Assembly (NCBI GenBank): GCA_951812585.1
Contig: OX638318.1
Location: 2,044,380 to 2,108,379, forward strand
Direction of reading: 5' to 3'
From: Rhodothermales bacterium
GTDB taxonomy: Bacteria; Bacteroidota; Rhodothermia; Rhodothermales; Bin80
Length of the DNA: 64,000 nucleotides
The notes under the pieces are model-generated. The model had not been told where the DNA came from, searched no databases, and saw only the letters and a list, made by a program, of their open reading frames with translations. This document shows positions 1 through 64,000 of this stretch, piece after piece (within the stretch, counting starts at the first letter, position 1; every line of letters starts with the position of its first letter). The translations under genes were made by a program, and so were the position numbers.

Positions 1-927
1 ACTGTCGGCATCCATGGTGACGCCCTCGATCATGTCAGCCCGCAGGACGGGGACAGACGCGCCGCCAGGGACCACGGCCTTGAGCTTTTTGCCGCCACGC
101 ATGCCGCCGGCGACCGCAAGGAGGTCCGTAATGAGCATGCCCGAGGGGTATTCATACACGCCGGGCCTGTTGACATGGCCGGAGATTCCATAAAGAATAG
201 GCCCCGGGTGCGTGGGCGCACCGATGCTTGCAAACCAGTCGGCGCCTCGCTCGATGATCAGCGGCACGCATGCCAGCGTGTCCGCGTTGTTGATGGTCGT
301 TGGATAGCCCCAGATGCCGCTCTGGGCAGGGAAGGGCGGCTTGATGCGCGGATAGGCGCGCTTGCCCTCCAAGGACTCCATCAGGCTGGTTTCTTCACCG
401 CAGATGTATGCACCCGCCCCCTTGTGGACGATGATATCGGATGAGAAGCCCAGGCCCATGATGTTCTTGCCAACCAGATTGGCTTCGTACGCCTTGGCCA
501 GCTCTGTCTCGATGAGCGTGATCCAGTCCGCAAACTCGCCGCGGATGTACAGGTAGCAGGCCTTGGCCGAGATGGCATAGTTGGCGATCAGGATCCCCTC
601 CAGCATCTGGTGGGGATTGTATTCCATCAGCTGCCGGTCTTTGAACGTCCCGGGCTCGCTCTCATCACCGTTACAGCACAAATATCGGGGTACCGCCGGA
701 TCCACCGGGGGCATAAAGCTCCACTTCAAGCCTGTAGGAAACCCCGCGCCGCCGCGCCCTTTGAGGCCGCTCCGTTTGACAATGTCGGTGACCTCTCTGG
801 GGCTGTTGTGCGTGAGCACGCTGCGCAAGGCAGCGTAGTCGCCGTAGATCGACAGCTTGTGCAGGTCCTTGACGGGCGGCAAAAGCACCCGCTGATAACT
901 TTGCCAGTTGCCTGCCTTCGTCGCCAT
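1..927 (-). CDS. nuoF: NADH-quinone oxidoreductase subunit F (3' part outside window)
   Basis: This subunit carries the NADH- and FMN-binding site of respiratory complex I, on its cytoplasmic arm. I translated the minus strand from the ATG at 925-927; 309 codons are present before the window edge. The flavin-binding glycine stretch GRGGAGFPTG lies near residues 58-67, followed by the conserved NGDESEPGTFKDR block near 87-99 and the GAGAYICGEETSL motif. The C-terminal CxxCxPCREG iron-sulfur motif is expected beyond base 1 and cannot be seen. The start lies 2 bases after the nuoE stop, so translation is probably coupled. Family assignment is secure; the end is missing only because of the window boundary. 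Confidence 0.95.
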   Translation of the reverse strand, partial: MATKAGNWQSYQRVLLPPVKDLHKLSIYGDYAALRSVLTHNSPREVTDIVKRSGLKGRGGAGFPTGLKWSFMPPVDPAVPRYLCCNGDESEPGTFKDRQLMEYNPHQMLEGILIANYAISAKACYLYIRGEFADWITLIETELAKAYEANLVGKNIMGLGFSSDIIVHKGAGAYICGEETSLMESLEGKRAYPRIKPPFPAQSGIWGYPTTINNADTLACVPLIIERGADWFASIGAPTHPGPILYGISGHVNRPGVYEYPSGMLITDLLAVAGGMRGGKKLKAVVPGGASVPVLRADMIEGVTMDADS

Positions 928-929
928 GC

Positions 930-1604
930 TCAGCGCGTCCTGACGGCTATGGGCAGGGCTGCGTATTCGATGGTGCTTTCCACATCCGTGCGACGATTGC
1001 CGCCCATTTCATCCTCGTCCTGTGGCAGCGTGACACTGGTAAAGCCTGGCATCCGGCCTGCGCGCAGCGCCGCGATAAGCGCGTCCACCTTCTTTTTCGT
1101 CAGGCAGTAGACGAAGGGTCCGTTGGATACCTGCAGCATGGGTGCGGAGCCGCACGCGCCCAGACACTCCACCTCCTGCAAGGTGAAGCAGCCATCCGCT
1201 GTCGTTTCACCGGCATGGATTGCCAGTTTTTCTTCAAGGTAGTGCAAAATGTCGCAGCCGCCTGTGAGCTGGCACGAAAAGCACGTGCAGACGTCAAGCA
1301 CATACGTGCCCTTCTTCTCTTTGAAGTACTGTGTATAAAAGGTCGCCACGCCGTAAACCTGGGCATAGGGAATATCCAGCTCCGTGGCCACCAGGCGCAG
1401 CACCTCCGGAGGCAGAAACCCGAACTTTTCCTGCGCCAGCCAAAGCACCCACATCACAGCGCCATCCGGCGTCGGATACTGCGACACCCAGCGCGCAATG
1501 CGGGCCTTCTCTTCGGCGCTGAATACCAGCTCCTGCTCCGAGAAGTGCGGCGCGGGATTGCGCTCCGGCAGCGCTACCACGGGATTCTTGATGAAGTCAG
1601 TCAT
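930..1604 (-). CDS. nuoE: NADH-quinone oxidoreductase subunit E
   Basis: The 24-kDa subunit of complex I has a thioredoxin-like fold holding a [2Fe-2S] cluster next to the FMN subunit. The protein is 224 residues. The four expected ligands fit a C-x4-C plus C-x3-C pattern: Cys106/Cys111 in VCTCFSC and Cys147/Cys151 in ECLGAC. The helical N-terminal region (about 20-90) is typical, including the GVATFYTQY stretch. It lies between nuoD (4 bases upstream) and nuoF (2 bases downstream) in the same operon. The C-terminal 30 residues after the thioredoxin fold are not conserved as far as I can tell. Confidence 0.95.
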   Translation of the reverse strand: MTDFIKNPVVALPERNPAPHFSEQELVFSAEEKARIARWVSQYPTPDGAVMWVLWLAQEKFGFLPPEVLRLVATELDIPYAQVYGVATFYTQYFKEKKGTYVLDVCTCFSCQLTGGCDILHYLEEKLAIHAGETTADGCFTLQEVECLGACGSAPMLQVSNGPFVYCLTKKKVDALIAALRAGRMPGFTSVTLPQDEDEMGGNRRTDVESTIEYAALPIAVRTR

Positions 1605-1608
1605 GCTG

Positions 1609-2928
1609 CTATTTGTCCGCTTCGCCCATCACGGGGTCGATCGATCCGATCAGAACGACGATATCGGCCACCGGATGACCCTCCATCATGGACTCCAGTC
1701 CCTGCAGGTTGGTAAAGGACGGGGCATTGATGCGCGCCCGCCAGGGGCAGCCTGTGCCGTCGCTTTCCAGGTAGAATCCAAGCTCACCCTTGGGCGACTC
1801 TATGGCATGATACGCGGTCGCTCCCTGAGGTGGCACGACACCGGTCTCCGTGTACATGAAGTCATGTATCATGCCCTCCATCGAGTAGTATACTTCACTC
1901 TTGGACGGATACGCAGCCTTGGCATCCCCGGAGCGGATCGGGCCATCCGGGAGTCGGACCAGGCACTGTTCAATGATCTTGAGGCTTTCCAGCATCTCCT
2001 CCATGCGGACATGGTACCGCGCGAGGCAGTCCCCTTCATCGCGCAGTGGAATGACGAAGTCCACTTCGTCGTACTTGAGATAGGGCTCGAAGGCACGGAT
2101 GTCATAAGGCACGCCACTGCCGCGCAGGTTTGGGCCGGTCAGGCCCAAATCCAGCGCTTCCGCCCTGGATACGATGCCCACGTTGCGATTGCGCTCAATC
2201 CAGATGCGATTTCGGTTCAAGAGTTTGCGCCAGCCCTGGATAATGCCCTGGTAGCGGCTACTGAAGTCCTTAATCATCTCAATGGCCCGGGGGCTCAGGT
2301 CGGTTACCAGCCCCCCGATGCGGCTATGGGACACGGTGAAGCGCGCACCGGAGACTTCATCGAAGATGCTGTACAGATCTTCGCGGCCTTGGAATGTCCA
2401 CAGAAAGACCGACACGGCCCCCGCGTCCATCAGACCCACCCCCAGCCATAGCATGTGGCTGGACAAACGCGCCAGTTCGCACATGATCATGCGGATCCAT
2501 TGGGCCCGCTCGGGCACTTCAATGGCCACCAGCTTTTCCACCGCCATGCACCAGGCGACGTTGTTGGCGTAGGGCGCCAAGTAGTCCATGCGGTCGGTAT
2601 ACGGCATGAACTCCTGGTAGGTCTTGCTTTCGGCAAGCTTCTCGATGCCCCGATGCAGATAGCCTATATCGAGGAGCGCCTTGTCGATCCGTTCCCCGTT
2701 GAGCTTCACCAGGCAGCGCAAGACGCCGTGCGTGGCCGGATGCTGCGGCCCGATGTTGAGCGTCATCTGATGCTCCAGGACATCGTCCGACAGATCGGCC
2801 GGTGCATGGCCACGACGCTGTTCCAGCCAGGCATCCTTGCTTTCGAGCCTCGCTGCGATGGCTTCGTTGTGGCGCGGCCAAAAGGAAAAGGCGTCCCGGG
2901 ATGATGTGTAGTCCTGGAGCGTGGCCAT
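1609..2928 (-). CDS. nuoD: NADH-quinone oxidoreductase subunit D
   Basis: The 49-kDa subunit of complex I forms the quinone-binding pocket together with NuoB. The protein is 439 residues. The signature HPATHGV, whose histidine contacts quinone, is at residues 63-69. The family's GVPYDIRAFEPY motif is present, and the C-terminus ends in the usual DPVMGEADK-like sequence, so the gene is full length. The first 45 residues precede the conserved core and look like a lineage-specific extension. It begins 1 base after the nuoC stop and is one gene of a tightly packed nuoABCDEF order, with separate nuoC and nuoD rather than the fused nuoCD of enterobacteria. Confidence 0.97.
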   Translation of the reverse strand: MATLQDYTSSRDAFSFWPRHNEAIAARLESKDAWLEQRRGHAPADLSDDVLEHQMTLNIGPQHPATHGVLRCLVKLNGERIDKALLDIGYLHRGIEKLAESKTYQEFMPYTDRMDYLAPYANNVAWCMAVEKLVAIEVPERAQWIRMIMCELARLSSHMLWLGVGLMDAGAVSVFLWTFQGREDLYSIFDEVSGARFTVSHSRIGGLVTDLSPRAIEMIKDFSSRYQGIIQGWRKLLNRNRIWIERNRNVGIVSRAEALDLGLTGPNLRGSGVPYDIRAFEPYLKYDEVDFVIPLRDEGDCLARYHVRMEEMLESLKIIEQCLVRLPDGPIRSGDAKAAYPSKSEVYYSMEGMIHDFMYTETGVVPPQGATAYHAIESPKGELGFYLESDGTGCPWRARINAPSFTNLQGLESMMEGHPVADIVVLIGSIDPVMGEADK

Positions 2929-2929
2929 A

Positions 2930-3574
2930 CTACTTACTGGAGCGCGGTTCTTCGTAGCTCTTTACGGGCTTCTGCCCGTGGGCCGCGGCATACGGATCCA
3001 TGGTGAGCGACCCTTCAGGCGTCTGCGGCGGGAGCGGAAGCGAACCCGGGATGCCGAGCAGCGGAAACTCTTTCCGCTGCGGATAATAGGCGAAGTCCTC
3101 CGGCATGTACATGCGACGAAGGTCTGGGTGGCCCGCAAAGGTGATGCCCAGCATGTCGAAGCATTCGCGCTCGTTCCAGTCGGCTGCCTTGAAGATGCCC
3201 GTGACGGACGGCACCGTGGCGGCGTCTTCCTCCACGCGCACCTTGAGGCGAATGCGTTGCCGGCCTGCCACATTGACGAGGTTGTAGTAAACCTCAAAGC
3301 GCCCGTCTTCCACGAACCGGTCTACGCCCCCCAGATCCACCAGGTAGCTATAGCCGAGGTCTTCCTTGAGGTATCGGCACACGGCCACGATCTGCTCCGC
3401 GGCAATGTATACGGTGTGTTCGCCTGCGTAGGTGAGGTGATCCTGCACGGCCGGGCCGAACGCTTCGCGCAGCGCCTGAACCGTATCTGCCACCTCGGTC
3501 GTTGCCTTCGCGTGCGGATTGGTCTCATCCCCCCGCGGCGTGTCAGCCGGCGTAAAGTGAAACTTGAGTGCCAT
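2930..3574 (-). CDS. nuoC: NADH-quinone oxidoreductase subunit C
   Basis: The 30-kDa subunit of complex I is a structural part of the peripheral arm that contacts NuoD. The protein is 214 residues. The family signature ERECFDMLGITFAGHPDLRR is at about residues 135-154, followed by the PEDF motif at 159-161. The first 25 residues are low in conservation. It starts 1 base after the nuoB stop, in keeping with translational coupling. The C-terminal tail (YAAAHGQKPVKSYEEPR) resembles tails of other Bacteroidota NuoC proteins. Confidence 0.95.
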   Translation of the reverse strand: MALKFHFTPADTPRGDETNPHAKATTEVADTVQALREAFGPAVQDHLTYAGEHTVYIAAEQIVAVCRYLKEDLGYSYLVDLGGVDRFVEDGRFEVYYNLVNVAGRQRIRLKVRVEEDAATVPSVTGIFKAADWNERECFDMLGITFAGHPDLRRMYMPEDFAYYPQRKEFPLLGIPGSLPLPPQTPEGSLTMDPYAAAHGQKPVKSYEEPRSSK

Positions 3575-3575
3575 G

Positions 3576-4160
3576 CTATGGCTGCTCCACGGAATGATCT
3601 CTCAGCACATCGGGCTCTGCCTGCTGGATACCGCTGGAGGTGACCATCAGGGGTGCTGTGTCTTTGGGCGAAGCACGCTGCGGCCCAAACGCATAATCTT
3701 GCTTGATCGAGTACTGGTTGCGGATCTTCTCCTGGATGTCCATAAGCGCATGGATTACGGCGTCGGGCCGCGGAGGACACCCGGGAATGTACACATCGAC
3801 CGGCAGGAAGTTATCGATGCCCTGCACGACGCCGTAGCATCGGTGCATGCCGCCGGAAGAAGCACAAGCGCCCATGGCAATGCACCACTTGGGGTCGGCC
3901 ATCTGATCCCATACGCGGCGAATTGCGTGCGCCATCTTGTAGCTGCACCAGCCGGCAACAATCATCAGATCCGCCTGCCGCGGCGAAAACCGCATGGCCT
4001 CGCTGCCGAAGCGAGCCACGTCGTATTTCGGCCCTGCAAACGCCATCATCTCTATGGCACAGCACGCCAGGCCCATGGGCATAGGCATCAGCGAATTGGA
4101 CCGAGCCCAGTTGACTACGGCATCGACCGTCGTCGTGAGATAGCCGCTGTTTGGATCCAT
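3576..4160 (-). CDS. nuoB: NADH-quinone oxidoreductase subunit B
   Basis: NuoB holds iron-sulfur cluster N2, the last electron carrier before quinone in complex I. The protein is 194 residues. The four N2 ligands are present with family spacing: Cys33 and Cys34 (GLACCAIE), Cys99 (MGACASSGG) and Cys128 (IPGCPPRP). The interval after the first pair reads AGWCSYKM where many proteobacterial homologues have AGTVxxKM. The ATG at 4160 gives the expected short N-terminus. The gene lies 52 bases downstream of nuoA, the largest gap inside the nuo cluster. Confidence 0.97.
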
Positions 4161-4212
4161 GCGTCCGCGCGTGATGGGCCGCGTTTAATGAAAAAGCAAG
4201 CCGGCGGTTTCG

Positions 4213-4584
4213 CTAGTCAAACTCCAGGCCTCCCTTCCTGATATCGTACAAGAGCCCTACCCCGAGCACCAGGATGAATATTGAGACCACCGCCAGCACG
4301 CCGATACCTTCGCCCGCGGCAAGAAACTCCTGGAAGCTGACCGCCCACGGATACAGGAAGACCACCTCCACATCAAAAATGATGAAGATCATCGCCACCA
4401 GGTAGAACTTCACCGAGTACCGTTGCCGCGCCGTGCCGATTGGGTCCATCCCGCTTTCGTAGGCACCCTCCTTGATCGGATTGGCCCGGCGCGGGCCCAG
4501 ATACCGGGCCGCAAGGAGCAAGGTCAGCGCCAGCCCTGCGGCCAGCGCCAACATCAATAAGAGCGGCACAAAATCTGCAGGCAT
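4213..4584 (-). CDS. nuoA: NADH-quinone oxidoreductase subunit A
   Basis: NuoA is a small membrane subunit at the junction of the peripheral and membrane arms of complex I. The protein is 123 residues with three predicted membrane helices (about 7-28, 62-82 and 90-112). The conserved loop between helices 1 and 2 includes the YESGMDPIG segment around 43-51, and KFYLVAMIFIIFDVEVVFLY follows at 59-78. It opens the nuo cluster. The stop of the TonB-dependent receptor gene is only 18 bases upstream on the same strand, so nuo transcription may at least partly come from upstream genes. An AGGA ribosome-binding site precedes the ATG. Confidence 0.96.
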   Translation of the reverse strand: MPADFVPLLLMLALAAGLALTLLLAARYLGPRRANPIKEGAYESGMDPIGTARQRYSVKFYLVAMIFIIFDVEVVFLYPWAVSFQEFLAAGEGIGVLAVVSIFILVLGVGLLYDIRKGGLEFD

Positions 4585-4602
4585 GGGCTAAGGTTCCTGC
4601 GA

Positions 4603-7449
4603 TTACCACCCGGCATTGTAAAGAAGGCGCAAGGTGCCGACACGCCCGATCTTGGGCGCGCCGATGAACTCGCGATGCAAGTTGTCGGTGATGTTTGAAA
4701 CGTTCAGATCCGCCCGGAGTCCCCTGCGGATGTCATAGCCGATCCCCAGATCGAGCAGGAAATACGGTTCCACTTTTCCGATATACTGCCCGCTGACCAT
4801 CTGAAACCCGTCCACATAGCGTCCCGACGACGTAATGGAAAGCCCATTGTCCAGGCGATAGGAGCCGCCGAGCTTGAGCTTCAGCGCGGGCGCGTTAAGC
4901 GCCAGCACTTGGGACTCTGATTCTTCGCCTGTCTCGGTATGGTCAAAATAGTCATCACTGACCCACGACAGGTTGGCAAACAGCGACAGGTCATCGGACG
5001 CCAGGATTTGTATGGCCGCATCCGCACCGAAGTAGCTGATGTGCCCGAAGTTCGGGTAGGTCACCAGCAGCTCGGGTATGTTGCCGATCCCGGCATGGCT
5101 TTCTGCCGTCTGCACAATCCCGACCGGTGTCGTCGCGCCCGGTAGCTGAGATCCGGCGATACCCACCAGGAGCGCCGCTGCCGCTTCCGGCGTCAGCTCC
5201 AGGCCGCCGAGCGTACCGAGAAGGTCCAGAAGCATCAGCAGCGGGTCATTGTTGGCGATACCGTCCGCCAAATCGCGCGTCAGGTCCTGCGTAAGCGTGG
5301 GCACCAGCACAAAAGGCGTCTTCATCTGCAGTCCGCCGATGAAGTTTCGCTTTTCCGAGCGATAGACATCGATCGCCAGGAGTATGTTCTCGCTGACGAT
5401 GCCTTTGTACCCCACCTCAATGGTGGAGGAGCGCTGTGGCTTGATGCCGGGCAGTGGCTGCAGTTCGTTGTCGGCTATAGGATCGATCTGCAGGGAACTG
5501 ATGTTGAGCAGGCCCAGCTGACCAGGGCTGAAGCCTTGTACCTGGGTCTGGTCCGGGTGCAAGAGCGCTTTGACCGTTCCCATCTGTGTGGTCAAGAGGT
5601 CCAGCAGCGCCGGATCAAGGCCCAGCGACTCTATGAGCAGCGCCGCCAGGTCTTCGTCGGGAATGGCTGCCATGCCCTCGTACATCAAGCCGTAGATCAT
5701 ATCCGTTGGAAGGCCCACCGGCGCATCGCTGCCTTCAAGCCCTGGCAAGAGACTGGAGGCTACCAGGTCCGTGGGTGCGCCGAGGCTCAGATAAGCAGGG
5801 TTGCGGTTCCATGTGTACCCGTCAACACCGCCGCGTCCCCGTATGGGGAGAAAGGCGTCCGGGCCTATCGGCAGACGCGCGGCAAGAAGATCCAAAAACA
5901 GCGAGGTTGCCGAAGGATTGACGTAGGTGCTGTTGTAGGTCAGGCGGAAGCTGTTGGCGGTCGAGGGCTTGAACACAATGCCCGCCCGCGGCGAGATGCG
6001 CACCTTGTCAAAGACGTTGTGATAATCGCCGCGAATGGCAACGACCACATCCAGCTTGCTGCTGAGCTCCGTCTTGGACTGTACATACCCGCCGAACTCC
6101 TGGACAGCGTCGTTGTCCTCATTGCGCCCGTATACAGTGCCATCAGAATTCGGTGACAAGAACTCCAGATCGACGCCGAAAACCAGCTCCTCACGACCAC
6201 CGATGTGCATGTCGTATTGCGCCTGAATGTTCGTCTGCGTAGACAGCTCAATCACAGGGTCGCCGTTGTAGACGTACGAGTCGCCCGAATCATTTCTGTT
6301 TAGGTAGGCCTGCGCAAAGAAGGGGCCGCTGTTAAAGCGGGCCTGCATGAAGGCGGAATAATAGCCCGAGCCTTGGATGGTGCCAATCCCGCTGAGCACC
6401 GCGGAGTGTACGCTCCCGAGCCCACCATTGAGCACGAGCGACGTTCGGGAGTTGAAACGATACTCCGCATAGGCTGACAGCATCGATTTCCTGAACTTGT
6501 TGTCGCGCGGTCCGTCGATGTACAGCTGTTGCGCATCCACTTCGTCGGGGCACTCGCTGAATCGCTGCTCCTGCAGCAGGGTCGCATCGCACGATTCCAA
6601 TTCAAAGTCATTTGCCCGGCCATAGGTGCCGGTCAGCTTGAGTCCGAGCTTTTCGCCGACGACTCCGGCAACGCGGCCCTGGAAGTTCATGAGCGAGCGC
6701 TGCCCGCCGCCCACCGCGATGGTCGCGCCGGGATAGGAGAAAGCATCCTTAGTGATGTAGTGGATCACGCCGGAGTCTACGCCTGGGCCATACAGCGCTG
6801 CCCCGGGGCCTCGCACCACTTCGACGCGCTCGATATCTATGGGGAGGCTCGGCATGATGCTGTGCAGATTGACGCCGATCACGGCGGCACCCGCCTGCCG
6901 GTAGTCCGTCATCACATGCGCAGCGCCGTTGAAGGCGCTGTTGAAGCCGCGCAATACGACCTCATGACGGTCCACGCCGGTTTGCGCGATGTCCAGCCCC
7001 GTCACATTGCGCAGTGCTCGCACCGCGGTTTGGGGCGCTTCGATCTCGATTTCGCGCGCGTTGATGACGCTGATGGATGCGGGTGCTTCCAGCACCTTTT
7101 CCTGCTGCCGTCCTGCTGTGATCTGGACCGGATCAAGCTCAATGCCGGGCACGAGTTCTATATTGATTTCCGCGATCTCAAAGGCCACAACCGTGATCGT
7201 CCTCTCAGCATTCTGGTAGCCGGTGTAGCTGATGAGCAGGTCATACGTCCCTGTTCTGATGAGGTTTACCGTAAAATTTCCGTCGATGTCCGTGGTGGTG
7301 CCCTGGGTCGTTCCCTCGATGGTCACATTGGCTCCTGGCAGCGGTTCTCCGGTGTCAGCGTCCATTACCCGGCCTGTGATCGTACCGGTCTGAGCCCAAA
7401 GCGGTGCAGCGCAAAGCAGCAAAACTATGATTGAAGTAAGTATTCGCAT
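4603..7449 (-). CDS. TonB-dependent outer membrane receptor with N-terminal carboxypeptidase-regulatory-like domain
   Basis: This outer membrane barrel imports an unknown ligand using TonB-derived energy. The protein is 948 residues. A signal peptide (1-19, ending LWAQ) is followed by a beta-sandwich CarboxypepD_reg-like domain (about 22-105, GRVMDADTGEPLPGANV). The plug domain follows (about 115-240, with VEVVRGPGAALYG), then a 22-strand-type barrel that ends in an aromatic residue (Trp). No SusD-like partner is adjacent, so this is not a classical SusCD glycan system. A GAGGA ribosome-binding site precedes the ATG at 7449. The substrate cannot be read from the sequence. The gene lies 68 bases after purB and 18 bases before nuoA, all on the same strand. 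Confidence 0.92.
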   Translation of the reverse strand: MRILTSIIVLLLCAAPLWAQTGTITGRVMDADTGEPLPGANVTIEGTTQGTTTDIDGNFTVNLIRTGTYDLLISYTGYQNAERTITVVAFEIAEINIELVPGIELDPVQITAGRQQEKVLEAPASISVINAREIEIEAPQTAVRALRNVTGLDIAQTGVDRHEVVLRGFNSAFNGAAHVMTDYRQAGAAVIGVNLHSIMPSLPIDIERVEVVRGPGAALYGPGVDSGVIHYITKDAFSYPGATIAVGGGQRSLMNFQGRVAGVVGEKLGLKLTGTYGRANDFELESCDATLLQEQRFSECPDEVDAQQLYIDGPRDNKFRKSMLSAYAEYRFNSRTSLVLNGGLGSVHSAVLSGIGTIQGSGYYSAFMQARFNSGPFFAQAYLNRNDSGDSYVYNGDPVIELSTQTNIQAQYDMHIGGREELVFGVDLEFLSPNSDGTVYGRNEDNDAVQEFGGYVQSKTELSSKLDVVVAIRGDYHNVFDKVRISPRAGIVFKPSTANSFRLTYNSTYVNPSATSLFLDLLAARLPIGPDAFLPIRGRGGVDGYTWNRNPAYLSLGAPTDLVASSLLPGLEGSDAPVGLPTDMIYGLMYEGMAAIPDEDLAALLIESLGLDPALLDLLTTQMGTVKALLHPDQTQVQGFSPGQLGLLNISSLQIDPIADNELQPLPGIKPQRSSTIEVGYKGIVSENILLAIDVYRSEKRNFIGGLQMKTPFVLVPTLTQDLTRDLADGIANNDPLLMLLDLLGTLGGLELTPEAAAALLVGIAGSQLPGATTPVGIVQTAESHAGIGNIPELLVTYPNFGHISYFGADAAIQILASDDLSLFANLSWVSDDYFDHTETGEESESQVLALNAPALKLKLGGSYRLDNGLSITSSGRYVDGFQMVSGQYIGKVEPYFLLDLGIGYDIRRGLRADLNVSNITDNLHREFIGAPKIGRVGTLRLLYNAGW

Positions 7450-7517
7450 GGGAGTCCTCAGAAATTATGAGAGCGGTGTGCAAGTCCCGGCAAAATACAG
7501 GATTCAGTGCAGAATGT

Positions 7518-8813
7518 CTAGTCCAGGCCGACCCTCTTGAAGATGGTATCGACCCACCGCACATGATACGCGTCGTCGAATGCTTCGACCACATCCTTTT
7601 TCGTAAGGTGCGCCATGATGCCGGCGTTCGCCGCCACCAGCGTCTGAAAGGGCTTTTCTTCGGCCCATGCCTGCATTGCGCACGGCTGCACCAGATCGTA
7701 GGCCGTTTCGCGGCTCAGACCTTTCTCAATGAGCTTCAGCAGCACGCGCTGGCTGTTGTGCAATCCGAATGTCCGCGCCATGTTGCGGCGCATGTTCTCA
7801 GGATACACCACCAGGTCGCGCACGATACGACAGGTGCGGTGCAGCGCATAGTGCACGAGGGTGGTGCTGTCGGGCAGCAGTACGCGCTCGGCGCTTGAGT
7901 GCGAGATGTCGCGCTCGTGCCACAGCGCGACGTTTTCGCAGGCCGCCACCATGTATCCCCTCAAGAGGCGCGCACAGCCAGTGATGTTTTCGGAGCTGAT
8001 CGGGTTGCGCTTGTGCGGCATGGCCGACGATCCCTTCTGGCCTGGTCGAAAGGCTTCTTCCGCTTCGCGTACCTCGCTGCGCTGCAGGTGTCGCACCTCT
8101 ACTGCGATCTTTTCCAGCGTCGCACCGATGAGTGCGATCGTGCTCACATAGCAGGCGTGGCGATCCCGCTGGAGCACCTGCGTAGAGATCGGCGCAGGCC
8201 GTAGGCCAAGCCGTCGGCAGGTTAACTCTTCGATCTCCGGCGGAATATGGGCAAAGGTCCCCACGGCGCCCGAAAGTTTGCCGACGGCCACATCCTCGGC
8301 TGCCGCCGCAAATCGGGACTGGTTGCGCTCCATCTCCGCATGGTACAGGGCCATCTTCAGTCCGAGGGTGGTGGGCTCGGCGTGTATGCCGTGGGTGCGA
8401 CCCATCATGAGCGTGCGCTTGTGCTCCAAGGCCTTGGCGCGCAGCACCATCAGCAAGCGATCCATGGCGGCCAGTATCAGCGCGCTCGCTTGCCTCAGCC
8501 GGATGCCCCAGGCCGTATCCACGACATCGGAAGAGGTCAGGCCGTAGTGAATCCATTTCTTTTCGGGTCCTAGGGACTCGCTCACGGCGCGGGTGAAGGC
8601 CACCACATCGTGCCGCGTCGTCTTTTCTATCTCATGGATTCGGGCAAGATCAAAGGTGGCCGTGTCGTACAGCTTTGCAACATCTTCCGGCGGTATGACG
8701 CCGATCTCGGACCATGCCGCGCAAGCCGCCAGCTCCACCTCCAGCCAGGCCTCAAACTGGGCCTGTTCGCTCCAGAGGGCCTTCATTTCGGGACGCGTGT
8801 AGCGGTCTATCAC
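7518..8813 (-). CDS. purB: Adenylosuccinate lyase
   Basis: PurB acts twice in purine synthesis, removing fumarate from SAICAR and from adenylosuccinate, in the cytoplasm. The protein is 431 residues, the usual size of the short PurB class. The fumarase/aspartase superfamily signature GSSAMPHKRNP is present around 262-272 and carries the catalytic-loop serine. The TSSDVVDTA and GRTHGIHAEPTT motifs supply the other active-site residues. The N-terminus (MIDRYTRPEMKALWSE) matches the family start closely. It lies between the sigma factor gene (18 bases upstream) and the TonB receptor gene. Confidence 0.96.
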   Translation of the reverse strand: MIDRYTRPEMKALWSEQAQFEAWLEVELAACAAWSEIGVIPPEDVAKLYDTATFDLARIHEIEKTTRHDVVAFTRAVSESLGPEKKWIHYGLTSSDVVDTAWGIRLRQASALILAAMDRLLMVLRAKALEHKRTLMMGRTHGIHAEPTTLGLKMALYHAEMERNQSRFAAAAEDVAVGKLSGAVGTFAHIPPEIEELTCRRLGLRPAPISTQVLQRDRHACYVSTIALIGATLEKIAVEVRHLQRSEVREAEEAFRPGQKGSSAMPHKRNPISSENITGCARLLRGYMVAACENVALWHERDISHSSAERVLLPDSTTLVHYALHRTCRIVRDLVVYPENMRRNMARTFGLHNSQRVLLKLIEKGLSRETAYDLVQPCAMQAWAEEKPFQTLVAANAGIMAHLTKKDVVEAFDDAYHVRWVDTIFKRVGLD

Positions 8814-8831
8814 GACGAAACGTGCGGGCTT

Positions 8832-9458
8832 TTACAGAATATCGCGCTTTTCGCGCAGTGCAATGTAAAGTCGTTTGCGTGCGCGATGGAGATGGGCTTT
8901 GACGGTGCCCAGCGGCAGCTCCAGTTCGTCCGCGATCTCTTTGTAGGATTTTTCCTGCTGGTGGCGCAGCTTGATAACGTTTCTGAACTTATCCGGAAGC
9001 GTGCAGATGGCCTGCTCGATCAGCTGTTGCCGCTGCTGGCTGATGATGCGCTTATCTGGACGCATCGTATCGTCCGGCACGTCTTGGGGACGCGTGCGCT
9101 CGCCCGAACGCACCGGCCTTTCCAGCGAGATGGTCTTGATGCGCCGCTTCCGCAGGAAGTCGATGGCGTGGTTGGTCGCAATCCGGTAAAGCCAGGTAGA
9201 GAATGCGTAGTGGGTTGAGTACGAGCCCAGGGCATTGAACGCCTTTATGAAGCTCTCCTGCACCAGATCATCCAGCACCTGGTCGCCTGCATTCGGCTCC
9301 GAGCGGACCGTTGCTTTGATATGATGGTGCAGCCCGTTGGAGTACTTCTGCACCAGCACCGCGTAGGCGGCCTGATCGCCGGCCAGTGCGCGCTTTACCA
9401 AGGTGCGGTCCTGATCGCTACTGGTCGATGCAGTCTGAGGCTCCTTGGAATGATGCAT
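8832..9458 (-). CDS. RNA polymerase sigma factor, ECF (sigma-70 family)
   Basis: This is an alternative sigma factor of 208 residues with only the two ECF domains. Region 2 (about 25-105) contains LVQESFIKAFNAL and the FSTWLYRIATNHAIDFLRKR helix that melts the -10 element. Region 4 (about 150-205) contains the KSYKEIADELELPLGTVKAH helix-turn-helix. No anti-sigma gene is adjacent, because the next genes are purB and an Lrp-type regulator, so control of its activity is unclear. The type resembles RpoE/SigW-like sigma factors found as stand-alone genes in Bacteroidota. Its target genes cannot be predicted here. Confidence 0.93.
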   Translation of the reverse strand: MHHSKEPQTASTSSDQDRTLVKRALAGDQAAYAVLVQKYSNGLHHHIKATVRSEPNAGDQVLDDLVQESFIKAFNALGSYSTHYAFSTWLYRIATNHAIDFLRKRRIKTISLERPVRSGERTRPQDVPDDTMRPDKRIISQQRQQLIEQAICTLPDKFRNVIKLRHQQEKSYKEIADELELPLGTVKAHLHRARKRLYIALREKRDIL

Positions 9459-9485
9459 GCAGGAGTCGTTGGAAGGGGCCTCAAT

Positions 9486-9986
9486 CTATGATTCAGAGGT
9501 GCTGCTGGTGCGGCTACGTCTTTTGCGTTCCGGCTCCACGGCAACGCGGCGCGACTCCTTGAATGTACTCAGCACGATACTGGTATGCGTGCTGGTGACA
9601 CCCGGCCAGGCCTGGATACGTGACAAGAGATTTTCCAGGGAGGCCGTATTACGGGTACGCGCCTTCAGAATGTGCGTACCCTCACCCGTGATGGAATGGA
9701 TTTCGAGGATTTCAACGCAGTCACTCAGGTAATCCAGCATTGGCTGATACCTGCTGGACGTATCGACCGAGACGCGAATAAATGCCGTGATGTCGTGGTG
9801 CAGCTGCTTGGCGTCGAGGACGGCATGATAGCCCTGGATGATGCCGCGTTGCTCCAGCTTCTGCATGCGGTCGCTCACGCTCGGCGCGGTCAGTCCCACG
9901 TGCTCTGCGATCATGCTGCGTTTGATGCGACCATGATCTTGCAACAGGCACAAGATGGTTGCGTCAATCTCGTCTATGCGCCACAT
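9486..9986 (-). CDS. Lrp/AsnC family transcriptional regulator
   Basis: This is a DNA-binding regulator of the feast/famine family, 166 residues from the chosen start. An N-terminal winged helix-turn-helix (about 1-55; RSMIAEHVGLTAPSVSDRM) is followed by an RAM/AsnC ligand domain (about 65-145) with the SITGEGTHILKAR stretch. I chose the ATG at 9984-9986 because MWRIDEIDATIL is the family's normal beginning; an upstream in-frame ATG at 10073 would add 29 unconserved residues. The C-terminal tail is strongly basic (ERKRRSRTSSTS). The likely ligand is an amino acid, but the regulon is unknown. The sigma factor gene follows 27 bases downstream. Confidence 0.93.
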   Translation of the reverse strand: MWRIDEIDATILCLLQDHGRIKRSMIAEHVGLTAPSVSDRMQKLEQRGIIQGYHAVLDAKQLHHDITAFIRVSVDTSSRYQPMLDYLSDCVEILEIHSITGEGTHILKARTRNTASLENLLSRIQAWPGVTSTHTSIVLSTFKESRRVAVEPERKRRSRTSSTSES

Positions 9987-10472
9987 GGAATGGGACCCTG
10001 AAGAGGCGGGAACTTCAACAAACGACTCCCTTGCCACACGGATCCCAAGGGTGCTCGTTGCACGTCGCAGCATCGCACGCTTCCCGGGCGACGGGAGCGG
10101 TCAGGGCACCGCAGCGGAGACGCTGACTGGAGCAAGGCGGCCATCATTCTGGCAGCGCGTTCAGGGTCGCCCCGCTGCTGGGCATGGGCCAGTCTGCCAT
10201 CGCTGCATTCCATCAAACCATGCGCCACGCAAGCGCCAAAAGTCTTCCTCCTGCCGGTACATTATACGGAAGGCGCAAGATGCAGGGCTGGCCCTGCGCG
10301 CGCTTGTCCCGCCAGGCGCGATTCCGGCACCGGTGCTTCGCCTTTCCTTTCTGATTCCTGTTGCGCACGGGCGCTGGCACGAAGTGCCCGCTTCTTCAGT
10401 GGACATGCATCCTGCATTACTTCGACCTGCGCACAGGCGCGCTGGTGCCCCTACCGATGGCACGTTTCGCCG
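9987..10472. other. Non-coding stretch between the Lrp gene and the cyclase gene
   Basis: No reading frame here looks like a real protein on either strand. The stretch is upstream of the Lrp-type regulator and downstream of the minus-strand cyclase gene, so it probably holds the promoter for the Lrp-sigma-purB run. I could not define a convincing promoter, riboswitch or terminator in it. Confidence 0.4.
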
Positions 10473-11294
10473 CTACGCACCGGCTGCATCCAGGTGCGCA
10501 GGTACCACGGCAACGATGCGGAGTGGTCCTCCGCTGCCGCCTCGGATCTTCATAGGCAATGCGATGACATCAAAGCCTGCGGTCGGTAGGCGGTCTAGGT
10601 TGGCTATGTTTTCAAACACGGGGATGTTGGCGGCAAACAAGGCCTGGTGGGCCTCGAAACGGGTGGACTGACCATAGTCGATACTGGGCGTATCCAGCCC
10701 GATAGCGCTGATCGCGCGCTCGCTGGCAAGCCATTGCGCCGCCTCGGGGTGCAGGCCAGGAAAATGCAGCGCAGCCACGGCTTCGGGGCCTAGCAAGCCG
10801 GTACCAAGGTACTGGGCACGATCCGGCCAGTACCGGCCGTACCCCGTTTTCAACAGAACAATGATGCCTGCTGGCAGCGGGCCGTTTATGGCCTCCCAGT
10901 CCAAAAAGTCCTGAACGGTAACCTGATAGTCACGGTCGGCCAATGCAGCGGCTGTCACGTCAATCACGACAGCCGGTCCCATCAGTCGCTCAAGGGGGAT
11001 CTCGTCTGCGGCCCACTGGCCTTCCGAAAAGTGCACAGGCGCGTCCAGGTGCGTACCTCCGTGCTCAGCGGCCTCGAAGCTGTTGGCCTCATAGTAGTAC
11101 CCTGCATCCTGCCAGCCTTTGGAGCCTTCGATCAGGGCGAATCCGCCCGCGGTGGGCCAGTAGATGGTAGCGTCATCGAACGCGTAGGTCAAGTCCATGA
11201 TGGTTCCTTGCGGCCAATCGCCATCCGGGGGTGCCGGCGATTGGCATGCCGCCGCGGTCAATGCGCACGCAAACGAGAGAGCCCTGAAGCGCAT
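10473..11294 (-). CDS. Cyclase family protein (kynurenine formamidase-like), probable lipoprotein
   Basis: The protein is 273 residues and belongs to the metal-dependent cyclase family (PF04199), whose members hydrolyse amide or ester bonds, as kynurenine formamidase does. The metal-binding motif HGGTHLDAPVHF lies at about 78-89 and matches HxGTHxDxPxH. A second conserved block, IGLDTPSIDYG, is near 196-206. The N-terminus is a signal sequence ending AAAC at Cys17, so it is probably anchored as a lipoprotein in the periplasm or outer membrane, unlike cytoplasmic KynB. No kynurenine genes are nearby, so the true substrate is unknown. Confidence 0.85.
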   Translation of the reverse strand: MRFRALSFACALTAAACQSPAPPDGDWPQGTIMDLTYAFDDATIYWPTAGGFALIEGSKGWQDAGYYYEANSFEAAEHGGTHLDAPVHFSEGQWAADEIPLERLMGPAVVIDVTAAALADRDYQVTVQDFLDWEAINGPLPAGIIVLLKTGYGRYWPDRAQYLGTGLLGPEAVAALHFPGLHPEAAQWLASERAISAIGLDTPSIDYGQSTRFEAHQALFAANIPVFENIANLDRLPTAGFDVIALPMKIRGGSGGPLRIVAVVPAHLDAAGA

Positions 11295-11363
11295 GGGTCG
11301 AGTGGATTGCTGAGCAGGTTCATTGGACCCACAAACCGCAGAATGCGTTAATGAACACGCATC

Positions 11364-11437
11364 GGGCCCATAGCTCAGTCGGTTAGAGCAGCGGACTCAT
11401 AATCCGTCGGTCGGGGGTTCAAGTCCCTCTGGGCCCA
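11364..11437 (+). tRNA. tRNA with CAU anticodon (Ile2 or Met)
   Basis: A full cloverleaf can be folded. The acceptor stem pairs GGGCCCA at 11364-11370 with the matching 3' strand. The D arm is GCTC/GAGC. The anticodon stem GCGGA/TCCGT encloses the loop CTCATAA (anticodon CAT). The T arm is GGGGG/CCCTC around TTCAAGT, and the discriminator is A. CCA is not fully encoded (the genome continues ACCG). The anticodon fits elongator tRNA-Met or the lysidine-modified tRNA-Ile2; the GGTCG variable loop and acceptor sequence resemble Ile2 more. It is not the initiator, because the acceptor begins with a paired G. Confidence 0.93.
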
Positions 11438-11550
11438 CCGGTCGCGGGATCAGCTTAATCTACGCAGTGGCGCAGTGCAGTGTGGGATTCCGCGGAGCCT
11501 TATTGCATCCTCCGTAGTCCGCAGCAGGCCGCGCCTCTGGATCGATCCAG

Positions 11551-13704
11551 CTACGCGAATCCCAACAGCCGACCCCCTTGGTAGACCGCCAGTGAGGCAA
11601 CGTACGCCAGTCCCGTCATGTACAGCCACATCACTGCGGGCCAGCGCCAGGTGCCAGTTTCACGGCGGGCAATGGCCAAGGTGCTCATGCACTGCAGAGC
11701 AAACACAAAGAAGACCAGAAGGCTGAGGGCGACCAGCGGTGTGAAGACCGGTCGCCCGTCTGGATATCGGTCTGCCTTGAGCTGATCGCGCAGCGCGAGG
11801 CTTGTTTCATCTGCTTCCGCTCCTACGCTGTAGATAATGCCCAGCGTGCTGATGATCACCTCGCGCGCCGCAAAGGCTGTCACGATGCCGGCGCTCATCT
11901 TCCAATCAAAACCCAAGGGTGACATCACAGGCTCTAGGGCCCGCCCCATAAGTCCGATAAAGCTGCTGCGGATGTCTGCGGCCTGTGCTGCCGCCGTAGA
12001 ATCTATCACTGCACCTTCGGCGGCCTGCAGCGCGCCAGGCGTGCTGGGCCTCGGATAACTGGACAGAAACCACAACACCACGCTGCAGGCGAAGATGATC
12101 TTGCCCGCACGCACGGCAAAGATCTGCGAGCGCTGCATCATGCGGCGCAGGACCTGGGTCAGGCGCGGCCTCCGGTACGGCGGAAGCTCCATCACGAAGT
12201 AACCCCCGGAACGCTTGAACACAAAGCGCTTGAGCACCCAGGCCGCCACGACCGCCATCACGGTGCCCATGAGGTACATCGAGAACATCGCCAGCCCTTG
12301 GTAGCCCACCACGCCGAATAGCTTGCCGGCAGGGATGAACGCTGCAATAAACAGCGTATAGACCGGCAGGCGCGCCGAACAGCTCATCAGCGGCGCTACC
12401 ATGATGGTGATCAGCCGGTCTCGCTCGCTTTCAAGCGTGCGTGCGGCCATGATGCCGGGGATGGCGCAGGCGAAGGAGCTCAAGAGCGGCAACACGGAGC
12501 GGCCGCTGAGGCCCACCCGCTTCATGATCTTGTCCATGATGAAAGCCGTGCGCGCCATGTAGCCCGTGTCTTCCATCAAGCCCAGAAAGAAAAACAGCAG
12601 CAGGATCTGCGGAAGAAACACAACCACATTGCCCACGCCCACGATGACGCCGTCCACCAGGAGGTTGGCGGCCCACCCAGGTGATAGGAGCGTCCGGACG
12701 GCCCCACCCAATGCGCCGACCCCCGTTTCGATCAGATCCATAGCCGGCACGGCCCAGGCGAAGACTGCCTGAAACACCACTCCGAGCAGCGCTGCAAAGA
12801 TCAAGGGCCCGAACACGCGGTGTGTTGCCACGGCATCGACGCGGTCCGAAAGCGACGCGATGCCTGTGGGCTGGTGCCGCTTTTTCACGCGGTGCACCAG
12901 CGGGTTGATCCACTGGTAGCGCCCCGCTACTTCCGCGTGGCGGTACGCCACGTTGCGGCTTTCCAGGTGCTGCCGGGCCGCCCCGACGGCCTCGACAAAG
13001 CCCGGCGCCTGCGCTTCCCACTGTGCCAGTACAGCATCTTCGCAGAGTGCCCGGAGCGCCTCCATGCGCCGCTGAGGCCCGGTCACGACGGGCTGCGCCG
13101 CTTGGTCCAACGCATCTTCCAAGGTGGGCAGGCGCGCTTCCACGACGGGCATCAGCGGCCATTGCCACGCCGGCGGCGGGGCAGGCGGGTTCAGGATGTG
13201 CGTGCGGAGTTCAGACAGTCCTTGGCCGCTTCGTGCGACCATGGGGACCACGGGCACACCCAGTGCTTCGGAGAGGGCTGCGACATCAATGGTCTCTCCC
13301 GCCTGTTCGGCTGCATCAATCATGTTGAGCGCTATCACCACCGGCACGCCCAGGTCCATTACCTGCGTCGCAAGAAAGAGGTTGCGCTCGAGGTTGGAAG
13401 CGTCCACGATGCATACGACGACATCGGGCGCGCGCTCCAGCCTACCCACCAGCATATCAAAGGCGATTCGCTCGTCCACAGACTTGGGCGCAAGGCTGTA
13501 GGTGCCTGGGAGGTCGATGATCTCCACATGTGCATGGCTTGCCAGGCGACCGCTCTTGCGCTCAACGGTAACCCCAGGGTAGTTTGCTATGCGCTGGTTT
13601 TGCCCTGTCAGCAGGTTGAAAACCGTGGTCTTGCCTACGTTCGGGTTGCCGGCAAGCACCACGCGGCGTGGTGCTTCTTTCTGATCAGATGCCGATGGGG
13701 CCAA
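11551..13704 (-). CDS. feoB: Ferrous iron transporter B
   Basis: FeoB is the inner-membrane Fe(II) permease with a cytoplasmic G-protein domain. The protein is 717 residues. The G1 motif GNPNVGKT is at about 19-26, switch/G3 is DLPG near 63-66 and G4 is NMID near 127-130. A helical regulatory domain follows. The transmembrane core holds the two Gate repeats, including PLMSCSARLPVYTLFIAAF with its conserved cysteine. The C-terminal cytoplasmic tail is short. It begins 3 bases after the feoA stop and ends the operon. A palindrome at 14224-14246 upstream of the first gene probably controls the whole unit in response to iron. Confidence 0.96.
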   Translation of the reverse strand: MAPSASDQKEAPRRVVLAGNPNVGKTTVFNLLTGQNQRIANYPGVTVERKSGRLASHAHVEIIDLPGTYSLAPKSVDERIAFDMLVGRLERAPDVVVCIVDASNLERNLFLATQVMDLGVPVVIALNMIDAAEQAGETIDVAALSEALGVPVVPMVARSGQGLSELRTHILNPPAPPPAWQWPLMPVVEARLPTLEDALDQAAQPVVTGPQRRMEALRALCEDAVLAQWEAQAPGFVEAVGAARQHLESRNVAYRHAEVAGRYQWINPLVHRVKKRHQPTGIASLSDRVDAVATHRVFGPLIFAALLGVVFQAVFAWAVPAMDLIETGVGALGGAVRTLLSPGWAANLLVDGVIVGVGNVVVFLPQILLLFFFLGLMEDTGYMARTAFIMDKIMKRVGLSGRSVLPLLSSFACAIPGIMAARTLESERDRLITIMVAPLMSCSARLPVYTLFIAAFIPAGKLFGVVGYQGLAMFSMYLMGTVMAVVAAWVLKRFVFKRSGGYFVMELPPYRRPRLTQVLRRMMQRSQIFAVRAGKIIFACSVVLWFLSSYPRPSTPGALQAAEGAVIDSTAAAQAADIRSSFIGLMGRALEPVMSPLGFDWKMSAGIVTAFAAREVIISTLGIIYSVGAEADETSLALRDQLKADRYPDGRPVFTPLVALSLLVFFVFALQCMSTLAIARRETGTWRWPAVMWLYMTGLAYVASLAVYQGGRLLGFA

Positions 13705-13707
13705 GAG

Positions 13708-13935
13708 TTACGGCGCGGGCCGTTCGATGGTGATCAGTGCGGCTTCTGCTTTGCGAATGGAGAGGCGATAGCCCCGCACCCTCAAGTCCATAGGGTCTCC
13801 AAGCGGGGCCAAGCGCAGCACCTTGATCGTCGTGCCCGGCAAAAGGCCCATTTCCAACAGGCGCGCCGGTGCAAGCCCTGCTGCAAAGCCGGTGATCGTT
13901 GCCCGCTCCCCCGGCTTCAGCTCATTCAGTGTCAC
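13708..13935 (-). CDS. feoA: Ferrous iron transport protein A
   Basis: FeoA is a small SH3-like cytosolic protein that supports FeoB. The protein is 75 residues and the whole length fits the FeoA domain: GERATITGFAAGLAPARLLEMGLLPGT, then RGYRLSIRKAEAALI. Its ATG overlaps the stop of the preceding FeoA-like gene by 4 bases (ATGA) and its stop is 3 bases before feoB, so all three are translationally coupled. Confidence 0.94.
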   Translation of the reverse strand: MTLNELKPGERATITGFAAGLAPARLLEMGLLPGTTIKVLRLAPLGDPMDLRVRGYRLSIRKAEAALITIERPAP

Positions 13936-14180
13936 GAATCCACAGGTGTGCCGAGGACCATGCGCGCCATCTCCTCACGAAGGCCCACGCGGCTTCCGGC
14001 CACACGCACAATGACATCGCCTTTGTTCTTGAGCATGTTGACCAGTGCACCCTCGCATACGCCTACGTCTCGAAGCCGCTCCGCAGCTGCCCCCTGCACA
14101 GCCTGGACCACGAAGCACTCTCCGTCCTTGCAGGCTGTCAGGGCAAGTTCAGGATTGCAATACTGGCAACGCGTTGTCAT
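13932..14180 (-). CDS. Second FeoA-domain protein with N-terminal Cys motif
   Basis: This 82-residue protein is a divergent FeoA-like SH3 domain preceded by a short cysteine-containing head (RCQYCNPELALTACKDGEC). The SH3 part (about 25-78) has the AERLRDVGVCEGALVNML and VAGSRVGLREEMARMVL blocks typical of FeoA. I start it at the ATG at 14178-14180; an ATG three codons upstream (14189) is also possible. The longer reading frame back to 14279 would run through the operator and is unlikely. Two FeoA genes before feoB occur in other bacteria. The cysteines might bind iron, or sense it or redox state; that is inference. Confidence 0.85.
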   Translation of the reverse strand: MTTRCQYCNPELALTACKDGECFVVQAVQGAAAERLRDVGVCEGALVNMLKNKGDVIVRVAGSRVGLREEMARMVLGTPVDS

Positions 14181-14223
14181 GGGGGTCATTGGGTACGCCC
14201 TGTCGTCTGGTACACAATAATAT

Positions 14224-14246
14224 CTATTTAGACCGAATTTAAATAG
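14224..14246. promoter_or_regulatory. Palindromic operator upstream of the feo operon
   Basis: The two arms CTATTTA and TAAATAG form a perfect 7-base inverted repeat around a 9-base centre, and 8 of 11 positions pair over the full 23 bases. The site lies 43 bases before the chosen feo start, in an AT-rich island. A TATTAT sequence just downstream (minus strand) could be the -10 element. The location and shape fit a DtxR/MntR- or Fur-type metal regulator site; which one cannot be decided from sequence. Confidence 0.65.
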
Positions 14247-14382
14247 TGGCCGGGGAGCTTTTTTGCCGGCTGCGGGCATCTGAAGCCGGTTTTGTTGTGA
14301 ATTGATGGGGAAGACTGGTTCGGGGGTGCGTGATGGTGTGTACTGATGGGGCTACCTTGGCCACACAAACCGGCGAAGAGCC

Positions 14383-16167
14383 TTGAGACTATCCTCTTTT
14401 TTTGGGCAGACGTTGCGCGAAGTGCCCACAGAGGCCGACACGGCCTCGTACGCGATGCTCTTGCGCGCGGGCTATGTTCGCCAACTGGCAGCGGGTCTGT
14501 TTTCGTATCTGCCTGCAGCGTGGCGTTCGCTGCGCAAGATCGAGCAGATTCTGCGTGAGGAGATGGACGCCATTGGCGGGCAGGAGATGTGCATGCCCGT
14601 CGTGCATCCCGCTGAGTTGTGGCAAGAAAGCGGGCGCTGGTACGAGATTGGCGACCCCATGGCGCGCTTCAAGGACCGACGTGGGCGCGACTTGGTACTG
14701 GCGATGACCCATGAGGAGGTGGTCGCAAGCCTTTGCAGGACGGAAATCCGGTCGTACCGGCAGCTCCCGCAGATGGTCTACCACATGCAGACGAAATTCC
14801 GCGATGAGCCGCGTGCCCGCGGCGGACTCATCCGGGTGCGGGAATTTGTCATGAAGGACTCGTACACACTGGACCTGGGCTATGAAGGCTTGCAGGCCCA
14901 GTATGAGTGCCACTATGATGCCTATTACCGCATCGGTGCACGCTGCGGATTGAAGTTGGTGGCCGTGCAGAGCGATCCTGGCATGATGGGTGGTAAGATG
15001 GCACACGAGTTCATGTATTTGAGCCCGATCGGCGAGGACTCGCTGGCCATCTGCGACGCAACCGGCTATGCCTCCAACCTGGAGATTGCCGAGTTCCGCA
15101 AGGAGCTAGACGATAACGGAGCACCGGAGCCGCTGCAGAAGGTACACACGCCCGGCGCGTCCACCATTGAGGACCTGGCCACATTCTTGGATATCTCACC
15201 GCGCCAGACCGCCAAGGTGGTGTTTTGCATGGGCAACTTCGGTACGGAAGCACCTGAAAAGCTGGTTGTCGGCGTGGTCCGGGGCGACATGGAAGTGAAC
15301 GAGACGCAGCTCACATATTTGTCGGGTGCCAGCGAGCTCAGAGCTGCGCATGAGGAGGAGATCGAGGCGGCGGGCGGGACCGCAGGCTACGCATCGCCCC
15401 GCGGCATTGATCGCTCGAGAAGCGTCATTGTGGTGGATGATCTTGTGGCCCGTACCACCAACCTGGTCGTAGGTGCCAACGAAGTGGATTACCATTTCAC
15501 CGGCGCCAACTATGGGCGGGATTATGATGCCGATGTGGTAGGCCCCATCGCGAAGGCGTATGACGGCGCTCCGGATCCTGTTGCCGGCGCCCCGCTGCGT
15601 ATTGCGCGCGGCATTGAAGTCGGCAACATCTTTCAGCTGGGCACGCGCTACAGTGCCACGCTGGGGGCTCTCTACACCGACGAAAACGGACAGGAGCACC
15701 CTATCATCATGGGTTCGTACGGCATCGGTGTTGGCCGCATGCTGGCCTGCGTGGCGCAGGAGTACAGCGACGAGTACGGGCTGGATCTGCCCGTCTCCGT
15801 AGCGCCCTGGCATGTGGTGCTGGTTTCATTGGCGCGCAAGGGTCCGACCAGAGGCCAGGCGGAGGCATTGTACCAGGCGCTCATGGAGGCAGGCGTGGAG
15901 GTGCTGTATGATGACCGGGCGGTCAGTCCCGGCGTCAAATTTGCCGACGCAGACCTTCGGGGCATGCCATTCAGGCTGACCATTTCCGAGCGGTCATTGA
16001 AACGTGGGGGTGTGGAGTTTGGGCGGCGTCGCGCCAAGGATGTAGAGATCATACCCTTGGGAGAGGCCGTCGCGCGCGTTCAGCAAGCAATCCAGGATGC
16101 ATTTGACCGGCTCGCCCAGGGGCTGGACGACCTGCCCACCTGGGCATCCGAGCAGCGCAGCGCGTAG
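14383..16167 (+). CDS. proS: Prolyl-tRNA synthetase
   Basis: ProS charges tRNA-Pro with proline. The protein is 594 residues, the long bacterial form that carries an editing (INS/YbaK-like) domain between class II motifs 2 and 3. Motif 1 surrounds the GYVRQLAAGLFSYLPAAW block (27-45). Motif 2 is near the FRDEPRARGGLIRVREFVMKD region, the editing domain spans about 220-400, and motif 3 GSYGIGVGRML is near 444-454. The anticodon-binding domain is C-terminal. I use the TTG at 14383 because MRLSSFFGQTLREVP is the family's normal N-terminus and no ATG is placed suitably; GAAGAG precedes it. Confidence 0.95.
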   Translation: MRLSSFFGQTLREVPTEADTASYAMLLRAGYVRQLAAGLFSYLPAAWRSLRKIEQILREEMDAIGGQEMCMPVVHPAELWQESGRWYEIGDPMARFKDRRGRDLVLAMTHEEVVASLCRTEIRSYRQLPQMVYHMQTKFRDEPRARGGLIRVREFVMKDSYTLDLGYEGLQAQYECHYDAYYRIGARCGLKLVAVQSDPGMMGGKMAHEFMYLSPIGEDSLAICDATGYASNLEIAEFRKELDDNGAPEPLQKVHTPGASTIEDLATFLDISPRQTAKVVFCMGNFGTEAPEKLVVGVVRGDMEVNETQLTYLSGASELRAAHEEEIEAAGGTAGYASPRGIDRSRSVIVVDDLVARTTNLVVGANEVDYHFTGANYGRDYDADVVGPIAKAYDGAPDPVAGAPLRIARGIEVGNIFQLGTRYSATLGALYTDENGQEHPIIMGSYGIGVGRMLACVAQEYSDEYGLDLPVSVAPWHVVLVSLARKGPTRGQAEALYQALMEAGVEVLYDDRAVSPGVKFADADLRGMPFRLTISERSLKRGGVEFGRRRAKDVEIIPLGEAVARVQQAIQDAFDRLAQGLDDLPTWASEQRSA

Positions 16168-16286
16168 AGACGTGATGCAGCGGCCATGCCGCCTGGGCAT
16201 GGGATGCACGTGTCGGTTGTGAAGGGCGTGTATCTTGGCACAGCGCCTTGTCTGCATCCGCGTCGTCCTGCCTGGTCCGCCGATCT

Positions 16287-18659
16287 ATGCATCACAGCCT
16301 TCTAGCCTGCTGTCCAGTCGTTCTGATCGGCTGCGCGGTGCTCCAATTCATATTGGGTGTGCCGTGGGCTGCGCAGGCGCAGCAGGCCGGCGAGCCTTTT
16401 GTTTGGACGCGGCTGCCAGATTTGCCCTTTCACTCCGAGGCAGCGGGCATCTGCACGGGTTCGGCTGGCGAGAGGCTGCTGGCAGCCCCGCGAACGGAAG
16501 CGGCGCGCGGCGACAGCGTCTGGACCCTTGGCCGCAGCGGCGCCTGGCGGCGCCTGCGCGTCGTTGACGTTGACCCACGGGGGACCACGAAGTCTGGAGC
16601 CATGCACTGCGCCTGGGGTGGCGCAATCGTGGCGCTCAACCTGCAGAATGATGTCGTGGAGCGGCGCAGGCTGCCGGGCCTTCCGCGCAAACTTGAAGCA
16701 ACGAGCGTCGCCGTGGTGGGCGGCACGCTGTACGCAATGGCCGGGTCAGACATCTTTGCATGGGAAACTGCATCGGGATGGACTCCATTGGAGCATGGCC
16801 CGCAGGGGGTGCTGGTGCCCTTGGAAGGTACGCTGTACGTCTTGGGCACACGCGCAGCCTGGGCACTCGGACCCGCACGCCAATGGAGGCGGCTGCCGGA
16901 TCCACCCACGGCCTTAGAGCCCGTGACGGCCGCAGCCCTAGGCCCTTCGCACATCGTTGCAATCGGCGCTGCAATTCGAAGCCAGCACCGCCCCATTATG
17001 GCCTATCACACGATCACAGGTACCTGGACGCCGATGAGCGCTTTGCCTACTGAGGTAGGCGTACCCGTAGCTGCGCGCGGGCGCGGCGGCCTCCTCGTCC
17101 TGGGACCAGTGTCGCAAGCCGCATACCGGGGAGTCGTCGGGCCTTCGACCAGCCGCCTGCGCGGTATAGACTTTCTGGTCCTCGGAGCATACTTCCTTGC
17201 GCTGATCGGGATGGGGCTTGCATTCTTCAGGCGCAGCGAGAGCGATACGGATTTCTTCTTGGCGCGAAGGAAAATCCCGTGGTGGGTGGCTGGCGTCAGC
17301 ATCTTCGGCACGCAGCTGAGCGCCATCACGTTCATGGCGATACCCGCTACCGCGTACCAGGCAGACTGGGTCTATATCCTCGGGCAGGCCACAATCGTGC
17401 TTCTGGCCCCCGTCATCATCTACGCGTATCTGCCGTTCTTCCGCCGCCTGCAAGTAACCACAGCGTACGAGTACCTCGAGCAGCGCTTCAATGTCGCTGT
17501 GCGCCTGGTCGGCAGTGCTTCCTTTGTGCTCCTGCAGCTTGGCCGCATGGGCATTGTGATCTTCCTTCCGGCGATCGCGCTCACGGCAGTGACGGGAATG
17601 AACATCTATATGGCGATACTCCTTATGGGACTGCTCAGTACGCTGTACACCACCCTGGGCGGCATCGAGGCGGTTATCTGGAGCGATGTTCTGCAGGTGG
17701 TGGTTCTTTTGGGCGGCGCACTGCTCAGCCTGGTACTTATTGCAATAAGCGTGGACGGCGGACTTTCCGGGATCATTTCAACCGCAAGCGGACACGGCAA
17801 GCTGCGCATTGCGAACCTGACCTGGAGCCATACGGAGGCCGCGTTGTGGGTTGTAGTCATTGGATGGACATTCAGCAACCTCATTCCCTACACAGCAGAC
17901 CAGACGGTGGTGCAGCGATACCTTACGACGCGCGACGAGCGGGCAGCCGCGCGATCCATTTGGACCAACGCCTTGCTCACTATTCCGGCATCGCTGTTGT
18001 TCTTCGGGCTTGGCACGGCACTCTTTGTTTTCTACCGGGAGAACGCAGAAAACCTGAATCCGATGCTGCCAACGGATGCGATATTCCCGCTGTACATTGT
18101 TCAGGAGTTGCCGCCGGGGATTGCCGGACTGCTGATCGCTGGAATCTTTGCGGCTTCCATGTCAAGCCTGGACTCCAGCTTGAACAGTGTTGCCGCAGCG
18201 ATCGTGACGGACTTCTATCGACGGTTTAAGCGCGGCACAACGGCCGCACGGCGCCTGCGGCTCGCCCGAATGCTGACGCTGATGCTCGGCGCCGTGGCGA
18301 CTGCCGTCGGATTGCTCATGGCCGCTTACGAGTTCGACTCGTTATGGAACGCGTTCCTGGAGATCATGGGCCTTTTGGGCGGTGCTTTGGCAGGCCTTTT
18401 CGCACTCGGGATTTTTACCCGACGCGCAAACGCGGTGGGCACCCTGATGGGTGCGGGCGTCAGCGGCATTGTCGTATGGTTTGTCAAGTCACAAACATCC
18501 GTTCATTTTTTGCTGTATGCAGCCGTCGGTGCCCTGACCTGTATTATTGTGGGCTACCTGGCCAGCGTCGCTTGGCCCCGGGGAGCACCGCCGCGGCCAG
18601 GCCTTACGCTGCATTACGCGGGTCATTGCCGCCGGAGCTCCTCCGTTGCCCGTTCGTGA
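16287..18659 (+). CDS. Sodium:solute symporter with N-terminal kelch-like propeller domain
   Basis: This 790-residue protein fuses two parts. After a signal peptide (1-32, ending QAQ), residues of about 37-285 contain repeated W-x-x-L-P segments (VWTRLPDLP, WRRLPDPP, WTPMSALP) and GGTLYAM-like strands, as in kelch/NanM-type propellers. The rest is a sodium:solute symporter with about 13 helices, starting at GIDFLVLGAYF and including FFLARRKIPWWVAG and GIFAASMSSLDSSLNSVA (the Na+-site serines). The sialidase gene begins 33 bases downstream, so sialic acid is a likely substrate. I prefer the ATG at 16287, which gives a clean signal peptide, over the TTG at 16248. The propeller would sit in the periplasm and might epimerise or bind the sugar. 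Confidence 0.88.
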   Translation: MHHSLLACCPVVLIGCAVLQFILGVPWAAQAQQAGEPFVWTRLPDLPFHSEAAGICTGSAGERLLAAPRTEAARGDSVWTLGRSGAWRRLRVVDVDPRGTTKSGAMHCAWGGAIVALNLQNDVVERRRLPGLPRKLEATSVAVVGGTLYAMAGSDIFAWETASGWTPLEHGPQGVLVPLEGTLYVLGTRAAWALGPARQWRRLPDPPTALEPVTAAALGPSHIVAIGAAIRSQHRPIMAYHTITGTWTPMSALPTEVGVPVAARGRGGLLVLGPVSQAAYRGVVGPSTSRLRGIDFLVLGAYFLALIGMGLAFFRRSESDTDFFLARRKIPWWVAGVSIFGTQLSAITFMAIPATAYQADWVYILGQATIVLLAPVIIYAYLPFFRRLQVTTAYEYLEQRFNVAVRLVGSASFVLLQLGRMGIVIFLPAIALTAVTGMNIYMAILLMGLLSTLYTTLGGIEAVIWSDVLQVVVLLGGALLSLVLIAISVDGGLSGIISTASGHGKLRIANLTWSHTEAALWVVVIGWTFSNLIPYTADQTVVQRYLTTRDERAAARSIWTNALLTIPASLLFFGLGTALFVFYRENAENLNPMLPTDAIFPLYIVQELPPGIAGLLIAGIFAASMSSLDSSLNSVAAAIVTDFYRRFKRGTTAARRLRLARMLTLMLGAVATAVGLLMAAYEFDSLWNAFLEIMGLLGGALAGLFALGIFTRRANAVGTLMGAGVSGIVVWFVKSQTSVHFLLYAAVGALTCIIVGYLASVAWPRGAPPRPGLTLHYAGHCRRSSSVARS

Positions 18660-18692
18660 CCGCTGCCTGCTGCCTTAACGCATGACTTTGCC

Positions 18693-20396
18693 ATGATTTC
18701 AAAGCCTTGCATGAGCCGCGCGGCTCTTCTGCTCCTAGCCGCCTGTATTTGTTGCATGCCGGTCAGTCGCGCCGGGTTTTCCCAAGAGCGTGCCGACTTC
18801 GTGCCCGGGCCCCGCGCGGCGGATATCGATGGCGGGTCGCCTGCGCCTGTCGTGGAAGTGGACCGCAACAGCCCCGTGTTTCTGGGCACACGGGACATCG
18901 GCACGGGAGATTTTGCTATTGGTGCCACGGTGCGCGTAATGATCCAAGGCGGCTCCGGGGCTGCGCTGAAGATGGGCGAAAGCTACTTCGGCTTTGACGG
19001 GCCTAACCGGGAAGTCTTTCTTTCTGGTGCGTTGGTGGGCCACCGTTATGTGCGGATCGCCGCCATGGACCAGCATGTGCAGGGGCCCGAATGGTTCGAC
19101 CTAGCGGTGGTGCGGGAGGGGCCCGAAATACGCTTCTTCATAGGGAGTCAGGAGGTGCATCGCACCCGCAGTCTGGCCGCTATCGGCACTCCGGGCTTCA
19201 CCTTTGCGTCCGTGGGCGGCCTTGCCCCGGTCCTGGGGGAGAATGTGATTCATATTGCGCGATTCAGCGCGACGGGCGCGCTCCAGAACGCCGGCGCTGT
19301 CCGTCCGCGCGGGTATCAGATTCCGACCATTGATCTGGCATCAGAAACGCATCGGCAGGTTATGGTGGACCGCGAACCTGGGCAGTACCTCGGGCATCCA
19401 ACGACTGTGCTTCTGGAGGATGGCAAGACCATGATAGCGGTCTATCCGAAGGGGCACGGCGCTGGGGCCATTGTGATGAAGCGAAGCGAAGATGGCGGAC
19501 GCACATGGAGCGAACGTCTCGGCGTGCCGGAAAACTGGGCGACATCGCGCGAGGTGCCGACGCTGTACCGGGTGGTGGACAAGGCCGGTGTCGAGCGACT
19601 GATCATGTTTTCCGGGCTGTATCCGATCAGGATGGCGACTTCGGAAGATGAGGGTGTCACATGGACATCGCTGGAGCCGATTGGGGACTTCGGCGGCATT
19701 GTGGCGATGTCGGATCTTGTGCGCACCAAAGGTGGCGACTACCTGGCCTTCTTTCACGACGACGGGCGCTTCATTAAGGGCGAAGACAATACGCACGGTC
19801 AGTTCTACGTCTATAGTACACGGTCGGCAGACGGGGGACTGTCGTGGTCTCATCCTGAGGTTGTGGTTAGCCACCCTACTGCACATCTGTGTGAGCCCGG
19901 CATCATCCGCTCTCCCAACGGAGACCAGCTCCTGATGCTGCTGCGTGAAAACAGCCGCCAGTACAACGCGTTCTTTTCCACGTCTGATGACGACGGTAGA
20001 ACGTGGAGTACACCCGTGGAGCTTCCTGGTGCGCTTACGGGTGATCGCCACCAGGCGGTCTACGGGCCAGATGGGCGCCTCTTCGTTTCCTTTCGTGACC
20101 GGACGCATGACTCGCCCACCTGGGGAGACTGGGTCGGCTGGGTCGGCACGTACGAGGACATCATCGAAGGCCGGGAGGGGCAGTATCGGGTGCGCCTCAT
20201 GGATAACCACAAGGCAGCCGACACGGCCTATCCGGGCGTAGAGATATTGCCGGACGGAACGATCGTAACGACAACCTACGGGCACTGGACTGAGGGTGAA
20301 GAGCCCTATATCATGAGCGTACGATTCACGCTGGAGGAACTGGATCAGAAAGCCCGTGCTGCAAAGGGCAATCAGCGGCCTGACACGCTGCGCTAA
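18693..20396 (+). CDS. Exo-alpha-sialidase-like BNR/Asp-box protein
   Basis: This secreted 567-residue protein is probably a sialidase or related glycosidase. The signal peptide covers about 1-30. An N-terminal jelly-roll-like domain (about 45-205) is followed by a six-bladed propeller with at least four Asp-box repeats: SEDGGRTW, SEDEGVTW, SADGGLSW and SDDDGRTW. Possible catalytic residues include the arginines and the Tyr/Glu near the C-terminal half, but I could not map the arginine triad with certainty. It is co-directional with the symporter gene 33 bases upstream and probably in the same transcript. Other BNR-propeller hydrolases of Planctomycetes and Bacteroidota look similar, so the exact substrate is open. 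Confidence 0.82.
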   Translation: MISKPCMSRAALLLLAACICCMPVSRAGFSQERADFVPGPRAADIDGGSPAPVVEVDRNSPVFLGTRDIGTGDFAIGATVRVMIQGGSGAALKMGESYFGFDGPNREVFLSGALVGHRYVRIAAMDQHVQGPEWFDLAVVREGPEIRFFIGSQEVHRTRSLAAIGTPGFTFASVGGLAPVLGENVIHIARFSATGALQNAGAVRPRGYQIPTIDLASETHRQVMVDREPGQYLGHPTTVLLEDGKTMIAVYPKGHGAGAIVMKRSEDGGRTWSERLGVPENWATSREVPTLYRVVDKAGVERLIMFSGLYPIRMATSEDEGVTWTSLEPIGDFGGIVAMSDLVRTKGGDYLAFFHDDGRFIKGEDNTHGQFYVYSTRSADGGLSWSHPEVVVSHPTAHLCEPGIIRSPNGDQLLMLLRENSRQYNAFFSTSDDDGRTWSTPVELPGALTGDRHQAVYGPDGRLFVSFRDRTHDSPTWGDWVGWVGTYEDIIEGREGQYRVRLMDNHKAADTAYPGVEILPDGTIVTTTYGHWTEGEEPYIMSVRFTLEELDQKARAAKGNQRPDTLR

Positions 20397-21146
20397 TCCC
20401 CGCTAAAACAACGTAGGCAGCGTTGGGGGAAACGGCCCCGAAAACAGCCGCTACACACCCCAAAATGCCCGATCTTTCGCCGCTTGCACCCGCATATCCG
20501 CCCTATGCGCCCCAAACTGCTGGCCTGCAGGGCCAATCAGGCATTTTTCGGGCAAGCACTAATTGGTGGTGACGGGGTTTTCCGGGCTTTTCGCATGGGC
20601 TTGGTCGAGCAGTAAGCTTCTGGCAGATTCACTGCTTTTCGGCATGCGCAGCTGAGCGCAGGCCTTCGTGTTGTGATAAGTGCAGAAATATCGAGTTATG
20701 GGCCCTTCACAATACTCACCCATACCTTGGGATCAGTACAAATCAGCGCACATTGTAGCTGCGTGGAACCGGATGTACACCAAAGTGTCGGATTAGCACA
20801 CAAGGGTGTTTGTAGGCATCTTCACCTAGTGCAAGCAGCACGGCACGTCCGCATTGACTCACTTTGCGTTAGGGCGGGCACTGATAAGTGCGGGTATGCG
20901 TCGCGTCAGTTCGTCGGATGGAAGAATGATCATCGACGGTAGGCGCAGAAGCCGTACAAGGACATCCGTTGTTCCTGACAGACGCCGGAGTTGCGAGATG
21001 ACCTGTGAACGGTAGAGCGCCTGACATCTTGAGCCAATGCGGGTTGCCTGCACCGGCTTAGCATGCCCCAGCACGCGGCGGAGAGATGCTGGATGTCAGG
21101 CAAACTGCTTGGGACGGGTAGACGCCGCAACTTGCGTAGACTTGTG
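20397..21146. other. 750-base stretch with no recognisable gene
   Basis: Both strands were read. Short frames exist but none resembles a known protein. A minus-strand frame at 20859-21074 has a protein-like composition (DVLVRLLRLPSMIILPSDEL), but I cannot support it. The stretch separates the sialidase from the orphan ATPase and may be old mobile-element debris. Confidence 0.35.
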
Positions 21147-22352
21147 ATGACCGTAATCGAAAAAGGATACGACCGTGGCCCGGCGAAGTACTTTCACGGG
21201 CGCAAGGGGGTGCTCTCCGCCTTCAAGGAGCGCTGTGACCATGCGCTTGCCACTGGAAGGGGCACAACTTTCCTGATACAGGGCGCGCAGGGTGCGGGCA
21301 AGACCGCACTGCTCTACAAGTGCATGGAACAAGCCGAGAACAACGGATGGACGACACTACTGACAGACTACACGGCCCTTATTGATCCGCCAGTACTACG
21401 GGAGTTGCTGGGACTGAGCAGCAAACTTAACCAGGCGCTTCAACTTGGGAGCAGAGATGTCGCGGTGCAGGACGTGAAATTAGGCCCGGCCAGCCTGAAG
21501 CTTGGTGCTCCCAGCCTAGGCGCTCATGGTTTGCAGAGGCGAATGCAGCGCGTGCTGCGGAGTGCAGCTGGCAATCACGGATTACTGCTCGTTGTTGATG
21601 AAGCGCAGCACCTTGGCAACTTGCGTGACTACCGCTATCGAGTCGAGTTGGAAAATGTGCTCACGAGTATACACAACGGCACAGTAGGCGCGCCCGTGAT
21701 CTTGCTGGTTGGTGGTCTGAGCACTACGGAAAATGCGTTTGATGCGTTTAGCATATCGCGGTTTGAAAACTCGTGCAAGGTCTATCTTCAGCGCTTAAGC
21801 CCCAAATCCGCACGGAATGTGCTGCGCGACTACCTGACCATCAGCGGACAGGTGCATGGCCAAGAGAAAGAACTCGATAGGTGGATCCGCGAAATGGACC
21901 AGCGTACACACGGCTGGCCGGCACATATTGCAGGGTGGGGCGAACTGGCTGCCGAAGTATTGCGAGATGATGGAGGGCAGCTCACCGCCGAGGCATGGGC
22001 GTCAGTGGAACAAGCCGGACGCGAGCGCGACAATAGCTACTACCAGAGTCGTACTTCGGGCACGAAGCCACGCGATGTTGATGCACTGGGGCGACTGCTT
22101 TCAAGAAAGGGACTCCACGCGGTGCTAACGGAGGAAATGGTGATCGCAAGCTTGGCGGGCAACCGTTCAGAAGAAGATGCCGATCGGGTGTTCCAGCACA
22201 TTCTGCATAAAGGCATGCTAGCCTATACCGACGACGATTTCCTGGCAGTACCGATTCCGTCCATGCACGATTGGCTGGTAGCCCGCTATCAAAGGCGGCA
22301 GAGATATTCTGAAGCTGTGCGCAGGCGGAAGGAGGAGGACCTGGAGCTTTAG
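21147..22352 (+). CDS. Orphan AAA-family ATPase (AAA_16/ORC-like P-loop)
   Basis: This 401-residue P-loop ATPase has no recognised partner. An N-terminal YFHGRKGVLSAF segment (14-25) resembles the GRExxL motif of AAA_16/STAND ATPases. Walker A is GAQGAGKT (46-53), Walker B is LLLVVDEAQ (about 146-154) and a VILLVGGL strand may be sensor 1. The C-terminal third (about 280-385) looks like a winged helix ending in AVPIPSMHDWLV. I start at the ATG at 21147 because the upstream 28 residues are not coding-like, but no clear ribosome-binding site is visible. Pieces of a second copy lie at 52.4-53.1 kb and 55.0 kb, next to transposase debris. Its function is unknown. Confidence 0.75.
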   Translation: MTVIEKGYDRGPAKYFHGRKGVLSAFKERCDHALATGRGTTFLIQGAQGAGKTALLYKCMEQAENNGWTTLLTDYTALIDPPVLRELLGLSSKLNQALQLGSRDVAVQDVKLGPASLKLGAPSLGAHGLQRRMQRVLRSAAGNHGLLLVVDEAQHLGNLRDYRYRVELENVLTSIHNGTVGAPVILLVGGLSTTENAFDAFSISRFENSCKVYLQRLSPKSARNVLRDYLTISGQVHGQEKELDRWIREMDQRTHGWPAHIAGWGELAAEVLRDDGGQLTAEAWASVEQAGRERDNSYYQSRTSGTKPRDVDALGRLLSRKGLHAVLTEEMVIASLAGNRSEEDADRVFQHILHKGMLAYTDDDFLAVPIPSMHDWLVARYQRRQRYSEAVRRRKEEDLEL

Positions 22353-22479
22353 TCTACCTCACCCCAGCCGCGTAATCAATGTCATCATGGAGGAGGGCGC
22401 CGTCACATCGGACCTGTGGTTTGGCGCGCTCGTCGGTGCGGCTACGCCCGCCATCAGCGGCGAGCGGTATTCATCCGGT

Positions 22480-22560
22480 GAAGCGGCATCTGGCTCACCT
22501 ACACCGCTGGCTCTTTGGATCCAATAGCGAGCGCTTCGTGCAGGATCTGCAATTCAAAAG
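22480..22560 (+). pseudogene. IS66-type transposase fragment
   Basis: In one plus-strand frame the segment HLAHLHRWLFGSNSERFVQD resembles the N-terminal region of IS66 TnpC transposases, which usually read like LxRxLFGxxSEKF. Nothing else of the transposase remains and the frame closes soon after. The surrounding 22353-22737 has no gene; this scrap is all I can recognise between the ATPase and thrS. Confidence 0.5.
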
Positions 22561-22737
22561 AGGCGGTCAAAGTTGCCCTTGCCTGAACGCTGCCGAAGCC
22601 GTGCATTTTGTTTTGGCGTTTTTACTTTTGCAGCAAATCCAGGGATACAGTCCGCACACCAACTTGAGGTCTCTTCTCGTCACCGTGTCCACCAGGGAGC
22701 AGTGCGTACTTGGAGGCGCAGCCCGATGCCAGCGGTC

Positions 22738-24534
22738 TCATGTCAGATCGCTTTCGCGCGTCACCATGGCTACAAAGGCCTCGACGGACATTGGCCCGCG
22801 GTCTTCTCCAGAGCGGTGCCGGACGCGTACGGTATCGCTTGTAACCTCCTTGGCACCGATGACAAGCATATAAGGCACCTTTTCCGCCTGGGCTTCACGG
22901 ATCTTGTAGCCCACCTTTTCGCTGCGCGCATCCAGGTGCGCGCGCACACCGCCTCGCAACAGCTGCTGGTGCACGCCGGCAGCGTACTCCACAAATCGCT
23001 CGGAAATCGTCAGCACACGAGCCTGTTCCGGCGCAAGCCACACAGGAAACGCCCCGCCACAGTGCTCGATCAGCACGCCGACAAAGCGCTCCAAAGAGCC
23101 GAACGGCGCCCGATGGATCATGGCGGGCCGGTGACGACGATCGTCTGCCCCCACGTAGGTGAGATCGAAGCGATCGGGCAGGTTGTAGTCCAGCTGAACC
23201 GTGCCCAGCTGCCACTCGCGCTTGAGCACATCGCGCACCATGAAGTCTACCTTGGGGCCGTAGAATGCGGCCTCGCCCAGGGCTTCATGATAGTCCAGGT
23301 CCATCTCCTGCACGGCCTCCCGAATGGCAGTTTCGGCAGCATCCCAGATGGCGGTGCTCCCCGCATACTTCTTGTGGTCCGCCGGGTCGCGCAGCGAAAG
23401 TTGCACACTGAAGTCCTCGAAGGAGAGGCTGCGTAGCACCTTGAGGGTCAGATCAATCGTGTCCTTTATCTCATCCTTGATCTGGCTGTGGCGGCAGAAG
23501 ATGTGCGCATCGTCCACGGTGAACCCCCGCACCCGCGTCAAACCGCCCAGCTCACCAGACTGCTCGTAGCGATAAACCTGCCCGAACTCGGCGAGCCGCA
23601 TCGGCAGTTCGCGGTAGCTCCGCCGACGATGGGCATAAATCTGGATGTGATGCGGACAGTTCATGGGCCTAAGCAAATACCCTTCACCATCCGCTGTCTC
23701 CATGGCCGGAAACTGACTGTCTTTGTAATAGGGATAATGACCGCTGGTCCGATACAGGTCTAGCCGCCCGATGTGCGGCGTGATGACCGGCAGGTAGTTG
23801 CGGCGCAGCTGCTCCTGTTTCAGGAAGGTCACCAGCGTGTCATGCAGCGTGGCCCCCTTGGGCAGCCAGAGCGGCAAGCCGGGCCCTACCTGGTCGCTGA
23901 AGGTGAACAGCTGGAGCTTGCGCCCCAAGACGCGATGGTCGCGCTTGCGCGCCTCCTCAAGCCTGGCCAGGTAGGCGTCCAGCTCAGTCCGGTTCTTCCA
24001 CGCCGTGCCGTAGATGCGCGTCAGCTGGGGCCGCGCAGCATCCCCGCGCCAAAACGCGCCCGCCGTGGTAAGCAGCTTGACGCCGTTGGCCTTGATATAG
24101 CCTGTATGAGGCACATGCGGGCCGCGACACAGGTCAACGAAGGAGTCATGCTGATACACCGTGATCCCGGAGGCGTCGTCCTGGCCGTTGGCCAACTCCT
24201 GTATGAGCTCAATCTTGTACGGATTATCTTTGAACAGACTGCACGCCTCATCCACCGAGACCTCACGCACGGAGAAGCGGTGCCGCTCCTTGATGATCTC
24301 TTTCATGCGCTGTTCTATCCAGGCCAGATCGTTCTCCTTGGGCGGCCGGGGCAGATCAAAGTCGTAGTAGAACCGATCTTCTATGGGCGGCCCAATGGTA
24401 GGCTTGGCACCCGGAAAGCGCTCCAGCACGGCCTGTGCCATAACGTGCGCCGCCGAGTGTCGAATCTTGTACAGGCGCGGGTCATAGCCCTCTGGAATAT
24501 GCTGCTCTGCCTGCGCGATCAGTTCTGACTGCAT
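22738..24534 (-). CDS. thrS: Threonyl-tRNA synthetase (no TGS domain)
   Basis: ThrS charges tRNA-Thr. From the ATG at 24532-24534 the protein is 598 residues. It begins almost directly with the editing domain (RHSAAHVMAQAVLE near 25-38, with the HxxxH zinc-type motif). It continues with the catalytic core, including the zinc cysteine in RPMNCPHH, the motif 2 region YRYEQSGELGGLTRVRGFT and motif 3 near MIHRAPFGSLER. The anticodon domain is C-terminal. The usual 60-residue TGS domain is absent. A longer frame to 24618 adds 28 residues that do not look like TGS and would overlap the divergent gene at 24602. Confidence 0.94.
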   Translation of the reverse strand: MQSELIAQAEQHIPEGYDPRLYKIRHSAAHVMAQAVLERFPGAKPTIGPPIEDRFYYDFDLPRPPKENDLAWIEQRMKEIIKERHRFSVREVSVDEACSLFKDNPYKIELIQELANGQDDASGITVYQHDSFVDLCRGPHVPHTGYIKANGVKLLTTAGAFWRGDAARPQLTRIYGTAWKNRTELDAYLARLEEARKRDHRVLGRKLQLFTFSDQVGPGLPLWLPKGATLHDTLVTFLKQEQLRRNYLPVITPHIGRLDLYRTSGHYPYYKDSQFPAMETADGEGYLLRPMNCPHHIQIYAHRRRSYRELPMRLAEFGQVYRYEQSGELGGLTRVRGFTVDDAHIFCRHSQIKDEIKDTIDLTLKVLRSLSFEDFSVQLSLRDPADHKKYAGSTAIWDAAETAIREAVQEMDLDYHEALGEAAFYGPKVDFMVRDVLKREWQLGTVQLDYNLPDRFDLTYVGADDRRHRPAMIHRAPFGSLERFVGVLIEHCGGAFPVWLAPEQARVLTISERFVEYAAGVHQQLLRGGVRAHLDARSEKVGYKIREAQAEKVPYMLVIGAKEVTSDTVRVRHRSGEDRGPMSVEAFVAMVTRESDLT

Positions 24535-24601
24535 AGGATCGTATACTCGCGTACAAACAGCTAAAAACGACTGCGTAGGTACAAATGTTCGTAATTGCCC
24601 C

Positions 24602-25306
24602 TTGACCGCACGGAGCATTCAGCATACGCTTGCCGCCCTCGGCGATGCCGACAAGGCAGCACATCTGCAACGGTTCTTCAAAACCGGGCCAGGCGAATAC
24701 GGCGAAGGCGACCTGTTTCGCGGCATTCGCGTACCAGTGCTGCGCAAGGTGGCCCGCGCAAACAAGGCCCTGCCCCTCGGCGAGACGCTGCAGCTGCTTC
24801 AGTCCACGCACCACGAGGACCGCTTCGTTGCGCTCTGCATTCTGGTCCACGCCTATCAGCGCGGCGATGAGGACCAGCAGCACACCGTGTACAACGCGTA
24901 CCTCGCCCATACGCGGTGGATCAGCAGCTGGGACCTTGTGGACACGAGTGCACATAAGATCGTAGGCGCGCACCTCTGGCGACGCAGCCGCGCGCCGCTC
25001 TATGCACTGGCTGCATCGGAGCTTCTTTGGGAGCGCCGCATTGCCATCGTCGCCACGCTGCACTTCATCTGGAAGGGAGACTTCGCCGATACGCTCGGGG
25101 TCGCTGAAAAGCTGCTGACGGATTCGCACGACCTTATCCACAAGGCCGTGGGCTGGATGCTGCGGGAAGTCGGCAAGCAGCAGTTTGACGTGCAGGAGGC
25201 CTTCATGCGCCAACACTATGCGGCCATGCCACGGACCATGCTTCGCTATGCTATTGAGCGCTATCCGGAGGCGTTGCGCCAGGCTTATCTGAAGGGAACG
25301 GCATAA
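24602..25306 (+). CDS. DNA alkylation repair protein (AlkD-like HEAT-repeat)
   Basis: This 234-residue protein belongs to the DNA alkylation repair family (PF08713), HEAT-repeat glycosylases that remove alkylated bases without base flipping. The helical repeats show in VPVLRKVARANKAL, EDRFVALCILVHAY and WISSWDLVDTSAHKIVG; the last includes the WD pair that contacts the lesion in AlkD. It uses a TTG start at 24602, with no ATG at a sensible place. It is divergent from thrS with only 67 bases between the starts. Confidence 0.88.
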   Translation: MTARSIQHTLAALGDADKAAHLQRFFKTGPGEYGEGDLFRGIRVPVLRKVARANKALPLGETLQLLQSTHHEDRFVALCILVHAYQRGDEDQQHTVYNAYLAHTRWISSWDLVDTSAHKIVGAHLWRRSRAPLYALAASELLWERRIAIVATLHFIWKGDFADTLGVAEKLLTDSHDLIHKAVGWMLREVGKQQFDVQEAFMRQHYAAMPRTMLRYAIERYPEALRQAYLKGTA

Positions 25307-25340
25307 GGAGGCATAAGGAAATGGACGCAGTGCAGGCAGA

Positions 25341-26303
25341 ATGAAGACGGAGGCAGTGGAGGCAGTGCAGGCCGCCGCAGCGCGTCTGAAAGGCTATGTG
25401 CGCAATACGCCGGTTCGCCGGGCTTCCCACCCCAGCAAGGTTTGCGGCGGCGGGGTTTTTCTCAAGCTGGAGCATCTCCAGCATACCGGTTCTTTCAAGG
25501 TGCGCGGCGCGCTCAACAAGCTGCTGCCCCTTAAGGGGTCCGGCCAGCACATCGTAGCCGCATCTACAGGCAACCATGCGCTTGCCGTAGCCCATGCGTG
25601 CCAAATCGCGGGACTGGCATGCACGCTGTACCTTCCGACATCTGCGCAGCCGCACAAAGTCGCCGCGCTCAAGCGCTATCCCGCTACCCTGCGGTTCGTC
25701 GCTGGTGACGCCGTGGAGGCGGAATACGCTGCGCGCCGCGCAGCCAGGGCCACAGGTTGTGTGTTCGTGTCTCCCTATAATGATATGGAGGTTATTGGTG
25801 GGCAGGGCACGGTCGGCACGGAGCTGTTGTCGCAGGTACGCGCCCTGGATTACGTACTGATGGCGGTCGGGGGCGGGGGTCTCATCAGCGGGGTCGCGTC
25901 TGCAGTCAAGGCCCTAAGCCCGGGCACACGGGTCATCGGGTGCTCGCCGGAGGCCTCCCCGGTCATGCATCAGTCCGTGCGGGCCGGGGCCGTGGTCCAT
26001 GCTCCTTCCCAGCCTACGCTATCCGATGGCACTGCGGGCGGGCTGGAATCAGGCACTATCACACTGCCCTTGTGCACATTGCTGGTGGACGACTGGGTGC
26101 TGGTCAGCGAACGCGCAATCGCGCAAGGCCTCCGCTGGCTCTACGATCACGAATCTCTGGTTGTCGAGGGCGCGGCGGGTGTTGCGGTCGCCGGGCTTAC
26201 GAAAAGCGCGCGACGGTTTGCCCAATGCCGCGTGGCCGTCGTATTGTGCGGGGGCAACATTAACCAGGACACTTTCCACAAAACGATACAGGATGTGCAA
26301 TGA
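25341..26303 (+). CDS. Threonine/serine dehydratase (PLP fold type II)
   Basis: This 320-residue PLP enzyme probably deaminates L-threonine to 2-oxobutyrate, or L-serine to pyruvate, in the cytoplasm. The PLP lysine is in GSFKVRGA (Lys53). STGNHALAVA (residues 75-84) binds the cofactor phosphate region, and VGGGGLISG is the glycine loop. No C-terminal ACT domain is present, so it is the short catabolic or serine-racemase-like type rather than the feedback-controlled biosynthetic IlvA. Its stop overlaps the start of the RidA gene by 4 bases. Serine racemase is an alternative reading. Confidence 0.88.
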   Translation: MKTEAVEAVQAAAARLKGYVRNTPVRRASHPSKVCGGGVFLKLEHLQHTGSFKVRGALNKLLPLKGSGQHIVAASTGNHALAVAHACQIAGLACTLYLPTSAQPHKVAALKRYPATLRFVAGDAVEAEYAARRAARATGCVFVSPYNDMEVIGGQGTVGTELLSQVRALDYVLMAVGGGGLISGVASAVKALSPGTRVIGCSPEASPVMHQSVRAGAVVHAPSQPTLSDGTAGGLESGTITLPLCTLLVDDWVLVSERAIAQGLRWLYDHESLVVEGAAGVAVAGLTKSARRFAQCRVAVVLCGGNINQDTFHKTIQDVQ

Positions 26304-26821
26304 GGACACTACTACTTGTTGGACTGCTTGCGGCTTGTGCGCTCTCCGCGCAGGGTCAGGGTGCCGAGGCGCGCTTAGAGGAGATGGGCATCACCTTGCC
26401 TGAACCGCCCGCACCTGTGGCAAACTACGTGCGCTCGGTACGGAGCGGCAACCTGATTTTCTTGGCCGGTCATGGCCCGCTCCAGGCTGATGGTACCTAC
26501 CTGACCGGGAAGGTCGGACGCGACCTGTCGGTGGAAGAAGGCTACGAGGCCGCCCGGCTGACCGGCCTGGCGCTTCTCGCCTCCCTCAGGGCCGAGATCG
26601 GCGACCTGGACAAGGTGGTGCGGATCGTCAAAGTCAACGGCATGGTCAATGCCATAGAGGACTTCACTGAGCAGCCGAATGTCATCAACGGATGCAGTGA
26701 CCTGTTCGTGGAGGTCTTTGGCCCCGCGATAGGCAGGCACGCCCGTACGGCGGTCGGCATGTCGTCGCTCCCCATCGGCATCGCCGTTGAGATTGAAGCA
26801 GTCGTAGAGGTGGAGGACTGA
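26300..26821 (+). CDS. RidA family protein with an export signal
   Basis: RidA proteins hydrolyse the reactive enamine/imine intermediates released by PLP dehydratases. This 173-residue member has the YjgF core from about 35 to 172, including the GNLIFLAGHGPLQADG strand and a RTAVGMSSLPIGIAVEIEA C-terminal block that contains a conserved arginine. The N-terminus is unusual: MRTLLLVGLLAACALSAQGQ is a signal peptide, with a possible lipobox at LAAC (Cys13). It overlaps the dehydratase by ATGA, so the two are made together, yet this protein seems to leave the cytoplasm. Some secreted RidA-like proteins are known, and their role is not settled. Confidence 0.87.
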   Translation: MRTLLLVGLLAACALSAQGQGAEARLEEMGITLPEPPAPVANYVRSVRSGNLIFLAGHGPLQADGTYLTGKVGRDLSVEEGYEAARLTGLALLASLRAEIGDLDKVVRIVKVNGMVNAIEDFTEQPNVINGCSDLFVEVFGPAIGRHARTAVGMSSLPIGIAVEIEAVVEVED

Positions 26822-26892
26822 AGGGTGCGCGCACGGCGCTTGGATGCGTCGTGGACCACGCCTTGGCGCGCACACGCAGCGCGGCCCGTACG

Positions 26893-28377
26893 TTACTGAG
26901 CACGCACGGCGCGGATTGCGGCCTCGGCGTTGACCACGCGCCCTACCTGTGGCGTCGCGCGGACAGTCCGACCCGTCGAATGCAGGATCGCGTAGGCGTC
27001 CGGCGCGGTGAGGGCCGGGTCCAGTGCGCGCATGATGCCGAGGATGCCAGTGACGACGGGTGTGGCCATTGAGGTGCCGCTGAGCGTTCTATACTCGCCG
27101 TGCAGGTAGGAGGAAAGGATGTCTACGCCGGGTGCCGCAAGCGGGCGCGACAGGCTGCCAACGGTGTTGGAGAACGCAGCCTTCTCGAAGTGCTGATCTA
27201 CGGCGGCCACGGCGATCACGCCATCGATGTTGGAGGGAAAGTGGTCCACCGCATCTTCGTTGCTGTTGCCAGCAGAAGCGGCCACAATCACATCATGGCG
27301 CAGCGCAAACGCCACCGCGGTCACGAGCACCCTGGGCTGCACGGGGGCAGTGCTGCCCAGAGACATGGAGATGACATCCACGTCGGCCTGCGTCGCATCA
27401 ATGATCGCCTGCGCAATCTGCTCCAATGTGCCGCGGCCGGTATTGCCTAAGGCCTCAAAGGAAAGCAGCTCGATAAACTGTCCTTCCCAGTTGAGCGATG
27501 CGATTCCCAGGCCGTTGTTGGTTGCTGCCCCGGCAATGCCGGCGCAGTGCGTGCCATGCCCATGAGCATCACGGGCACCAGCGCTGCCAAGCACACCTTC
27601 AAGGTCTTCATGACTGCCCTCCATGCCCGTGTCAAGGATGGCTACACGTGCCCTGCGGACGGGTTGAAGGTTGCGCAGTACGGCATGGACTTCATGCCCG
27701 CCAATGGCCTCCAGCGCCCACTGTTCGCTGACGCGCGGGTCGTTCTCCAGGTAGGTGCGCGCGGGAGGCAAAGTGCCTGTGCCTGAAAGGACGGGCTGCA
27801 GCGATACCTCGGAGTTCAATTCCACGAAGTCCACATTCTCGCCATCTGCCCGGAGCGCTGCCATCAGCTGGGGCGCGGCATCCGTTCGGACATGCACCAG
27901 AAAAACCTGCGCCAAGTCTTCATCTGTCTCCAGCGCCACCGTAGGAAATGCGCGCTCCGTGTCCGCGCCGTAGCGTCGCAGTATGGGCGCGACTTCACCA
28001 ATCTCATCGTCGGGGCCGAGCTCTACCAGTAGCGATGTCGTGGCCGCGGGCGTGAAAGTTCCGATGGCTCGGCTTGCAAGAAACAAAAGGCCCGCCAACA
28101 CCAGCGAAAGGACGCCCAGCAAAAAGAACGGACGTGCCCCCGGGTGCGGCTTGCGCACCACCAGCCACAACGCAGCCAGGATGAGGGCCAGACCGGTATC
28201 TCTGAGCAGCTCAATGCTGACTTCGAAGAAGCCGCCACCCCCCAACAGGCGGCTCGCGATACTTATACCGATAGCGGCCAGACCGCCCAGCACCGCCAGC
28301 GGACTGTACTTGCGGCTCGAGATCCCGATGGCAACAAGCAGGAATCCTGTTGCCACAATGGCAGTGAGCAAATCCAT
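26893..28377 (-). CDS. Membrane-anchored subtilisin-like serine protease (S8)
   Basis: The protein is 494 residues. The catalytic triad of the S8 family is complete: Asp249 (AILDTGMEG), His274 (GHGTHCAG) and Ser435 (GTSMATP), with the oxyanion Asn370 (ASAGNSN). Before the protease domain lie about four predicted membrane helices (roughly 1-20, 27-45, 58-75 and 83-103) and a 110-200 region that may be an inhibitor-like prodomain. This topology would tether the protease outside the membrane, but it is rare for subtilases. The gene is convergent with ridA and divergent from glpK. Confidence 0.9.
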   Translation of the reverse strand: MDLLTAIVATGFLLVAIGISSRKYSPLAVLGGLAAIGISIASRLLGGGGFFEVSIELLRDTGLALILAALWLVVRKPHPGARPFFLLGVLSLVLAGLLFLASRAIGTFTPAATTSLLVELGPDDEIGEVAPILRRYGADTERAFPTVALETDEDLAQVFLVHVRTDAAPQLMAALRADGENVDFVELNSEVSLQPVLSGTGTLPPARTYLENDPRVSEQWALEAIGGHEVHAVLRNLQPVRRARVAILDTGMEGSHEDLEGVLGSAGARDAHGHGTHCAGIAGAATNNGLGIASLNWEGQFIELLSFEALGNTGRGTLEQIAQAIIDATQADVDVISMSLGSTAPVQPRVLVTAVAFALRHDVIVAASAGNSNEDAVDHFPSNIDGVIAVAAVDQHFEKAAFSNTVGSLSRPLAAPGVDILSSYLHGEYRTLSGTSMATPVVTGILGIMRALDPALTAPDAYAILHSTGRTVRATPQVGRVVNAEAAIRAVRAQ

Positions 28378-28497
28378 AGGAACACAAGAGGTCTTGTCGT
28401 TGCATTACGTCTATAGGCGCTGCGTGTTGCATCAGCGCGGCAGCCCCGGATAGGTGCTGCGGTGTATATTGCGCGTGCATGGTCCTAAACGCGCGGC

Positions 28498-29985
28498 ATG
28501 TCCTACATCCTTGCCATTGATCAGGGCACTACCAGTTCCCGGGCGATTGTGTTTGATCGAGACGGGACTCTGGTGCATGTCGTTCAGGACGAGATCCGCC
28601 AGATCTATCCGCAGCCGGGCTGGGTGGAGCACGATCCCGTCGATATATGGACGACGCAGTCCAATGCCGCGGCGGAAGTCATCCGAAGCTGCGGCTTGCG
28701 CAGCGAGGACATCGCGGCCATCGGCATCACGAATCAGCGCGAAACCACTCTGGTGTGGGATCGGCGCACAGGACAATGCATACACAACGCGATCGTGTGG
28801 CAGGATCGGCGGACGGCCGCCCTGTGCGACGCCCTGCGGCGCGATGGCTATGCCAGTCTCTTCCAAGCCAAGACCGGCCTGGTACTCGATGCCTACTTCT
28901 CAGGCACAAAGCTGCGATGGATCCTGGATTATGTGGATGGTGCGCGGGCGCGGGCCGAGCGGGGCGAACTGGCATTCGGTACCGTCGACGCCTGGCTTAT
29001 CTGGAACCTCACCGAAGGCCGCGTGCATGCCACCGATGCTTCCAACGCGTCGCGCACGTTGCTGTACAACATTCGAACCGGGGACTGGGATGATGAGCTT
29101 CTGGCCATCCTGGATGTGCCGCGGGCAGTCCTTCCAACGGTTGCACCTTCCAGCGGAATCGTAGGCGAAACGTCTCTTTTGGGTACGCCAACGCCCGTCG
29201 CAGGCATCGGTGGCGATCAGCAGGCAGCCCTCTTTGGGCAGGTGTGCACCGCGCCCGGCATGGTGAAGAACACGTATGGCACGGGTTGCTTCCTGCTCAT
29301 GAACACCGGACAGGACCTGGTTGCATCCAGGAACAACCTGCTTACGACAGTGGCATGGGACCGCGGCCACGGGCTGCGCTATGCCCTTGAAGGCAGCGTG
29401 TTCATCGGCGGCGCGGTAGTGCAGTGGCTGCGAGACGGATTGGGCCTCATTGCGTCCTCTAAGGAGGTGGAAGCGCTGGCCGGTCAGTGCGACGAGACGG
29501 GCGGCGTCTACCTGGTCCCCGCCTTTGCAGGACTGGGGGCACCGCACTGGGATCCGTATGCCCGCGGCACCATCGTAGGGCTTACGCGCGGCACCGGGCG
29601 CAGCCATTTGGCACGCGCCGCACTGGAAAGCATTGCCTACCAGAGCATGGATGTCATCCGCGCCATGGAAAGGGATGGGGGCATTAGTCTGTCGGAGGTA
29701 CGCGTGGATGGCGGCGCTACAGCCAACGGGATGCTGATGCAATTTCAGTCGGACATCCTGGGCGTGCCCGTCGTGCGTCCGGTGGTGAAGGAGACCACAG
29801 CCCTGGGCGCAGCATACCTGGCTGGACTGGCCACAGGATTCTGGAAAGACGCCCATGAGATTGCTGCGCTCTGGCAGGTGGACAGAACGTTCGAGCCGCG
29901 CATGGCGGCCGATCGGGTCGAAGCGCTGATCGCCGGTTGGCATCGGGCGCTGCGGCGCGCTAAAGGCTGGGCAACCATCGAATAA
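28498..29985 (+). CDS. glpK: Glycerol kinase
   Basis: GlpK phosphorylates glycerol to glycerol 3-phosphate in the cytoplasm. The protein is 495 residues, the standard length. The FGGY-family phosphate-binding start [13 protein letters not shown] (4-16), the INQRET-like segment ITNQRETT and the C-terminal [20 protein letters not shown] block are all present. The MIP-family glycerol channel gene begins 21 bases downstream, so uptake and trapping of glycerol are linked. Confidence 0.97.
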
Positions 29986-30006
29986 TAAGAGCCCACGCAC
30001 GGACTC

Positions 30007-30714
30007 ATGAATGCATTTGCAGGAGAAATTATCGGTACCGCACTGCTCATTCTGCTCGGTGATGGCGTGGTAGCCAATGTGGTGCTGAAGCGTACCAAGG
30101 GCTCCGGGTCGGGCTGGATTGCCATCACCGCAGGGTGGGGGCTTGCCGTATTTGTGGCTGTTTTCGTTGTGGCTGGCTTTAGCGGGGCACACATCAACCC
30201 CGCGGTTACGGTAGGACTGGCGCTCGCGGGCGAGTTTGCTTGGCCCCGGGTGCCTGAGTATCTCGCTGCGCAGTTCATCGGCGCTGCGATCGGGGCCTTT
30301 CTGGTATGGTACCAGTACCGGGACCACTTCGATGCCACGGACGATCCAGATGCAAAGTTAGGCACGTTTTGCACGGGGCCGGCCATCCGCAATGATGTGC
30401 GCAACCTGTTCTGCGAAGTGATTGCGACCTTTGTGCTGGTCTTTGCCATTTTGTACATGGTGGAACCCGATATCGGCCTAGGGCCGCTTGACGCGCTGCC
30501 AGTCGGACTCCTCGTGCTCGTAATAGGGCTGTGCCTGGGCGGGACCACGGGCTACGCCATCAATCCGGCGCGCGATTTGAGTCCGCGCATCATGCATGCG
30601 CTCTTGCCTATAGCCCACAAGCGGGACAGCGACTGGTCGTACGCGTGGATCCCGGTGGTCGGCCCCACGCTGGGCGGCCTCGCCGCAGCGGGATTATACC
30701 TGCTCTTGTCGTAG
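30007..30714 (+). CDS. glpF: Glycerol facilitator (aquaglyceroporin)
   Basis: This 235-residue MIP-family channel lets glycerol cross the inner membrane. Both pore motifs are present: HINPAVTVG (about 62-70) and INPARDLSPR (about 183-192). The aspartate after NPAR and the overall pattern are typical of GlpF-type glycerol channels rather than water-only aquaporins. Six membrane helices are predicted. It shares a transcript with glpK. Confidence 0.95.
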   Translation: MNAFAGEIIGTALLILLGDGVVANVVLKRTKGSGSGWIAITAGWGLAVFVAVFVVAGFSGAHINPAVTVGLALAGEFAWPRVPEYLAAQFIGAAIGAFLVWYQYRDHFDATDDPDAKLGTFCTGPAIRNDVRNLFCEVIATFVLVFAILYMVEPDIGLGPLDALPVGLLVLVIGLCLGGTTGYAINPARDLSPRIMHALLPIAHKRDSDWSYAWIPVVGPTLGGLAAAGLYLLLS

Positions 30715-31402
30715 CCACAAAGCGGCTTGCCCGGTCTATGCGGTCTTTTGTGGTGCACACGCGATCCAAGCGCAGCAGATGACTACAACTTGCGTGCCTT
30801 ATATCCAGAGGAAGGAGCAGCGGTCGGGTGATGAGCGGCGGATGTGCAAAAGTGTGCGTTCGGGAGCAAGACCTTCAACGTTCCAACTTAAGGGCTCGTG
30901 TTCAACCAGGTGAGACGGACAAGCGTGGCTGGTGGCCTGGCAGATTATAGAGGCAGCCAAGCAGCAGGATTACTATGCTGACCCAAGACGGGCGCGTCGC
31001 TGGGTGTCGCTGATGCTCGCAGTGCCGGTGCTCGGTTGCCGTGTGACCAGATTTGTCATCTCATTGCACCCGGTGAGCCGAGTCGCGGACCTGGATGCAG
31101 CCGCTTGCCTCACGCGGCCATTGGGAAGCGGCGGAGGGATCGAAACCGGCGGCTGACATTGTTAGATTGTAGCCGAATCCCGCTTCCGAATCGGAGTTGC
31201 GGCGGCGCGCATCGCGGCGCGCATCAAGGTAGCCAAAGCACGCTTCCAGGCTTGGCTAGAGCAGTCGAGAACGGTCTCAGCGCATGGGGAGCACACAGGT
31301 AGAGCTCCGCTTCGCGATGGCGTGTGCTCCCTGCCACGGCCGTGATCTGCAGGACCGGGTGCATCGATGGCGCGCCGGGTCTGCACCCACGCGGCCAAGC
31401 CA
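30715..31402. other. Non-coding convergent region after glpF
   Basis: Nearly 690 bases between the ends of glpF (plus) and the glycosidase gene (minus) contain no convincing gene. CCACAAA/TTTGTGG arms at 30715-30753 and a 10-base inverted repeat at 31287-31331 could be transcription stops, though neither has a T-run. Confidence 0.4.
31287..31331. repeat. Perfect 10-base inverted repeat
   Basis: GGGAGCACAC (31287-31296) and GTGTGCTCCC (31322-31331) are exact reverse complements with 25 bases between them. The site lies in the gap between two convergent genes, so it may stop transcription. A recombination or protein-binding site is equally possible, because no T-run follows on either strand. 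Confidence 0.5.
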
Positions 31403-33193
31403 TTAACGCACCCGCACGATGGGCCTTACCAGGCGCTCGAAGCCCAAATCCAGCACGACATAGTAAACGCCGCTACTGAGGCGGCTGCCGCCTTCCAGGT
31501 AGTACGCGTGCACGCCTGCGCTCAGGCGGCGGTTTTGGACGAGCGTCTGAACCTCCGCGCCCAGGGTGTTGAAGATGCGCAGCGTGACCGGAGCACTGTG
31601 CGCCAGCATAAACTCGATGCGTGTTTCTTCGGTGAACGGATTGGGATAGTTGACAAGGTGAGCCGCGACCCTCGGCACTTCCTGAAAAGCGCCGGTTGCG
31701 CGCCCATCCAGGAATACGGGCGTCGTCGCAGCGCTCTCGATTGCGTTGCGGCTGACAGTGCGAACGAAGTAGTAATACGGATCGGGTGCTTCGCCCGGAT
31801 AGTCCACCAGCATCGTGTCGCCTGTGACCGCCCAAAGGTTGCGCGCGTCCTCGCTGGCATCGTCCACATCCGGTGGCATGGGAGAGCGCAGGCGATAGAC
31901 GGCGTAGCGGCCACCCCCGACCGCTGGAGGAGACCAGCGCAGCGTCACCTCGGTGTCGCCGGTCCAATCGTAGGTCAGGTTTGCGGGCGCTTCCGGGATC
32001 GTCTGATCTTTGTAGGGCATGGACGGCGTCAGTGCAGGGTGCTGATAGAACTCCGTCCGAAGCCGCTCAAAAATATCCTGCGAGTAGTAGTGGGTGATGT
32101 TCTTTGATCGAAAGAACACGCTGCCCAAGATGTCCAGGTAGCCCCGGTTGAAGTGAATCTGGTCCGGGATCTCGTCCGCAGAGAACAGTGTTCCTGCAAA
32201 CGTGTTGGGATCAGCCCGATAAAGCCCGTGACCGATGTAGAGGTGCCGCCCGCTGATCTGCTCGACCCACCACCGCGCCAGCTTGTTGTAGTCCTGGTTG
32301 CCCCCAAAGGGCCAGTACAGCTGCGGCACCAGGTAGTCCACCGAACCCTCTTGCAGCCACGCCAAGGGGTCTGCAAAGATCACGTCGTAGGCGTCCAGCC
32401 CCACGATGCCTTCCGGCACGTTGTTGCGGTATATTCCGAACGGGCTGATGCCCCACTTTATGGATGGATCATAGGCGCGCAGGCTGTCTGCAATCTGGGC
32501 TATCAGCAGGTTGACGTTGTCCCGACGCCAGTCCTTGATGTCGGTGAAGCCGCGGCTTTCGGTGCTGAACGTATAGGCGTCCTGGTTGGTGATCTGGTTC
32601 GGGGGATATGGATAGAAGTAGTCATCGAAGTGGATCCCGTCCACATCATAGCGGTGCGCCACATCCATGATCACCTCCACGATATAGTCGCGGACGGCCG
32701 CCTGCCCCGGATCCAGGAGCGTGAGCGGGCCTGACTGGTACAGCCAGTCCGAATGTCTGTGTATGACATGGCTGGTGTCGGTCGGGTAGGAAGAGCCGCG
32801 GTTGGCGCGATACGGGTTGAACCAGGCATGCAGCTCCATGCCGCGTTTGTGCGCCGCTTCGATGGCGAAGGCCAGCGGGTCGTAGAGCGGGTCGGGGGGC
32901 GTCCCCTGACTGCCGGTCAGCCAGTAGGACCACGGCTCGAGGCTGGACGCGTACATCGCATCGGCCTCCGAGCGCACCTGGAAGAACACCGCGTTGATGC
33001 CGGCAGCCTGCAGACGGTCCAGCATATACAGCAGGTCTTGCTGCTGCGTGTGCGGGTGATCGTTCCGATTAGGCCAGTCGAGGTTCAGCACGGTCGCAAT
33101 CCATGCGCCTCTGAACTCATGCTTCGGCTGCGCGTGTGCGACTGCGGCCAGCTGCAGCAGCCCGATCAGCAGTGAAGCGGCAAGCCTGTGCAA
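31403..33193 (-). CDS. Secreted GHL10-type glycosidase-like protein with T9SS sorting domain
   Basis: The protein is 596 residues. A signal peptide (1-22) is followed by a TIM-barrel of the YngK/GHL10 family (PF02638; about 27-380), starting HEFRGAWIATVLNLDWP and including DGIHFDDYFYPY, whose acidic residues are candidate catalytic sites. A fibronectin type III-like domain follows (about 398-490). The end is a type IX secretion C-terminal domain: NYPNPFTEETRIEF, then a beta-rich stretch and LSSGVYYVVLDL. T9SS cargo of this kind crosses the outer membrane. The start is a TTG 3 bases after the stop of the TPR gene. The natural substrate is unknown; relatives act on cell-wall or capsular glycans. 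Confidence 0.88.
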   Translation of the reverse strand: MHRLAASLLIGLLQLAAVAHAQPKHEFRGAWIATVLNLDWPNRNDHPHTQQQDLLYMLDRLQAAGINAVFFQVRSEADAMYASSLEPWSYWLTGSQGTPPDPLYDPLAFAIEAAHKRGMELHAWFNPYRANRGSSYPTDTSHVIHRHSDWLYQSGPLTLLDPGQAAVRDYIVEVIMDVAHRYDVDGIHFDDYFYPYPPNQITNQDAYTFSTESRGFTDIKDWRRDNVNLLIAQIADSLRAYDPSIKWGISPFGIYRNNVPEGIVGLDAYDVIFADPLAWLQEGSVDYLVPQLYWPFGGNQDYNKLARWWVEQISGRHLYIGHGLYRADPNTFAGTLFSADEIPDQIHFNRGYLDILGSVFFRSKNITHYYSQDIFERLRTEFYQHPALTPSMPYKDQTIPEAPANLTYDWTGDTEVTLRWSPPAVGGGRYAVYRLRSPMPPDVDDASEDARNLWAVTGDTMLVDYPGEAPDPYYYFVRTVSRNAIESAATTPVFLDGRATGAFQEVPRVAAHLVNYPNPFTEETRIEFMLAHSAPVTLRIFNTLGAEVQTLVQNRRLSAGVHAYYLEGGSRLSSGVYYVVLDLGFERLVRPIVRVR

Positions 33194-33196
33194 GGC

Positions 33197-34756
33197 CTAA
33201 TACTTGATGGTCTTGCCTTTGGTAGTGCCGAAGTCTGCCTGGGGGGTGATCTCCTTGAGCGTTCTGGAGGCATCCTTCGCCACATCCATGTCCTGGGCCC
33301 CTTTCGCTGCCGCCGCCAGACCACGCAGCGCACGGGCGCGCTTGGGCGCGCGTGCCAGTGCTTGGGTAAAGGCCGCCTGTGCCCCTTCATAGTCCTCCTG
33401 TGCCAGAAGAATCTCGCCGAGGAGTTCGTGCGACGGCTTTACCGGAGAAGGCGGCCCGAAGTCAAACGGCATCGCGTCCTCCATGGCCGCGGCTTCCCGC
33501 AAGAGCTTTACAGCCTCGACCGGATTGCCCTCCTTCAACAGCAACAGCGACTTCAGCTCATGCTGAAGGATGGTGGCGATCGTGCGGCCTTTGCCCTTGC
33601 CCTCCAGGTCCATGAGCTGCTTCACATGGTCGAACGCCGCATCAAGGTCGCCGTGCTTGAGCGCCATCATGCCTTCCACAAAGAGGTGGTTGGCCCGCGT
33701 TTCCGTTCCCAGCTTCTCGCCATCGAGGGTGATGGCCGCAATGTTGGAGTCCCAGTGATCCGTATCTATCAGGTACGCTGCCCGCATAAGTGCCAGAGAA
33801 GAGCGCGTTCGGCCCTTGCCACCTGTGGCTTCCACATCGCTGTGCACGCTCAGGATGGCTTCCCTGGCCTCTTCAAAGCGGCTTTGCTGCAGCAAACCGT
33901 AGGTCTTCCAATGGATCGCATGGTACGAGCGGGCCGTCAGTGGCAGCTCCTTGCGCAGTCTGCGCTGCTCTGCGGCCTGGTATGACTTCTCGTTCAGATC
34001 TACAACGCGCTGCCACATGCCCAGCGCCGTAAAGATATGCGTCGGCATATGCAGCGCATGCGCTGCGGATGGCGCAATCTCCGAGTAGACCCTCGCCGCG
34101 CGCAAGCCCAGGGGGGCATGCACCGGATCATCGTAGGAATGGATCAGGTAGTGCGCTGCCCCGGGGTGCTGGGGGTTGCGTGCGAACACCGTTTCACCGG
34201 CGGCGGCGGCCTTCATATATAGCGTAAAATTGCGCCCACCGTGGCTGCAGCCGATCAGCGACAGGGCGTAGAAGGCTCGGGCATCCAGGTCGTTGGGATA
34301 GCGGTCCGCCATCCGCTCCATGAACGCCATGTAGTTGAAATCCCGCGTGTTCTTGTCGTCGTCGCTGTAGAAGAGCGCTTCGACTGCGCGCAGGTAATCC
34401 TTTTCGCGTGCGGTGGGTGCCCGCTCAAGTCGCTCCTCTAGCGTGGACCCAAGCGCTTCCAGTACGGCGCGGCCTTTTTTCGTTTCCTGCGTGAACCACA
34501 CCGGGTGGTTGTAGCTCATCGCTTCGCCCCAATAGGCCATGGCGAAATCCTTGTCGATCTTGCGCGCCTCGGCAAAGGCCTCGCGCGCGTCTTCATACTC
34601 AAAGCTGTGCAAGAGCAGCAATCCGCGCAGGAAGGGTTCCTGCGCCTCTTCCGCACCAGAATTAGCAAACTCGGTCTGGCCCAGGCCATCCACCTGGGCA
34701 TAGGCGGCCGCAGTGACCCCCAGCATCAGGCATAGCGTAATACGTTTGATCAGCAT
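33197..34756 (-). CDS. Secreted TPR-repeat protein
   Basis: The protein is 519 residues, with a signal peptide (1-20, ending AYAQ) and tetratricopeptide-like helical pairs, for example at about 43-75 (GLLLLHSFEYEDAREAFAEA) and 445-490 (LGEILLAQEDYEGAQAAFTQAL). A conserved middle part with HPGAAHYLIHSYDD and HALHMPTHIFTALGMW is characteristic of a family common in Bacteroidota and Acidobacteriota whose function is not known. The histidines there could bind metal; that is speculation. The stop is 3 bases before the glycosidase start, so both are probably co-expressed. Confidence 0.85.
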   Translation of the reverse strand: MLIKRITLCLMLGVTAAAYAQVDGLGQTEFANSGAEEAQEPFLRGLLLLHSFEYEDAREAFAEARKIDKDFAMAYWGEAMSYNHPVWFTQETKKGRAVLEALGSTLEERLERAPTAREKDYLRAVEALFYSDDDKNTRDFNYMAFMERMADRYPNDLDARAFYALSLIGCSHGGRNFTLYMKAAAAGETVFARNPQHPGAAHYLIHSYDDPVHAPLGLRAARVYSEIAPSAAHALHMPTHIFTALGMWQRVVDLNEKSYQAAEQRRLRKELPLTARSYHAIHWKTYGLLQQSRFEEAREAILSVHSDVEATGGKGRTRSSLALMRAAYLIDTDHWDSNIAAITLDGEKLGTETRANHLFVEGMMALKHGDLDAAFDHVKQLMDLEGKGKGRTIATILQHELKSLLLLKEGNPVEAVKLLREAAAMEDAMPFDFGPPSPVKPSHELLGEILLAQEDYEGAQAAFTQALARAPKRARALRGLAAAAKGAQDMDVAKDASRTLKEITPQADFGTTKGKTIKY

Positions 34757-34838
34757 AGTGCAAGGATTTGTTTAAAGGTCCGCGCCCAGAGACCTCTTTA
34801 ATTCGCATGGGGTAAGGCAGGGGCACAAGGTACGTTAT

Positions 34839-35681
34839 CTACAGGATCTTTTCAACGGCCTGTGCCGCGATGTCGAGCGGCATGGCTTTGCCGGTCCACT
34901 GCCGGTACGCCTCCGCGGCCTGGCCGAGCAGCATGGGCAAGCCGCCCAGGACCTGTGCACCGCGCGCCGATGCCTCCTGCATAAGCTGTGTGCTGCGCGG
35001 GCGGTACACCAGATCGTACACGAGCTGCCTTGCGTGCCAGACGGTGCGGTCAGGCCATGGCGAGATGCTTGTCTCTGGGTGCATGCCCACCGGCGTTGCA
35101 TTGACCACAAGGTGCGCCTCCGCAAGGAGCTGCGCAGCTTCTGGGAGTGCGACCACGTCGACCGCGCCGAAAACACTCATGTCGTGCGCAATCTGTTCGG
35201 CCGGTGCCGCGCGTCTCGATGCTATCGTGACCCGGCGCGGTGCAAACGCAGTCAGGAGCGCATACACCACCGCGCGCGCAGCGCCACCTGCGCCGAGCAC
35301 CACCATGTTGCCTTCGCGCAGCCCGTCGCGCCGCGGGGTGAGCGGCGCAAGGAATCCTGCCACATCCGTGTTGTCGCCATAGAGAAGGCCGTCCCGAATC
35401 ACTATCGTGTTCACCGCGCCCACTGCACGCGCGCCGTCCGAGAGGCGGTCAAGAAGGGGCAGCACCGCCTCCTTGTGGGGGATGGTGATGTTTGCGCCCA
35501 AAAAGCCCAAAGCAACCAAGCCTCTTACGGCGTCGCCGAGCCGCCTGGGAGGCACATTCAGCCCGACGTACCGCCAGTTGAGGGCTTGGGCTTTTAGCGC
35601 CGCGTTGTGGATGATGGGCGACAGCGAATGCCGAACGGGCCAGCCCAGGATACCGACCAGCTGCGTCGAGGCGTCAATCAT
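34839..35681 (-). CDS. aroE: Shikimate dehydrogenase
   Basis: AroE reduces 3-dehydroshikimate with NADPH in aromatic amino-acid synthesis. The protein is 280 residues. The N-terminal substrate domain carries HSLSPIIHNAA and NITIPHKEAVLP with the catalytic lysine. The NADP-binding loop is VVLGAGGAARAV, followed by the basic NADP-selective ASRRAAPA stretch. The length and ends are standard. Confidence 0.96.
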   Translation of the reverse strand: MIDASTQLVGILGWPVRHSLSPIIHNAALKAQALNWRYVGLNVPPRRLGDAVRGLVALGFLGANITIPHKEAVLPLLDRLSDGARAVGAVNTIVIRDGLLYGDNTDVAGFLAPLTPRRDGLREGNMVVLGAGGAARAVVYALLTAFAPRRVTIASRRAAPAEQIAHDMSVFGAVDVVALPEAAQLLAEAHLVVNATPVGMHPETSISPWPDRTVWHARQLVYDLVYRPRSTQLMQEASARGAQVLGGLPMLLGQAAEAYRQWTGKAMPLDIAAQAVEKIL

Positions 35682-35864
35682 TATGCAAGGGGTCCTGCAG
35701 CAGGCAGACTAGACCGGATCGCTTGTTGGATCCTCAGAAGGTACTCGAAAAAGGGGGGATCATGCACCTGCGTGCCGAGCGAGCTGGTTTGGCCCGCTTC
35801 AAGCGTTGAACCTTCGCCACGGGTGTAATTGTTAGTTTGATCCCCTTAACCAACGACCGTTGCT

Positions 35865-36632
35865 GTGGACTGGATTACGCAACCCGAAGCGCTTGCCGCG
35901 CTGCTTACGCTGACGCTCCTGGAGATCGTTCTCGGCATTGACAACATCATCTTCATCTCGATTCTCTCGGGCAAGCTGCCAGAGAAGCAGCAGGCTTCGG
36001 CGCGCTTCTGGGGGTTGGCCCTGGCCATGTTCGGGCGCATTGTACTGCTCTTGTCGCTGACATGGATCATGCGGCTGACGGAAGATCTGTTCACCATTCT
36101 GGGCATGGGATTTTCTGGTAAAGACCTCATTCTTGTTGGTGGCGGGCTGTTCCTTTTGGCCAAGGCTACCAACGAGATTCACGACAAGCTGGAGGGGACT
36201 GCCCACGGGCACACGAGTGGCCGCGCAGTCGCCACCTTTTCGGCCGTGATGGTGCAGATTCTGCTCTTGGATGTGGTGTTCTCACTCGATTCGGTCATCA
36301 CGGCTGTCGGCATGGCTGATCAAGTACCCGTGATGATCACGGCGATCGTCATTGCCATCGGTGTGATGATGCTCTCCGCTGGCGCGATCTCGCGCTTTAT
36401 CGCAAAACGGCCCACCGTGAAAATTCTGGCTCTCAGCTTCCTCCTGATGATCGGTCTGGCTTTGGTTGCGGACGGGCTGGACTTTCACATTCCCAAGGGT
36501 TACCTCTATTTTGCGATGGCCTTCTCCATCATGGTGGAGATGCTCAACCTCCGCCTTCGCTCTATCCAGGAGGCCCGCACGGTCTCACTGGGCGACTCCC
36601 GCCGCAAGAAGATCGTGGAAGGGCGCGCCTAA
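35865..36632 (+). CDS. TerC family integral membrane protein
   Basis: This 255-residue protein belongs to the TerC/YkoY-type family, linked to metal (especially manganese) efflux and tellurite resistance in relatives. It has about seven membrane helices. The signature acidic segments ALEIVLGIDNIIFIS-like (LLEIVLGIDNIIFIS here, about 19-33) and LLDVVFSLDSVITAVGMA are present, with the acidic residues thought to bind the ion. The start is a GTG at 35865 matching the family N-terminus MDWITQPEA. It is convergent with the CPA1 antiporter gene. Confidence 0.92.
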   Translation: MDWITQPEALAALLTLTLLEIVLGIDNIIFISILSGKLPEKQQASARFWGLALAMFGRIVLLLSLTWIMRLTEDLFTILGMGFSGKDLILVGGGLFLLAKATNEIHDKLEGTAHGHTSGRAVATFSAVMVQILLLDVVFSLDSVITAVGMADQVPVMITAIVIAIGVMMLSAGAISRFIAKRPTVKILALSFLLMIGLALVADGLDFHIPKGYLYFAMAFSIMVEMLNLRLRSIQEARTVSLGDSRRKKIVEGRA

Positions 36633-36638
36633 AGGCGG

Positions 36639-38948
36639 CTATGCCGCCGCCGAATGCTGCGCTAGGAGCGCGTTGCGCAGTTCCTCGGGCGTGGCGGCGC
36701 TCAGCCAGGCCTCTTTGAAGGTGCGCTTGCGAACAGAGCCGGCAATCTGAGCGAGCAGTGGTAGGCAGGACTCGCCGGTTGTAGAGGTCACCATGACGAT
36801 GAGTGCGTGTAAGCGTGCAGCACCGTTCAGAAGCACGCCGTCTTGGCTTCGGGCCAGCAGCAGCAGCGGAGTCGGGGCCGCCTCCAGCCGCAGATGGATC
36901 ACTGCCGCATCCCGCGCGCCGACGGCGCGCGGGGCCGCCAGACTCTCCTGCAGCAGCGTTTCCAACTGGGCTTCCGAGACCGAAATGGGCTGCGCCAGCA
37001 TACGGGCCGCCGCCAACACGACCTCTTCCGCTGATGCGTTGTCTTCCAGCTCCAGCACAGCAGCATTGGACAAAACGGTTTGGCTCAGCGCCCTGGTGGT
37101 GTTGCCTTCCAGCATGGCCGGAGAGGGCAGGAGCACGACGACCGAGTCGCCCGGCTGCGGCGTCACGGAGTTCGGTTCAGCGTGGATCATGATGCTGGTG
37201 CCGCGCACTATGAACAGCAGCACCAGGGATTCGCCAAACTGCGCTTGGATGGCCTCATAGGATTGCGTCTCCGTCAGTCCGAACGTGCAGATCGTTCCGC
37301 CTTCCTGATATTGGCGCGTGATGGTCTGCTGCGTGATGGCTTCGCCAAAAAGCGGGCGGCCGCGCAGGTGGCCCACGCGGCGGCGGGGACCTTCGGGATT
37401 GCTTTCTGCGCCGGTGCCTATCTGGTACACCTCCTTATTTTCAAAGACTTCGGTGAAGTGCAGGGCCGCCAGAGAGTTGATCTCATCATTGGCAGTCACT
37501 GCCAGAAAGCGGCGCAGCCCGCCGAGGTCAAGCTCGTCGGTGACGGTTTCCGCCAAGGCGTCCGTGGCCAGTGCAGGCAGGTCTTTGTCGCGCGCCTGCG
37601 CGATGTTGCGCGCATTGGCATCAATGAGGAGTACCCTGAACCCCAGGTCCTGCAGTGCCCGCGCGGCGTCCTGCACCCACCGGTAGGCGCCCATGAACAG
37701 CACGCCCTGCGGGTTGCGGTCAGCCAGGCCCAGGCGCAGCGCAATCGGTCCGAGCGTAAGCCCGTACACCGCGACTGTGCCTACCACCACGAGGTACACC
37801 GTGGCGATCAGCGCTTCACCCACCTCCGCCGCGTAGCCGTTGTCAACAAGCCGTTCGGCAAACAGCGCCGCTACGGCCGCTGCAACGATGCCGCGCGGCG
37901 CGAGCCAGGCAATGAAGGTCTTTTCCTTCCAGTTGAGCCCGGTGCCCGCTGAGCAAAGCAGTACCGCCACCGGGCGCACCAGGAATATGAGTATGCCCAG
38001 GAAGATGAAAGCGTTCGCGTTGATATGGGTCAATACACCCACATCCAGCCTGGCACTGAGCAGAATAAAGAGACAGGCCAACAGGAGTGCCTGCAGGTCT
38101 TCCTTGAACTTTACGATGCGGTGCACGGACACCCAGGGCTGATTGGCCAAGATGATGCCCAGCAGCGTGGTTGTCAGCAGTGCAGCCTCTTCACCGCCCA
38201 GCATGTGCGCTACCGCGAAGGTACCCAGGACGATAGTGAGCGCAACAGGGTCCTGCAGGTAGTCAGGCACCAGATGCTTGCGCAGGATGATGATCTGCAA
38301 GGCCGCACTGAGTATGCTGACCCCGATGCTCAGCACAATGACCGTTATCAGACTCTGCGCTGCCACGACCAGGTGGCCCACCAGTCCCGGGTCGCTGCCG
38401 GCTTCTCCGACTTCTGCGCCCAGCACCAGGATAAGGTCCAAGAGCAGCACGGCGAGGATGGCGCCGGCCGGATCTATGGTGATGCCTTCCCACTTGGCGA
38501 TAGCACTCACGCGCCCTTTGGGGCGCACATGGCGCAGCAGTGGGATCACCACGGTCGGACCGGTCACCGTCAGGATGCCGCCGGTGAGGATTGCCACCTC
38601 GGGCTCCATGCCGATCACCCACCACGCAAAGAAGCCTGCCAATGCCCCGGTGATCAGCACGCCCGTTGTGATGAGGTTGCGCACCGTCCGGCCCACGCCC
38701 CGAAGCTCGCTGATCTGCAAGCTGAGGCCGCCCTCGAAAAGGATGACGCCGATGGCCAGGGAGACGAACGCAAACAGCCAGTCTCCGTGCAGCGTTTCGG
38801 GTGCTACGATGCCTGTAATCGGGCCCGCAATAAACCCCAGGATGAGCAGCAGCAGGATCGAGGGGATCTTCACCTTCCAGGCCAGCCACTGCGCACCGAT
38901 GCCCAGGACAATGACCAGCACGATATCGTAGAGAACCTGCGCTTCCAC
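36639..38948 (-). CDS. CPA1-type Na+/H+ antiporter with RCK-like and EIIA-like regulatory domains
   Basis: The 769-residue protein begins with a CPA1 antiporter of about 12 membrane helices (residues 5-405; [11 protein letters not shown] and the ion-site region [17 protein letters not shown]). A TrkA-N/RCK-like nucleotide domain follows (about 412-530, [19 protein letters not shown]), then a TrkA-C-like part (about 560-620). The C-terminus (about 628-765) resembles a PTS EIIA type-2 domain, with a histidine (His685, AVIHLRLE) at the place of the usual phospho-histidine. No PTS genes are nearby. The extra domain is probably regulatory. Confidence 0.85.
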
Positions 38949-39082
38949 CGGGCGCTTTCACCGAAGTGTTGTTTGCAATTCCTGTTGTGCCGCAAAGCAG
39001 CCCGACAGAGCGAAAGAAGATACAGTACAGCGTCCGGTTTTGTACCTTTGACGCGCATTCCCATCGCCAAAACCCCGACTCA

Positions 39083-40516
39083 ATGGGTTCTGATAGCGGC
39101 GCTTCCTTTTTCAAGCAGGTCAACCTGATGTTCGACCGGGCGGCTGTGCACACGTCGCACCCCACGGGGCTGTTGAACCAGATCAAGAGCTGTAACAGCG
39201 TATACGAGGTGGGATTTCCGATCATACGCGACTCTGGCGAGATTGAGGTGATTCGGGCGTATCGGGCCGAGCACAGCCACCACAAGCAGCCCACCAAGGG
39301 CGGCATCCGGTATGCGCCGGTCGTCAATGCAGATGAGGTCATGGCCCTGGCGGCGCTGATGACCTACAAGTGCGCCATTGTCGATGTGCCCTTCGGTGGT
39401 GCCAAAGGCGGCATTGCGATCAATCGGCGGGAGTATTCTGTCCGTGAGCTCGAGCGCATCACGCGCCGGTACACCTTTGAACTGGCCCGCAAGAACTTCA
39501 TCGGGCCTGGGGTGGATGTGCCCGCGCCGGATTACGGCACGGGCGCGCAGGAGATGACCTGGATCATGGATACGTATACGTCTGTTACCGACAACCCGCT
39601 GGACGCGCTGGCCTGCGTCACGGGCAAGCCCGTGGGTCACGGCGGCGTGCGTGGACGTGTGGAAGCCACAGGTCGCGGCGTCTTTTTTGGCATCAGAGAG
39701 GCCTGCGACGTTGCGGAAGATATGCAGGAGCTGGGCCTATCCACAGGCCTGGCAGGCAAGCGCGTCGTGGTGCAGGGCCTGGGCAACGTCGGGTATCACG
39801 CCGCCCGGTTTGTCGCGGAGGCCGGTGCGCGCCTGGTAGGCCTGGCGGAGTACGAGGGAGCCATCTACAGTCCCAACGGGCTCAACCTGGAAAATGTGGT
39901 GACGCATCGTCTCGCTACGGGCTCGATCCTGGACTTTCCCGGTGCGACGAACCTGAATACTTCGGCGGACGCGCTGGAGCTTCCGTGCGACATTCTTATT
40001 CCCGCCGCCCTGGAGGGGCAGATCAGGGAGGACAATGCGGATCGCATTCAAGCGAAGGTCATCGCCGAAGCGGCGAATGGCCCGCTGACCGCGCGTGCGG
40101 ACCAGATGCTCAGCGACCGCGGTGTGCTGGTCATTCCCGACGTGTATCTGAATGCCGGCGGCGTGACGGTGTCCTACTTTGAGTGGCTGCGCAACCTGTC
40201 CCATGTGCGCCATGGGCGCATGAGCCGACGGTTTGAGGCGCGCAATGCCTCGCGCATCCTGCAGTCGGTGGAGAACCTGATCGATCAGCGCATCGGCACG
40301 CCGGTCGCGATGCCTACGCAGGTCATGACCGACCTGGGGTTCGGTGCAAGCGAGGAGGATCTTGTCAACTCCGGCCTGGAGGACACGATGGTCAGCGCCT
40401 ACGAAGAGATTCGCAGATCTTCCAGAAGGCACAAGACAGACCTGCGCACTGGTGCCTTTGTGAGTGCCATCGACAAGATCGCCAAAGGATACATGCAGCT
40501 AGGCATCTTCCCCTAG
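39083..40516 (+). CDS. gdhA: Glutamate dehydrogenase (Glu/Leu/Phe/Val dehydrogenase family)
   Basis: This enzyme interconverts glutamate and 2-oxoglutarate plus ammonia. From the ATG at 39083 the protein is 477 residues. [10 protein letters not shown] and the [15 protein letters not shown] block (catalytic lysine and glycine motif) are present, as is the nucleotide-binding loop [12 protein letters not shown]. An in-frame ATG at 38966 would add 39 unconserved residues and overlap the antiporter's promoter side. The 3' end overlaps the plsC-like gene by 18 bases in convergent orientation. Cofactor choice cannot be told. Confidence 0.93.
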
Positions 40517-41107
40517 ACTGAAGAGCGCCGGCCATCGGCCTGCCCGCGCATAGGGGGCGTAACAGTCGTACACGCGTTTCAGGTCGGCCTTGGCGTCACC
40601 AGTTGGGTGGATCGGGACGCCCGTACCCATGCGGCGGCGGCGATAGTCGAGGTAGACCGGCACGATGGGAACGCCGGCACCCGCGGCGATGTGGTAGAAG
40701 CCGGTTTTCCAGCGCACTGTCCGCCGCCGCGTACCTTCCGGCGCTATGCCTATGACCAGGGCTTCTTCATGGCGAAATGCTTCGGTGGCGAACCCCACCA
40801 GGCCGTGGGATGCACGCCGGTCCACCGCAACGCCGCCGAGCCGGCGCAGGACGGGTCCGAATGGCCAGCGAAACAGCGTGTGCTTCCCCAGCCATGTCAC
40901 GCGCAGCCCCAGGGCGCCGATCGCTGTGATGGCGATCACAAAATCCCAGTTCGACGTATGTGGTGCGCCGATGAGCACAAACCGGGGCAAGTTCGGCAGC
41001 GCACCTTCAAACTCCCACCCCCAAAGGCCTAGCAGGGCCTGCCAGCACCGCCGCGTGGCGCGGCTGCCCCGCCGCGGAGCAGCTTCCGGAAGCATCGGAA
41101 ACGTCAT
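40499..41107 (-). CDS. 1-acylglycerol-3-phosphate acyltransferase-like protein (PlsC family)
   Basis: This 202-residue acyltransferase carries the family's HTSNWD (Hx4D catalytic motif, near residue 50) and the PEGTR motif (near 125-129), with a hydrophobic segment between. It likely transfers an acyl chain to a lysophospholipid or similar acceptor at the membrane. Its ATG overlaps the serA stop by 1 base, so the two are in one operon. The small size fits a distinct PlsC subgroup seen in Bacteroidota. Whether it is the main lysophosphatidate acyltransferase is unknown. Confidence 0.86.
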
Positions 41108-42279
41108 CAGGCCTGGGGCAGGATGCGGTGCGCCCGCACTACGCCATCAATAGCGCGGAGCCGACGCAGGATGGCATCGGTCACTTCTTGGTGCACATCG
41201 ATGATAGTGTAGGCCAGCTCTCCGCGCCCCTTGTTGATAAGGTCGGTAATGTTGATGCCGGCCGTGCCCAAGACCGCCGTAAGCTGGCTTATCATGCTGG
41301 GCTCATTGCGGTTGACAATCTGAATCCGCTGCGCATCGGGGGGCAGGGCCAGCCGCACCGTTGGAAAATTCACAGAATTCACCACGATGCCGCGCTCCAG
41401 GTAGTCGCGAAGCTGCCGCGCCGCCATGACCGCGCAGTTGTCCTCTGCTTCAGGCGTGGAAGCACCCAGATGCGGCACCGGCAGCACTTTCTCATGGCGA
41501 ATCAGCACAGCATCTGGAAAGTCTGTTACGTAACAGGCTACCCGCCCTTCGTCGAGGGCCTTCAGGAGTGCCGCCTGTTTGACCAGCGGCCCGCGCGCAA
41601 AGTTCAAGAGCCGCACCCCCGGCTTCATCAGCGCAAACTGTGGCGCTGCAATCAGATCGCGGGTCTTGTCGTTGAGTGGCGCATGGATGGTGATGTAGTC
41701 CGACTTGGCAATCAGCGAGCCGAGGCTTTCTTCGCGGTGCACCTCACGCGACAAGCCCCACGCACTGGACACGGAGATGAAGGGGTCGAACCCTATCGTG
41801 CGCATACCAAGCGCATAGCCGGCATTGGCCACCACTACGCCGATGGCGCCGAGGCCGATGACGCCCAAGGTCTTGCCCGTAAGTTCTGGCCCTTTGAACC
41901 AGCGTTTGCCCTGTTCTATCTGGGCCTCCACCGCATCCCCGTGTAGCGTGCGGGCCCAGGCAATGCCCTCCACGATGCGGCGCGAGGACAGTAGCATGCC
42001 GCACAGCACCAGCTCCTTGACGCTGTTCGCATTGGCACCCGGCGTGTTGAACACGGCAATGCCCGCCGCAGAGCAGCGCGCAAGGGGTATGTTGTTGACT
42101 CCGGCACCAGAGCGTGCTATGGCCTTGAGGGAGGGCGGCAGCGCGGCCCGGTGCAGGTCGTGACTGCGCAGCAGGAACGCGTCCGGCGCGCCGGCCGCGG
42201 TGTGCACTGTATACAGGCGATCGGGGAGCTCCTTGAGGCCTGCATCAGAAATTGCATCAAAGGTTTGAACGCTATACAT
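41107..42279 (-). CDS. serA: D-3-phosphoglycerate dehydrogenase with ACT domain
   Basis: SerA begins serine synthesis by oxidising 3-phosphoglycerate. From the ATG at 42279 the protein is 390 residues. It contains the NAD loop TLGVIGLGAIGVVVAN, the catalytic arginine/glutamate region NFARGPLVKQ, a histidine in PHLGAST and a C-terminal ACT domain (about 315-390, NEPSMISQLTAVLGTAGINI) that usually senses serine. An upstream start at 42405 would add 42 non-conserved residues. It is divergent from the first UMF1 transporter and co-transcribed with the PlsC-like gene. Confidence 0.93.
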   Translation of the reverse strand: MYSVQTFDAISDAGLKELPDRLYTVHTAAGAPDAFLLRSHDLHRAALPPSLKAIARSGAGVNNIPLARCSAAGIAVFNTPGANANSVKELVLCGMLLSSRRIVEGIAWARTLHGDAVEAQIEQGKRWFKGPELTGKTLGVIGLGAIGVVVANAGYALGMRTIGFDPFISVSSAWGLSREVHREESLGSLIAKSDYITIHAPLNDKTRDLIAAPQFALMKPGVRLLNFARGPLVKQAALLKALDEGRVACYVTDFPDAVLIRHEKVLPVPHLGASTPEAEDNCAVMAARQLRDYLERGIVVNSVNFPTVRLALPPDAQRIQIVNRNEPSMISQLTAVLGTAGINITDLINKGRGELAYTIIDVHQEVTDAILRRLRAIDGVVRAHRILPQA

Positions 42280-42380
42280 AGGCTCGGCCGTTACGGTAGT
42301 GTGCGGCGATACATGCGGCAGAAGGACGGGCGCGCCGTCGTACTTGTTGTACTTTAGGGCGCCGCCTTGCACTGCACAGC

Positions 42381-43691
42381 ATGATGATGCCGACTGCCCG
42401 TACAAACGTCGTCCTTTCGTGGGCCTTGTACGATTTTGCCAACTCGGCGTTTACCACGCTGATCGTCACTTTTGTCTATGCAGCCTACTTTACGCAGGGC
42501 ATCGCGGCCAGCGAAACAGCAGGCACCGCGCAATGGGCGTGGGCCGTCACTATAACGGCCATCGCGGTGGCTGTGCTTTCACCATACCTGGGCGCGGTAG
42601 CGGACCGCTATGGGCTTCGCCGGCGGATGCTGCTCATCTCCACCGTGGTGGCCATACTGGGCAGTGCGCTGCTGTTTATTCCTGGCGAAGGCGACGTGCT
42701 GATGGCGCTGGCCATTTTCACGGTGGCCAACATCGCCTTCGAGATGGGCAATGTCTTCTACAATGCGTACCTGCCCGATATTGCACCGCCGGGCAAGATA
42801 GGGCGCGTGTCTGGACTGGGCTGGGGGCTCGGGTATGTCGGCGGTCTCTTGTGCCTTTTGGCGGCGCTCTTTTTGCTGGTGCGGGCCGATCCGCCCCTTT
42901 TCGGTCTGAGCACGGAAGGCGGCGCGCATATCCGGGCCTCCAATCTGCTTGTAGCCGCCTGGTATGCGCTGTTCGCCGTGCCCATCTTTGTGTGGGTGAA
43001 AGCGCCAAAGGTGCAGCGGATTGCGCGCGTGCGCGCGGTGATTCAGCGGGCCAACGCGCAGCTTCTTGGCACCTTCCGCGACATACGCACCAGGTACAAG
43101 CCGCTCTTGCGCTTTTTGATTGCGCGTCTGGTATACAATGACGGGCTGATTACGCTCTTCGCCTTCGGCGGCATTTATGCTACGGGTACCTTCGGCTTTA
43201 CGACCGAGGAGGTGATCGTCTTCGGCATTGCGCTGAATGTTACGGCGGGACTGGGGTCGATTGTCTTCGGCTTTCTGGACGACTGGCTGGGCGGCAAGAA
43301 GGCCATCTGCTGGTCTCTTGTCGGTCTCTTGCTGTTCGGCGGCTTGGGCGTTGCGGCGCCAAACGAAACCTGGTTCTGGGTCGCCGGACTGGGGGCCGGC
43401 ATGATGGTGGGGCCGAACCAGTCGGCTAGCCGCTCGCTTATGGGGCGCTTTGTGCCGCCCAGGAAGGAGAACGAGTTCTTCGGCTTCTTTGCGTTTTCCG
43501 GGAAGGCGACCTCGTTTCTGGGGCCGCTCTTGCTCGGGCAAATGACGCTGCTCTTCGGCTCGCAGCGCGCAGGCATGGCGACCATCATCGGGTTCTTTTT
43601 GATCGGTTTCCTGCTCCTTTTGCGGGTGAACGAACACGAGGGCATCGCAGCCGCCGCGCCGAAGAGCGCCGCCGCTTCCGCGATGGCATAG
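42381..43691 (+). CDS. UMF1 (Atg22-like) MFS transporter, copy 1
   Basis: This 436-residue, 12-helix transporter is of the UMF1/vacuole effluxer-like family (TCDB 2.A.1.24). Family marks are the ALYDFANSAFTT start, EMGNVFYNAYLPDIA, GRVSGLGWGLGYVGG and GPNQSASRSLMGRF. A near twin follows 16 bases downstream, so the pair is a tandem duplication. The substrate is unknown. Start: three ATGs in a row at 42381. Confidence 0.9.
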   Translation: MMMPTARTNVVLSWALYDFANSAFTTLIVTFVYAAYFTQGIAASETAGTAQWAWAVTITAIAVAVLSPYLGAVADRYGLRRRMLLISTVVAILGSALLFIPGEGDVLMALAIFTVANIAFEMGNVFYNAYLPDIAPPGKIGRVSGLGWGLGYVGGLLCLLAALFLLVRADPPLFGLSTEGGAHIRASNLLVAAWYALFAVPIFVWVKAPKVQRIARVRAVIQRANAQLLGTFRDIRTRYKPLLRFLIARLVYNDGLITLFAFGGIYATGTFGFTTEEVIVFGIALNVTAGLGSIVFGFLDDWLGGKKAICWSLVGLLLFGGLGVAAPNETWFWVAGLGAGMMVGPNQSASRSLMGRFVPPRKENEFFGFFAFSGKATSFLGPLLLGQMTLLFGSQRAGMATIIGFFLIGFLLLLRVNEHEGIAAAAPKSAAASAMA

Positions 43692-43707
43692 TTTGGGCAA
43701 AGCCGTG

Positions 43708-44985
43708 ATGAAGCCGCTATTAAGCAGGACGATACACGCGTGGGCGCTCTACGACCTTGCCAACTCGTCCTTTCCAACGATCATTGGCACTTTCATCTAT
43801 GCGGCGTACTTCACCAAGGCAATCGCTGCCGACGAGGTAGCGGGTCTGACCCAGTGGTCGGTAGCGGTGACAGTGACCGGCCTGGTGGTGGCCTTCCTTT
43901 CGCCGCTTCTTGGCGCGGTGGCGGACCAGGGCCGGTTGCGCAAGCGCCTTTTGATCCTCTGCATTGCGTGTGCTTCCATCGGTGCGGGCGCGCTGTACTT
44001 TCCCACCGCAGGGCAGGTGCAGTTTGCGCTGTGCGTCTTTGTGTTCGCCCAGATTGCGTACGAGATGGGCAACGTGTTTTACAACGCCTATCTGCCCGAC
44101 ATCGCGCCAAGGGACAAGATCGGGCGCGCCTCTGGACTCGGCCAGTTCTACGGATATGTCGGCGGCATCCTCTGTCTCCTGATTGCCCTGTTTGGCCTGG
44201 TGCAGACATCCACGCCGCTTTTTGGCATTCCCACAGAAGATGGCCAGAACGTCCGGGCTGCCAATGTGCTGGTTGCCGCGTGGTTTGCGCTGTTTTCGGT
44301 TCCGATGCTCCTGTGGGTTCAGGCCCCCGCGCGGCATGCAGACCTCCGCACGCGCGCGGTGTTCGGCGGCGCGATCAATCAGCTGCGATCCAGCCTGGGG
44401 GTCATTCGGAGCGATTACCGCCAGATTTTGCGCTTCCTTGTGGCGCGGCTCCTGTACAATGACGGGTTGGTGACCATCTTCGCCTTTGGCGGCATCTATG
44501 CGGCGGGCACATTCGGTTTTGAGATCGCAGATGTAATCATCTTCGGCATTGCGCTCAACATCGCAGCGGGCATCGGGGCGCTGGTGTTTGGGCCTCTGGA
44601 CGACTGGCTGGGCGGCAAGACCACCATCTTTGTCACGCTGGTGGGCCTCTCGGCTTTCACCGCGCTGGGCGTTCTGGCACCCACGCCCCTGTGGTTCTGG
44701 GTTGCCGGCATCGGAGCGGGGCTCATGGTTGGTCCGAACCAGGCGGCGAGCCGCTCGCTTATGGGGCGCTTCGTGCCTGTGGCCCGGGAGACCGAGTTTT
44801 TTGGCTTCTACGCGTTATCAGGCAAGGCGACCGCCTTCCTGGGGCCCTTCCTGCTGGGTCAGGCCACGCTGCTTTTCGGTTCGCAGCGCGCCGGCATGGC
44901 CACGATCCTTCTGTTTTTTGTCGCTGGCCTTTTGCTCTTGATGCGTGTGGACGAGGAGGAAGGCGTCGCCGTGGCCATGCGATAA
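43708..44985 (+). CDS. UMF1 (Atg22-like) MFS transporter, copy 2
   Basis: This second UMF1-type transporter, 425 residues, matches copy 1 along its whole length (EMGNVFYNAYLPDIA, GYVGG, GPNQAASRSLMGRF), though many positions differ, so the duplication is not recent. I start at the ATG at 43708 rather than the TTG at 43693; MKPLLSRTIHAWALYDLANSSF aligns with copy 1. The two genes are probably one transcript, and the proteins may form a heteromer or transport different substrates. Confidence 0.9.
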   Translation: MKPLLSRTIHAWALYDLANSSFPTIIGTFIYAAYFTKAIAADEVAGLTQWSVAVTVTGLVVAFLSPLLGAVADQGRLRKRLLILCIACASIGAGALYFPTAGQVQFALCVFVFAQIAYEMGNVFYNAYLPDIAPRDKIGRASGLGQFYGYVGGILCLLIALFGLVQTSTPLFGIPTEDGQNVRAANVLVAAWFALFSVPMLLWVQAPARHADLRTRAVFGGAINQLRSSLGVIRSDYRQILRFLVARLLYNDGLVTIFAFGGIYAAGTFGFEIADVIIFGIALNIAAGIGALVFGPLDDWLGGKTTIFVTLVGLSAFTALGVLAPTPLWFWVAGIGAGLMVGPNQAASRSLMGRFVPVARETEFFGFYALSGKATAFLGPFLLGQATLLFGSQRAGMATILLFFVAGLLLLMRVDEEEGVAVAMR

Positions 44986-45157
44986 CACCGCGTAAGGGGA
45001 TGCTGCAGCCGGACGGACCCATGCCTCAGGGCGACGCAGCAGGTCGAACCGCTTCAGGCGCACCAGAGGCACCCCGGCGCACCCTGCGCCCCGCTATTTT
45101 GGCATCACGGTTATACCGGCATTCTGTACCCGGCGTGTTGGGCGCTTTGTGCACGGC

Positions 45158-45622
45158 TCAGGCGTCTTGCGACCGGCGCGGCGTGTCCAGTGCGCGAAGC
45201 CGCGCCATCTGCAGCTTATTCCACGCGTCGTCGCTGAACGGCGTCGCGAACCACTGGTCCAGGATCTCTTTGGCGATGGCTTCGGAGGTCGTACGCAGGC
45301 TGAGCGCCAGCACATTGGCGTGATTCCATATCCGCGCGCCTTTCGCCGTTTCTGCGTCGTGGCACAAGGCTGCGCGAATGCCCGGCATCTTGTTTGCGGC
45401 GATGGTGCAGCCGGTGCCTGTCCAACACATCACGATAGCTTCGTCGGCGGTGCCTTCCTGGACCAAGGCGGCTGCTTTGCAGGTGACGAGCGGCCAGTCC
45501 TGTGCATCTTCGCCCGCCGCAGGCCCGAAGTAGACCACATTGTGCCCGCGCCGCTGGAGTTCGTCCAGCACCCATGCCACCAGGCTGCAGTGTTCGTCCG
45601 CGCTAACTGCGATCCTTGGCAT
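45158..45622 (-). CDS. rpiB: RpiB/LacAB family sugar-phosphate isomerase
   Basis: This 154-residue protein is a ribose 5-phosphate isomerase B-type enzyme, interconverting ribose 5-P and ribulose 5-P. The catalytic cysteine region is CWTGTGCTIAANK (Cys66; the usual family text is CGTGxGxxIAANK), and the WNHANVLALS block gives the other active-site residues. The Trp next to Cys66 is unusual, so the natural substrate could be another aldose phosphate. It is divergent from the Nif3 gene, 37 bases apart. Confidence 0.85.
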   Translation of the reverse strand: MPRIAVSADEHCSLVAWVLDELQRRGHNVVYFGPAAGEDAQDWPLVTCKAAALVQEGTADEAIVMCWTGTGCTIAANKMPGIRAALCHDAETAKGARIWNHANVLALSLRTTSEAIAKEILDQWFATPFSDDAWNKLQMARLRALDTPRRSQDA

Positions 45623-45659
45623 AGCTCAGGCGTTCTATTGGATTCTGCCACACTGCTGC

Positions 45660-46484
45660 ATGAACACTAAGATAGCCCTCCCGACAGTCGCTGATATCGC
45701 CCGCGTGCTAGAAGCCTGGGCCGATCCCTGCTTCGCGGAGTCGTACGATAACGTAGGCCTGCAGATTGGGGATGCATGTCGCCCGGTGCGTCGTGGTCTG
45801 ATCGCGCTTGATCTTACGCCCGCCGTGGTCGAGGAGGCGGTACGCACGGATGCGTCCCTTGTGATTACGCACCATCCGCTGTTTTTTCATCCGCTCCGCA
45901 GCATGACGGCGGATGACTTGACAGGTAGCATGGCGCTGTGCTTGGCCAGTGCGGGCATCGCGCTTTACAGCGCGCACACCAACCTGGACGCTGCGCCCGG
46001 CGGCGTGTCGTTTGCGCTGGCCGGGATTCTGGGCGCGCAAGAAATCCAGCCGCTTAGTCCGCGCCCCGACGGCGTGTCGGGGCTGGGTGCCGTTGGTCGA
46101 CTGGCGCACCATTTGACCTTTCGGACCTTCCTGCAGCGCACGGCGAAGCGGCTTGAGGCAGAGCAATTGCGCTATGTCGGCGCACTGTCACGGCGCATTG
46201 AAACGGTGGCTGTAGGCGGCGGGGCGTGTGCTGGTCTGACCGCAGCGGCCATGGCGCGGGGCGCGGACGTTTTCGTGACTGCGGACATCTCGTATCACCG
46301 CTTCTTCGAGGTGTTCGGCCCGGATGGCCAGGTGCGCATGGCGCTGGTGGATGCCGGGCACTATGAAACGGAGGTACACACGGAAACCCTCTTGTGCCAG
46401 ATGCTTCAAGAGCATTTCCCTGACGTGCAGTGGCAGCGCACGGCGCACCGGACCAGTCCCATCCGTGCGTTCAGCGAACCATGA
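45660..46484 (+). CDS. Nif3-like dinuclear metal centre protein (YbgI family)
   Basis: This 274-residue member of the NIF3/YbgI family has the two histidines of VITHHPLFFHP and the later DAGHYETE block as the expected metal ligands. The start ATG at 45660 gives the standard N-terminus (PTVADIARVLEAW, YDNVGLQIGD). Relatives have been linked to GTP cyclohydrolase-like activity or iron handling, but no firm role is known. The zinc-ribbon-family gene follows 42 bases downstream on the same strand, an arrangement often seen in bacteria. Confidence 0.92.
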   Translation: MNTKIALPTVADIARVLEAWADPCFAESYDNVGLQIGDACRPVRRGLIALDLTPAVVEEAVRTDASLVITHHPLFFHPLRSMTADDLTGSMALCLASAGIALYSAHTNLDAAPGGVSFALAGILGAQEIQPLSPRPDGVSGLGAVGRLAHHLTFRTFLQRTAKRLEAEQLRYVGALSRRIETVAVGGGACAGLTAAAMARGADVFVTADISYHRFFEVFGPDGQVRMALVDAGHYETEVHTETLLCQMLQEHFPDVQWQRTAHRTSPIRAFSEP

Positions 46485-46526
46485 GTGCGCCCGCGGCGTT
46501 AATGTGTCCCAACAAACCGGGATTTA

Positions 46527-47366
46527 ATGGTCACACATTCGGAGACAACGATACGGGAGCAGCTGCGGGCGCTCATCCGGCTGCAGCACATCGACAACTG
46601 TATTGATAACCTCGAGAAGGAGCGCGGGGATTTGCCCGATGAGATCCGCGACCTGGAGGACGCGGTCGCGGGGCTTAACACGCGCATACGCAATACGCAG
46701 GAGGAGCAGCGGGAGCTTATTGTCAAGCGCAAGCGCCGGGAGATCGACATCAAGGATGCGGAGATGCTCATCAAGCGGTATGGGGAGCAGCAGCTCCAGG
46801 TGCGCAACAACCGCGAGTATGATGCGCTGACGAAGGAGATAGAGACGCAGAATGAACGGATCGCCGAGGCGAAGCAGTTCATTCAAGAGACGAATGGATT
46901 GCGAGAGGAGCAGTCGCTCAAGATTGAGGAGGCGGAGGTGCTGCTTTCGCAGCAGGACGAAGAGATTGAGCACAAGCGTGCCCAACTGGAGGAGGTCAGC
47001 ACTGCGACGGAGCAGAAGCTGGAAGAGCTGAAGGCACTGCGGATTCTGGCGCTCGAAAAGGTCGATGAGCGTTACCGGCGCGCCTACAATCGGCTGCGCA
47101 AGCGCCTCCGGGATGGCCGGGCCGTGGTCAAGATTGAGCGTGGTGCAGCCGCCGGCTTCGCGGTGCCTCCGCAGCGACAGGTCGAGATCCGGCAGCGCAA
47201 CCGCATCATTGCGTGTGAGCACACCGGGCGCATCATTGTTGATGCAGATATGTACGCGGAATCGACGGCGGACCTGGACAGGTCCGACTCAAGGAGTCTC
47301 GTGGACAAGATCACGGAGCTGGTCGAAGGGGCCCAAACCACGCGGGACTGGAGCATCAGCAAGTAA
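46527..47366 (+). CDS. Coiled-coil C4 zinc-ribbon family protein with lost cysteines
   Basis: This 279-residue protein has a long coiled coil (about 10-180, rich in Glu, Arg and Lys) and a C-terminal domain that in relatives (CT398-like, PF02591 zf-RING_7) holds a C4 zinc ribbon. Here the ribbon is degraded. The usual ERGACxxCFN reads ERGAAAGFAV and is two residues shorter, and the CEHCG motif reads CEHTG, so only one of four cysteines remains. PPQRQVEIRQ is well kept, so the fold is probably intact without zinc. Its stop is 8 bases before the RNase P RNA gene. Confidence 0.85.
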   Translation: MVTHSETTIREQLRALIRLQHIDNCIDNLEKERGDLPDEIRDLEDAVAGLNTRIRNTQEEQRELIVKRKRREIDIKDAEMLIKRYGEQQLQVRNNREYDALTKEIETQNERIAEAKQFIQETNGLREEQSLKIEEAEVLLSQQDEEIEHKRAQLEEVSTATEQKLEELKALRILALEKVDERYRRAYNRLRKRLRDGRAVVKIERGAAAGFAVPPQRQVEIRQRNRIIACEHTGRIIVDADMYAESTADLDRSDSRSLVDKITELVEGAQTTRDWSISK

Positions 47367-47374
47367 CCTTAACA

Positions 47375-47782
47375 AGTGCCGGCTGGATCATCGCCTTGTC
47401 CGGATGGGCAGGGAGGAAAGTCCGAACACCACAGGGCACCGTACTTCCTAACGGGAAGGCATCGCTTCGGCGGTGACGGCAAGTGCAACAGAGAGCATAC
47501 CAGCCGATGGATTTCGTATCACAGGTGATGGGTGAAAGGGTGTGGGTAAGAGCCCACCAGCGTTTCGGGCGACCGGGGCGGCTAGGTAAACCCTATGGGG
47601 TGCAAGGCCAAGCAGCGCCGCACGCTGGCATGCCAGCGATAGGGCGGCCCGTCTAACATGCGGCGCGGGTAGGCTGCTAGAGGCTGTCGGCGACGGCAGT
47701 CCCAGATAGATGATGATCTCCATTGCAATGGCGCGGCGGCCGTCATGCAGTGCAGACAGAATTCGGCTTACAAGCCGGCACA
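47375..47782 (+). ncRNA. rnpB: RNase P RNA (bacterial type A)
   Basis: This is the RNA subunit of the ribozyme that matures tRNA 5' ends. The conserved GAGGAAAGTCCGAAC of P3/P4 is near 47413, and the 3' conserved ACAGAATTCGGCTTACAAGC is near 47756. P1 is formed by GTGCCGGCT (47376-47384) and AGCCGGCAC (47773-47781). The length of about 408 bases fits a type A RNA. It is followed at once by an intrinsic terminator. The exact ends are estimated from P1. Confidence 0.95.
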
Positions 47783-47797
47783 TGCCGCCAGGATGAA

Positions 47798-47822
47798 GGC
47801 AGCGCTGCGGCGCTGCCTTTTT
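47798..47822 (+). terminator. Intrinsic terminator of rnpB
   Basis: GGCAGCGC (47798-47805) pairs perfectly with GCGCTGCC (47810-47817) around a 4-base loop, and a run of five T follows. It lies 16 bases after rnpB and just before the convergent secG end. Confidence 0.92.
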
Positions 47823-48152
47823 CTATTGGGCCGGTTCCGCGTCCGGAGGTGCGGGCAGTGGGGCTGGAGCCACCGGCTCCGCCGTCTGGCTCTGCTGCTG
47901 AATGATGCTCTCTGGCGAGCCCCCTTTATCGATCACGAAGTTGGTCAGGATGCACAGGATGATGAAGACAGTCGCCAGGATCCACGTGCCTTTTTCAAGG
48001 ATGTCGGGTGCTTGACGCGCTCCCAGGATTTGCGTGGTTGCGCCGCCCGCGGCGATTCCCGCAAGGCCGCCGCCCTTGCCAGACTGAAGCAGTATGAGAA
48101 ACGTCAATACCACCGCGATCAGCGTAATGACAAGGACAATAAGTATAAACAT
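47823..48152 (-). CDS. secG: Protein translocase subunit SecG
   Basis: SecG is a small membrane subunit of the SecYEG channel. The protein is 109 residues with two membrane helices (about 3-22 and 57-76). The GKGGGLAGIAAGG loop (25-37) is conserved in the family. The tail after 80 is Pro/Ala rich and variable. It is transcribed toward rnpB. Confidence 0.93.
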   Translation of the reverse strand: MFILIVLVITLIAVVLTFLILLQSGKGGGLAGIAAGGATTQILGARQAPDILEKGTWILATVFIILCILTNFVIDKGGSPESIIQQQSQTAEPVAPAPLPAPPDAEPAQ

Positions 48153-48683
48153 GGCCGCAAGAGTTGACAGCTATTGCAAACGATGCCAGGCATCAGGCGT
48201 TCCCAAGCCCTGCCGCACTACCCACGCACCAGGGCGCACTTACGACTGATCGCACACACGACTGCGTGCATGTGGCTGCGCGAACATGGTCGGGCACGGG
48301 CGACTGGGCGCATGTGCCTGCACGGCTGTGTACACGCGGTCTGCGCGCGCCGGCTTGAGCCTCAGCTGTCCGCAGCAAGCCGTGTCCAAGCACATCCCCG
48401 CGTTCCTGCGCGGTGCGCCGCCACGTATCACTTTCAGCAGCTTCTTTTGTGCCGCCTGGTGTGCGATGCACCGCAGGGCGTCGGCTCATCAGTACCGCCT
48501 GCAGCTCATGCAGGCGTGGCAGCCGGCAGCGCTGGCACTGCTTCATCGCAGAGACGAGGATCTGGCGTGCACGGTGTGCGCCGCTTCATCCCGCGGGAGC
48601 GTGATGCGCGGCCCGCCACTTCGCTGTACGGGCGGCGCATAGAAGACGGGGCTAGCTCTGGGCGGCCTGTTGTCCATGGCGTG
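48153..48683. other. Non-coding stretch between secG and the Omp85 gene
   Basis: About 530 bases with no reading frame I can support on either strand. The open frames present have cysteine- and arginine-rich products typical of chance translation in high-GC DNA. It probably contains the promoter of secG. Confidence 0.4.
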
Positions 48684-50465
48684 CTACAATCCCAGTGAAA
48701 TGCTCATGTGGGCGCGCACCTCGGACGGTGCCTCGGTGCTGGCAGCGGCTGTCAGGCTGATCAGGCCGGCGTCTGTCGCCAGCTGAAAGCCCACGCCGAA
48801 TCCCGGATAGAATCCACGATAGGGCTCCGGCATGCGCGACGCGTCGACGTAGCCAAGATCAAAAAAGGCGAGTGCATGCGAGTCGTCGTCCAGAAGGTAG
48901 CGATACTCCATCAGGACGCGCGAAGCAAAGGGTACCCGAAACCGCTCCTCGTCGTAGCCGCGCAGTGAACGCGCGCCGCCAAAGCGGATGAGGTCGCTCT
49001 CGTCTAATTCGCGGCTGCGCAGCAGCATGGTTTCCCCACCCAGGACCAGCGTCTGCCGCCGCACGGTCGGCACAAAGAGCCGGGTGCTTACGTGCAGGCG
49101 GGCCTGCCGGAGCCGCGTCTTTTCCTCGGTTGTGTCTGCACGCACGACGCGCAGCGAGCGATCTTTGCGTCCCCGCTCGATGCTCGTTTCAACGACGAGG
49201 CCCCGCCGTGGATTAGTTCTATGGTCTACGGTCCGAACGCGTATGCCCAGCCCGGCGAACACTGCCGTAGCCACGGGAATTCGCTGCTGGCCGTCGATAA
49301 TGCGCAGCCCGGAGAGTCCGGGCCGTGTCACTTCGCGCGTAACCGTGCCGAACACGTTCATCCGGCCCTCAAACTGGTGGCTTACTTCAAGTCCATATGC
49401 GCGCTTGCCGTACGTTGAATCCTGCTGCAGCCCTTCAAACTGCGCGCCGAGTCCCAGCGGCAGTCCGAATGCAAACGGGTCCCGTGCGCGTGCGCGGATT
49501 CTGCTGATTTGGCCCGGGGCCCGGTTGAGCGTGAGCGACAGCGTCCGGCCGTGCCCGAACATGTTTACGAGCGCCAGATGTCCGCTCCCGACCAGTGCCC
49601 CGTTGCCAGCATCATTCCGTTCGTATCCGAGTGCCAGGTCAAAGGCTCCTGGCGGCGCTTCCGTAACGGGTATCTGGATTATCAGAGTGCTGTCCGCGCG
49701 GAGCGCTAGCGTAGGCGCGTGGACGGTGCGAAAGATGCCGGTTTCGTTCAGGCGCGCACGGATGACCGCTGGATCGAAGTGCTGCACGGGTGCGCCGGCC
49801 TTAAGTGCCGCTACGCGCTCCGCAAAGCCGCTGCGCGTGCGCTGTGCTCCCAGGAGCTCGATGCTGCTCAGGGGCAGCACGGCACCTTCGTCCACATGGA
49901 AGGTGATTGCTATACGCGGATCCGCTGCGTCTGCCGGCTCGAGTGCTCCCACGACGACGCGCACCAGGTGAAAGCCTTCCGCGGCATACGCCTGTACCAG
50001 CGCCTCAGCATCCGCTTCCAGCGCTGCTGCATCCAATATGCGCCCGGGCTGGGACTGAAGCCCGTCTTGCAGGCGCAGCGAGTCCAGCGCATGCGCCCCC
50101 GAGATGTGCACGTTTGCAATCGTGGCCGGCAAGCCGAGCGTGGCATACAGGAAGCCGTGCTGAGCGGTCACCCGGTGCGAGTCGATGCGAGCATAGAGAT
50201 ACCCTTTTGTTTGGAGGTTGATAAGCGCGTCTGATGCAGCCTGGCGGATGCTGTCCGCGGGCCATGCGCGGCTGGATGGCCAAGGCATTGGACGGCCCTC
50301 AGCGACGAGATGCCACTCCAGTCCCTGCGCCTGACTTGCACCTGCCGGCCCTATCGCGACCGCGCACCACGCGAGGGCCCAGCACAAGAGGATGCGGCGC
50401 GCCCAAATAGGGCTGCTATGCTCTGCCTCCGAGGCGTATTTTGATCTGCTGCGCCGCACCAGCAT
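48684..50465 (-). CDS. Omp85/BamA-TamA family outer membrane protein
   Basis: This 593-residue protein has a signal region (about 22-47, ending SQAQG), two or three POTRA-like domains (about 60-250) and a C-terminal 16-strand surface-antigen barrel (about 265-593). The key loop motif RFGGARSLRGYDEERF (the L6 V/LRGY motif, with its arginine) is present. Such proteins insert or export other outer-membrane proteins. It is shorter than BamA and probably a TamA-like or accessory member. Its start overlaps or abuts the divergent mutY start, so both promoters are close together. Confidence 0.87.
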   Translation of the reverse strand: MLVRRSRSKYASEAEHSSPIWARRILLCWALAWCAVAIGPAGASQAQGLEWHLVAEGRPMPWPSSRAWPADSIRQAASDALINLQTKGYLYARIDSHRVTAQHGFLYATLGLPATIANVHISGAHALDSLRLQDGLQSQPGRILDAAALEADAEALVQAYAAEGFHLVRVVVGALEPADAADPRIAITFHVDEGAVLPLSSIELLGAQRTRSGFAERVAALKAGAPVQHFDPAVIRARLNETGIFRTVHAPTLALRADSTLIIQIPVTEAPPGAFDLALGYERNDAGNGALVGSGHLALVNMFGHGRTLSLTLNRAPGQISRIRARARDPFAFGLPLGLGAQFEGLQQDSTYGKRAYGLEVSHQFEGRMNVFGTVTREVTRPGLSGLRIIDGQQRIPVATAVFAGLGIRVRTVDHRTNPRRGLVVETSIERGRKDRSLRVVRADTTEEKTRLRQARLHVSTRLFVPTVRRQTLVLGGETMLLRSRELDESDLIRFGGARSLRGYDEERFRVPFASRVLMEYRYLLDDDSHALAFFDLGYVDASRMPEPYRGFYPGFGVGFQLATDAGLISLTAAASTEAPSEVRAHMSISLGL

Positions 50466-50473
50466 GGATTTCT

Positions 50474-51583
50474 GTGGAGTTTACTGACGCTTCCGCACTG
50501 CGGACATCTCTTCTGTCCTGGTACGATACGCATCGCCGCCCATTGCCGTGGCGTGATACATCCAGCCCGTATCACGTATGGGTGTCCGAGGTGATGCTTC
50601 AGCAAACGCGCGTGGACCAGGCGCTGCCTTACTATACGCGTTTCGTGGCGGCGTTCCCGACCGTCGACCACCTGGCTGCGGCTGATATCGACACTGTCCT
50701 GCGCCTGTGGGAGGGATTGGGGTACTATGCCCGAGCCCGGCATTTGCACCAGGCCGCCCAGATCGTTGCTGCGCAGCATGGTGGCGCGCTTCCGGGCACC
50801 TACGAAGAGCTCCTACAGTTGCCGGGCATCGGCATCTACACTGCGGGTGCCATTGCGTCCATAGCGTTCGGCGCGGCGGTGCCGGCGGTTGACGGCAATG
50901 TTCGCCGCGTGCTTGCCCGCTACTTCGCTCTTGACAGGCCCAGGCCTGCGCACCTCCGGCATCTAGCGTTGCAGTTGATCGGCACGGAGCGATGCGGAGA
51001 TTCCAATCAGGCGCTGATGGAGCTTGGCGCCACTGTATGTCTGCCGAGGGGTCCCCGTTGCGCCGTCTGTCCTTTGCGGGCAGGGTGCAAGGCGCGCGCT
51101 GCAGGCGAACCGGAGCGCTTTCCCGCCAGGCGGGTGCGTGCGCCTACGCCGCACTACGATGTAGCCGCTGGTGTGGTCCGCAATGCGCTTGGCCAGCTTC
51201 TTATCCAGCGCCGCCCGGAGCGGGCGCTCTTGGGCGGTCTTTGGGAGCTTCCGGGCGGCAAGCGCAAACGCGGCGAGTCCTTGCAGGAGGCGTGCGCCCG
51301 CGAGCTCAAGGAAGAGCTCCAGGTCACGGTGGAAGTCGGCGACCTTGTGATGTCGGTACGGCACGCGTACACGCACTTCAGGATCACGCTATACGCCTTT
51401 CATTGTACGATCACCGCCGGCACTCCGCTATCGAGTGCAGGGCTCCCGGTCCGCTGGGTTGCGCTCGATGCGCTGGACGCCTATGCATTTCCGCGCGCCA
51501 ACCGGCGCATCCTGGACGCGCTTGTGGCTGCGGAGCGCATGCCAATGGACGAGGAGCCTGTCCAGCGCAACCGCGGTGCCTGA
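50474..51583 (+). CDS. mutY: A/G-specific adenine glycosylase
   Basis: MutY removes adenine mispaired with 8-oxoguanine. From the GTG at 50474 the protein is 369 residues. The catalytic glutamate is in VSEVMLQQTRVD, the helix-hairpin-helix in LPGIGIYTAGAI and the catalytic aspartate in VDGNVRRVL. The four cysteines C-x6-C-x2-C-x5-C of the [4Fe-4S] loop (CLPRGPRCAVCPLRAGC) are intact. The C-terminal NUDIX-like domain (about 225-350) recognises 8-oxoG. The TTG at 50441 is another possible start but would overlap the divergent gene. Confidence 0.94.
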   Translation: MEFTDASALRTSLLSWYDTHRRPLPWRDTSSPYHVWVSEVMLQQTRVDQALPYYTRFVAAFPTVDHLAAADIDTVLRLWEGLGYYARARHLHQAAQIVAAQHGGALPGTYEELLQLPGIGIYTAGAIASIAFGAAVPAVDGNVRRVLARYFALDRPRPAHLRHLALQLIGTERCGDSNQALMELGATVCLPRGPRCAVCPLRAGCKARAAGEPERFPARRVRAPTPHYDVAAGVVRNALGQLLIQRRPERALLGGLWELPGGKRKRGESLQEACARELKEELQVTVEVGDLVMSVRHAYTHFRITLYAFHCTITAGTPLSSAGLPVRWVALDALDAYAFPRANRRILDALVAAERMPMDEEPVQRNRGA

Positions 51584-51640
51584 TCGCAGTACAAACTTCT
51601 GCGCTGTAGGCTATCGCAACCTCACGCAAACCTCACGGTC

Positions 51641-52120
51641 ATGGGCAACGAACTCATCTGGTATATCGCTTTCGCCATCATCTACCTGATTTTCGGGTTG
51701 ATGAGGAAGAAGCAGCGGCAGCAGGGCAAGCACCGTCCGGCGGTGCCTTTTGATGAGGCCTTGCGGGAGCTTTCCGCTGCTGCAGCGAGCGAGATTCCGC
51801 ACGCTGAAACCCAGGCGGTCCGCCCGACGCCGGTACCAGCGCGGCTCATGGCGGCACGGCAGCATCCGCGCCATACGGGGTTCGAAGCACCCAAGCCTTC
51901 GTTCTTTGATGACTCGTTTGAGGCGGCTCCAGCCCACAGCGCCCGCATTCACCAAAAGCCAGTACCCGTCGCGGCTAAACGCGTAGCCTCTTCTGTTAAG
52001 CGTCCGCGTTCGCCCCAGCGCGAAGCGATTATTGTGCAGCTGAAGAGTCCCGTGTCTGCGCGTACTGCGGTGCTCCTTAGCGAGGTCTTGGGCAAGCCGC
52101 ACGCCCTGCGCAGGCGATAG
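51641..52120 (+). CDS. Small membrane-anchored hypothetical protein
   Basis: I do not recognise a named family. The 159-residue protein has one N-terminal membrane helix (about 5-21, IWYIAFAIIYLIFGLM), a basic stop-transfer (RKKQRQQ), a long Pro/Ala/His-rich linker and a short conserved-looking end (LLSEVLGKPHALRR). Similar small anchors occur next to mutY or in comparable places in Bacteroidota. The gene has its own plausible ATG and sits 57 bases after mutY. Confidence 0.65.
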   Translation: MGNELIWYIAFAIIYLIFGLMRKKQRQQGKHRPAVPFDEALRELSAAAASEIPHAETQAVRPTPVPARLMAARQHPRHTGFEAPKPSFFDDSFEAAPAHSARIHQKPVPVAAKRVASSVKRPRSPQREAIIVQLKSPVSARTAVLLSEVLGKPHALRRR

Positions 52121-52424
52121 GTCGTCCTCGCTGCTGATCGGTCGGTCCGCTAGCAGTCACGCAGGTGTGACTGTGCGGCTATCCTCGGGGCAGACCTGGC
52201 CTTTCTCCAGTGTCACTGACTCGAGCGAGGTGCGATTGGTTTTGCCAATCTGGCGCCAATCTGGCACGGCCTGCTCTTGTCGGGGCTGCTGCCTGCGCGT
52301 CACACTGCTTATGGGCGAAAGGGCTCAATTCAGCGGTGCTATGCGCTGACCCACTGACGCCGAGCATTGACAATCCCGCGTGTGTGCGCGTAGCAGGTCA
52401 GATTCCTGGGCCGACCTCCTCCCA
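52121..52424. other. Non-coding stretch before the ATPase remnant
   Basis: No gene can be supported. The stretch lies between the small membrane protein and the degraded ATPase copy and contains a tandem of GCCAATCTGG at about 52245-52265, nothing more. Confidence 0.35.
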
Positions 52425-53106
52425 TTACCGCGCGGCTTTAATCCTCTTCAGCTGCTTCTGGTAGCGGCTACCAGCCAATCGTGCATAGACGGTATCGGCA
52501 CTTCCAGGTCTCCGTCGTCGGTGTAGGCCAGCATTCCTTTATGCAGAACATGCCAGAATGCTTGCTCGGAATCTTCTTTTGAACGGTCGTTCGCCAAACA
52601 AGCGGTCACCTCCGCCTCGGGTAATGCCACATGCCGCTCATTATTCTTGAGGAGTCGGCCCAACGCGTCAAGATTGCGTGTCCTAGTGCCCCGTGCGCGG
52701 GCGTTGTAGTACTCTTTATTGCTCTCGCGGCCTGCCGCCTTCACGGACTCCCACGCTTCTGCGGTTAGCTGTCCGCCATTTCCTCGCAGTATTTCGGCTG
52801 CATCCTCGCCCCATCCCGCAATGTGTGCCGGCCAGCCATGGGTACGCCGGTCCAGTTCATGGACCCACCTATCGAGTTCTTTTTCTTGGCCATGCACCTG
52901 TCTGCTGATGGTCAGGTAGTCGCGCAGCACATTCCGTGCGGATTTGGGATTCAGGCGCTGGAGATAGACCACGCACGAGTGTTCAAATCGCGATGCCAAA
53001 CGCATCAAACGCATTTTCCAACTCGACGCGATAGCGGTAGTCACGCAAGTTGCCAAGGATCTGTGCTTCATCAATTACAAGCAGCAGTCCATGATCAATG
53101 GTGGCC
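52425..53106 (-). pseudogene. Truncated, frameshifted copy of the orphan AAA ATPase (C-terminal part)
   Basis: Read on the minus strand, this matches the 21.1 kb ATPase from Walker B to the C-terminus (LLLVIDEAQILGNLRDYRYR, VYLQRLNPKSARNVLRDYL, VPIPSMHDWLV). It has four defects. The 5' half including Walker A is missing. A 78-base in-frame deletion falls between two copies of GGAAAATG. A 2-base deletion follows at about 52990. A 1-base deletion in the last codons (about 52472), if undone, restores an end reading YQKQLKRIKAAR at a stop at 52425-52427. The minus-strand frame 52448-53074 that remains open is therefore unlikely to be a working protein. Confidence 0.85.
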
Positions 53107-53109
53107 ATC

Positions 53110-53551
53110 AGGATGGCGGTAGTGGCAAAGGTCTTCCGCAGCCTCAAGACCGTTGATCTGAAGGTGCGCCCTATCTACCACGACCGGGCCCGCCGCATCC
53201 AGTGCCCCATCTTTCTTTGTATGCTGGCCTATTACGTACAGTGGCACATGAAGACAAGCTGGCCCCATGCTGTTCGCGGAGGAGGACCTGGCGGCAGCCA
53301 AGGCGGCCCGTGCCAGCGTGGTGGCGCCGGCGGAACCCTCCCCGGAAGCACAAAGCAAGGCACGAACCAAAAAGATCAGCGACGGCGTTCGCGCCACCAG
53401 CTTCCAGTCGCTGATGAGTCACCTGACCCAACTGGGCAAGTGCAAGCTGGTAGAGAAAAACAAGCCTGAGGAGGCGGTCAGGCTGGTGCTGCAGACGCTA
53501 AGTCCCAAGCAAAAGAAGGCCTTCAGGCTGCTCGGCGTAAGCCACCAATAG
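53110..53551 (+). pseudogene. IS1634-type transposase, 3' fragment with a frameshift
   Basis: The plus strand encodes the end of a DDE transposase. AKVFRSLKTVDLKVRPIYH and FLCMLAYYVQWHM are well-known features of IS1634-like transposases just after the last catalytic residue. The frame then shifts near 53260 and continues as LAPMLFAEEDLAAAKAARASVV to the stop at 53551. Everything before the fragment (including the catalytic core) is gone; the ATPase remnant abuts it at about 53106. Confidence 0.8.
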
Positions 53552-53745
53552 GTTGGCTGACAGCGCAGCCAGCCACCGGCACTAGTCGCAAAGTCCGCAA
53601 AAAACAAACGCCTTCTCGGCCCCCTTGCCGGGTAAAGCACTAAGAAGTTCAGTCTAGGAGGCGATGATTTTTAAATGGCCAAAATTCTGTCTAGTGATTG
53701 AGATACACCTCAGAGTATGAAGCAGTCGTGAAAACCAGTCTACCG

Positions 53746-54558
53746 TCACGACGGGATCGGTGTGGACCGTACGAATGTGACCTTGCTATCCACTAGATGC
53801 ACCGGCAGATACGATTCCGCATAGAATCGCCGGACCAGTGTCCGCAGTCTTTCGGTTGCGCCCTCATCAATAGGCGAGTGAAGCTCGTCGAAGGTGATGC
53901 AAACGACCTTCGGGGTGATATGAGAATTGAACATCGCGTTGACCACTTCGTACTCGGCGCCTTCGATGTTGAGTTTGATAAAGGACACGCTCGCATTCCC
54001 CAGCGCAGCCAAAATCGCTTTTGGCGACAGGCACTCTGCTTCGAAATAGTCCACCGTGTCCTGCATGTTGAGAATTGAATGGCTTACGTGTGCCGGGTCC
54101 ACGGGTGCGTAAAAGCGTGTGGTCTTGCACGACGACCACACGCCGTAAGGATAGAAGTGAATTGCCCCCTCCTGCCCTTTGGCATCGTACTCTGAAATGG
54201 CTCTGCGGCAATAGTCTACCGCGCGGGGGGTGGGATCGTATATGTGCACAGTTACCCCCAGTTTCCTAGCGACGCCGATTTCGAAGCTGATATCCTCTCC
54301 GGCCCCGAAACTCAGCCCGATGCTTCCCCTTACCAACTCGGTTGGAACGGCGTACCCGCCATACGCGGAGCCGAAATACGCGACCCCGTGCATTTTTGCT
54401 AGCCTCCGGACTCCAATGCGCCCCAGTCGGTGGCGGTTTCGCGAGCGGCGCGCAATGTCGATCATGATTTGCGGCAAGATGCGCTTTGCCAGTGTTCTAA
54501 GATTCATTCTTGCGGGCTTCGTATTCCTGACTTCTGCGGTTAAAGTACAAAATCGCAT
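53746..54558 (-). CDS. FkbM family methyltransferase
   Basis: This 270-residue protein belongs to the FkbM SAM-dependent methyltransferases, which often methylate sugars of surface glycans or natural products. The Rossmann core includes SFGAGEDISFEIGVARKLG (glycine loop and first acidic residue), VHIYDPTP (adenosine contact) and SFIKLNIEGAEYEVV (FkbM marker, about 190-204). The ATG at 54558 has an AGG 8 bases upstream; a start at 54507 (MNLRTLAKRIL) is also possible. It is intact but stands alone between transposase fragments, and its flanks are more AT-rich than usual here, which suggests transfer. Confidence 0.87.
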   Translation of the reverse strand: MRFCTLTAEVRNTKPARMNLRTLAKRILPQIMIDIARRSRNRHRLGRIGVRRLAKMHGVAYFGSAYGGYAVPTELVRGSIGLSFGAGEDISFEIGVARKLGVTVHIYDPTPRAVDYCRRAISEYDAKGQEGAIHFYPYGVWSSCKTTRFYAPVDPAHVSHSILNMQDTVDYFEAECLSPKAILAALGNASVSFIKLNIEGAEYEVVNAMFNSHITPKVVCITFDELHSPIDEGATERLRTLVRRFYAESYLPVHLVDSKVTFVRSTPIPS

Positions 54559-54659
54559 GAGCGATACCTGATCAACATACTAATACTGAACACTACGCGT
54601 GCTGATTTTGAGGGGACCCTTGAGGCTCCTCTCGACCGCATCCGGATTCCTTGGACTTC

Positions 54660-55049
54660 TTAAAGTAGCTGGTCGGGATCGGCCAGCTCGCGGGTCCTGC
54701 TGGGGTATTTCAGTTCGGCTGCGCTGTAGAGTGTCCGCTGAGCAGCGGTGGCGGGGGAGGCGAGCAGGTACTGCTTCAGCGTACTGGTGTCGGTGATGAG
54801 GGAGACTTGCGCGCCGCTCAGCTCTGCCAGGATACGAGCCTCGCTGAGTGGCTCCTGGACCGCATCCATGGTGTTGTGCTGGTAGCGCAGCAGGCGCAGC
54901 AAGGCAAAGGCGACGAAGCAAATCGCGATGTGTGCCTAGACGCGGCTGGGGGTCCAGTGATCGATGGGCCGCGTCGCCATGGTGTGCTTGCGCCCGTGAA
55001 AGTACTTTGCAGGGCCGCGGTCCAGTCCTCCGGGTGCTCTATACATCAT
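54660..55049 (-). pseudogene. ATPase N-terminal scrap fused to an IS4/IS1634-like transposase 3' fragment
   Basis: On the minus strand the frame opens MMYRAPGG, then LDRGPAKYFHGRK, nearly identical to residues 8-20 of the 21 kb ATPase. At once it becomes HTMATRPIDHWTPSRV, an in-frame TAG stop (54940-54942), then AHIAICFVAFALLRLLRY and a tail ending DPDQLL. The second part is the C-terminal region of a DDE transposase. So the join merges the start of an ATPase gene with the end of a transposase, and the stop codon inside shows decay. Confidence 0.75.
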
Positions 55050-55299
55050 ACATCGTCAGTCTCAGCTGATTGCGAAAACCGTGCTTCCTGCACTACCCAG
55101 CCAGCACCATGTGCCCTGCAGCACTGCCATGGGGCGTGCAGAGCCGGTACAGGCATACCGTATCGGCCCATGCGCAGTCGGCAAATCTCTCATGGTGCGC
55201 CTCTGCGTTGCATGCGTCATCTACTGACACCGTGGAACTGCGGCAAAACAAGTCATACACGACCCGCCTGTTTGCAGCGGCAAAAAAGCTGCGCGTGGC

Positions 55300-55709
55300 C
55301 GCCCGAAAGCAGCTTCTCGTGGACCTCGCGGATCAGGCGGCTTGACAGAGGAAAGCCATCGTTTCCCAGGCGGTGCAAGCCGTGCTCAAGTGCTGACACG
55401 TAATTTGAGACCTCGCGAATGTCGTCCGTAGGAGCACGGGTGCCTTCGCAAGCTCGAAGAGCAGCAAATCTGACAGTGACGTGAAGACTGGACGCCTTCT
55501 ATCTGGGAGGATAGTACCGCCTCCTTGCGGATGTAAGTGTACAGAAAGAGTGCGGTCTCTGGCAGTAGTGTTGAAACGACATCAAGTTGGCCCAATGCGT
55601 GGGCCGCCGACTCCAGAAGTTCTATCAGGCCATCAGCAAGCGTTATGGGTGGCTCGGGCGGGAGCGGCTTCGGTACAAAGGCACGAACAGTTTCGCGACC
55701 AGAGTACAT
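55300..55709 (-). pseudogene. Broken Fic-family gene (N-terminal part)
   Basis: The minus strand encodes a Fic/DOC N-terminal domain (PF13784-like): GRETVRAFVPKPLPPEPP, then LYTYIRKEAVLSSQIEG. Near 55480 a net +2 shift moves the frame to SLSDLLLFELAKAPVL. Near 55430 a lost base moves it again to TDDIREVSNYVSALEHGL and LIREVHEKLLSGG. The catalytic HPFxxGNGR part is absent; homology fades near 55310 and the frame closes at 55253. Confidence 0.8.
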
Positions 55710-56388
55710 TACGCGATCGTAGCCTGATTTTCAGCGTTGCATGGCAGGTCATTCTTATGTCAGTTTTTGCAACAACGCAATACACTGTTTTTATTTACGC
55801 TCCAATTTGAAATAGAGGGAGAGATGGTCTCGCCACTATCGGCTCCGCCTGCGCGCGATGTCCAGCACCCAATTCGCTGGTCACCGTGTTATCCATGCAG
55901 TTATCCATGCACGTGCATGTACAGAAAAGACACCCTGATTCTGGTCCAAAGGCTGGGTTACTGGCAACCTGACCCAAGCCGAGGCACTCTCGCATTTGAC
56001 CAGGATCGCCGGTACGTGTGAGGGATGGCTCTGGCGGAAGCGACTGTTATACTGGCACGAGTCCTCACGGTACAGCCGTTCGTCAGGCCATGCGTGGCTA
56101 TTCTCTGCAAGCATCCCCAACCACCAGACTAGGCCCTGAAAACCCGAACATCAACCCAGTACCTGAAGACCTTGCAAAACGGGCAATATCGACCGGAATA
56201 GATGGGCAAGATCATTCAGAACAGTCGGACAATATCATCAGAATACGCACTACGATCAGCAGAGGGCGCTGCGTAGTTTGGGACGTTGCACCAACGCCGT
56301 CGCCAGCGGCAAGCCACGCAAAATCACGTCTCTTGCCCTGGCAGGACTCCACCATGAGCTTGTGCAGCACGCTGGGCCGCGGCTGATA
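55710..56388. other. Non-coding stretch
   Basis: About 680 bases between the Fic remnant and the first small membrane protein hold no recognisable gene. A short direct repeat (TTATCCATGC twice at about 55890-55910) is the only pattern noticed. Confidence 0.35.
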
Positions 56389-56916
56389 CTACATGCCCTC
56401 CGATTCGTCCTCAGGTGAGTCGCCGAGCTTCCAGATGCCACGGCCAATGGCACCGCCAACCAAGCCCAGAAGTGTACCGAAAATCAGACCTAGAACAATA
56501 TTAAAGATAAGGCCAAACGGTCCGTCAAAGAACTCCATGAACCCTTGCATCATCTCGATGCTCGCCGGATCCATCGCGCTGTTATTCGGCATCTCGCGTA
56601 AGGCCTCTGCGGAGCTCGGCAAGATACCTATTAGCTGCAAGATGTACGAAAGTGCTGGCGCAACAGCACCAGCAAGCGCCCCTGCCTTTGCGCCCAAGGC
56701 CGACCCCTTGCCGCCCGTCAAAGTCAACGAGTACTCGTTAGTATAATGCCAGACGGCAACGAGCCCGCAGGAGACATAGGCCAAGCAGGCCAGGCACGAA
56801 AAGACCATATTAAATGGCATTGCCAGTGTCGCTGCCAAGTAGCCGCATACCACGACCAGCAGGCTACCGGCTAATCCGCCGACGAGGTATGAACGCTGGC
56901 TTGGAGGCATGGTCAT
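56389..56916 (-). CDS. Glycine-rich small membrane protein, paralogue 1
   Basis: I do not recognise the family. The 175-residue protein has four or five predicted helices. The first two are about 10-30 and 35-55, followed by the shared motif CGLVAVWHYTNEYSLTL (51-67) and a glycine/alanine-rich pair of helices (about 68-97). A variable acidic loop (about 100-125) leads to a final glycine-zipper helix (LIFGTLLGLVGGAIGRGIWKLGD) and an acidic tail. It resembles the two genes upstream (157 residues each). The start is either Met1 or Met3. Confidence 0.75.
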   Translation of the reverse strand: MTMPPSQRSYLVGGLAGSLLVVVCGYLAATLAMPFNMVFSCLACLAYVSCGLVAVWHYTNEYSLTLTGGKGSALGAKAGALAGAVAPALSYILQLIGILPSSAEALREMPNNSAMDPASIEMMQGFMEFFDGPFGLIFNIVLGLIFGTLLGLVGGAIGRGIWKLGDSPEDESEGM

Positions 56917-57178
56917 GTCTGATTGCGTGAATGAAATCCCGTCTATGGGCCAAGCGGTATGGGCAAGCCGCCCGCTCCCGCACGGCTAAGGTACAAACGA
57001 CAGCATTACGTCCGCAAAGCGTCGCATTAGCGCCTTGCGTCCGTGCCACTGCGTGCCCGCCGGCAATGCGCTGATGTCCTGATCATCACGCCGCCCTGCC
57101 CAAGGGGTCGCTGTCCTGTGCAGCGGATTTCCACCCTGCCCAAAGGGTCGAGCCAGTACGCAGGCCGTCGTTCGACTG

Positions 57179-57652
57179 CTACTCAGCTTCCGCTTCCGAC
57201 TCGTCGCCTTTTTTCCAGATGGCGCCGCCAATAACGCCGCCCACAAGGCCCATCACGGTGCCAATGACCGTGCCTACCACGATGCCTCCGGCACTAACCA
57301 TGAACTCGGCTATGCGCGCCGCATTCGCATCCCCTACGGCCATTGCTTCCTCTAGGATTTCCGCATTGGACGGGAGGACTCCAACGGATTGAAGCAGGAT
57401 GTAGAGGAAGGAGCCCACGATTGCGCCGCACAAGCCGGCTAATGCGCCCAGCCCAATCGACTGCGGAGGACGCAAGGTGACGGAGTACTCATTCGTATAG
57501 TGCCATACGGCAATCAGGCCGCAGAGGATATAGGAAAGGCACGCAAAAATGCCCAGGAATTCGCTGATGGTGTTCTGCAGAACCTGGAACGTAACAGCGA
57601 TTATAGCACCGGCGGCACCGCCGATGAGCGCAGATGTAAACTTTGAAAGCAT
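57179..57652 (-). CDS. Glycine-rich small membrane protein, paralogue 2
   Basis: This 157-residue protein has the same plan as its neighbours: helices at about 7-25 and 30-48, the motif CGLIAVWHYTNEYSVTL, glycine-rich helices at about 65-95 and 120-150 (GTVIGTVMGLVGGVIGGAIWKKGD), and an acidic end (ESEAEAE). It is closest to paralogue 1. No charged catalytic pattern is visible, so it is more likely a structural or channel-like protein than an enzyme. This is inference. Confidence 0.75.
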   Translation of the reverse strand: MLSKFTSALIGGAAGAIIAVTFQVLQNTISEFLGIFACLSYILCGLIAVWHYTNEYSVTLRPPQSIGLGALAGLCGAIVGSFLYILLQSVGVLPSNAEILEEAMAVGDANAARIAEFMVSAGGIVVGTVIGTVMGLVGGVIGGAIWKKGDESEAEAE

Positions 57653-57821
57653 AGCAATGAAGTTGGTGAATCAGAGATTGAAGGCACACCATGCGTGTGG
57701 CGCAATGCCCGTTGCAGCACAGCGCCCCCGGGCGCATGGACGTATGCCGTGAATGTGCGGCGAGGAGTAGCGCAAGGCGAACGAATGTGACACGAACTGT
57801 TCAGTCAAGGTATAAGACAGC

Positions 57822-58295
57822 CTACTGAGCCGCTGAAGGTCTGCGCCAGAAAAACCAGCCGATGGCGCCGCCCACGAGGCCCAACACACTTCCGATCCCA
57901 GTCAACGCAATCAAAAGGACAACCTCGATGTGATTCAGGACCGCCTTCACCGCTGCTTCCGCGGGCCCTTCCAATGAGGTCATGGCGGAAGCTTCGGCAA
58001 GCTGCGACTGCGAAGACCCAAGATCCAGTGCGATGATGACAATGACGCCGATTGCGGTCAAGAGGCCGCCACAAGCCCCGGCCAATGCGCCCATTCCGAC
58101 GCCTTCGCCGCCCGTGACTGGCCTGTTCTGCGCCTTCGTGAAGTGTCGCACTGCCAGCACGCCGCAGCCAATAAGGGCAGCGCAAGCGAATACGTCAATG
58201 AAATCATTGTAGAGCGTATCAGCTACCTCCAGCGCGATGGCAATGATGCCGCCCAGGAAGCCCGCTGCAAGGGCCGATTTGACGTAGGGTGTCAT
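57822..58295 (-). CDS. Glycine-rich small membrane protein, paralogue 3
   Basis: With the ATG at 58295 this protein is also 157 residues, and MTPYVKSALAAGFLGGIIAIALEV lines up with MLSKFTSALIGGAAGAIIAVTFQV of paralogue 2. The middle motif has diverged (CGVLAVRHFTKAQNRPVTGG instead of CGLIAVWHYTNEYS). The last helix reads GSVLGLVGGAIGWFFWRR and ends in a basic rather than acidic tail. A longer frame starting at 58370 is less likely because it breaks this alignment. Confidence 0.7.
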   Translation of the reverse strand: MTPYVKSALAAGFLGGIIAIALEVADTLYNDFIDVFACAALIGCGVLAVRHFTKAQNRPVTGGEGVGMGALAGACGGLLTAIGVIVIIALDLGSSQSQLAEASAMTSLEGPAEAAVKAVLNHIEVVLLIALTGIGSVLGLVGGAIGWFFWRRPSAAQ

Positions 58296-58402
58296 AAGCA
58301 GGTCAGAAGTGAGCCAGCCGGCCGCCATGGCAACCAAAGATAGAAACTTCCAGGTAATTCGTAAAGGCACCGTAAAGACATCGAAGCGTGTTGCAGCACG
58401 CC

Positions 58403-58927
58403 TTACGGCTCGTGGCCGGCAAACTGATTGCCCGTTGCCGCCACCCCCGGTGCACGCTGGGCCTTGGGCTCCGAGGTAGGACTAGAGAGGGCCAGTGCCA
58501 CAAAAAGGCCTGCCATCAGCCCGAAGATACCCCCCGTCACGACGCGACTAAGCGGCGTGTTATCCCACACGCCGAGTGCGCCCACAGTCCAATCCATGCC
58601 CAGGGGAATCAGGGAAAGGGCAACCAGCAGCTTGGAATGCGCCCACAATCTTGCCTCCCAGCGGCAGACCCAGAGGTAAGCCACCGGGCCAACAAACAGG
58701 CCCCAGTATATGCCGTAGCACCGGTGGCACACCGCAAGCGCCGTGCCATCCACATGAAACGACCGCTCAGCAATCTGATGGCACACGGGCGCAAAGGCGT
58801 GCATGACCAGAACACGCAGTGGTAAATCCACAAAAGGCGGCAACGTCGCAAGGAGCAGGAGGACGCCCATCAGCCCCGCGCCCAAGGCCCAGCTCCGCCA
58901 TCGTATGTCCGGTACCATCCCTGCCAT
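58403..58927 (-). CDS. DUF2085 membrane protein
   Basis: From the ATG at 58927 this is a 174-residue protein with about four membrane helices. It carries the DUF2085 pattern: PVCHQIAERSFHVDG followed by CHRCYGIYWGLFVG, with paired Cys/His residues that may bind a metal. The family has no firm function. The gene lies 107 bases before the first glycine-rich membrane protein (paralogue 3) and 155 bases from CIRCE, in the opposite direction to groES. A longer frame to 59089 would cross the CIRCE element and is unlikely. Confidence 0.85.
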   Translation of the reverse strand: MAGMVPDIRWRSWALGAGLMGVLLLLATLPPFVDLPLRVLVMHAFAPVCHQIAERSFHVDGTALAVCHRCYGIYWGLFVGPVAYLWVCRWEARLWAHSKLLVALSLIPLGMDWTVGALGVWDNTPLSRVVTGGIFGLMAGLFVALALSSPTSEPKAQRAPGVAATGNQFAGHEP

Positions 58928-59082
58928 TGGTGTCAGTATACCGACCGGTCTGTCATACGGATGCTGACAATCTGGGGCAACCCGAGCGTCGTCAGCACTT
59001 GGCACCCTTTTTGTGAAATGCTCACGAAAGCAGGAAGCCCTGCGATAGTCACTGGAACACCACGCCGTATGCGCGGGTTCAA

Positions 59083-59109
59083 TTGGCACTCTATAGCCGA
59101 GAGTGCTAA
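59083..59109. promoter_or_regulatory. CIRCE element (HrcA operator)
   Basis: TTGGCACTC-N9-GAGTGCTAA matches the CIRCE consensus TTAGCACTC-N9-GAGTGCTAA with a single change. It lies 45 bases before groES, the classical position, so HrcA is expected to repress groESL until heat shock. Confidence 0.95.
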
Positions 59110-59154
59110 CAAAACCGAGTAACCAAACACTAAACCAGCATGGAGGGTACGCCC

Positions 59155-61117
<1,963 letters not shown>

Positions 61118-61164
61118 GTCCGCACGGCCCAGTCGACCAAGTCGACATCACAGGCAAAAAGGCA

Positions 61165-61198
61165 AAGGGGGTGGGGCCCAGCGTGGTCTCACCCCCTT
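61165..61198 (-). terminator. Hairpin terminator between groEL and glmM
   Basis: AAGGGGGTG (61165-61173) pairs perfectly with CACCCCCTT (61190-61198); five more inner pairs extend the stem. On the minus strand a T-rich stretch follows, so it best fits the end of glmM, whose stop codon lies inside the stem. It may also slow transcription from groEL. Confidence 0.8.
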
Positions 61199-62565
61199 GC
61201 TGGTTCAGCCAGGCGTCTCATGAACCGGGATGCCAGCGCACGCGCCAGCGCCGCCGTACGGGCCTCCGTATAGATCCGGACGATGGGCTCCGTGTTGGAC
61301 TTTCTAAGGTGCACCCAGGCGTCCGGAAAATCCAGCTTGACTCCGTCAACAGTGGAGAGTTCTGCGCGGTCGTCGTCCCGGTAGCGCTCGGCGATGGCCG
61401 CGAGGGCGGCATCAGGGTCCGCAAGCTGCACCTTTTCCTTGGCCATGCTGTAGCGCGGCAGGCCGCGTCGCACCGCAGATAATGTCAGCTGCGCGGACGC
61501 CAGGTGCTGCAGCACCATGGCCGCACCCACCAGCGCATCGCGCCCATAATGCAGGTCGGGCAGAATGACGCCGCCGTTGCCCTCGCCGCCCAGGATGGCA
61601 CCCACCGCCTGCATCTTTTTGACCACATTGATCTCGCCTACTGCGGAACGGTAGACCCGCTGCCCGTAGCGCGCGGCCACATCATTGATTGCGCGCGAGG
61701 ATGAAAGATTGGTCGCAAAGGGCCCGCTGCGCTGCCGCCACAGAAAGTCCGCGGCAACCACCTGCGTAAGCTCTTCGCTGACATAATGGCCGTGCTCGTC
61801 GATTAATGCCAGGCGATCGGCATCCGGGTCGACAACAAGTCCCAGGTCATATCCATGCTCACGCACGCACGCCATCGTTTGGGCGAGGTGCGCAGGCAAC
61901 GGCTCCGGTGGGTGCGCAAAGTGCCCGGTGGGCTCGCCGTTGAGCAGCAGGATATCGCCAGGCTGCACGCCGAGGCACTCTAGGAGGCGGGGCAGTGCCA
62001 ACGCGCCGACCGAGTTGATGCCGTCGACCACGACCTTGAAGCGGCGTGCTCTGATGCGGTCTATGTCGATAAAATCCAGCGCTGCTATGGCAGCGATGTG
62101 TTCATCCAGGAAGTCCTGCTGCGCATAGCGGCCGATGCGTTTGCCGTGCGGGGCCGGCGGCTTGCCGGCGGCTGCCATGACGCGGGCACTCTCCTCGGGT
62201 GAGAGAAACTCGCTCTTTTCGTTCAGGAGCTTGAGCGCATTCCATTCCCCTGCGTTGTGCGAAGCGGAAAGGATGATCCCGCCGCGCGCCGGGGCTTGCA
62301 GCACCGCCATCGCCACTGTAGGCGTCGTGGCCAGGCCCGCATCGATAACATCCAAACCCAGGCTGCGCAGCGTACCCATGACGATCTGGGCGCAGACCTC
62401 CCCTGACACGCGTGCATCTCTGCCGACTACAATGCGCGGCGGCAGGTGCTGCGTGCGGCTTACGGCCCAGGCGCCATAGGCCAGCGTGTACCGCGTGAGC
62501 ACCGACGCGTCTAGCCCTCGCCCGAAGATGCCGCGGATGCCGGAGATGCTTGCAATGAGTGTCAT
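61189..62565 (-). CDS. glmM: Phosphoglucosamine mutase (phosphohexomutase family)
   Basis: GlmM converts glucosamine 6-phosphate to glucosamine 1-phosphate for UDP-GlcNAc synthesis. The protein is 458 residues. The active-site serine is in ILSASHNAGEWNALK, the metal site is DPDADRLALID and the C-terminal phosphate loop is RKSNTEPIVRIY, with the RxSNTEP arginine and serine. The N-terminus TLIASISGIRGIFG fits the Bacteroidota GlmM group. The related phosphomannomutase role cannot be fully excluded. Its start codon overlaps the start of ctaA by 2 bases. Confidence 0.93.
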   Translation of the reverse strand: MTLIASISGIRGIFGRGLDASVLTRYTLAYGAWAVSRTQHLPPRIVVGRDARVSGEVCAQIVMGTLRSLGLDVIDAGLATTPTVAMAVLQAPARGGIILSASHNAGEWNALKLLNEKSEFLSPEESARVMAAAGKPPAPHGKRIGRYAQQDFLDEHIAAIAALDFIDIDRIRARRFKVVVDGINSVGALALPRLLECLGVQPGDILLLNGEPTGHFAHPPEPLPAHLAQTMACVREHGYDLGLVVDPDADRLALIDEHGHYVSEELTQVVAADFLWRQRSGPFATNLSSSRAINDVAARYGQRVYRSAVGEINVVKKMQAVGAILGGEGNGGVILPDLHYGRDALVGAAMVLQHLASAQLTLSAVRRGLPRYSMAKEKVQLADPDAALAAIAERYRDDDRAELSTVDGVKLDFPDAWVHLRKSNTEPIVRIYTEARTAALARALASRFMRRLAEPARG

Positions 62566-63598
62566 GTGGGCAGCAAGTAGGTTTGTGCAAAGTGCTGCAC
62601 AGCGTGCGGATCTGGGCGGTGGAACAGCCTCCGCTTCGGCATTGTTGCAATGGGCTGAACTGCAATCAGCTCTATTGGATTCCGCCGCTGGTAATGGATC
62701 CCTGCGATATGCGCCCTGGCGTCACCGGTACGCGCTCTTGGGGATGGTGCTGTGCCTCACGCTCATTGGCTGGGGCGGCTGGGTGACCAGCATTGATGCC
62801 GGTCTTGCAGTTCCGGACTGGCCCACCTCCTTCGGGTCGCTGGATCCTTTCGCGACAGGATTCAATGATCCGGCCAATCCGGCGTCCAAGTGGTGGCAGG
62901 TTACCCCGATCCTAGCGGAGCATGGGCACCGCCTGCTGGGCGCACTCCTAGGACTCTGGGCGCTAGGCCTGGTGCTGTGGACCTGGAGAGCGGAACCACG
63001 CCGCGGCGTGAAACTCCTTGCACTTGCCGTGCTGGGCCTGGTCGTTCTGCAAGGGATCCTGGGCGGACTCCGTGTACTCTGGGTTTCGATGGATCTGGCC
63101 GTGGTACACGCACTTGGGGCGCAGATTTTCTTTGCATCCATCATGGCGATGGCGGTGGTGTCTTCTGCAGAATGGATCCGGCGGGAAGTGGCCTGGCACG
63201 CACCGCGCGTTCTGGTGCGGCTGAGCCTGTGGACGGCGTTCGCGCTCTTTGCACAGATACTCCTGGGGGCGCTGCTCAGGCATCCCGGCGGGGGCGTGCA
63301 CCTGGGTTTTGTGCTGACGCATGTCGGCGGCAGCATTGCCGTGCTGGTACTCATCGTGTTGCTCTTCAGTCGACTGCAAAAGCGCGGCTTGCTGCGCCGG
63401 TGGGCGTGGAGCTTGATGGGAGCCCTGAGCATACAGCTGATGCTCGGCATCATGGCGCTTCTCGTGCTGTTTTACGAAGAGAGCCTCGGCGTACGTTCGT
63501 TGTGGCAGGTGATCTTGAACTCAGCGCACCTTATGGTGGGTACACTCCTCTTTGGCATGACTGTGGGGATTACGCTCCAACTGATACGGAGGAGATAG
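62564..63598 (+). CDS. ctaA: Heme A synthase (COX15/CtaA)
   Basis: CtaA oxidises heme O to heme A for aa3-type oxidases, in the inner membrane. The best start in the reading frame is the ATG at 62564 (344 residues), which overlaps the glmM start on the other strand by 2 bases. The first 60 residues are not conserved, so the true start may be an alternative codon further in. The family is clear from about eight membrane helices, GWVTSIDAGLAVPDWPTSFG, LAEHGHRLLGALLGL and HALGAQIFFA, with the heme-ligand histidines. It precedes ctaB by 1 base. Confidence 0.92.
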   Translation: MWAASRFVQSAAQRADLGGGTASASALLQWAELQSALLDSAAGNGSLRYAPWRHRYALLGMVLCLTLIGWGGWVTSIDAGLAVPDWPTSFGSLDPFATGFNDPANPASKWWQVTPILAEHGHRLLGALLGLWALGLVLWTWRAEPRRGVKLLALAVLGLVVLQGILGGLRVLWVSMDLAVVHALGAQIFFASIMAMAVVSSAEWIRREVAWHAPRVLVRLSLWTAFALFAQILLGALLRHPGGGVHLGFVLTHVGGSIAVLVLIVLLFSRLQKRGLLRRWAWSLMGALSIQLMLGIMALLVLFYEESLGVRSLWQVILNSAHLMVGTLLFGMTVGITLQLIRRR

Positions 63599-63599
63599 C

Positions 63600-64000
63600 G
63601 TGGAAGCGCAGACAGAAACGCTGTCGAATCCGCGGCGCGCCCGCTGGGGTTTCACGCGCCCGCGCACTGATGCGGATGCTGATCGGGCGTCCGCGCGGGA
63701 CTACTGGGTGCTGGTCAAGCCCGAGATTTCCTTCCTGGTCACGGTGTCGGCCCTGGCAGGCTTCCTGCTGGGCTCTCCTGGTGCGATCCGCGGTGCAACG
63801 CTCCTTTTGACCTTGGCTGGCACCGCGCTGTCCGCTGCCGGCAGCGGCGTGCTTAACCACTATGCGGAGCGCAGGCATGATGCTCTGATGCGCCGCACAG
63901 CGAGTCGACCGCTGCCTGCCGGGCGCGTTGCACCACAGGCCGCGCTGATCTATGGCCTGGCACTGGTCGTCCTGGGCCTGGGTGTGCTCTGGTTTACAAA
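63600..64000 (+). CDS. ctaB: Protoheme IX farnesyltransferase (COX10/CtaB), 5' part
   Basis: CtaB adds a farnesyl group to heme B to make heme O. It starts with GTG at 63600, preceded by GGAGGAGA, and runs off the window after 133 codons. Residues of about 35-45 hold YWVLVKPEISF, the usual start of the first helix of UbiA-type prenyltransferases. VLNHYAERRHDALMRRTASRPLPAGR follows, which includes the family's NxxxDxxxD-like pattern and RTxxRPLP. It is the product partner of CtaA. Confidence 0.95.
   Translation, partial: MEAQTETLSNPRRARWGFTRPRTDADADRASARDYWVLVKPEISFLVTVSALAGFLLGSPGAIRGATLLLTLAGTALSAAGSGVLNHYAERRHDALMRRTASRPLPAGRVAPQAALIYGLALVVLGLGVLWFT

Follow-up and report, generated by a model that had tools for sequence, protein, structure and literature searches.

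A family-restricted, repeatedly duplicated ATPase of Rhodothermales resembles minimal STAND NTPases in motifs and predicted fold

NTPases of the STAND class are recognized by an hhGRx(x)E-type motif, Walker A and Walker B motifs, an arginine after the sensor strand, a GxP motif in the lid, and a winged helix, a list of hallmarks that reportedly goes back to Leipe et al. in 2004. The core is usually fused to an effector and/or repeat sensor domain, but such fusions are absent from minimal archaeal relatives and we do not take them as defining. Proteins with related cores include the stand-alone archaeal ATPases SSO1545 (2fna) and PABY2304 (2qen), the NB-ARC modules of NLRs, CED-4, and Apaf-1, bacterial nSTAND/Avs proteins, the ORC1/Cdc6 initiators, and the transposition ATPases TnsC, MuB, and IstB of IS21. 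An SSO1545-like ATPase core is also found in the mycobacterial regulator IniR, which controls one operon (PMC5760070), and "archaeal ATPase" genes have expanded in some algae, with 26 members in the lichen alga Asterochloris and 12 in Galdieria (PMC6652019).

Here, we describe an ATPase encoded in a 64,000-nucleotide stretch of a Rhodothermales genome ("the window", whose positions we use throughout). The gene (21147..22352, +) is intact and encodes a stand-alone protein of 401 aa composed of a P-loop domain, a helical lid, a winged helix, and a C-terminal extension ending in EEDLEL. A longer reading from an in-frame upstream ATG at 21063 was dropped, with homology to relatives beginning near 21147, and a promoter/terminator scan of the locus returned nothing above chance. 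The Walker motifs read from this ORF in the initial annotation are clearly present: Walker A is GAQGAGKTA (residues 46–54; 21282..21308, +; GAQGAGKTAL as the longer string) and Walker B is LLVVDEAQ (residues 147–154; 21585..21608, +). Across 73 paralogs, the residues F16, G18, and R19 of an FxGR motif upstream of Walker A, the Walker residues K52 and D151, and the sensor arginine R205 are invariant, while H17 and E152 are each kept in 72/73 and the E position of the hhGRx(x)E-type motif is variable. The lid motif W257-P258-x-H260 is likewise invariant (P258 in 73/73), with G256 in 69/73 completing the GxP signature, and the winged helix carries a "PIPSMHxWL" motif that reads SMHDW, i.e., MHD-like, in the window copy. 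Between Walker A and Walker B lies an insert (residues 94–120; 21426..21506, +) that differs in length and sequence among paralogs and is predicted with low confidence (pLDDT mostly <50 over residues 94–116 and 118–120).

An AlphaFold model built from the family alignment (pLDDT 90.7) bears out the winged-helix end that had been proposed from the sequence and places this domain C-terminal to the lid. The best full-chain structural matches of this model are SSO1545 (Z 19.2, 301 aligned residues) and PABY2304 (Z 19.1), followed by the NB-ARC cores of NLRs, CED-4, and Apaf-1 (Z 14–18) and by ORC/Cdc6, with TnsC and MuB ranking lower (Z about 13); neighbors were also ranked with Foldseek. The matches to SSO1545, PABY2304, CED-4, and Apaf-1 extend over the full length of the predicted fold. 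A structural search of viral models returned mostly generic AAA proteins, and designed PPR repeat proteins that topped a profile search of PDB chains were judged to be a helical-repeat artefact. By Pfam, only the generic AAA_16/AAA_22 profiles score above cut-off in the window copy and the 73 paralogs, with no second domain and thus no fused effector or repeat sensor domain in what amounts to 401 aa in all; in the window ATPase, this includes the absence of any nuclease, recombinase, or transposase domain. Because the hallmark motifs are near-invariant, the predicted fold matches, and no second Pfam domain is found, we file the window ATPase, by motifs and modeled fold, as a minimal member of the STAND class.

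Closest to the ATPase family in architecture are SSO1545 and PABY2304, which are likewise stand-alone, similar in size, and alike in P-loop domain, helical lid, and winged helix, with about 300 residues aligned at Z 19, but share only 13–14% sequence identity with the window ATPase. The ATPase family differs from them in being confined to one bacterial family in the genomes searched and carries a variable linker with a conserved C-terminal peptide, the comparison to the two archaeal proteins covering the parts upstream of this tail. NLR NB-ARC modules, CED-4, Apaf-1, and bacterial nSTAND/Avs proteins have a similar core fold (Z 14–18), and the window copy displays their GR before Walker A, sensor arginine, GxP lid motif, and MHD-like motif, yet its chain is without the effector or ligand-sensing repeat domain that such proteins carry. 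The AAA+ core is also common to TnsC, MuB, and IstB, of which TnsC and MuB are weakly similar in sequence and moderately similar in structure; unlike them, the ATPase family has a different C-terminal domain, no linked transposase or TniQ, and no target-site evidence. An identification as TnsC was rejected since the similarity to VchTnsC is too weak (E 0.013 with a single sequence, 0.0032 with a profile). With ORC1/Cdc6, the window ATPase shares an AAA_16-type core and a winged helix, but the ATPase paralogs evolve fast, are dispersed in dozens per genome and variable number, and show no apparent link to an origin.

Many members of the ATPase family extend beyond the winged helix. A tail of 20 or more residues is present in 48 copies, 27 of which end in R, while 32 carry E or G at position -2 and 28 a hydrophobic residue at position -3. 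These counts lie well above what the linker composition predicts, with a binomial p below 1e-10 each, values that are overstated given that the copies are related by ancestry. Copies from three genera (g1, g5, and g6) carry this hydrophobic-[E/G]-R motif, and related endings are GLEL in genome G004 and DLEL in the window copy, which resembles the motif only loosely. Many intact copies have no tail and some truncated ones encode tail-like sequence out of frame or after the stop, so not every copy depends on the tail. When a tailed paralog is modeled with AlphaFold, its final 40 residues come out unstructured and undocked. On the simplest reading, the tail is probably a variable disordered linker that ends in a docking peptide for a shared partner.

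The distribution of the ATPase family is narrow. Among 59 relatives searched, matches were found in every genome of the same bacterial family plus one marginal match elsewhere, and a profile of the 73 paralogs detected all 16 genomes of this bacterial family versus 0/98 genomes from elsewhere in the order. Of 395 genomes sampled across the phylum, only those of the bacterial family matched the profile; a scan of named genomes gave a single match (the Bacteroidetes MAG CAR3_bin_6), and no relatives were found in IMG/VR, phages, plasmids, or viral contigs. Within the bacterial family, genomes contain between 1 and 76 matches. The upper end is set by G010 (3.8 Mb, 99% complete), in which 39 of the 76 matches are near-full-length (covering about 340 or more of 379 model positions), 31 of them without internal stop, and the rest are fragments. 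Even close species differ sharply, e.g., with 1–2 matches in G007 and G009 versus 9–13 in G011 and G015. Up to about 40 near-full-length STAND-type paralogs in a 3.8-Mb genome are an unusual use of genome space, and close species with 1 to about 40 copies form a natural series. To our knowledge, this ATPase family, its restriction, and its tail are new, while the expansion of archaeal-type ATPases has a precedent in the lineage-specific algal expansions (PMC6652019), which we liken to the bacterial case by description only and in different organisms. The question of the target concerns these expanded archaeal-type ATPases just as much, and the C-terminal peptide offers a handle on the targets of minimal STAND proteins.

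The genome of the window (one contig of 3.2 Mb) contains several copies, as had been proposed: three full-length ATPases, i.e., the window copy and those at C1:239070 (80% identical) and C1:631359 (39% identical), together with a fragment at C1:2887992 and one broken copy inside the window. The latter confirms the parts of a second copy seen about 31 kb away next to transposase debris. Its 5' part (54986..55143, -) comprises the upstream region and first codons and is 83% identical by blastn to the copy at C1:239070 (L036), while a middle-to-C-terminal part (52396..53095, -) matches L036 at 82% and the window copy at 71% on the protein level (blastn/tblastn). Between them lies an insertion of about 1.9 kb (53096..54985) with transposase-like remnants and an ORF for an FkbM methyltransferase (53746–54558, -). 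By contrast, the IS66 scrap reported beside the intact copy finds no profile support: the ORF at 22379–22873 has no Pfam match and no hit to the IS66 leucine-zipper profile, so that visual resemblance alone (KRHLAHLHRWLFGSNSERF) speaks for IS66, and the DNA at 22350–22760 is not repeated elsewhere in the genome.

The intact copy belongs to a block (16248..22352, +) with a kelch/sodium-solute symporter fusion and a BNR sialidase, identified by Pfam and by site comparison with relatives, that takes up about 6.5 kb between proS (14383–16167, +) and thrS (22738–24618, -). The corresponding gap measures merely 73–128 bp in G005, G003, G010, and G015 and about 1 kb in G006; these five relatives constitute the comparison, with the same-genus genome G001 left out because its contig ends just past thrS. 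Judged by this synteny, the window copy sits off any ancestral site, since proS and thrS of the relatives are near-adjacent and without symporter fusion, sialidase, or ATPase. The symporter fusion and sialidase (16248–20396), absent from this site in all five relatives, are probably an acquired module for sialic-acid use. Rhodothermia have been discussed together with sponge sialic-acid degradation (PMC8163846), and the sialidase beside the window copy would fit a sponge-associated member of this group.

The ATPase family expands separately in each lineage. Of 97 copies placed in a tree, 56 have their nearest neighbor in the same genome compared to 7.7 expected from label shuffles, and tandem repeats of the ATPase gene plus flank are found in several genomes (L039, L061, L076, L086, and L089). 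At L076:6615-10883, three ATPases follow one another in tandem, each repeat being about 1.56 kb long, and the tail motif is encoded out of frame after each of them. Identity within paralog pairs can shift sharply along the gene, e.g., at L039 with an almost identical N-terminal region and a diverged C-terminal part, which suggests gene conversion between paralogs. Intact copies are under purifying selection as seen from dN/dS values of 0.18–0.56 over 15 close paralog pairs, while many other copies are broken. As far as sequences can tell, the turnover of the ATPase family is one of birth-and-death, with lineage-wise expansion, purifying selection, and fragments left behind. A single-copy vertical gene with a fixed neighborhood, named in the initial annotation as the finding that would speak against its proposal, is clearly not what we see, given 1–76 matches per genome, unconserved neighbors, and the absence of the window block from relatives.

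Comparisons of orthologous sites illustrate how copies change place. A near-clean empty site in G009 relative to G011 reveals a 3.7-kb block (L083:7489-11164) with a short diverged duplication at its flanks, which contains one ATPase and a remnant in which a type III restriction-type endonuclease domain is recognizable; the block is missing in G009 and G006, and its ATPase part is also present in G015, where contigs are broken. At a second site, an 8.2-kb island is absent from G015, and one intergenic site is occupied by an ATPase in G011 (L070:7010-8734) and by unrelated genes in G009 (L133:5183-6431), suggesting an insertion hot spot. Together with the tandem repeats, these block, island, and occupied-site comparisons indicate that copies spread as parts of variable islands and by local duplication. 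The suggestion of a mobile or repeatedly acquired ATPase thus holds with regard to variable copy number and a window copy in a block absent from the site in relatives. A self-moving element is improbable, considering tandem duplications, genome-wise clustering in the tree, absence from plasmids, phages, and viral contigs, and the lack of terminal repeats or a clean unit, with no terminal or flanking repeats found around the window copy.

As had also been noticed, the window ATPase has no partner gene, and as far as neighboring genes go, this extends to the whole ATPase family. When the ORFs lying up to 8 kb from about 80 copies were compared all against all, no conserved partner emerged but only shadow frames of the ATPase, general transposases, and proteins of group II introns. 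Genes were also called around 109 members of the ATPase family, giving 259 neighbor genes that fall into 218 clusters, and neither these immediate neighbors nor the 8-kb surroundings include a recurrent TnsB or TniQ. According to Pfam, 115 distinct neighbors are mostly housekeeping genes and singletons. With median intergenic distances of 606 bp on the upstream and 454 bp on the downstream side, the ATPase copies are mostly monocistronic.

We give about an even chance to the reading that the window ATPase belongs to a set of minimal STAND-type NTPases which is restricted to one bacterial family, has been duplicated repeatedly, and whose members act as a switch on an unlinked partner. Taken separately, it is rather likely that the copies work as an ADP/ATP switch, while a role in conflict or defense is a more tentative proposal. 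The GxP-type lid motif and the winged helix would keep the protein closed until a trigger, possibly sensed by the variable insert that separates the two Walker motifs, favors ATP binding and oligomerization. Once activated, the ATPase would act on a partner from another locus, and many copies may contact this partner through the docking peptide (hydrophobic-[E/G]-R-COOH) at the C-terminal end of the flexible linker. Copies would arise by tandem and dispersed duplication, move with variable islands, be kept by purifying selection, and eventually decay. By analogy, such birth-and-death turnover resembles that of gene families involved in conflict or in the recognition of changing targets, which would make these the likeliest selective setting. 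It is a long shot that a genome deploys dozens of minimal STAND switches that have diversified to read different triggers and converge via the shared C-terminal peptide on one unlinked hub effector. If true, this would be a single-gene recognition system and a bacterial counterpart of helper-dependent NLR networks.

Purifying selection on the copies would also suit a set of paralogous regulators (IniR/MalT-like STAND proteins) that respond to signals, control host genes, and have expanded for environmental or host sensing and not for conflict, for which IniR with its SSO1545-like core (PMC5760070) and expansions such as the 26 "archaeal ATPases" of a lichen alga (PMC6652019) are precedents. 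However, the window protein, unlike IniR, has no sensor-repeat or separate DNA-binding domain, and we see no co-oriented target operon or conserved neighbor; we consider such regulators a serious, though less likely, alternative. DNA binding by the winged helix is conceivable and would favor a role more like that of ORC or TnsC. Transposase remnants near some copies, the location of copies in variable islands, and the weak VchTnsC sequence similarity (E 0.013; profile 0.0032) alongside the structural match to TnsC/MuB (Z about 13) would agree with a domesticated or parasitic TnsC/MuB-like targeting ATPase that helps an unlinked transposition machinery pick sites or spreads with it as a passenger. 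This is improbable, because the archaeal STAND-like match is clearly better (Z 19) and takes in the winged helix, no transposase or TniQ is a conserved neighbor, no terminal repeats flank the window copy, and the copies expand lineage-wise with tandem duplications.

An unassisted single-gene selfish element with the ATPase gene and its upstream region as the mobile unit is very improbable. The copies in G012 and G014 do share a block that reaches from about 95 bp before the conserved start to shortly past the stop, and copy numbers differ strongly between close species (1–2 in G007 and G009, 9–13 in G011 and G015). Yet no terminal inverted repeats surround the window copy, the near-clean empty site has only a short diverged repeat instead of a clear target-site duplication, the observed insertions are larger than the gene (the 3.7-kb block with another gene and the 8.2-kb island), and the protein is without nuclease, recombinase, or transposase domain. 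The about 95 bp conserved upstream of dispersed G012/G014 paralogs (L063:7893-8076 and similar) read GGAACAAA...AATCATT... and look promoter-like.

With regard to defense, comparison with known anti-phage ATPases gave BrxD as the best candidate, which was rejected at 18.9 bits versus an NCBIfam cut-off of 350 (17.1 bits with PADLOC). The 115 distinct neighbors of the ATPase copies match 132 PADLOC families, while 107 control genes drawn from the same regions match 32. These matches come from few genes, with two to three per family at most and single proteins matching 6 and 15 families, and an association of the ATPase copies with defense islands is therefore only suggestive. Neighbors of two copies (L063:13680-15002 and L080:5230-6810) strongly match the candidate defense families PDC-S01 and PDC-M47A/PD-T4-4_A.
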